Below are positions 1 to 25,320 of a DNA stretch of 25,320 bases, one piece after another. Position numbers and translations under genes: made by a program. Position 1 is the first letter of the stretch, and every line of letters begins with the position of its first letter. The notes under the pieces were generated by a model, which saw nothing but the letters and a program-made list of their open reading frames with translations, was not told the DNA's origin and made no database searches. This DNA is from a virus, in IMG/VR virus record IMGVR_UViG_3300042867_000217, positions 1 to 25,320 of that record; one strand, 5' to 3'.

Positions 1-7
1 AAAAAGA

Positions 8-35
8 TTGACGATACAAAATAAATTTGTATAAT
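8..35 (+). promoter_or_regulatory. sigma70 promoter of the left (early/middle) operon
   Basis: A -35 box TTGACG (8-13) and a perfect -10 box TATAAT (30-35) are separated by 16 bp. Transcription would start near base 42, only about 18 nt before the first ATG at 60. It is the best-matching promoter in the window and should drive the run of overlapping small genes through ninB and ninG. No operator-like repeat is visible, but the window edge cuts off the upstream DNA. Confidence 0.8.
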
Positions 36-59
36 GAAGGTTCAACAACAGGAGATTAC

Positions 60-470
60 ATGACACACGCGAAAGACGAAGCACTGAAACTGGCACTGGA
101 TTGGTACGACAGTGGGCACGAAGACCGTAAGGAATTTCAAGCAATGATTGAAAACTCGCTTGCATCACCTGTGCAGGAGCCTGTGGCGTGGCGCAATGGC
201 GCACTTCGTGTTGGCGAAGCCCTTTGTTCTGTGGGGCCGTTTGGCTACTACGACATGACCGCCGAGCAGTGGCTTGATTGGGCGCTCAGTGTTGTAACCG
301 TTCATGCACCACCCGCAGCACAACGGCAATGGGTTGGGCTGACAAATGAGGAAAGGTTGACAGAAGCCGCAAGGCATTTTGGCGAAATGCACATTGAGAA
401 CTGCGGCCTTGGCAACATCAAAGATTTTGCCCGTGCCCTCGAAGCCAAAATCAAGGAGAAGAACACATGA
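60..470 (+). CDS. Small phage protein of the 'QEPVAW' type, function unknown
   Basis: This gene encodes 136 residues from the ATG at 60, which lies 6 bases after an AGGAG-type ribosome-binding site (about 50-54). An in-frame TTG at 27 would add 11 residues but lies inside the promoter, so it is rejected. The protein has an acidic helical N-terminus, a QEPVAWRNG motif often seen in small proteins of proteobacterial phages, and a C-terminal module (W-V-G-L-T-N-E-E ... L-E-A-K-I-K-E-K-N) that recurs at the end of the next gene's product. It is the first gene of the left operon and overlaps the next start by ATGA. No enzymatic motif is visible. Reading frame and start are well supported; the function is unknown. 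Confidence 0.75.
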   Translation: MTHAKDEALKLALDWYDSGHEDRKEFQAMIENSLASPVQEPVAWRNGALRVGEALCSVGPFGYYDMTAEQWLDWALSVVTVHAPPAAQRQWVGLTNEERLTEAARHFGEMHIENCGLGNIKDFARALEAKIKEKNT

Positions 471-745
471 CCCCCGACATCGCAGACATCATCGCTGGTG
501 AACTTGGCGTCAGCCGTGGCACGGCCTACGACATGATGCGCGAGGCTTTGGCAGATGCATTACCCCTTGACCCCTGCTGTTGGCCCGGTACGAGCTGTAA
601 TGCGCCGAAGCCTTGGGCGGGGCTGACGGATGAGGAAAAGGAAGCCATCTATCGGCAAGCAGATGCTGAAAACTGGCATGACCAGCCGCTGCTTGAGGCA
701 GTCGAGGCCAAGCTAAAAGAAAAGAACTCCAAGGGCCAACCATGA
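467..745 (+). CDS. Small HTH-like phage protein with GLTDEE C-terminal module
   Basis: The product has 92 residues and its start overlaps the preceding stop (ATGA at 467-470), implying coupled translation. The N-terminal 35 residues (pattern I-A-x-x-L-G-V-S-R-G-T-A-Y) read like a helix-turn-helix: a short helix, the G-V-S turn and a recognition helix. Residues from about 48 onward repeat the C-terminal module of the previous product: W-A-G-L-T-D-E-E-K followed by a helix and L-x-x-V-E-A-K-L-K-E-K-N. The pair therefore share a tail joined to different N-termini. DNA binding is inferred from the HTH-like pattern only. Confidence 0.7.
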   Translation: MTPDIADIIAGELGVSRGTAYDMMREALADALPLDPCCWPGTSCNAPKPWAGLTDEEKEAIYRQADAENWHDQPLLEAVEAKLKEKNSKGQP

Positions 746-867
746 AAACCCCCACATGGCCCTTCGCAGTCACTTACCCTGCAACCAAGCCAACACCTTG
801 GACTTCGGCGCAGGTTAAGGAATACAACCAATCCCAGTTGGCAAAGATGCCAGCGGCTCCTTTTTGA
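742..867 (+). CDS. 41-residue hypothetical protein
   Basis: A 41-residue frame begins at an ATGA overlap with the previous stop (742-745) and ends at TGA 865-867, eight bases before the next ATG. The product is rich in Pro, Thr and Trp (starts MKTPTWPFAV) and ends with a short helix (AQVKEYNQSQLAKM). No SD is needed if translation is coupled. Because it is so short, coding status rests on the fit to the operon's overlap pattern. The function is unknown. Confidence 0.5.
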   Translation: MKTPTWPFAVTYPATKPTPWTSAQVKEYNQSQLAKMPAAPF

Positions 868-875
868 GGTGAGAC

Positions 876-1079
876 ATGAACCAAATTGCAACAGTCGAGC
901 GATTACTCAAGCGCAAAAAAGGCGTAACAGCTTTTGAAATAATCATGGAGGCTCGGACAGTCTGCCCACATAAGCGGATGAGCGAACTGAAAGACAGGGG
1001 CTGGACGATCACGAAAACGAAGGTGTTTGGGAAGTCGTACCACCGATATTTTGGGCAAGCGCCGAAGGTGGGCAAATGA
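876..1079 (+). CDS. Small helix-turn-helix protein (HTH_39-like)
   Basis: This gene encodes 67 residues. The ATG at 876 follows a GAGGTGAG ribosome-binding site. The fold reads as a winged HTH: a first helix (T-V-E-R-L-L-K-R-K-K-G), a second (V-T-A-F-E-I-I-M-E-A) and a third with the pattern R-M-S-E-L-K-D-R-G-W-T-I, then a basic Lys/Tyr/Arg-rich wing. The 'x-R-M-S-E-L-K-x-R-G' segment is typical of small phage helix-turn-helix proteins of the HTH_39 type that act on template or operator DNA. The stop overlaps the next start (ATGA at 1076). The specific target is unknown. Confidence 0.65.
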   Translation: MNQIATVERLLKRKKGVTAFEIIMEARTVCPHKRMSELKDRGWTITKTKVFGKSYHRYFGQAPKVGK

Positions 1080-1294
1080 CCTGCAAACGCATACCAAACG
1101 GCATTGTTTGCGTGAACCCGTGGGCGCGGTTCCATGTTGGCAAGCGGTACATTTGGATGGAGTACCACTCATACGGTGGCCCGACATTCTTTACTGACCG
1201 CGCTTGCACCAAGGTTTATGAGCCAAAACTAAAAGACCCAGTTTGGCCCGTTTTCCAAAAATGGCACGATAAACACGTAGCGCCGAAAGTCTGA
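1076..1294 (+). CDS. Conserved-looking small phage protein, function unknown
   Basis: The 72-residue product starts at an ATGA overlap with the previous gene. It is rich in aromatic and basic residues (a WARFHVGKRYIWMEYHSYGGP stretch) with two cysteines near the N-terminus and one in the middle, suggesting a compact beta-rich fold rather than a membrane protein. There is no signal peptide and no recognisable catalytic motif. It sits between an HTH protein and two zinc-ribbon-like micro-genes, so a role in DNA metabolism or takeover is possible but not shown. Confidence 0.65.
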   Translation: MTCKRIPNGIVCVNPWARFHVGKRYIWMEYHSYGGPTFFTDRACTKVYEPKLKDPVWPVFQKWHDKHVAPKV

Positions 1295-1295
1295 G

Positions 1296-1427
1296 ATGAT
1301 AAAAATTAAACAATGGGTCAAGCAATTTTGGTGCGCGGCTGTTTACGGCCATAAACACGGCAAGCACATCGGCAATCTTCAGTATGAATGTACAAAATGC
1401 AAAAAAACTACATTTCTATTTTTTTGA
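1296..1427 (+). CDS. 43-residue His/Cys-rich micro-protein (possible zinc binder)
   Basis: This frame starts one base after the previous stop (TGA 1292-1294, ATG 1296) and encodes 43 residues. It carries an H-K-H-G-K-H cluster followed by C-T-K-C, a plausible zinc-binding layout. The 3' part overlaps the next ORF by 40 bases in the -1 frame. The end is unusual: it runs through A7 (1401-1407) and T7 (1419-1425) tracts before the TGA, both of which can favour slippage. No strong SD is present, so expression would depend on coupling. Confidence 0.45.
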   Translation: MIKIKQWVKQFWCAAVYGHKHGKHIGNLQYECTKCKKTTFLFF

Positions 1428-1645
1428 GCTGGTTCGGTGTCAAGTTAAAAAAGCACAGACACGATTGGGAAACCGTGGCAGAAAACCGTTGGTGTTTGCC
1501 GACAAAACAGGTTTGCAAATGCGGCTTAAAGCGTCACGTAGAGACACACCCAGACAGGATGCTTTATAGGTGGGAGCGTTCTGATGGTGATGTTGGCCCG
1601 TGGCTAAGAATGGTTGACGGCCAAGCGCCGAAGGGGATGAAATGA
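1388..1645 (+). CDS. Small zinc-ribbon-like phage protein
   Basis: This ORF has 85 codons. The true start is uncertain: ATG 1388 or ATG 1397 (82 residues), neither with a clear SD. The centre resembles a small zinc-ribbon family of phage proteins: H-R-H-D-W, then C-L-P-T-K-Q-V-C-K-C-G-L-K-R-H, giving His/Cys ligands spaced for one zinc ion. The C-terminal third is Trp/Asp-rich. The preceding micro-ORF overlaps it in another frame and has its own His/Cys cluster, so the two may be paralogues or joined by -1 frameshifting. The stop overlaps the next start (ATGA 1642-1645), which supports the frame. Confidence 0.6.
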   Translation: MYKMQKNYISIFLSWFGVKLKKHRHDWETVAENRWCLPTKQVCKCGLKRHVETHPDRMLYRWERSDGDVGPWLRMVDGQAPKGMK

Positions 1646-1902
1646 CTAAAGATGAAGTTTTGAGCATGGCAATGAAGTCGGGCATTGTCTACAACCAGTC
1701 TCTTAACGAATTTCACACGCCTTTTTCTGATGGCGTTTACTTGGACGATTTGGCAGATTTTGCCGCTTTGGTAGCCGAAAAGGAGCGAGCAAAAATCGTA
1801 ACCTTGCTCAAAGGCAGTCTTGACGAAGATGACGATGCCGATTTGTGGTATTTGGCTATTAAATGCATGATTGAAAAGATCGAGAAAGTCGATGCAGCGT
1901 GA
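1642..1902 (+). CDS. Small acidic phage protein, function unknown
   Basis: The 86-residue product starts at an ATGA overlap after an AAGGGG-type SD (about 1630-1636). It is acidic, with a D-E-D-D-D-A-D run near residue 64, and largely helical. The centre (L-A-D-F-A-A-L-V-A-E-K-E-R-A-K-I) matches a helix pattern common in phage accessory proteins found near recombination genes. It ends with a GTGA overlap into ninB, tying its expression to ninB. No enzymatic residues are recognisable. Confidence 0.7.
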   Translation: MTKDEVLSMAMKSGIVYNQSLNEFHTPFSDGVYLDDLADFAALVAEKERAKIVTLLKGSLDEDDDADLWYLAIKCMIEKIEKVDAA

Positions 1903-2270
1903 AAACCTTTGTCCTAGTCCACCACCAAGCCCGTTTAAACGCTCTGGAAGCCGTTAAAAACGCACCGGATGGGTGGATGGTGCAGGTCAAGGAAAAAACC
2001 CGTTCAATCGAGGCAAACGCGAGATATTGGGGCAATGGAATCTTGGCTCAGATCGCCGATCAAGTCGTGATGAACGGGAGGAAATACAGCGCCGAGGTTT
2101 GGCATGAGCAGTTCAAACAGTTGTTTCTCGGGGTGGAGGAACTGCCAAGCGGTCAGGTGATTGGCAAAAGTAGCGCCAAGCTGGGGGTGAAGGCGTTTTC
2201 AGAATTTACCGAGCAGGTGGAGTCGTATGCTGTTACTTCGCTTGGTGTTGTTTTTAAGGATGGGCCATGA
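1899..2270 (+). CDS. ninB: NinB family recombination protein (lambda Orf-like)
   Basis: The 123-residue product starts at GTG 1899 in a GTGA overlap with the previous stop. Family-like features are the segment K-T-R-S-I-E-A-N-A-R-Y-W (34-44), the helix I-A-D-Q-V-V-M-N-G-R-K-Y-S-A-E-V-W-H-E-Q-F-K (52-73) and L-G-V-E-E-L-P-S-G at about 77-85. Lambda NinB (Orf) is a recombination mediator that binds single-stranded DNA and SSB and helps load the annealing protein, replacing RecFOR. The protein is slightly shorter than lambda Orf (about 146 residues). It overlaps ninG by ATGA, as expected for a nin-type recombination pair. The family call is confident from pattern and context. Confidence 0.88.
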   Translation: MKTFVLVHHQARLNALEAVKNAPDGWMVQVKEKTRSIEANARYWGNGILAQIADQVVMNGRKYSAEVWHEQFKQLFLGVEELPSGQVIGKSSAKLGVKAFSEFTEQVESYAVTSLGVVFKDGP

Positions 2271-2827
2271 AGCCCAAAAAGTGCAAGCATTGCGGCGAGA
2301 CATTCACCCCCTCAAGGTCTATGCAACAGGCTTGCTCCATCTTTTGCGCTGTTGCTTTGGTGGAAAAGCTAAACCAGAAACGTGCGGCAAAGTCTGAGCG
2401 CCAGGACAAGAAGGCGGTGCGGGAAAAGCTGGACGCGATGAAAACAAAGCCTGAGTTGCTGAAACTCGCGCAAATAGCGTTCAACTCCTTTATCAGGGCT
2501 AGGGATGCAGACAAACCCTGTATCTGTTGCGGCAAACCATTGAACACAGGCCCAAACAGCTTTGATGCAGGCCACTACCGTTCGGTGGGTTCAGCGCCAC
2601 ACCTGCGCTTTGTGGAAAACAACGTACACGGGCAAACCAAGTATTGCAACAACCATTTGGGCGGGAACCATGTCGAGTACCGTAAGGGCTTGATTGAGCG
2701 CATAGGCTTAGAAGCTGTCGAGGCACTAGAGGCCGACCAAACCCCAAGGAAATACACGCATGACGAACTGAGGGACTTGGCCGCAAGCTATCGGGCTAAG
2801 TTGAGAGAGCTAAAAAAAGGGCAATAA
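2267..2827 (+). CDS. ninG: NinG family recombination endonuclease (lambda Rap-like)
   Basis: The 186-residue product begins with ATGA overlapping ninB. The N-terminal zinc-finger-like motif is C6-x2-C9 ... C23-x3-C27. A basic helical linker follows (about 36-75). The C-terminal HNH-like core includes C85-I-C87-C88, D100-A-G-H103, N118/N119-x-H121, C127, H130 and N134, closing with a Lys/Arg-rich helix. Lambda NinG (Rap) is a structure-specific nuclease that cleaves D-loops and Holliday junctions. All expected metal-binding residues appear intact. It is the last gene of the left operon and is followed by a promoter and a 275-base non-coding stretch. Confidence 0.92.
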   Translation: MKPKKCKHCGETFTPSRSMQQACSIFCAVALVEKLNQKRAAKSERQDKKAVREKLDAMKTKPELLKLAQIAFNSFIRARDADKPCICCGKPLNTGPNSFDAGHYRSVGSAPHLRFVENNVHGQTKYCNNHLGGNHVEYRKGLIERIGLEAVEALEADQTPRKYTHDELRDLAASYRAKLRELKKGQ

Positions 2828-2829
2828 TT

Positions 2830-2859
2830 TTGCACAAGAGCGCAAAACTTTGTTATACT
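2830..2859 (+). promoter_or_regulatory. sigma70-like promoter upstream of a structured leader RNA
   Basis: A -35 box TTGCAC (2830-2835) and a -10 box TATACT (2854-2859) are separated by 18 bp, immediately after the ninG stop. The predicted start (about 2866) coincides with the first base of a long inverted repeat, so the transcript would begin with its own terminal helix. The position after ninG and before packaging genes matches the place of the lambda late promoter. A Q-type regulator gene is not visible. Confidence 0.6.
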
Positions 2860-2865
2860 TAAGCA

Positions 2866-3003
2866 CCGTCAAGAATGAAGATTGGCAGGTATGAAGTCGG
2901 TCAGTGGAAGTCTCTGGTGTCACTTGTTGCAACAACACACTAAACGACCTTAATCCCGATGCTCTGTGCGGATCGCAACCGCAACAATCTTCATCCTTGA
3001 CGG
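2866..3003 (+). ncRNA. Candidate structured non-coding RNA or regulatory leader closed by a 19-position helix
   Basis: Bases 2866-2884 are complementary to 2985-3003 at 18 of 19 positions (one A-C mismatch at 2874/2995). Inside, further pairings can be drawn: 2899-2902 with 2946-2949 (GGUC/GACC), 2903-2906 with 2921-2924 (AGUG/CACU), 2925-2928 with 2934-2937 (UGUU/AACA) and 2967-2971 with 2979-2983 (UGCGG/CCGCA, 7-nt loop). The result is a multibranched RNA of about 138 nt beginning at the predicted promoter start. A 20-codon frame (2891-2953) exists inside but its AGG is too close to the ATG to be a good SD. I do not recognise the family; a put-like antitermination leader or lambda 6S-like RNA are hypotheses only. 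Confidence 0.55.
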
Positions 3004-3046
3004 GTAAGGTGTTAGCGACCTTGCAACCTCAACCGACCTTATGGTC
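2945..3046 (+). repeat. Three CGACCTT repeats and downstream hairpins in the leader
   Basis: The heptamer CGACCTT occurs at 2945-2951, 3016-3022 and 3034-3040. The second lies in a hairpin (3004-3010 with 3018-3024, GUAAGGU/ACCUUGC with one G-U pair); the third is part of a GACC-UUAU-GGUC hairpin (3035-3046). The AAGGU arm at 3006-3010 can also pair with ACCUU at 3036-3040, so alternative folds are possible. The remainder of the gap (3047-3093) shows no clear element apart from the ribosome-binding site for the next gene. Confidence 0.5.
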
Positions 3047-3103
3047 AAGTGGGCAAACAAAAACAGTGCTTTATCTGGCCGTCAATCAACAAAAGGAGAA
3101 GAT

Positions 3104-3295
3104 ATGTTAGATATGTTTTTTGCAATTTTTTTTATTATGGTTATCGCTCTCAGCGTGGCCGCAGGTATGTACGCAAGCCGCCTGAAGCGCAGCCCAATTG
3201 GATGGGGATTAGTAGCGTTCTTTTTAAGCCCTTTTGTGGCGTTCTTGTTCTTGTTAGCCTTGGGTGAGGTTAAGTCAAAAGAGGTGCAACGATGA
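3104..3295 (+). CDS. Small two-helix membrane protein
   Basis: The 63-residue product starts at ATG 3104, preceded by AAGGAGAAGAT, the best SD in the area; longer in-frame starts at 3041 are rejected. The sequence has two hydrophobic helices (about residues 3-24 and 33-54) separated by a short basic turn (S-R-L-K-R-S-P), with a charged C-terminus. Small size and two helices would also suit a holin or an inner-membrane exclusion protein, but the lysis-gene neighbourhood is elsewhere and no family is recognised. Its stop overlaps the next start (ATGA 3292-3295). Confidence 0.7.
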   Translation: MLDMFFAIFFIMVIALSVAAGMYASRLKRSPIGWGLVAFFLSPFVAFLFLLALGEVKSKEVQR

Positions 3296-3471
3296 GCGAA
3301 GAGGCAGACGTCTGGATAAACTGGACTGGTGACGCTTGCCCTGTCCCTCAAGACACAATGGTCGAGGTGATTTTGCGGGATGGTGAGCAAGCCAAAGACA
3401 CTGCTGATTGCTTTTACTGGACTGATTGCGCTAGAGGCAAAGACGTCATTGGATACCGAGTAATCAAATGA
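3292..3471 (+). CDS. 59-residue phage protein of the 'ECPV-VEV-YRV' type
   Basis: This gene starts with an ATGA overlap and a good SD (GAGGTG, 5 bases upstream) and encodes 59 residues. The pattern W-I-N-W-T-G-D-A-C-P-V-P, then V-E-V-I-L-R-D-G, then D-x-x-G-Y-R-V-I-K matches a small beta-rich family widespread in tailed phages and prophages with no assigned function. The acidic N-terminus and Cys/Trp-rich middle are visible. Its last codons overlap the -35 region of the next promoter. Confidence 0.75.
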   Translation: MSEEADVWINWTGDACPVPQDTMVEVILRDGEQAKDTADCFYWTDCARGKDVIGYRVIK

Positions 3472-3511
3472 CCCTAAATAACAAAACCTAATATAATTCG
3501 CACATCTTAGG
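3468..3511 (+). promoter_or_regulatory. Promoter with flanking repeats upstream of terS
   Basis: A perfect TATAAT (3492-3497) has a partial -35 (ATGACC, 3468-3473, 4 of 6) at 18 bp. The -10 box is flanked by the inverted repeat CCTAA (3487-3491) and TTAGG (3507-3511), with an additional direct copy CCTAA at 3473-3477, 14 bp upstream. This layout could be a binding site for a regulator of packaging and structural genes. Such short repeats can occur by chance. Confidence 0.55.
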
Positions 3512-3530
3512 CTAACCCGAGGATATGAGA

Positions 3531-3953
3531 ATGTTCAATCAAGACAAAGCTGACGAAATCTGCATCATGCTAGAGGATGGTGCTAGCCTACGCAAAGCCG
3601 CTGAATCAGTAGGCGAATCAGCTAGAACCGTACTCAATTGGACTAAATCCAATCCTGAGTTCCTTACACAATACACGCGAAGCCGTGAAATTGGCTATTT
3701 GCAATTGGCCGATTCCATCCTCAATATCGCTGATGAAACAGAGGTAGAGGCTAAATATGATGGTGACGATGTACGCCTAGACCTCAGTGCTACGGCTGTG
3801 GCTCGAAACCGTCTCAGGGTGGATACACGCAAGTGGATGCTGTCCAAGATGTTGCCCAAAATCTACGGGGACAAGTTAGAGCTTTCTGGCGACCAACAAA
3901 ACCCATTGCTGATTGGCTCCATTAAGCGGGTCATCGTAGACCCTAAAAAGTAA
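3531..3953 (+). CDS. terS: Terminase small subunit
   Basis: The small terminase recognises phage DNA and regulates the packaging motor. The 140-residue product starts at ATG 3531, 8 bases after the GAGG at 3519-3522; an ATG at 3525 is in frame but only 2 bases from that SD. The N-terminus has a helix-turn-helix (D-E-I-C-I-M-L-E-D-G-A-S-L-R-K-A-A ... R-T-V-L-N-W). The middle is helical, for oligomerisation, and the C-terminal part contains K-M-L-P-K-I-Y-G-D-K, a sequence characteristic of Sf6-type and related small terminases. The C-terminal tail is basic. The stop shares a base with the terL start (TAATG). Confidence 0.88.
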   Translation: MFNQDKADEICIMLEDGASLRKAAESVGESARTVLNWTKSNPEFLTQYTRSREIGYLQLADSILNIADETEVEAKYDGDDVRLDLSATAVARNRLRVDTRKWMLSKMLPKIYGDKLELSGDQQNPLLIGSIKRVIVDPKK

Positions 3954-5311
3954 TGCAAGCACTGGAAATCGCAACCCCTAGATGGGCTGCTGATTATTTT
4001 GAGCCTGCACGGTACAAATTTGCATACGGTGGCCGTGGCTCTGGAAAGTCGCACTTTTTTGGCGAATACATCATTGAGGCCCACGCCATTGACCAGAATG
4101 AAAGTACTGTATGTGTGCGCCAAGTGCAAAAGTCGCTAGATCAGTCCGTAAAAAAGCTGCTTGAGCAAAAGATTGAAAAGCTAAACGCTGGCTATTACTT
4201 TGAAGTTCAAGACGCCAAGATTTTATCGACCAATGGCACTGGAATCATTACGTTCCAAGGTATGCAGAACCACACGGCTGATTCTGTTAAGTCGCTTGAG
4301 GGCTACAAACGTGCTTGGGTAGAGGAAGCGCAAACTTTAAGCGGTTACAGCCTTGAGTTATTGCGCCCGACAATCCGCATCCCAGATTCTGAGCTTTTGT
4401 TTAGCTGGAACCCCAGATACAAAACTGACCCCGTAGATGTGTTTTTCCGCGGCAAGAACAAGCCTCAAAACGCTATTGGGCGCATGGTCAATTGGCGTGA
4501 TAACCCTTGGTTCCCTGATGTGCTTCGGCAAGAGATGGAGCAGGATTACAGAACCGACCCAGATAGAGCCGCCCATATTTGGGAGGGGGCTTATGGCTCG
4601 TCACAAGGCGCTATTCTTGCTCGATGGGTGGGGAAGGCTGAGAGAGATAAGCGCATCCATAACGATGTGGTGTATGACCCTGATGGGATGCCTATTGAGG
4701 TATCGGCTGACTTAGGTTTTAGGGACACAGCATCATTTTGGTATTGGCAACGTGTGCCAGGCGGTGTGAACGTCCTGAAATACGATGGGGATAACGGGCT
4801 AGACGCTGATGAGTGGATTCCCCGCATCCAAGACAATATAAGGCAGCTAGGGGCCAAGCAAGTGGGCAAGGTGTGGCTACCCCACGACTCAAGGGCTAAG
4901 ACCTTCCAATCGCGCCATACAACGATGGAGCGGTTCATCACGGCTTTCGGGGCTAGTTATGTGGGCTTAGTGCCTCAGTCCAAGAAGCAAGATCAGATCA
5001 GCGCGGCCCGTGAGGTGATAGATAGGTGCGCCTTTAACGCTCAACTGTGCGAGGCTGGATTAGACGGCTTAAGGGCATGGGAGTTTCTGTATTCTGAGGA
5101 TAATGGCGTTTTTAGCCGTGAACCAAACCACAATTGGGCGTCCCATCCGTCCGATGCGTTTGCTTACGGCTGTCAGGTAATGCAGGAACATAAGCCCAAA
5201 ATTGACGAAAAAATGGACAAATGGGCCATAAAAGGGCAAAATAATCGCATTATTACGGCTCCACTGGACGACCTGTGGAAAGAATCCCCCCGAAGGAATG
5301 AGCGCATATGA
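3953..5311 (+). CDS. terL: Terminase large subunit (ATPase-nuclease)
   Basis: The large terminase pumps DNA into the prohead and cuts it. The 452-residue product resembles the PBSX/Terminase_3 group. Walker A is GGRGSGKS (26-33), the Walker B/catalytic segment R-A-W-V-E-E-A-Q (120-127) and the coupling motif F-S-W-N-P (150-154). The RNase H-like nuclease has three candidate metal ligands: D253 (in A-D-L-G), D312 (in H-D-S-R) and D401 (in H-P-S-D-A). Length is normal and all motifs are intact. The start overlaps the terS stop by one base; the stop overlaps the next start by ATGA. Confidence 0.96.
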   Translation: MQALEIATPRWAADYFEPARYKFAYGGRGSGKSHFFGEYIIEAHAIDQNESTVCVRQVQKSLDQSVKKLLEQKIEKLNAGYYFEVQDAKILSTNGTGIITFQGMQNHTADSVKSLEGYKRAWVEEAQTLSGYSLELLRPTIRIPDSELLFSWNPRYKTDPVDVFFRGKNKPQNAIGRMVNWRDNPWFPDVLRQEMEQDYRTDPDRAAHIWEGAYGSSQGAILARWVGKAERDKRIHNDVVYDPDGMPIEVSADLGFRDTASFWYWQRVPGGVNVLKYDGDNGLDADEWIPRIQDNIRQLGAKQVGKVWLPHDSRAKTFQSRHTTMERFITAFGASYVGLVPQSKKQDQISAAREVIDRCAFNAQLCEAGLDGLRAWEFLYSEDNGVFSREPNHNWASHPSDAFAYGCQVMQEHKPKIDEKMDKWAIKGQNNRIITAPLDDLWKESPRRNERI

Positions 5312-5490
5312 ACGCAGAGCCAACCAAGCATTTTGCAATTCCACCATATAAAGCGGCTGATTACGGCCAATGGGCAGGTGTTGAGAATGCTCAAGGGTTT
5401 AACTGCCTGTCGTTCCCTGACAAACCGGGTGCTAAGTTCACCACACTGGAACACGCCGAAGCGATTGCTAAAGAATGGAACAAGCAATGA
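5308..5490 (+). CDS. 60-residue phage protein between terL and portal
   Basis: The 60-residue product starts at ATGA overlapping the terL stop, with an AAGGA about 12 bases upstream. It is compact and soluble: W-A-G-V-E-N-A-Q-G-F-N-C-L-S-F-P-D, then a C-terminal helix H-A-E-A-I-A-K-E-W-N. Such small proteins with a terminal 'A-x-x-I-A-x-x-W-N' helix recur in phage genomes with unknown roles. Its stop overlaps the likely portal start by ATGA, so it is translated between the two packaging proteins. Confidence 0.7.
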   Translation: MNAEPTKHFAIPPYKAADYGQWAGVENAQGFNCLSFPDKPGAKFTTLEHAEAIAKEWNKQ

Positions 5491-7730
5491 AAAAGATGAA
5501 TCCTATTGCCGAAGCGAAACGCTGGAAGAACGAACTCAAGCAAGCCAAGCGAGAGGACGAAGCATGGTGCAAGCGCGGTAAAAAGATCGTCAAGCGGTAT
5601 CGGGACGACCGCACACAGTCATTCACCTCTAAGCGTTACAACGTCCTTTGGTCAAACATACAGACCATGCTCCCCGCTTTGTATGGCCGCACACCTCGCG
5701 CACAGGTGGAACGCCGCTGGAAGGACAAAGACCCAGTAGCACGAACAGCCTCGACCATTCTGGAACGTGCGCTCCAATACGAGATTGACAACAATTCAGA
5801 CTTCGACCATTCCATCAAGTTGGCGGTGATGGATCGCCTATTGCCTGGTCGCGGTGTGGCATGGGTTCGATTTGAGTCTAAGAGCGTGGACATTATCCAA
5901 TCGTCCCCAATGGAAAGCCCTGAGGGTGAATACTCGGACGAAGCCCAACAGCCTAGCTATGGCGAGCAAACCCCTGAGATGAACGTAGAAACCACACCTG
6001 TGGACTATGTTTACTGGGAGGATTTCCGCTGCACCCCTGCCCGAACATGGGAGGAAGTGACTTGGTGCGCTCGCCGTGTTTACATGAGCAAAGAGGAAGT
6101 CGTTAAGCGTTTCGGTGAGGAATTCAAAGACATCAACCTGACCCACGTCCCCCAAGGTCTTGACGATATGCTCAAGTCGGGATTCAGCAAATCAGACGCT
6201 GAAGCCATGAAAAAGGCAGAGATTTGGGAGATTTGGGACAAGACCAGCGAGTGTGTCTATTGGGTGGCAGAGGGTGAGGATAAGCTGCTCGACCACAAGA
6301 ACGACCCGTACGGCCTGGACAACTTTTGGCCTTTGCCCCGTCCTTTGTTCGCTACTCAGACGACAGAAACCCTTGTGCCTGTTCCTGACTACGTTCTCTA
6401 CCAAGACCAAGCGGACGAGATCGATAAGCTGACCAACCGCATTTCGTTGCTGATTGAAGCGGTCAAGGTGGTGGGTGTGTATGACGCCTCCCAAGCGGGT
6501 ATTCAGCGGATGCTGAACGAGGGATTCGACAACCAGCTTATCCCCGTAGATTCATGGGCAGCTTTCTCTGAAAAAGGCGGCGTTAAGGGCACGATTGACT
6601 TTCTGCCACTAGATCAGACCATCCAAGCATTGAACCAATGCTATCAAGCCCGTGAACAGGCTAAACAGGTGGTCTATGACGTTACCGGACTGAGCGACAT
6701 CATTCGTGGCTCAAGCGTGGCCTCTGAGACTGCTACTGCCCAACAGATCAAGGGCCAGTATGCCTCTATGCGCCTGAAGCGTATGCAGATGGATGTGGCC
6801 GTGTTCGCCTCTGAATTGCTGCGGATTAAGGCGCAATTGATGTGCGACCTGTATTCCCCTGAGAACCTGATTCAGATGTCGGGGATTATGGGCACGGATG
6901 ACGCACCTTACGCCGAGCAAGCCATTCAGTTGATGAAGTCTGAACCAGCCCGTTCATTCCGCATTGAAGTGGCGTCTGATAGCTTGGTCGAGATGGACGA
7001 ACAGGCCGAGAAAGCCTCTAGAACCGAGTTCATGCAAGCGTTCGGCACGACTATGCGTGATGCCCTGCCAATGGCTCAACAAGTGCCTGAAATGGCCCCG
7101 CTGATTGGTGAGGTCTTGCAGTTTGTGGTGAGAACCTTCAAGGGTGGCCGTTCGCTTGAATCGGCTCTGGAGACAACCATCGAAAAGATGAACGCACCTA
7201 AAGAGCCTCAAGGCCCATCGCCTGAACAGCAACAAGCCGAAGCCATGCAACAGATGGAACAGGCCAAGATGCAACAGACCATGCAAGCTGAACAGATGAA
7301 GCTCCAAAGCGCGCAACAAATGGAGCAAATGAAAGCCCAAACGACTGCCCAGGTTGAGCAATTCAAGGCTGAACAGGCCATGATGTTGGAGCAAATGAAG
7401 CAACAGGCCGAGACTGAGCGCCAGGCTTACAAAGCCCAATTGGATGCCCAGACAAAGTTGCAGATCGCTGAGATGCAGACCCAAGCCCAAATGAAGCCCG
7501 TCAACCAGTTCACCGTGGATTCAGGTGGCAAGTTTGACGAGATCGCTGAGACACTGAGCCAATCCGCTGCCCAACAAGGTGCTGGTATCGCCGAAGCCGT
7601 CAATACATTGGCCCAAGTCTCTGCCTCACTGGTAGGCGCTGTGGACGAAATGAAACGACCCAAGCGCCGTGTGCTAGAGCGTGACCCGATAACCGGACGC
7701 GCTATTGGTGCTGTTGAGATTACTGACTAA
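5487..7730 (+). CDS. Portal protein with long coiled-coil C-terminus
   Basis: The portal is the dodecameric ring through which DNA enters and leaves. The start at 5487 (ATGA overlap with the previous stop) gives 747 residues; an ATG at 5475 would add four. Portal-like signatures (numbered from 5475) are W-E-D-F-R-C-T-P-A-R near 181-190 and D-V-T-G-L-S-D-I-I-R-G-S-S ... E-T-A-T-A-Q-Q-I-K-G-Q (402-428), a motif shared by many podovirus portals. Residues about 583-672 are a near-continuous Gln/Met/Ala coiled coil, comparable to the helical barrel of the P22 portal. The C-terminus has R-D-P-I-T-G-R-A-I-G-A-V-E, also common in this family. Confidence 0.9.
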   Translation: MKKMNPIAEAKRWKNELKQAKREDEAWCKRGKKIVKRYRDDRTQSFTSKRYNVLWSNIQTMLPALYGRTPRAQVERRWKDKDPVARTASTILERALQYEIDNNSDFDHSIKLAVMDRLLPGRGVAWVRFESKSVDIIQSSPMESPEGEYSDEAQQPSYGEQTPEMNVETTPVDYVYWEDFRCTPARTWEEVTWCARRVYMSKEEVVKRFGEEFKDINLTHVPQGLDDMLKSGFSKSDAEAMKKAEIWEIWDKTSECVYWVAEGEDKLLDHKNDPYGLDNFWPLPRPLFATQTTETLVPVPDYVLYQDQADEIDKLTNRISLLIEAVKVVGVYDASQAGIQRMLNEGFDNQLIPVDSWAAFSEKGGVKGTIDFLPLDQTIQALNQCYQAREQAKQVVYDVTGLSDIIRGSSVASETATAQQIKGQYASMRLKRMQMDVAVFASELLRIKAQLMCDLYSPENLIQMSGIMGTDDAPYAEQAIQLMKSEPARSFRIEVASDSLVEMDEQAEKASRTEFMQAFGTTMRDALPMAQQVPEMAPLIGEVLQFVVRTFKGGRSLESALETTIEKMNAPKEPQGPSPEQQQAEAMQQMEQAKMQQTMQAEQMKLQSAQQMEQMKAQTTAQVEQFKAEQAMMLEQMKQQAETERQAYKAQLDAQTKLQIAEMQTQAQMKPVNQFTVDSGGKFDEIAETLSQSAAQQGAGIAEAVNTLAQVSASLVGAVDEMKRPKRRVLERDPITGRAIGAVEITD

Positions 7731-7775
7731 AATGCGGGAAGTAATACTTTGTTCTTACTTTCTAAAAGGATAATC

Positions 7776-8144
7776 ATGGAACCCCTCTCTACGGCTATAT
7801 CTTTTGCCATTGCTAAATTAAACTATGGTCTTAGCGCCTTGTTTATGTCCTTGCTTGTTTTATTCCTCCGAAAAACCCCTGCCTTAGATGGCTATGGCCG
7901 TGCGGCTACGGCTTGCATTGTTGGCGGTAGTGCGGTTGGTATCTCCATCATCTTTGGCGGTGCTTTGGCTGTTTATATGGGCATGAATCCCAATGATGTA
8001 AATACCTCAATGGCTGTGGGTGGCGCAATTGGATTGGTTGCATTTACGGTGATTAAGGCATTTGTGAAGTTCTTTGACCGCATGGACAATAAAGATATTG
8101 TTGAAGTGGCTAAAGAAGTGAAAGAAACATTTAAGGTGAAGTAA
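7776..8144 (+). CDS. Small membrane protein, holin candidate
   Basis: The start at ATG 7776 follows AAAGGA; an upstream in-frame codon at 7749 is less likely. The 122-residue product has about three hydrophobic helices (roughly residues 12-33, 45-70 and 78-100), a cytoplasm-like basic/acidic C-terminal tail (F-D-R-M-D-N-K-D-I-V-E ... F-K-V-K) and Gly/Ala-rich centres. Size and topology suit a class I holin, but no endolysin is adjacent. An exclusion or virion-membrane role cannot be excluded. It shares one base with the next gene (TAATG). Confidence 0.6.
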   Translation: MEPLSTAISFAIAKLNYGLSALFMSLLVLFLRKTPALDGYGRAATACIVGGSAVGISIIFGGALAVYMGMNPNDVNTSMAVGGAIGLVAFTVIKAFVKFFDRMDNKDIVEVAKEVKETFKVK

Positions 8145-8440
8145 TGGACGCACAACAGGTCGCCATGTGGCTAACCATTTCGATGGTGGCATCTTTCTTC
8201 TTTATTGGCATGGCTTTCATTTATGTGTTTATGAGCGGCCAAGAGATGCACATTCTGCAAAAGGTAGGATTTGCGCTGCTGGTCTTTGGCCTTGTTGTCC
8301 AGGTGGTGCGGACGATTCACTTCTTGAAGTTTGGCTCATACCCAATTGACCATTATTTCCCTATGTGGTTGACCAAAGACCTTGGGATAATGGCTTTGAT
8401 TTACTATTACTCATTCATTCATTCAAAGGTTTCAAAATGA
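8144..8440 (+). CDS. Small three-helix membrane protein, holin/lysis candidate
   Basis: The 98-residue product starts at a TAATG overlap. Hydrophobic segments lie at about 7-30, 40-60 and 76-92. The sequence Q-V-V-R-T-I-H-F-L between helices and F-G-S-Y-P-I-D-H-Y-F-P-M-W-L-T-K-D-L-G is characteristic: I recall similar small membrane proteins in podovirus-like phages, where they are labelled holin or hypothetical. Two adjacent small membrane genes could make a holin/antiholin pair. This is inference. Confidence 0.6.
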   Translation: MDAQQVAMWLTISMVASFFFIGMAFIYVFMSGQEMHILQKVGFALLVFGLVVQVVRTIHFLKFGSYPIDHYFPMWLTKDLGIMALIYYYSFIHSKVSK

Positions 8441-8733
8441 AAACAGTTCAGATCGTCCCACAACTCGCCTTCGCCAATGGCAAGCGAATGAACGCCACAC
8501 AATTCAATGTGGTTTCAATTCAAGATAACCTCTTTGACCATGTTGTCTTTAAATACACGCTGTATGACGCAAATCTTGTTTGGGCTGGCGAATCGACATA
8601 TGAGCTAAACGGCATAGAGCAATACAGCACATGGTTTGCTACGCCTGAAGGTGCGTTTGAGATCGTAGCCGCTGGCATTGGTCTTGAGATTGTCCCGACT
8701 GAGGGTAAAACAGTCTTTATTCAGGCAATGTAA
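8437..8733 (+). CDS. 98-residue phage protein, function unknown
   Basis: The start at ATGA 8437 overlaps the previous stop and is preceded by AAAGG. The 98-residue product is beta-rich (K-T-V-Q-I-V-P-Q-L-A-F, V-V-F-K-Y-T-L-Y-D) and soluble, with a Trp/Phe-rich core and C-terminal G-L-E-I-V-P. There is no signal peptide or membrane helix. Position between membrane proteins and the fibre makes a tail-tip or fibre-assembly role possible but unsupported. The stop shares a base with the following micro-gene. Confidence 0.65.
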   Translation: MKTVQIVPQLAFANGKRMNATQFNVVSIQDNLFDHVVFKYTLYDANLVWAGESTYELNGIEQYSTWFATPEGAFEIVAAGIGLEIVPTEGKTVFIQAM

Positions 8734-8870
8734 TGGCTGCGGTACTTGCCGACCTCGCCATATACGGCTTGCCCTTTGTTTTAGGACTTGGGGCACTGAA
8801 AGTATTACAAGGGCGATATTACGGGCGCAAGAAGCCACCTAAACCTGACGAAACGCCTCCCAATGAGTAA
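8733..8870 (+). CDS. 45-residue single-helix membrane micro-protein
   Basis: The ATG at 8733 shares a base with the preceding stop (TAATG). The product has 45 residues: one hydrophobic helix (about 3-24, Ala/Leu/Gly-rich) then a basic segment (G-R-Y-Y-G-R-K-K) and a Pro-rich tail. It overlaps the next ORF by 8 bases in another frame. Translation coupling, not an SD, would start it. A role in lysis is suggested only by neighbours. Confidence 0.5.
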   Translation: MAAVLADLAIYGLPFVLGLGALKVLQGRYYGRKKPPKPDETPPNE

Positions 8871-9030
8871 GCTAATGCCTTGGGTGGTAGCGATGCTGGC
8901 GTCTATTACGTCTATTTCGTTCCATATTGATGCTCAAGGCGTTAAAATAGAACTCAAGCGGACGCAAGAACAATTGGCGTCTTTGCAGAATGACAACTTC
9001 GGGCTAGCTTCGGCGGCTTGTGTGGAATAA
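8863..9030 (+). CDS. 55-residue protein with N-terminal hydrophobic helix and short coiled coil
   Basis: This frame begins inside the end of the previous gene (ATG 8863) and encodes 55 residues. An N-terminal hydrophobic segment (P-W-V-V-A-M-L-A-S-I) is followed by a helical heptad-like stretch (K-I-E-L-K-R-T-Q-E-Q-L-A-S-L-Q). That architecture is a miniature of an i-spanin (membrane anchor plus periplasmic coiled coil), and the overlapping micro-gene recalls Rz/Rz1 nesting. It is far shorter than known Rz proteins and lacks other signals. It ends 9 bases before the fibre gene. Confidence 0.5.
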   Translation: MSKLMPWVVAMLASITSISFHIDAQGVKIELKRTQEQLASLQNDNFGLASAACVE

Positions 9031-9039
9031 GGATAAATA

Positions 9040-11847
9040 ATGACGTTTGCACGAACCACAGCAGTCGCAGGGGTTGGCACGGTAAGCTGCTCAAGCACAA
9101 CCACCGTCACAGGCGTTGGCACGGCGTTTGCCTTTGCGATTGGCGGCGCACCTGCAACCACAGCCCCTCGGGTGGGTGGAACTATCACCGTGGGTGGTGT
9201 GACTAAGACCATCACGGCCATCACTTCGGCCACGTCATTGACCACCGACACGGCTTTTGGCACGTTTTCAGCGCAAGCGTTTACTTGTCAAACGGGCATC
9301 ACGCAAACAGGCACGGACACGATGAACCTAAGCCTCGGTGCTGCGACAGGGTTCACCATTACAAACCGTGGCGACCTCTATCGGATATTTGATATTGGTG
9401 GGCAAGATTTGTTCATTGAAGGCACGTTAACCGTCGAATCACGGGTAGCACAACTCCGCAACGATGGCTCTTGCTCTAACCGATTTGAGGTTCGTGGCAG
9501 CGCAACGGGCGGAGAGATTATTTTTAATGGTCGCAAAGCAGCGGCAGCCAACGCACCATTCCCTTATCCGGGTTTCGATTGGCAAGGAAACAACGGCAAC
9601 AAGGGTATGAAGCTGGTAAGTACGAACGTGCTTTACCCTGCTAAGTTCACCATGATTGACGCTTGCGTGCGCTATGGTGCTGACTGGCTGACTACTGACT
9701 TTAATAACTTCTCTCGCATTACCACTTCAGGCGATTTGTGCTGGATTCTTTGCGCTCGTGGTACAGGCACAGGTCAGGCTCGTTTGCGTCAAGACAACAC
9801 CACAGCAGCTATCAACTTTACGGCTACAAAAACTTATGTTGGTGTGTGGTTGAACTTTGGTGTGCCTCAAACTAGTTTGGCTGGTTACACACCAGTTGAC
9901 ACGGACGGGCCAGAGATTAACTTGGCATCGGTGGCGGTGGCTTCACGGGTGCTTATTGAAAATTATGTCACCACCTACATTCTGGCTTCGTATTACGCTG
10001 GCGCTCAAATTGTTCTATATGGTTCAGCATGGACACGCCTCAAAAACAACTTGCTAGGCACAAACATTGTTTGGCGTTCGGTTGCTGCTGTTAGCGGTCG
10101 GTTTAACGTGCTGGAATTTTCCAAACAGATCACCATTCGAGCGCAAGACACAGCGGGTAATTTGTTGTCAAACGGGTATATGTACTATCAACCCGTAGGC
10201 GCAAACGTGGCGGGAGTTAAACCTAAAGGCGTAGCAACTGACGTAACCTTCGACCTAACACAGCAAGCAATTGCAACCGTGGCAGGTGCGGCGACAAGCG
10301 AGTTTGTGTATGCGTGGGATTGGGCAAATAGCAGTGTCAACGAAAGCACTTATGCTTATTTCTGCACTGGAACGACCAAGGGTGCTGAAACCCATGTGGT
10401 TTACTCCAGTCGCTACGGCTACGACAAGCAAAGCTCGACAGTCTCATTGATTGGTAACGGCGCAGCGACCCCGACATTCGTTCATGTAAGTTTGCCAACG
10501 ACTGACAAGGTGATTGCTAACGCGGCGGCTATTACAGGTGTAGCGTTTAACTTTAGCACCAAGGTGATGACGGTCACAGGCACTCTGACAATCCAACAGA
10601 TTTACGATGCGTATCAGTACCAACTGAACCAAGTTGCTAACCTGCAACAGCCCGATGAGTGTACGGTGGCAAGCGGTCAAACCTACTATGTGGGATGGAC
10701 GATCAACAACAGCGGCACGATTAACGAAGGTGCAAACCTTACGACAATCCGCGCTGCAACGATTACGAACACGGGCAACATCTTTGCCATTTACACTGAC
10801 AGCGCAGGTACATCGACCATCTGGAAGTTTGAAAACATCACTGTCGGTTCGTCAATCATCATTTATGACGGTTCAGGCGTAACCAAGTATTTCCAACAAG
10901 AAGTCACGACAGCGGGCGACTATTCCTATTACATCCCACCAGGCACTGCTGGCACATATTCATGGGCTATCGAGCTATACGGCAAACAACGCCAATCAGG
11001 TAGCTTTGCTGCTAACACTGGCGGTTTGTTGTTCTATGAACCGATCTATATCGAGGATATTGGTTTAAGTGTCACCAATAAGGCCACAGTAGCCGCATAC
11101 ACAAGTCTTGAGACTGCCTCAAAGTTCTTTGATTACACGGCTTATTTCCGTCTCAGTGAGCAAGGCATCAAGTTAGGCCAGATCGCTACACGTTCGGGCA
11201 CTGCTATTGAGATCGGCAACTTCTCGCACGTTATCAATCAAGGCGCTTCGGTTGTTTATTCAATTACTGGTAGCACAATCACGACAAAATCGACTTCGTA
11301 TGCGGGTGACACCAAGTACAGCACAGAGATTGCTAACCCACCTGCCACGATCACCGCTAACACCAATGAAGTGATTACGATTGAAGTCCAGGATGCCAAT
11401 GGCGACAGTTCTGTGACGATTTCAGCCTCGGGTAATAACCAGTTCGAAATCTGGAAAATCACCGATGCAACGCCTCCCGATGACTACGCGACAGGCGTTT
11501 TGCTTGACACCGTGGGCATTGGTAAATATCGCTTCATTCACGTTGATGGCTACAAAATGGTTATCCGTGACCAAACAACCAACTTCCGTGTCGTTAGCGA
11601 GATGGAAAAAGGCGTGTATACGGCTGAATTGTTCTTTGGCGCGGCGGTTCAATTGGCGCAAGCTGCTGAAGTGACGCAGATCAACACGAAGGTCGATATT
11701 CTGCAAAACGCCGTGGATGTGATTGAAACCAAGACAAGCGGATTGACTTACACCATTCCGAATGTCTTGGACGCAAACATCCAGTACGTCAATGATATTG
11801 AGGTCAAGGGCACTGGCGAGGACAATGACCCTTGGAACCCCGTTTAA
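9040..11847 (+). CDS. Tail fibre / adhesin-like receptor-binding protein
   Basis: The 935-residue product starts after AAGGAT. The N-terminus carries repeated beta-type units (G-V-G-T-V-S-C-S-S-T-T-T-V-T-G-V-G-T-A-F) of a kind found in phage tail and adhesin proteins. The centre is Thr/Asn/Gly-rich beta structure typical of trimeric fibres. Near the end a short coiled coil (T-Q-I-N-T-K-V-D-I-L-Q-N-A-V-D-V-I) leads to the motif V-N-D-I-E-V-K-G-T-G-E-D-N-D-P-W-N-P, found at C-termini of other phage fibres. This is probably the receptor-binding protein; no glycosidase motif is evident. The stop shares TTAA with the convergent HNH gene. Confidence 0.75.
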   Translation: MTFARTTAVAGVGTVSCSSTTTVTGVGTAFAFAIGGAPATTAPRVGGTITVGGVTKTITAITSATSLTTDTAFGTFSAQAFTCQTGITQTGTDTMNLSLGAATGFTITNRGDLYRIFDIGGQDLFIEGTLTVESRVAQLRNDGSCSNRFEVRGSATGGEIIFNGRKAAAANAPFPYPGFDWQGNNGNKGMKLVSTNVLYPAKFTMIDACVRYGADWLTTDFNNFSRITTSGDLCWILCARGTGTGQARLRQDNTTAAINFTATKTYVGVWLNFGVPQTSLAGYTPVDTDGPEINLASVAVASRVLIENYVTTYILASYYAGAQIVLYGSAWTRLKNNLLGTNIVWRSVAAVSGRFNVLEFSKQITIRAQDTAGNLLSNGYMYYQPVGANVAGVKPKGVATDVTFDLTQQAIATVAGAATSEFVYAWDWANSSVNESTYAYFCTGTTKGAETHVVYSSRYGYDKQSSTVSLIGNGAATPTFVHVSLPTTDKVIANAAAITGVAFNFSTKVMTVTGTLTIQQIYDAYQYQLNQVANLQQPDECTVASGQTYYVGWTINNSGTINEGANLTTIRAATITNTGNIFAIYTDSAGTSTIWKFENITVGSSIIIYDGSGVTKYFQQEVTTAGDYSYYIPPGTAGTYSWAIELYGKQRQSGSFAANTGGLLFYEPIYIEDIGLSVTNKATVAAYTSLETASKFFDYTAYFRLSEQGIKLGQIATRSGTAIEIGNFSHVINQGASVVYSITGSTITTKSTSYAGDTKYSTEIANPPATITANTNEVITIEVQDANGDSSVTISASGNNQFEIWKITDATPPDDYATGVLLDTVGIGKYRFIHVDGYKMVIRDQTTNFRVVSEMEKGVYTAELFFGAAVQLAQAAEVTQINTKVDILQNAVDVIETKTSGLTYTIPNVLDANIQYVNDIEVKGTGEDNDPWNPV

Positions 11848-12353
11848 GTCAAATGGGCAAATTCTCCATGAAGTTCTTTTGCCTTGGCGCAATAGGCTTC
11901 GTGGGCTTCTTGGGCCGTATCAAACACGCCGATATGAATGTATTTCCCGTTCACAGTGATACACGCACGAAAACGGCGCTTGTTGTATGTCGAATAACTG
12001 ACACCCTTCAAGCCGTGGCAGTTCGCATCCGATTTGCGATTCATGTTGTTTTGCGAGTATGTGGCGGCTCGCAGGTTTTCAATCCGGTTATCGTCTTTGA
12101 TGCCGTTAATGTGGTCAATCGTGGGCGGCAACCATCCATGATGCCAAAGGAAAATAATCCGATGGGCGGGAATAGGGCATTTTTTCAAAAGAACGATGAT
12201 GTATCCATCGTTAAATTTGCACCCTGCTCGCTGGCCTATTTGAATGCGGCTAAATGGGCTGGTTTTCTTTTTCCAGACAAGACCGCCTTCAGTCGGACAG
12301 TCAAACAATTCGCGGACAAGTTCCTGCGAAATAGTAGAATCGTATTTGCTCAT
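11844..12353 (-). CDS. HNH homing endonuclease with AP2 DNA-binding domain
   Basis: This 169-residue leftward gene has an SD (AAAGGTG, 7 bases before the ATG) and its own extended -10 promoter. Residues about 60-105 form the HNH nuclease: H64 in A-H-R-I-I-F, then D80-H81-I-N83-G, N89 and N93-L-R. Residues 117-167 fit an AP2 domain (G-V-S-Y ... W/F-R-A-C-I-T-V-N-G-K-Y-I-H-I-G-V-F-D-T-A-Q-E-A-H-E-A-Y). HNH-AP2 proteins are free-standing homing endonucleases that cut homologous alleles lacking them. The gene lies opposite to all neighbours, its stop overlapping the fibre stop at TTAA (11844-11847). It appears intact. Confidence 0.93.
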   Translation of the reverse strand: MSKYDSTISQELVRELFDCPTEGGLVWKKKTSPFSRIQIGQRAGCKFNDGYIIVLLKKCPIPAHRIIFLWHHGWLPPTIDHINGIKDDNRIENLRAATYSQNNMNRKSDANCHGLKGVSYSTYNKRRFRACITVNGKYIHIGVFDTAQEAHEAYCAKAKELHGEFAHLT

Positions 12354-12386
12354 GCTGTTGCACCTTTATGCAATGGTTTGGGAAGT

Positions 12387-12416
12387 AACGGCGCGGGATT
12401 GCAGTCCTGTACCGTT
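12387..12416 (-). other. 5' leader hairpin of the HNH-AP2 transcript
   Basis: On the minus strand AACGG (12416-12412) pairs with CCGTT (12391-12387), and inside GGA (12407-12405) pairs with UCC (12398-12396) around a CUGCAA loop. An alternative stem, GGCGC (12421-12417) with GCGCC (12394-12390), excludes the first. The hairpin starts at the predicted transcription start. The inner part resembles a Cys-tRNA anticodon arm but lacks a 7-base loop and other arms. It leaves the ribosome-binding site of the HNH gene about 20 nt downstream and unpaired. Confidence 0.5.
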
Positions 12417-12422
12417 GCGCCA

Positions 12423-12451
12423 ATTATAGCATCGGCGATTAAAAATGGCTA
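12423..12451 (-). promoter_or_regulatory. Extended -10 promoter for the HNH-AP2 gene
   Basis: On the minus strand TGCTATAAT is a perfect extended -10 (TATAAT at 12428-12423). A -35 TAGCCA (12451-12446, 4 of 6) lies 17 bp upstream, inside the first codons of the downstream rightward gene. Predicted start is about 12416, giving a leader of about 63 nt. Confidence 0.7.
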
Positions 12452-12813
12452 GCGCATGGGGTAAATCTTGGGGCTTATCTTGGCTGAATAGCTGGGGGAA
12501 AGTCGCGTCTCAAGACTCACACGATGGCGGCGGCTATATCCCCGAGCATCTCCTGCGCTGGTGGAAGAAACAGCACGAAAAGAAAAAGCCCACGATTGAA
12601 GAAGTAATCGAGGCAGTCCAAGAAAACCCAATAGAGGCATTAAAAGCCGTACCTCAAGCCAAGAAACAGTTTCAGGGCATTGACTATTCAAAGGTCAAGC
12701 AAAACGCTGAAATGGCGCTATTCATTGCACAAGAGTTAATGATTGTGCTGGAAATGCGTAGAATAGAGGATGAGAACGATGAGAATGACGCGATCATGCT
12801 CCTATTGATGTAA
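12445..12813 (+). CDS. Small Trp-rich phage protein
   Basis: The 122-residue product begins with an unusual W-G-repeat (A-W-G-K-S-W-G-L-S-W-L-N-S-W-G) and continues with a helical, Lys/Glu-rich body. The end is acidic (E-D-E-N-D-E-N-D-A-I) and hydrophobic. Similar 'AWG-SWG-SWG' N-termini occur in small proteins downstream of phage fibre genes. There is no SD before ATG 12445, and an in-frame TAG at 12427-12429 excludes an upstream start. The usual ribosome-binding region may have been replaced when the HNH gene inserted. The function is unknown. Confidence 0.7.
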   Translation: MASAWGKSWGLSWLNSWGKVASQDSHDGGGYIPEHLLRWWKKQHEKKKPTIEEVIEAVQENPIEALKAVPQAKKQFQGIDYSKVKQNAEMALFIAQELMIVLEMRRIEDENDENDAIMLLLM

Positions 12814-12824
12814 AGGCAAACCCA

Positions 12825-13217
12825 ATGCACCACGAAGCAGGTAAAGGCGATAAGCAACGCCCAACAGACAAAGACGCATTTGATAAAGGCTTTGACGCAA
12901 TCTTTGGTGTCAAAAAGCCGACACGTGGCTCATTCGTTTACTGCAAGGAAAAGGGCGAACTTATTCCACGGGAGGAATATTACGGCTCATCCGATGTAAA
13001 CGCTCCAATGATTCAGGCCGACATTGCTGGTTACAAATCAATGGTGACGGGCGAATGGATTGGCTCACGTTCCACACACCGACAGCATTTAAAAGAGCAT
13101 CGGCTCGTGGAAATTGGAAACGAAGTCAAAGCCCACACCACGAAACAAGCGCCCAAGGTAGATCGTGAGCAGATTCGCCGCGATATTCACACCTCAATGC
13201 AGAAACTTGGCTACTAA
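12825..13217 (+). CDS. Conserved-type phage protein upstream of scaffold
   Basis: The 130-residue product starts after AAAGG. The N-terminus (G-K-G-D-K-Q-R-P-T) and centre (A-G-Y-K-S-M-V-T-G-E-W-I-G-S-R-S-T-H-R-Q-H-L-K-E-H-R-L-V-E-I-G-N-E) match a family I recall as common immediately before scaffold and coat genes in podovirus-like phages; no function is established. The R-S-x-H-R-x-H-L motif looks nucleic-acid or metal binding but that is inference. Gene order suggests a head-assembly role. Confidence 0.75.
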   Translation: MHHEAGKGDKQRPTDKDAFDKGFDAIFGVKKPTRGSFVYCKEKGELIPREEYYGSSDVNAPMIQADIAGYKSMVTGEWIGSRSTHRQHLKEHRLVEIGNEVKAHTTKQAPKVDREQIRRDIHTSMQKLGY

Positions 13218-13242
13218 TTTTTAACCACTAAGGAAAACCCTT

Positions 13243-14238
13243 ATGTCCGACAGCCTCCGCGAAGCTCTGGAATCTGCTTTTGAAGCCGATGCAAACCCCG
13301 AACCTACTGCGGTAACGCCTGAGCCTGAGACGGCCTCAGAAACGCCCACAGAGGCCCGTGCCCGTGATGAACAGGGTAAGTTCGCACCTAAAGCCCAAGA
13401 GGTCACAGAAACGGCCCCTGAGCCTGTGGAGCCAAAGCCTGAGCGCCGTGCGCCATCAAGCTGGAAACCTGCGGCCCAAGAAGCGTTTTTAAAGGCAGAC
13501 CGTGGCGAACCTCTGACGCCTGAAGAAGTGCGGATTCTGACCGCTGAAGCTGAACGGAGGGAAAGCGACTTCCATCGTGGCGTGGAATCGTTTAAAACCC
13601 ACGCGCAGAAAGCCCGTGCTTATGAGCAAGCAATCGCTCCATATCAGCAAACGCTCAATCAATTGGGTGTTGACGCACCGACAGCTATTTCCAAGCTGTT
13701 GCAAGCCGACCATACATTGCGATATGCCGACCCAGTTGCTAAAGCGCAGTATTTCCAAAGCCTTGCCCAACAATATGGGATTGATTTGGGACAGGTTCAA
13801 AACGTCCAACCTCAAGACCCACAAACCCAGTATTTGATGCAGCAATTAAATGAGTTGCGCCAAACACAACAAATGTGGCAAAATAGTATTCAAGAGCAAG
13901 AGCGAAGCAAAGCCAATCACGAGTTGGAAAGTTTCGCTACCTCTGATAAATCGCACTTCGAGGCAGTGCGAAACGATATGGCAGACTTGCTGGAATCCGG
14001 CAAAGCCCAATCGTTAGAACAAGCCTACGAAATGGCTATCTGGATGCGTCCTGATGTTAGGCAAACCCTAATCGAACAGCAACGGATTGAGGCACAACGG
14101 AATTACGAACAGCAACAACGGACACAACGGGCAAAAACTGCCAGTGTGAGTGTTAAAGGCAGTTCACCAAGTTCTGGCGGGTCGCAGCCCCCTGGTGGTG
14201 ATTTGAGAGCACTTCTCGAATCCCAATTTGCTAGTTAA
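13243..14238 (+). CDS. Scaffolding protein
   Basis: The 331-residue product starts after AAGGA. It has a very acidic Pro/Glu/Thr-rich N-terminus (residues about 10-65), a conserved-type segment R-R-A-P-S-S-W-K-P-A-A-Q-E-A-F-L, a Gln-rich helical middle with coiled-coil propensity (Q-Q-L-N-E-L-R-Q-T-Q-Q-M-W) and a short C-terminal D-L-R-A-L-L-E-S-Q-F helix expected to contact the coat. Composition, length and position directly before the coat gene fit a phage scaffold that guides capsid assembly and is then removed. The call rests on composition and order, not catalytic motifs. Confidence 0.8.
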   Translation: MSDSLREALESAFEADANPEPTAVTPEPETASETPTEARARDEQGKFAPKAQEVTETAPEPVEPKPERRAPSSWKPAAQEAFLKADRGEPLTPEEVRILTAEAERRESDFHRGVESFKTHAQKARAYEQAIAPYQQTLNQLGVDAPTAISKLLQADHTLRYADPVAKAQYFQSLAQQYGIDLGQVQNVQPQDPQTQYLMQQLNELRQTQQMWQNSIQEQERSKANHELESFATSDKSHFEAVRNDMADLLESGKAQSLEQAYEMAIWMRPDVRQTLIEQQRIEAQRNYEQQQRTQRAKTASVSVKGSSPSSGGSQPPGGDLRALLESQFAS

Positions 14239-14257
14239 CTTTTAAGGAATCTAAATC

Positions 14258-15250
14258 ATGACTACCTTCGCAAATATCAGCGATATTTTGACCACCACAA
14301 TCGAAAGTCGTTCTGGCTCACTCGCTGACAACTTGACCAAAAACAACGCTTTGCTAATGAAAATGAAGCAACGCGGCAACGTCAAGCCCGTCTCTGGTGG
14401 TTCTACCATCCGTCAAGAAATCGTTTATAACGATGCCTCGACCCAAAACGCTGGTTCGTACTCTGGTTACGACACCATCGACATCACCCCAAACAGCCCC
14501 ATTTCTTCGGCTCAGTTTGACCTGAAGCAGTACGCTGCTGCTGTGTCTATCTCTGGCTTTGAAATGCTGCAAAACAGCGGTAAAGAGCAGATCATCGACC
14601 TGTTGGAAGGCCGTATCCAAGTGGCCGAAGGCCAACTGGTTAATCAAATCAGCTCTGACCTGTACGGTGACGGTACTGGTAACGGTGGTAAAGCCTTGGT
14701 TGGTTTGGCTGCTGCTATCTCCAAGACACCTACATCGGGAACTTACGGCGGCATTAACCGTGCGAACTGGACATTCTGGCGTAACGTGGCATTTGATGCG
14801 ACTACCACTGGTGGCGCTGCTGCGGATAAAACCAATATGCAGTCATACATGAACCAAGTTGCCGTTCAATTGGTTCGCGGTACAGATCGCCCTGACATGA
14901 TCGTGGCTGACAACAACTACTACCGTTTCTTCTTGGAATCGTTGCAAGCTATCCAGCGCGTGACTTCTGAAGATTCGGCAGCGGCTGGCTTCACCTCGAT
15001 CAAGTACATGGGCGCTGGCCTGAACTGTGATGTGTTCTTGGACGGTGGTATTGGTGGCTCTATCCCTACCAATACCATGTACTTCATTAACAGCAAGTTC
15101 TTGTTCTTGCGTCCTCACAAGGATCGTAACTTCACCGCTATCGGTGGTGATCGTCAATCGGTTAACCAAGACGCTATCGTGAAACTGTATGGATGGGCTG
15201 GTGCTTTGACCTCCAGCGGCCCTCAGTTCAGCGGCGTTTTGTCGGATTGA
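14258..15250 (+). CDS. Major capsid protein (HK97-fold)
   Basis: The 330-residue product follows TAAGGA. It has a coat-like layout: an N-terminal arm, the E-loop region (residues about 45-75, Gly/Ser/Thr-rich), the spine-type helix E-G-R-I-Q-V-A-E-G-Q-L-V-N-Q-I-S, and P/A-domain stretches ending in V-N-Q-D-A-I-V-K-L-Y-G-W-A-G. Codons look biased toward efficient ones, as expected for the most abundant virion protein. There is no maturation protease nearby and no obvious delta domain, so the separate scaffold probably takes that role. A UUCG hairpin follows the stop. Confidence 0.85.
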   Translation: MTTFANISDILTTTIESRSGSLADNLTKNNALLMKMKQRGNVKPVSGGSTIRQEIVYNDASTQNAGSYSGYDTIDITPNSPISSAQFDLKQYAAAVSISGFEMLQNSGKEQIIDLLEGRIQVAEGQLVNQISSDLYGDGTGNGGKALVGLAAAISKTPTSGTYGGINRANWTFWRNVAFDATTTGGAAADKTNMQSYMNQVAVQLVRGTDRPDMIVADNNYYRFFLESLQAIQRVTSEDSAAAGFTSIKYMGAGLNCDVFLDGGIGGSIPTNTMYFINSKFLFLRPHKDRNFTAIGGDRQSVNQDAIVKLYGWAGALTSSGPQFSGVLSD

Positions 15251-15251
15251 T

Positions 15252-15273
15252 AGAAGGGGCTTCGGCCCTTTCT
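15252..15273 (+). terminator. UUCG-loop hairpin after the coat gene
   Basis: A 9-bp stem (15252-15260 with 15265-15273, one G-U pair) closes a UUCG tetraloop one base after the coat stop. The following tract (CTTGTCT) is only moderately T-rich, so it may act as a weak terminator or as an RNA-stabilising structure that raises coat mRNA yield. Confidence 0.6.
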
Positions 15274-15300
15274 CTTGTCTCAACTTTTTAAGGAAAAATC

Positions 15301-15597
15301 ATGGCCTCTCCATTTGTCACCATTCCCACCGCTGGCGCGGATTTGAACACCATTACCACTGCTGCTGATGCCGCCGCTGGTAAGGTTTTGGACGCTCGTT
15401 TGGGAACTGTTCAACACACCTCAAACGGTAAATTTGCCGTGTATGCAAAAGCTAACGCGACTATTGCCGCATCGACTGCTGTCTGCACGGTGAACGCTAC
15501 GACCTTCTTGGCTACGGCCACGGGTGGTTCGTATACTAGCCCTGCTGTTGCAATGGCTTCGGGCGATTACGGCTGGTTCACTAAGGCTAGCGTCTAA
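15301..15597 (+). CDS. Head decoration or cement-like protein
   Basis: The 98-residue product follows TTTAAGGA. It is Ala/Thr-rich and predicted beta-rich, with T-V-Q-H-T-S-N-G-K-F-A-V-Y-A-K-A-N-A-T-I-A-A and ending G-D-Y-G-W-F-T-K-A-S-V. Proteins of this composition and size placed just after the coat gene usually decorate or stabilise the capsid. It is placed between two hairpin/terminator structures, consistent with independent dosage. The role is inferred from position and composition. Confidence 0.7.
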   Translation: MASPFVTIPTAGADLNTITTAADAAAGKVLDARLGTVQHTSNGKFAVYAKANATIAASTAVCTVNATTFLATATGGSYTSPAVAMASGDYGWFTKASV

Positions 15598-15619
15598 GAC
15601 CTCTTAGCGTTAAAATAAA

Positions 15620-15653
15620 GGGGCACAGGGTTTCGGCTTTGTGTCCCTTTTTT
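15620..15653 (+). terminator. Rho-independent terminator after the decoration gene
   Basis: An 11-bp stem (15620-15630 with 15637-15647, including three G-U pairs) with loop TTTCGG is followed by six T (15648-15653). It is the best terminator in the window. The genes behind it have no visible new promoter, so termination must be partial or suppressed. Confidence 0.8.
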
Positions 15654-15672
15654 AATCAACCCAAGGAAAATT

Positions 15673-16227
15673 GTGAGCAATCCTCAACAACTGTCCCAAG
15701 AATCAAACTTGTTCGTCTCTTTTTACTCTGACGCTATTGAAATCAAAGCTGAGAGCGAAAAACTGGGCCGACCCGTTTTCCGTGATGTGCCTTTTATTAA
15801 GATCGTAGTGCCTGGGGATGTGAATAACATCATTGAACGCAAAGCAACTGACGCCGACAAAGAAAAGTTCCCTAAAGCATGGGCACGTTTTGAAGCGTCT
15901 GAGGCTGAAGGCCACGAAGGTACGCCCTTGGAGCAATGGCCTCAAATGTCACGCTCAATGGTCAAAGAGTGCAAGTATTTCGAGATTCACACGGTTGAAC
16001 AACTGGCAAACCTGAGTGATATGAACGTGTCTCGCATGGGCATGGGTTACATGGACTTGCGAAACAAAGCCAAGGCCTATTTGGTGGCCGCTGCTGGCAC
16101 TTCTGGTGAGACTGCCCAAGCTGCTGAAAATCAGCGGTTGAAAGAGATGATTGCCGACCTGCAACGTCAAATGAATGAAGTGTCTGAGAAGAAACTCGGA
16201 CGACCCAAAAAAGAAATGGTTGAATGA
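15673..16227 (+). CDS. 184-residue phage structural/assembly protein
   Basis: The start is GTG 15673 after AAGGA; 184 residues. The N-terminal half (E-K-L-G-R-P-V-F-R-D-V-P-F-I-K-I-V-V-P-G-D) is beta-like, then a helical segment with T-P-L-E-Q-W-P and a T-V-E-Q-L-A-N-L-S-D-M-N-V-S-R-M-G-M-G stretch resembling a helix-hairpin-helix. The end is a coiled coil and basic tail (K-K-L-G-R-P-K-K-E). I recall similar proteins between coat and adaptor genes in podovirus-like phages, with no assigned role. A head-completion function is a guess. It overlaps the adaptor start by 4 bases. Confidence 0.7.
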   Translation: MSNPQQLSQESNLFVSFYSDAIEIKAESEKLGRPVFRDVPFIKIVVPGDVNNIIERKATDADKEKFPKAWARFEASEAEGHEGTPLEQWPQMSRSMVKECKYFEIHTVEQLANLSDMNVSRMGMGYMDLRNKAKAYLVAAAGTSGETAQAAENQRLKEMIADLQRQMNEVSEKKLGRPKKEMVE

Positions 16228-17126
16228 TGAACGCCCTTAAACTGGTTCAGCAGGTAGTCGATGAATTGGCCTTGTTCAGGCCTACAACTCTGATCGGTAC
16301 GCAAGACCCTCAGACACGTCAACTCATGGCCTTGTTGAACCGTTTAGGGGCTGACATTACGACTCAGACCGAATGGCAACGGCTGAACAAGGAATATCTG
16401 GTCGTTACCAACTCGTTTACCTTGACGGGCACGGTAACTATCGGCTCCAAGGTCATTACAGACTTGCCAACAACCACGGCAATCACTGACCAATACACGA
16501 TTATCGGAACTGGAATCCAACCCTTTGCCCAAGTGGTGACTGTCAATAATTTGACAGAGATCACGATGGACATGGAAGCTGAGCAATCTGGCGCTGTTGA
16601 GCTTCAATTCTCCCAAAACAAGTTTGACCTTCCACCCGATTGGGAAAGGCAAATCAATTCCACGGAATGGAACAGATCGCAAAGATGGAGCCTTCAGGGT
16701 CCCAAGTCATCACAGGAATGGCAGACCTTTAAAAGCGGCATCGTATCGGCTGGACCTCGGCAACGATTCCGTATTTTGGGCAACCAGCTTTGCCTGAATC
16801 CATCGCCTCCCGACAATCAAACTCTATCCTTTGAATACATTTCAAATGGTTGGGTGAACGGCGCTGACGGCACACCAAAAACAGAAATTACTGCGGACAC
16901 AGATACGTTTGTGTTTTCTAATTCGCTGTTAATCACTGGTTTAAAAGCACATTGGCTTACCTCAAAAGGCCTAGACGCCACCTTTGCTCTGGGTGAGTTC
17001 CGTTACTTGCTGGAAAATGAAAAGTCCACAGACAAAGGAGCGCCAACATTGTCAACTAGTCAACAATTTGGCAACGTCCTTATGTCTGAAAATAATGTCG
17101 TTGACGGCAATTATCCGGCCACTTAA
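16224..17126 (+). CDS. Head-tail adaptor protein (SU10-adaptor/gp4-like)
   Basis: The start at 16224 overlaps the preceding stop (ATGATG, so 16227 is also possible). The 300-residue product has an N-terminal helical bundle (L-V-Q-Q-V-V-D-E-L, L-M-A-L-L-N-R-L-G-A-D-I), a beta insert (I-G-S-K-V-I-T-D-L, about 65-130), and the segment P-P-D-W-E-R-Q-I-N-S-T-E-W-N-R-S-Q-R-W-S-L-Q-G-P-K followed by L-C-L-N-P-S-P-P-D. These are features of podovirus adaptor proteins that dock below the portal, such as that of phage SU10. The stop shares TTAA with the convergent HNH gene. Confidence 0.7.
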   Translation: MMNALKLVQQVVDELALFRPTTLIGTQDPQTRQLMALLNRLGADITTQTEWQRLNKEYLVVTNSFTLTGTVTIGSKVITDLPTTTAITDQYTIIGTGIQPFAQVVTVNNLTEITMDMEAEQSGAVELQFSQNKFDLPPDWERQINSTEWNRSQRWSLQGPKSSQEWQTFKSGIVSAGPRQRFRILGNQLCLNPSPPDNQTLSFEYISNGWVNGADGTPKTEITADTDTFVFSNSLLITGLKAHWLTSKGLDATFALGEFRYLLENEKSTDKGAPTLSTSQQFGNVLMSENNVVDGNYPAT

Positions 17127-17659
17127 GGTGTGACCCAATGCCAAGCACGACCAACGCACACACTTCTTACCTGATCGAAGCTCAGGCCCAGTTGGGCGGC
17201 AATGATTTTGTAAGTCGTTCCGTGAGCGCGAAGGCGTTTGACTTGCAATGCTTGTTCTTGCGTCATTTTGGCGTTTGGGTTCTTAAGGCCTCTATTGCTT
17301 CGACCATGTTTCACCATGTCTTGCATATTGCCTTGGTGCGTGTCGTAACGCAGGTTAGAGGCTTGGTTGTTGGCGGGGTTTCCGTCTTTATGGCACACCT
17401 CAAGACCTTTAAGGCGTGGGCCAAGAAAAGCCTCTGCAACGATCAAATGGATGCGTTTTTTAATGGGCTTGCTATCTTTGCTAAGACCAACCGACCATCG
17501 CCCTTGGCTGTCAGTGCTATGGCCCAAAACACGGCCAACAAGTTTGCGCGTTCCGTGGGTTTTGTCTGGGATAATACGGTCAAGGCTTCTTATGGTTCCA
17601 AGGTTGGAAACTTCATAAAGACCAACGTAGCCGGAAACAGGTTTCCAGATTTCTTGCAT
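17123..17659 (-). CDS. HNH homing endonuclease (NUMOD4-HNH_3-HTH)
   Basis: This 178-residue leftward gene starts after AGAGGT. Residues 3-26 (E-I-W-K-P-V-S-G-Y-V-G-L-Y-E-V-S-N-L-G) form a NUMOD4 DNA-binding motif. The HNH core has H71, then C89-H90-K-D-G93, N97-N98 and N102-L-R. Residues about 125-175 form a C-terminal HTH (L-T-type K-M-T-Q-E-Q-A ... I-I-A-A-Q-L-G-L-S-F-D-Q-V). Such free-standing homing endonucleases spread between phage genomes by cutting alleles that lack them. The gene opposes its neighbours; its stop overlaps the adaptor stop at TTAA. It differs in family and origin from the one at 11844-12353. Confidence 0.93.
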   Translation of the reverse strand: MQEIWKPVSGYVGLYEVSNLGTIRSLDRIIPDKTHGTRKLVGRVLGHSTDSQGRWSVGLSKDSKPIKKRIHLIVAEAFLGPRLKGLEVCHKDGNPANNQASNLRYDTHQGNMQDMVKHGRSNRGLKNPNAKMTQEQALQVKRLRAHGTTYKIIAAQLGLSFDQVRSVCVGRAWHWVTP

Positions 17660-17754
17660 GATTTACCTCTGATAGTAAAAAACTCTGTGGTGATGGTGCA
17701 GAGGCAGTTTGCACAGAAACAAATTTTCGGGAGCTACCCTAGCCTCGCAAATCA

Positions 17755-17785
17755 ATTATAAAGGATATATATGCCAAACACTCAA
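17755..17785 (-). promoter_or_regulatory. Promoter for the NUMOD4-HNH gene
   Basis: On the minus strand TATAAT (17760-17755) has a -35 TTGAGT (17785-17780, 4 of 6) with a long 19-bp spacer. As in the other HNH gene the -35 lies inside the first codons of the flanking rightward gene. Leader length is about 88 nt and includes a short hairpin (17743-17740 with 17736-17733). Confidence 0.5.
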
Positions 17786-18109
17786 GAACTTGTAGACGCT
17801 TTGCGAAGGATTGAACATGCGCCAAACCAAGGTGATCGTGGCATTTCTGGAAAAATTGCTGATGGTGCTTACCAAGCCCATAAATTTCTTCAGGGAGGTG
17901 ACCCAAGTAATCCCAATATGGTTGGTGATTTGGCTAGCGATATTATTGGCTTCCCGGCTGTTGCAGCAACAGCCGACAGCATAAGCCGTGATTTGCCAGT
18001 GGACAAGGTGCAAGCTGCTGTGGCTGCTTTGGCGCCTTTGTCTGTTTATCAGTTGGGTGGCCTTGGCATTAAGGGTGTCAATGGGCTTGCTAACGCTTTG
18101 AGAAAATAA
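17771..18109 (+). CDS. 112-residue phage protein, function unknown
   Basis: The start follows AAGGATAT. The 112-residue product has a helical charged N-terminus (T-Q-E-L-V-D-A-L-R-R-I) and a C-terminal half of short Gly/Ala-rich hydrophobic helices (D-I-I-G-F-P-A-V-A-A-T-A, A-A-V-A-A-L-A-P-L) that could contact a membrane. Similar Gly/Ala-rich small proteins often lie with phage ejection genes. It shares one base with the gp10-like gene (TAATG). No motif identifies it. Confidence 0.65.
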   Translation: MPNTQELVDALRRIEHAPNQGDRGISGKIADGAYQAHKFLQGGDPSNPNMVGDLASDIIGFPAVAATADSISRDLPVDKVQAAVAALAPLSVYQLGGLGIKGVNGLANALRK

Positions 18110-19629
18110 TGCGCGGCGCACAACACACCTCGATGCCAGCTCCGACAGGCGGCGTCAACGATCGCGATTCGTTTGTCGAGCAAAAACCCAATGAATCGGT
18201 GTTGCTTGAAAACTGGTTCCCTTACACCTCATACGTTGGTATTCGTAAGGGTTCACAAGACCATGTAACGGGCCTTCCTGCCACGATTGAGACATTGGTG
18301 GAGTATGCCCCCGAGTCGGGCGGCTCTAAGCTGTTTGCGGCGGCTGGCACTGCGATTTATGACGTGACCAACTCTGGCCCTGTGGGTGCGGCTGTTGTAA
18401 CGGGTATGACCAATGCTCGTTGGCAAGAAACCATGATAACGACTCCGGGCGGGTCATTTTTGGTGATGGTGAACGGCCAAGACGCACCGCGGGTCTATAA
18501 CGGCTCTACTTGGTCTGCAATGTCTATCAACCATGCCGACCCGACTAGCCTGATTCACGTTTGCTTGTTCAAGAACCGCCTTTTCTTTGTTGAGAAAAAC
18601 TCGGCTGAAATTCACTATCTGCCAGTTCAGTCGATTGGTGGAAACTCGGCGGCTTTTCCATTGGGCGCTGTGTTCAAAAAAGGTGGGTTTGTAAACGCTA
18701 TCTACACTTGGACTCTTGACGCTGGTGAAGGCTCAGACGATCATTTAGTCGTTATTTCATCCAAGGGCGAGGTGGCGGTTTACTCGGGGACTGACCCTTC
18801 AAGTGCTACTGATTGGCGCTTGGTGGGCGTTTTCTCGCTTGGTGTGCCATTGGGTAGACGATGTGGCATCAAATACGCTGGCGACTTGCTGATTAACTGT
18901 GTCGAGGGTGTGATGCCTTTGGCCCGTTCGTTGCAATCGGTGTCGGTCGATGCTCAGGTGGCTATTACTGACAAAATCCAGAACTCTGTGAGCGTGGCCG
19001 CTGATGCCTATTCTCAAAACTTCGGCTGGCAATTGTGCCTGTTTGAAGATTTGAACATGGTTATCCTGAACGTTCCTCAAGGCAACGGGGCTAACTATCA
19101 GTATGTCCAAAACACGATCACGGGTTCATGGGCTAAGTTCACTGGATGGGATGCGACTGTTTGGCTTCATTCCTTGCGAGGTTTGTATTTCGCCACTGGA
19201 ACGACTGTTCGCCAGGCGTGGGTGGGGCACTTGGACAATGAAAGCAATATCGCGGCTGATGTGATTCTTTCGTTTCAATACTTCGGGGACAAAGCGGCTA
19301 ACAAGTATTTCACGATGGTGAAGCCTTACCTTTTCTCTAACGGCAATCCTTCGGTCAAATACGGTCTGTGTCCTGACTTTCAACAATTGGAACCAGAGGG
19401 TGACTTTAACTATGAACTGCCCACGGGGATGATTTGGGGGCAGATGGTTTGGGGTCAACCCTCGATGATTTGGGGCGGTGATTTACGACCCATCACGGGT
19501 GGCTGGCATACCGTTGGCGCGGTGGCTAACACTGCTGCTCTACGCCTGAAGATTCAGAATAACGGTGCTGATGTTCGGTTTATGAACGTAAGTTATGTGT
19601 TCAATCATGGCAACGTGTTGAACTACTGA
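18109..19629 (+). CDS. Tail hub / DNA-stabilisation protein (P22 gp10-like)
   Basis: The 506-residue product is mostly beta strands. The N-terminal pattern (M-P-A-P-T-G-G-V-N-D-R-D-S) and L-E-N-W-F-P are shared by a group of podovirus tail-hub proteins annotated as gp10-like stabilisation proteins. Repeated W/F-G units (G-Q-M-V-W-G-Q-P-S-M-I-W-G-G) and the run of blade-like segments fit a beta-propeller. P22 gp10 (about 472 residues) closes the portal and carries the tail spikes. Size, gene order after the adaptor and composition agree; confirmation needs structure search. Confidence 0.75.
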   Translation: MRGAQHTSMPAPTGGVNDRDSFVEQKPNESVLLENWFPYTSYVGIRKGSQDHVTGLPATIETLVEYAPESGGSKLFAAAGTAIYDVTNSGPVGAAVVTGMTNARWQETMITTPGGSFLVMVNGQDAPRVYNGSTWSAMSINHADPTSLIHVCLFKNRLFFVEKNSAEIHYLPVQSIGGNSAAFPLGAVFKKGGFVNAIYTWTLDAGEGSDDHLVVISSKGEVAVYSGTDPSSATDWRLVGVFSLGVPLGRRCGIKYAGDLLINCVEGVMPLARSLQSVSVDAQVAITDKIQNSVSVAADAYSQNFGWQLCLFEDLNMVILNVPQGNGANYQYVQNTITGSWAKFTGWDATVWLHSLRGLYFATGTTVRQAWVGHLDNESNIAADVILSFQYFGDKAANKYFTMVKPYLFSNGNPSVKYGLCPDFQQLEPEGDFNYELPTGMIWGQMVWGQPSMIWGGDLRPITGGWHTVGAVANTAALRLKIQNNGADVRFMNVSYVFNHGNVLNY

Positions 19630-20048
19630 TGCTGACTTTTGACGCTTCTATCGTTGGGCCTTGGGTTTCTCAGAAAACCAATGGTTCTTGGTGTGCGGGT
19701 CGAGGTCAAGCAATTGGAAAGCTGGTAGATGGTCAACTGGTTGCAGGGGTTCTCTATGAGGATTTCAACGGGGCCAATGTGGTGTGCCATATCGCTGGTG
19801 AGGGGAAATGGGCAGATCGCCAATTCCTTGCGGTGATATTTGACTACCCGTTTAACCAAATGAAGGTTAGACGGATAACTGTGCCGGTTTGTGGGGCAAA
19901 TGCGAGAAGTGTGAAACTTGTCGAACACATGGGTTTTGTCTTAGAATCAAGGCTGGAACAAGCTACCCTTGATTCTGATTTGTTGCTGTATCGTCTATTC
20001 AAGGACGAATGTAAATATCTGAGGGGTAAATATGCTGATTCCATCTAA
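19629..20048 (+). CDS. GNAT-type N-acetyltransferase-like protein
   Basis: The 139-residue product starts at a TGATG overlap with the hub gene. The C-terminal half (K-V-R-R-I-T-V-P-V-C-G-A-N-A-R-S-V-K-L-V-E-H-M-G-F-V-L-E-S) follows the GNAT pattern: a strand, then N-x-x-S helix next to the acetyl-CoA site, then G-F. This is a common cargo-like gene in podovirus tail modules. The usual R/Q-x-x-G-x-G/A loop is not clearly visible, so activity is uncertain. Substrate is unknown. The end overlaps the next gene by 17 bases. Confidence 0.75.
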   Translation: MLTFDASIVGPWVSQKTNGSWCAGRGQAIGKLVDGQLVAGVLYEDFNGANVVCHIAGEGKWADRQFLAVIFDYPFNQMKVRRITVPVCGANARSVKLVEHMGFVLESRLEQATLDSDLLLYRLFKDECKYLRGKYADSI

Positions 20049-21204
20049 ACATTCAGGCTATCAGGCGGGTATCCGGTTGTATCCCGGTAAATCCAAAGCG
20101 CCGCCACCCCCGGATTACGCTGCTGCTGCCATTGCTACTTCGCAAGGTAACTTGGCCGCTGCTGGCCAAAACGCCAAAGCAAACCAAGCATTGGCCCGTG
20201 AAACTGCTGCTGCTAATTTAAACCTTGCCAAAATCGGCACGGTGGCAAACCGAGCAAACCAATACAACCCTTACGGTTCTTTGACTTGGGAGCGTGGAGC
20301 TACCGATTACGACCCTTGGACTCAACGAGTCAATTTGACGCCTGAAGGCCAACGGCTGTTGGACAACCAGAACCAGTTAGACCAATCGTATTCTGACGCT
20401 GCGATTAAGGGTTTTGCGGCTACTAAGGGGGTGTTTGAAAACCCCAACATTGACCAATCTTTACTGCCAAAAGCGCCCATTGATGCGGGAACGACTGCTC
20501 AAGAAGCGATGATGGCTCGCCTTCAACCCACGTTGGAGCGCAATGAAGAAGCCTTACGGACTCGATTAGCCAATCAAGGTATTGGTTTGGGTTCGTCTGC
20601 TTATGGCCGTGAGATGAACCTGCAAGGACAGCAAGCAAACGACCTTTATTTGCAGAGCATGGCCCAAGGTATCAACATGGACGCTGCGGCCCGTGAGAGG
20701 GCTTTGAACGAGGCATACACGGCACAATCTCGGCCATTGACGCTTATCAACGCTTTGCGAACTGGTGCTCAAGTGCAGAACCCTCAATTCCAGTCTTATT
20801 CTCAGCAAGCTGGCGTGAACCAAAACGGTGTTCAGCAACAATTCACTGGTGGCCCTGATTTGTTGGGTGCTGTTGGCGACCAATACAACGCTCAATTGTC
20901 TGGTGTTAACGCTAAAAATGCAGCTACGTCTGGCATGGTGCAAGGCATTGGACAATTGGCAATGGCTGGTGCTACTGGTGGCTTGTTCTCTGACCGCCGC
21001 ATGAAAGAAAACATTGTCAAAATTGGATCTTTGGACAACGGCTTGAATCTTTACAAATTTGATTACAAACCTGAATTTAAGGACGTTGCAGGTCACGGCT
21101 CATATGTTGGCGTTATGGCTGATGAAGCAAAAGAAATTGTGCCTGATGCCGTCATTCGACAATCTAACGGGTATGACATGGTTGACTACTCTAAAGTCTA
21201 CTAA
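20032..21204 (+). CDS. Virion protein with C-terminal peptidase S74 domain
   Basis: The 390-residue product starts at ATG 20032 after GAGGGG, 17 bases inside the end of the acetyltransferase gene. The N-terminus has a P-P-P-P-D-Y-A segment and Ala/Gln-rich helices, with Y-N-P-Y-G-S-L-T-W-E-R-G at 78-89. Residues about 320-387 form a short S74 domain: S320-D-R-R-M-K-E-N-I with the invariant Ser and Lys, then Y-V-G-V-M-A-D-E-A-K-E-I-V. S74 domains self-cleave just before that Ser after helping trimer folding. In this module it is fused to an ejection/scaffold-like helical protein rather than an obvious fibre. Confidence 0.8.
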   Translation: MLIPSKHSGYQAGIRLYPGKSKAPPPPDYAAAAIATSQGNLAAAGQNAKANQALARETAAANLNLAKIGTVANRANQYNPYGSLTWERGATDYDPWTQRVNLTPEGQRLLDNQNQLDQSYSDAAIKGFAATKGVFENPNIDQSLLPKAPIDAGTTAQEAMMARLQPTLERNEEALRTRLANQGIGLGSSAYGREMNLQGQQANDLYLQSMAQGINMDAAARERALNEAYTAQSRPLTLINALRTGAQVQNPQFQSYSQQAGVNQNGVQQQFTGGPDLLGAVGDQYNAQLSGVNAKNAATSGMVQGIGQLAMAGATGGLFSDRRMKENIVKIGSLDNGLNLYKFDYKPEFKDVAGHGSYVGVMADEAKEIVPDAVIRQSNGYDMVDYSKVY

Positions 21205-21213
21205 GGAAAAAAC

Positions 21214-22617
21214 ATGGCAATCACTGATTTTGACCAACAACAAGCAGACTTGCGAGAGCGCCGCAAACGTGCGCGAGAGGGCCAACAATTCAATGCGATT
21301 CCTGGACAAATGGTGTCAGGGCATTATGTCGCCCCTCACTTCACACAGGTCTTGGCCCAAGGTCTTAGGGGCTACAACGCCATTCAAGACGAGCAAAAGG
21401 CCGATCAGGAACTTAAAGACCTGACTGGCAAGCGTACTCAGGCCATGACAGACGCGCTCCGAGGGTTCACGACCAACATGACGCCTGTCCCTGAACAGCG
21501 TACCCCAATGCAAGCGGATGCTTTTGACGAAGCAGATCGTGCAAGCCTTGGCGCAAATCAGAATCTGACTGCGGTTACACCTGAGCGTAAGGCTGACCCA
21601 ATGGCGGCATTTGCGTCTTTGGCTAATTCGCCTGATTCTGCGATGCGCTCTGCGGCCACCACGGGCATGATTAATATGCAAGCAGAGCAAGCCAAATTGG
21701 CCCAAGCGCAAGCGCAACAAGCCAAACAGATGCAGCTTTTGCAGTCGGCTCAAACGCCACAAGCGGCCTTGCAAGCTGGTGTGCCTTATGAAATGGTGAA
21801 GAACTACTACGAGTCTAAAAACTTGGGCCGCGATCAAGTTGACTTTAAAGACGTTGGCGGTCAATTAGTTCCAGTTACTAAGTACGGCGATTCGCCTCAA
21901 GGCGTTCAGCCTTTGACAAAAACGGGTAATCCTTTCAGTGATTTGGTGGTTCGTGATGCTGCTGGCAACATTGTGCCAAACGCGCCGCTGGCTGGCGTCA
22001 AAACCGGTATTGCAAAAGCTAGCGCAACCACTGTAGACGCTCGCAACTTCAACACTCAGGAAAGCGAACAATCCAAGTCTTACGGCAAGACTTTGGGTGA
22101 AATTCGCGGCAAGATTACCCAGGCTGGTTTTGATGCGCCAAAACAACTTGCAAAACTTGACCGAATGGAAACATTGCTTCAAGGCATTGACGGCGGTGCT
22201 GCGGCCCCGACATTGGCCCAAATTGCATCTACAGCTAACTCGTTCGGCATCAAACTGGATGAAAACCTCGGGCCAAAAGAAGCTGCGATTGCCTTGGCTG
22301 TCAACATGGCAAGCGGTTTGCGTGAGCCCGGTACTGGCCCAATGACCGACAAAGACTTTGACAACTTCTTGAAACAAGTTCCAGATTTGTCTAAGAGTGC
22401 CGAAGGCCGTAAAGCAATCATGACCACTTTGAGGGCTGCAACGCAACGCGACTTGCAAGCCGCTCAATTTGCCCGTGATTACGCCAAGCAAAACAAAGGG
22501 GTTATTGACGATAACTTCTTTGACGCAATGGCTGGCTTCTACGCTGAACGCCCTGTGGTCAATATCCCAATGCCAGCAACTAATGCTCGCGGCAGTCAGT
22601 TCCGAGTTGTTCGATAA
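21214..22617 (+). CDS. Ejection / internal virion protein candidate
   Basis: The 467-residue product starts after AAGGA. It is helical, Ala/Gln-rich, with a long coiled coil (M-Q-A-E-Q-A-K-L-A-Q-A-Q-A-Q-Q-A-K-Q-M-Q) near residues 150-180 and a conserved-type segment G-P-M-T-D-K-D-F-D-N-F-L-K-Q-V-P-D-L near 376-393. Such proteins are packed in the head or released with DNA in podoviruses such as P22 (gp7, gp16, gp20). No signal peptide or lytic motif is visible. The assignment is by composition and gene order. Confidence 0.7.
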   Translation: MAITDFDQQQADLRERRKRAREGQQFNAIPGQMVSGHYVAPHFTQVLAQGLRGYNAIQDEQKADQELKDLTGKRTQAMTDALRGFTTNMTPVPEQRTPMQADAFDEADRASLGANQNLTAVTPERKADPMAAFASLANSPDSAMRSAATTGMINMQAEQAKLAQAQAQQAKQMQLLQSAQTPQAALQAGVPYEMVKNYYESKNLGRDQVDFKDVGGQLVPVTKYGDSPQGVQPLTKTGNPFSDLVVRDAAGNIVPNAPLAGVKTGIAKASATTVDARNFNTQESEQSKSYGKTLGEIRGKITQAGFDAPKQLAKLDRMETLLQGIDGGAAAPTLAQIASTANSFGIKLDENLGPKEAAIALAVNMASGLREPGTGPMTDKDFDNFLKQVPDLSKSAEGRKAIMTTLRAATQRDLQAAQFARDYAKQNKGVIDDNFFDAMAGFYAERPVVNIPMPATNARGSQFRVVR

Positions 22618-22625
22618 GGAAGAAC

Positions 22626-24650
22626 ATGGCGACCAAAATTTACCAAGTCCAAGCGCCTGATGGCTCCATGATTAAAATCGAGGGGCCAGAGGATGCCACG
22701 GACGACGAACTGATTTCAGCGGCTCAAGCCAACTTTAAACCTGAACCACAAGCGTCTTTCGGCCAAAAGGTGCAGGCTTCTATGCCTGGACGCATTTTGC
22801 AAGGCATCCGTGACCCCGTGGACGCTGCTGCTCAGTTGTTGCCTCGTGGCGCTGAAATGCTGACCTCTGGTTTTGGCCTTGCACCAAACCCTGTTTCTAA
22901 GTTCTTTGGTCAAGAAGCGCAGCGGGTTGATACGGGCATCCAAGAAAACGAGCAAGCATATAAAGCGGCTCGTGAAGCCACGGGTCAAGAAGGCATGGAC
23001 GGCGCTCGTTTGGTTGGCAACATTGTCAGTCCAGCAAACTTGGCTATTGCAACAAAATTGCCAGCGGCAACCACGACATTAGGCCGTGTTGGTGTTGGCA
23101 TGACTGGTGGCGCAGCTGGTGGATTGCTTACCCCTGCAACCGATAAAAACGTGAGCTTTGCGGCACAAAAAGCTGGTCAAGTTGCTTTGGGCGGTATTGC
23201 TGGCGGCGCACTTGGCCCTGTTGCTGGCAAGATTGGTGATTTTGTCGGATCACAGATAAAACGCTTTCAAAACATTGGCGACAATGAAGCGTTTTCCATT
23301 GCCCGTGAATTTTCCGAAAGTTCGGGTATTTCGTTTGATCGACTGTCGGTAGAGGATAAATCGGCCTTGGTCAACATGGTCAAAACCTCGGCAAGCAAAT
23401 ACAAAGGCGCTGACCCTCGGGCTGTTGTCAATGCCAAACAGTTTGAGGCAGAGGGCATTCCTTACCTGCAAGGCCAAGTGACCCGTGACCCCGGCCAATG
23501 GGCACAAGAGCGCAATTTGGCCCAAGTGCTAGGCACTGGCGACCCTTTGCGTGATCGCATTGCCCAACAGTCCCAAATGCTCCAACAAAAGATTGGCGGC
23601 TTTGCTCAAGGGGCGCAAGAGGAACAGCAAGGCGGCAAAATGCTTGCACAGGCTTTGCGTGATTACGATGTGAAGCTGTCTAAAGATGTTTCGGCAAAGT
23701 ATCAAGCCGCACGGCAATCGGCTGGCAAGGATGCCGAAGTTCCAATGCAGGGCTTGGCGCAAGACTTTGCCAATGTGCTTGACACGTTTGGCGATAAGGT
23801 TCCAAGCGGTGTTTTAAACAACTTCAAAAAATACGGCATTGCCCCAGGCGGCGATATGACTCAGCGCAAGCTGTTTACCGTTGAAGAAGCCGACAAGCTC
23901 TTGAAGGTTATCAACGCTAACCAAAGCAGCGACACAGCTACAAACGCCGCATTGACTGAACTGAGAAACGCTGTCAAACGGTCGGTGGTTTCTGATGCTG
24001 GTGTTGAGGATGTATTTACTCCAGCCCGTAAAGCAGCGGCTGAACGCTTTTCCTTGCAAGAGGCAGTGCCAGCCCTTGAACGTGCGGCAAGTGGCACAGC
24101 AAACCCTGACACGTTTGTGCAGAGCTTCATTGTTGGTAAAAACGCACAGTCAGGCCAAGTCAAAGAAATGGCTCGGTTGCTTCGTGAACAATCCCCTGAT
24201 GCCTTCAATGAAGCACGGGCACAGATTGGCTCTTACCTGCAACGCAAAGCCTTTGGCGAAAACACGGCTGGCGATAAGGGTATTTCGCCTGAACGCTATG
24301 CCCAAGCCTTGCGTGAGTTTGGCTCGGACAAATTGGGCGCTTTCTTCACGAAGGCAGAGCTTGACCAAATGCGCCGACTTGCCCTTATTTCGGCAAACAT
24401 TGAGTCACGCCCTGCTGGTGCTGTTCCAATTGGTTCAGGTACGGCTGGCTTGCTAACCAACTTGGGTGGAAAAATCAGCGCACCACTTCGCGCACTTGGT
24501 TCAACCATTACGGAAGAATCAAACGTTCGAAGTGCAATGTCGCCTAAGATACGCCCCAAACTTACGCCCGAGGACATACGCCTTATTGGGACGATCACTG
24601 GTGGCGCTGGTTATGGTGCGGGAGCGTCTACGGCGAATCAACTCAAGTAA
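22626..24650 (+). CDS. Large ejection / DNA-transfer protein candidate
   Basis: The 674-residue product starts after AAGGAAG. The first 35 residues (I-Y-Q-V-Q-A-P-D-G-S-M-I-K-I-E-G-P-E-D-A-T-D-D-E) form a small beta-alpha unit seen at the N-termini of many phage virion proteins. A Gly/Ala-rich hydrophobic stretch (about 145-205) could form channel helices, and the remainder is helical with little else recognisable. It fits the third ejection-type protein of a short-tailed phage. The 3' end is antisense to part of a leftward micro-gene. Confidence 0.7.
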   Translation: MATKIYQVQAPDGSMIKIEGPEDATDDELISAAQANFKPEPQASFGQKVQASMPGRILQGIRDPVDAAAQLLPRGAEMLTSGFGLAPNPVSKFFGQEAQRVDTGIQENEQAYKAAREATGQEGMDGARLVGNIVSPANLAIATKLPAATTTLGRVGVGMTGGAAGGLLTPATDKNVSFAAQKAGQVALGGIAGGALGPVAGKIGDFVGSQIKRFQNIGDNEAFSIAREFSESSGISFDRLSVEDKSALVNMVKTSASKYKGADPRAVVNAKQFEAEGIPYLQGQVTRDPGQWAQERNLAQVLGTGDPLRDRIAQQSQMLQQKIGGFAQGAQEEQQGGKMLAQALRDYDVKLSKDVSAKYQAARQSAGKDAEVPMQGLAQDFANVLDTFGDKVPSGVLNNFKKYGIAPGGDMTQRKLFTVEEADKLLKVINANQSSDTATNAALTELRNAVKRSVVSDAGVEDVFTPARKAAAERFSLQEAVPALERAASGTANPDTFVQSFIVGKNAQSGQVKEMARLLREQSPDAFNEARAQIGSYLQRKAFGENTAGDKGISPERYAQALREFGSDKLGAFFTKAELDQMRRLALISANIESRPAGAVPIGSGTAGLLTNLGGKISAPLRALGSTITEESNVRSAMSPKIRPKLTPEDIRLIGTITGGAGYGAGASTANQLK

Positions 24651-24704
24651 AACTGAGTAAAAGATGATGCCGATGGTCAGGCCGATGGTGATTTCATAGT
24701 TCAT
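24519..24704 (-). CDS. 61-residue membrane micro-protein (third gene of leftward cassette)
   Basis: The ATG at 24704 is separated by two bases from the previous leftward stop, so it is probably coupled. The 61-residue product has one hydrophobic helix (residues about 4-22), then an arginine run (R-R-R-R) and a basic tail. Its last 44 codons overlap the 3' end of the rightward ejection gene on the opposite strand, which is unusual. It has no SD of its own. Coding status is moderate; a shorter protein ending elsewhere is not possible in this frame. Confidence 0.4.
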   Translation of the reverse strand: MNYEITIGLTIGIIFYSVLLELIRRRRSRTITSATSDRPNKAYVLGRKFGAYLRRHCTSNV

Positions 24705-24706
24705 AA

Positions 24707-24835
24707 TCAGCGGCCACAATTTTGGTTTTGCAAAATTGCTTGCAATAATTTGTCTATGTGTCTCAAGCCCATAAAGATTTGAATCCACAGGACAAAACCT
24801 ACAACCCAAATAGTTTCGACAATTTTATCTTCCAT
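24707..24835 (-). CDS. 42-residue membrane micro-protein
   Basis: The 42-residue leftward frame has an excellent SD (AAGGAG, 6 bases before the ATG) and lies nine bases after the previous leftward gene. One hydrophobic helix (about 8-24: T-I-W-V-V-G-F-V-L-W-I) precedes a short charged tail. It probably forms a single-spanning inner-membrane peptide. A lysis or exclusion role is speculative. Confidence 0.65.
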   Translation of the reverse strand: MEDKIVETIWVVGFVLWIQIFMGLRHIDKLLQAILQNQNCGR

Positions 24836-24844
24836 GATTGCTCC

Positions 24845-25210
24845 TTACAGGCTTTTGCCCTTGGTTGTTCCAGAAATTGCCAAAAACAAGCAAAGCCAAT
24901 CGCCAATCTCTGAGGCAATTGTTCCACCACTGCTAACGTAATCACTTCTATCCGCGATGCGTCCAGACATATCGCGGTACAAGATTTCGCCATATCCGTT
25001 GGCACAATCCTTTGCCGACAATGTTGAGATGTAAAAAGAAATCTCCTTGTGGTAAGTCCACTTGGTCATCATTTCTGCACCTGTGGCAGTCTTTTTAAGG
25101 TTTTTGCCTTGGACAATGGTTGATTGATCGGCTGACTTTACGACTTCCACCCACTCAGCATGAGCAGCAAAAGAGGCAAAAAAGGCAAGGATAAAGGCTA
25201 AGGTTTTCAT
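24845..25210 (-). CDS. Secreted protein resembling surface-adhesin E / moron product
   Basis: The 121-residue leftward product has a classic Sec signal peptide (M-K-T-L-A-F-I-L-A-F-F-A-S-F-A-A-H-A, cut after residue 18). The mature part (E-W-V-E-V-V-K-S-A-D-Q-S-T-I-V, K-W-T-Y, a single pair of cysteines at C-A-N and L-C-L) follows the general layout of surface-adhesin E-like periplasmic proteins. SD AGGAG lies 5 bases before the ATG. Being phage-borne, transcribed opposite and secreted, it may alter the host envelope. The family call is tentative. Confidence 0.7.
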   Translation of the reverse strand: MKTLAFILAFFASFAAHAEWVEVVKSADQSTIVQGKNLKKTATGAEMMTKWTYHKEISFYISTLSAKDCANGYGEILYRDMSGRIADRSDYVSSGGTIASEIGDWLCLFLAISGTTKGKSL

Positions 25211-25235
25211 GGTTTCTCCTGTTGATGAGGACTCT

Positions 25236-25264
25236 ACTATACAACAGATTTTTGCGCTTGTGTG
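25236..25264 (-). promoter_or_regulatory. Weak promoter for the leftward cassette
   Basis: On the minus strand TATAGT (25241-25236) lies with a poor -35 (CACACA, 25264-25259) at 17 bp. It is located suitably for a leader of about 20 nt before the SD of the secreted-protein gene. The rest of 25211-25320 is a divergent gap whose right side has a TAAAAT (25292-25297) with no good -35. Confidence 0.4.
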
Positions 25265-25314
25265 AGTATGGTAAAAAAAGATTTAAAGCGGTAAAATGTA
25301 GGGAATCAGTTTTT

Positions 25315-25320
25315 AAGGAA
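25315..25320 (+). promoter_or_regulatory. Ribosome-binding site of a gene starting beyond the window
   Basis: TTTTTAAGGAA at the right edge matches the sequence before the coat and decoration start codons (ATGs 14258 and 15301). A rightward gene probably begins a few bases outside the window. Confidence 0.6.

Follow-up and report, generated by a model that had tools for sequence, protein, structure and literature searches.

Genomic setting of the element

The window, that is, the whole analysed stretch of 25,320 bases of a virus record, carries a nin-type gene block that ends with ninB and ninG and is followed by a gap of 276 nt, two small ORFs, terS, terL, and the portal gene. The element described here lies in the gap, between ninG and a small ORF and about 0.5 kb upstream of terS (Table 1). 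A Pfam search with the product of the neighbouring small gene gave a holin-like match far below the cut-off. The promoter and leader of terS (window positions 3468-3524) include the sequence TATAATT...AACCCGAGG, which is common to the related loci L101, L102, L106, and L108 and is partly present in L107. Two features lie further downstream. An HNH endonuclease gene at 17123-17659 is located on the opposite strand (-) within the structural gene region and is probably a homing-type insertion, and the local fold with the most extreme z-score in the first 8 kb (-4.2) lies within the portal gene, at 5951-6090 (+).

Table 1. Positions of the parts of the RNA element and of neighbouring features in the window
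Feature	Position	Strand	Basis or remark
ninG	2267..2827	+	upstream neighbour; PF05766 E 4.9e-57, phrog_171
Imperfect dyad TTTTGCAC-AAGA-GCGCAAAA	2829..2848	.	overlaps the -35; read directly from the sequence
Sigma70-type promoter TGCACA-17-TATACT, extended -10 (TGTTATACT)	2831..2859	+	consensus scan; 9/12 hexamer matches, TG before the -10
P1 closing helix, 5' arm	2866..2884	+	pairs with 2985-3003; covariation in relatives
Conserved core, 5' half GATTGGCAGGTATGAAGTCGGTCA	2880..2903	+	P2 5' = 2885-2889, P3 5' = 2896-2900; near-invariant in 22 relatives
Conserved core, 3' half AATCCCGATGCTCTGT	2952..2967	+	P3 3' = 2956-2960, P2 3' = 2963-2967; near-invariant in 22 relatives
P4 hairpin GCGG-ATCGCAA-CCGC, conserved TCGC loop	2968..2982	+	double changes for 4/4 pairs among relatives, with 100% pairing
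P1 closing helix, 3' arm	2985..3003	+	pairs with 2866-2884; covariation in relatives
GTTAGCG-loop hairpin GTAAGGTGTTAGCGACCTTGC	3004..3024	+	family piece 3' of the closing helix
Small hairpin GACC-TTAT-GGTC	3035..3046	+	predicted fold only
TGCTTTAT element	3067..3074	+	family piece recurring 3' of modules
Small hydrophobic-protein gene	3104..3295	+	downstream neighbour; phrog_25625 (unknown function) E 7e-11
Promoter before terS, separate from that of the RNA	3468..3497	+	10/12 hexamer matches
terS, small terminase subunit	3525..3953	+	phrog_1482 E 5.9e-30
terL, large terminase subunit	3953..5311	+	phrog_3717 E 1.3e-51, phrog_2

The initial annotation had described an inverted repeat in the gap, with arms of 19 nt, 18 of which are matched, at a distance of 100 nt. 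The repeat lies at exactly the positions given for it and is the longest near-perfect pair of the window. When the whole 25-kb window was subjected to 200 rounds of dinucleotide shuffling, an equally good helix arose in 6 of them (3%), whereas 2000 shuffles of the 276-nt gap produced none. The region had been described as not filled by a good ORF, and the 68-aa ORF inside the element has no protein family match. No tRNA was found inside the element, and the gap contains no terminator-like site between the RNA and the next ORF.

A sigma70-like promoter had been proposed as well. The site is present and ends 6 nt before the closing helix, and promoter-like sites with scores of at least 9 were found upstream of 10% of the first modules of the relatives described below, compared with 1.6% of random positions. 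The bare consensus match, however, is at chance level, with 4 matches of such quality found and 2.7 expected. The predicted transcription start is A2865 or C2866. The imperfect dyad that overlaps the -35 is a possible regulator site, judged from its symmetry.

Relatives of the element

Searches with blastn and nhmmer among phages related by terL or terS retrieved only two contigs that are 100% identical to the window element and thus uninformative with regard to covariation. The exact closing-helix pattern GAAGATTG...CAATCTTC was discarded as a tool for finding relatives, since the matches listed were unrelated. In loci related by terL or terS, the region upstream of terS often includes noncoding stretches whose long closing helices differ greatly in sequence.

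Relatives were recognized with the covariance model R2, which had the window copy as its only input and was run on loci that had been fetched for other reasons. It matched L320 with 79.9 bits (E 1.5e-17), L321 (E 3e-12), and L101 (E 1.4e-7), all E-values of this work being derived from a shortened calibration. In L320 and L321, the inner core is kept, and both arms of the closing helix are rewritten. A scan of IMG/VR with a core pattern yielded 28 contigs, all of which were confirmed by R2 with the exception of L427, a chance match in a coding region, and of copies of this phage. L427 and the matches in the genome contigs L439-L443 were set aside as chance pattern matches unsupported by the covariance models. 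R2 matches 27 sources, 26 of them besides the window, and the E-values of 1e-23 to 1e-12 for the relatives represent an independent test of membership. A further model, R3, matches the window with 131.2 bits (E 1.5e-39), the window being one of its 22 training rows; R1, R2, and R3 were all built from sequences found in the same analysis. Among annotated phages and plasmids, the RNA was found in one complete phage, the podovirus record MW202484.1, where it lies in an unannotated gap, and a 28-nt piece was found in phage PhiPLPE, while plasmids yielded no copy.

Covariation and strand of the RNA

For the analysis of covariation, 22 distinct sequences with 770 paired cells were aligned with plain MAFFT (alignment A4). 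Unguided application of RNAalifold to A4 recovered P1, P2, P3, an apical pairing, and P4. Pairing is possible in 99.2% of the paired cells. Changes on both sides were found in 20 of the 35 pairs, a value that was reached in none of 500 shuffles, and the number of cells with changes on both sides was 74, compared with 18.1 (sd 3.6) after shuffling and 4-10 when the alignment was slid. The initial annotation had suggested looking for compensatory changes in the terminal helix across related phages, and this check gave a strongly positive result, as 11 of the 17 pairs of P1 alone have changed on both sides. The internal hairpins covary too. The near-invariance of the 5' half of the core is partly due to selection because it also served as a search pattern. 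However, most of P1, the 3' half of the core AATCCCGATGCTCTGT, which was outside the first search pattern, and P4 were not used for the search, and their covariation is therefore no selection effect.

The window copy shares 57-71% identity with the other members and forms all of the pairs except two in the variable arm. Its P1 has a single mismatch, an A.C, and the corresponding position varies or is likewise mismatched in relatives (T.T, C.C). In L431, the closing helix is different at nearly all positions and is still perfectly paired.

The strand was decided by covariation. The folding z-score of the core is -3.9 on the + strand and -5.6 on the - strand, and folding energy alone would thus point to the wrong strand. 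The alignment contains 116 G-U cells and no A-C cell, and the pairing is specific for one strand (99.2% versus 84.2%). This shows that the RNA is read from the + strand, and the G-U/A-C count rules out an RNA from the minus strand, which the better folding energy had hinted at.

In the structure deduced from this comparison, P1 joins the ends of a main module. Enclosed by P1 are an arm that has a near-invariant core and is composed of P2, P3, and a variable hairpin, and also a separate P4 with a UCGC loop. The main module is followed by the GUUAGCG-loop hairpin and the UGCUUUAU element. Of 140 family modules, 16 are followed by the GTTAGCG-loop hairpin (0.4 expected), and 27 have TGCTTTAT at a distance of up to 330 nt (5.4 expected). 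The window thus has both accessory pieces, each of which is present in a minority of the family members. Their location 3' of the closing helix indicates that the RNA probably extends from about 2865 to 3080.

Modular architecture of the family

A sister module, CCAAC-ACGCATGGnGATTG ... CAGTCnCCAGCCGT-GTTGG, was first met in L008, L011, L099, and L113. A scan of IMG/VR with its pattern yielded at least 120 matches (L295-L413), often two or more per contig or in tandem. In its closing helix, as described by R1, 36 cells show changes on both sides, compared with 9.2 in shuffles, and no Rfam family matches it. A hairpin of L099 and L113, AAGTCCCAATGCTCTG, had also been considered as a homolog, but this was not convincing. 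R1 matches 13 of 83 relatives of this phage. R1 (CGCATGGnGATTG/CAGTCnCCAGCCG) did not match the window element even with the filters switched off, and the window element is thus not itself a sister module by this model. The two module types are linked by L436, in which a closing helix of the R1 type (CGCATGGTGATTG/CAGTCACCAGCCG) surrounds a core of the window type. Furthermore, modules of the sister type in L008, L084, and L108 are recognized by R3 as well. The similarity score of a first by-eye comparison of window and sister modules was at chance level, and the link is credible only via R2, L436, and R3. By these sequence comparisons, the window element belongs to a larger family of modular RNAs, in which it is a member with a single module and is linked to the sister module indirectly.

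Tandem modules are present in L320, L321, L376, and L421, and the member in L320 (7661-8200) has three modules. In 13 of 152 clusters, tRNAs are located 70-400 nt downstream. Since the IMG/VR contigs are fragments, the numbers given for modules, tRNAs, and neighbours are minimum values. Evidence from the large tandem members can be transferred only in part to the window, which has a single module.

Several other noncoding stretches upstream of terS were noticed during the inspection of these loci. In L105/L106 and in L108, the same closing helix GTGTTATCAAAGCG/CGCTTTGATAACAC and the same flanks surround very different interiors, which look as if RNA modules had been swapped. Pieces resembling tRNAs were seen in L101 (1410-1510), L108 (2040-2115), L106 (2697-2813), and L159 (2615-2707); they have sequences of the D-arm and the T-arm, such as GCAGGTTCGAGTCCTGC, without a proper anticodon arm, and ARAGORN called no tRNA in L106, L108, or L159. 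In L124, L125, L133, L141, L152, L170, and L172, long helices just upstream of terS are formed by GTAATCGTTCGTTCGG units that are repeated and inverted; these belong to another phage group and could be terminase-binding sites or structured RNA sites. Iodobacter phage PhiPLPE (NC_011142.1, about 46650-47453; L451, 1-800) has an unannotated noncoding stretch of about 800 nt with a terminator-like hairpin at its end, which has the exact 28-mer AAGCTGGAGATCAGTACCAGCCACCAAC in common with L320. R1 and R3 did not match this stretch. Judged from the sequence, it is likely to be another large RNA of the same kind, in a cultured phage.

Linkage to packaging genes

The linkage to terL was quantified for the 62 loci that have a detectable terL-like gene in the fetched stretch. 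In 57 of them, a module lies within 3 kb of terL, whereas 45.2 (sd 3.1) would be expected for random positions. Of these 57 modules, 56 are on the same strand as terL and 52 are located upstream of it; the median distance is 712 nt. The linked terminases are of several, very different kinds. In one case, L416, the module is placed after terL. Terminator-like sites follow the last module in 25 of 111 cases (9.9 expected). Promoter-like sites before the modules and terminator-like sites after them are both enriched, but, as far as crude scans can detect them, they are present in a minority. The link to packaging may merely reflect a shared location at the boundary between early and late genes.

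Comparison with known phage RNAs

No family of Rfam 15 matches the window element or the loci of the relatives, and the models for GOLLD and ROOL did not match even at relaxed thresholds. The view of the initial annotation that the element is a structured RNA of an unrecognised family is therefore upheld by the covariation in the relatives together with the lack of an Rfam match. No published description of the family was found in a literature search that covered the openly accessible papers and a small part of the preprints, and an earlier description is possible. The RNA thus apparently represents an undescribed family within a known kind, that is, large or structured phage RNAs of unknown function.

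The best known RNAs of this kind are GOLLD and ROOL. GOLLD is a large structured noncoding RNA of phages that is supported by covariation, is often found near tRNAs, and has an unknown function; its level has been reported to rise during phage lysis (PMC12286853). ROOL is found in phages and prophages near tRNA islands, and no protein partner is known for it (PMC12286853). The family described here resembles GOLLD in being phage-borne, structured, and supported by covariation, and in the proximity of some members to tRNAs. However, GOLLD is longer than 800 nt, whereas the window copy has about 140-220 nt, and the family here has its own plan, with repeated closing helices that end with GAUUG/CAGUC. 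It differs from ROOL in being smaller and in being built of tandem modules.

The initial annotation had drawn analogies to the 6S leader at the pR' promoter of phage lambda and to the put RNAs of HK022. The position at the early/late boundary behind ninG and the element's own promoter are indeed similar, and a terminator follows in some relatives. As identities, however, these analogies found no support. No Q family match was obtained among the small upstream genes in the annotated part of the window, the window has no terminator resembling tR', modules occur in tandem in the family, and terS has a separate promoter. HK022 put consists of two hairpins and has a length of about 65 nt, whereas in the window RNA a long closing helix surrounds a core with several arms. 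The cabRNA of staphylococcal phages is likewise a structured RNA linked to terminase genes. It is transcribed from within terS/terL, and its sequence is not conserved among phages (PMC10686824), whereas the window element lies outside of these genes and is thus not a cabRNA. With the pRNA of phi29 the element shares its nature as a structured phage RNA with paired ends and its association with packaging genes; in contrast to phi29, the phages here have ordinary TerS/TerL, and neither the window element nor its relatives match an Rfam family.

Proposed mode of action and alternative explanations

On balance, it appears probable that the region from about 2865 to about 3080 (+) encodes a noncoding RNA of a modular phage family that acts in its folded form, most likely in trans. 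Its transcription would start from the promoter at 2831-2859, roughly when the late and packaging genes are switched on, and the folded RNA would display its conserved core, either for a protein partner or for further copies of itself. This is the mode of action that has been proposed for GOLLD and ROOL, for which a homo-oligomeric RNA cage is a defining trait, and the version of this phage would be a small single-module counterpart. Action in trans is favoured by the tandem modules, the tRNAs that sometimes follow, the varying distances, the placement after terL in L416, and the terS promoter of its own; the case for it is made up of architecture, tRNAs, and analogy only.

The main alternative, a leader of the late or packaging operon that acts in cis, is rather unlikely but has to be taken seriously. 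Such a leader could render the polymerase resistant to termination, as do HK022 put and the EAR element, or it could control or stabilize the downstream mRNA. The orientation and upstream location relative to terL and the element's own promoter are in agreement with this explanation, as are the terminators after the last module, which recall the order pR'-6S-tR' of lambda, and the lack of an intrinsic terminator in the window, where the transcript can continue into 3104-3471. However, the window and several relatives have a separate promoter between the RNA and terS, and polymerases that start there skip the element. In addition, a lambda-like terminator is absent after the window element, and tandem copies, tRNAs behind the element, and the position in L416 fit poorly with a dedicated leader. 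A packaging RNA that works together with the terminase or the portal, in the manner of phi29 pRNA, would explain the repeated linkage to terL across unrelated terminases, but this linkage could mirror the early/late boundary only. Moreover, the terS/terL genes are ordinary, the sister module is absent from the majority of relatives that have such terminases (R1 matched 13 of 83), and no Rfam family matches, which would include a pRNA of the phi29 type if it is represented in the Rfam library. A packaging RNA of this type is therefore improbable.

The RNA might instead act on a host defence that detects structured RNA of phages, either as its decoy or as its trigger. P1 is a nearly perfect double helix of about 20 bp, and an RNA from terS/terL of staphylococcal phages has been shown to switch on CBASS (PMC10686824). 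That RNA, however, originates from inside the terminase genes and its sequence is unconserved, whereas the window RNA is a separate and conserved noncoding element, and we regard a role in defence as very improbable. The least probable explanation is that the inverted repeat works as DNA, i.e., as a cos or pac site or as a binding site for terminase, and that RNA folding is incidental. Sites of this kind are often located upstream of terS, as is the element. Yet the 116 G-U cells against no A-C cell, the pairing on one strand only, and the covariation of the internal hairpins argue against a DNA site, and this explanation is hardly tenable.

Taken together, the evidence favours a folded RNA that most likely acts in trans. 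As a tentative and somewhat doubtful extension, it might be a third ornate phage RNA besides GOLLD and ROOL, which would assemble via its core, with itself, with terminase or portal, or with the translation machinery next to tRNAs of the phage, and which would have a direct role at the switch to packaging. If this were true, it would be the first ornate phage RNA that is tied to terminase genes across unrelated phages, and the window would contain the smallest form seen.

The function of the large structured phage RNAs GOLLD and ROOL has been a long-standing puzzle, and the family described here is a separate one, with strong covariation, more than 100 phage contigs, a tie to packaging genes, and no counterpart in Rfam 15 for the loci searched. 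The window member is compact, with a single module, a length of about 140-220 nt, and a clear promoter, and thus, it is small enough to be transcribed, probed, solved, and deleted. With such a compact member, the role of these RNAs becomes testable.
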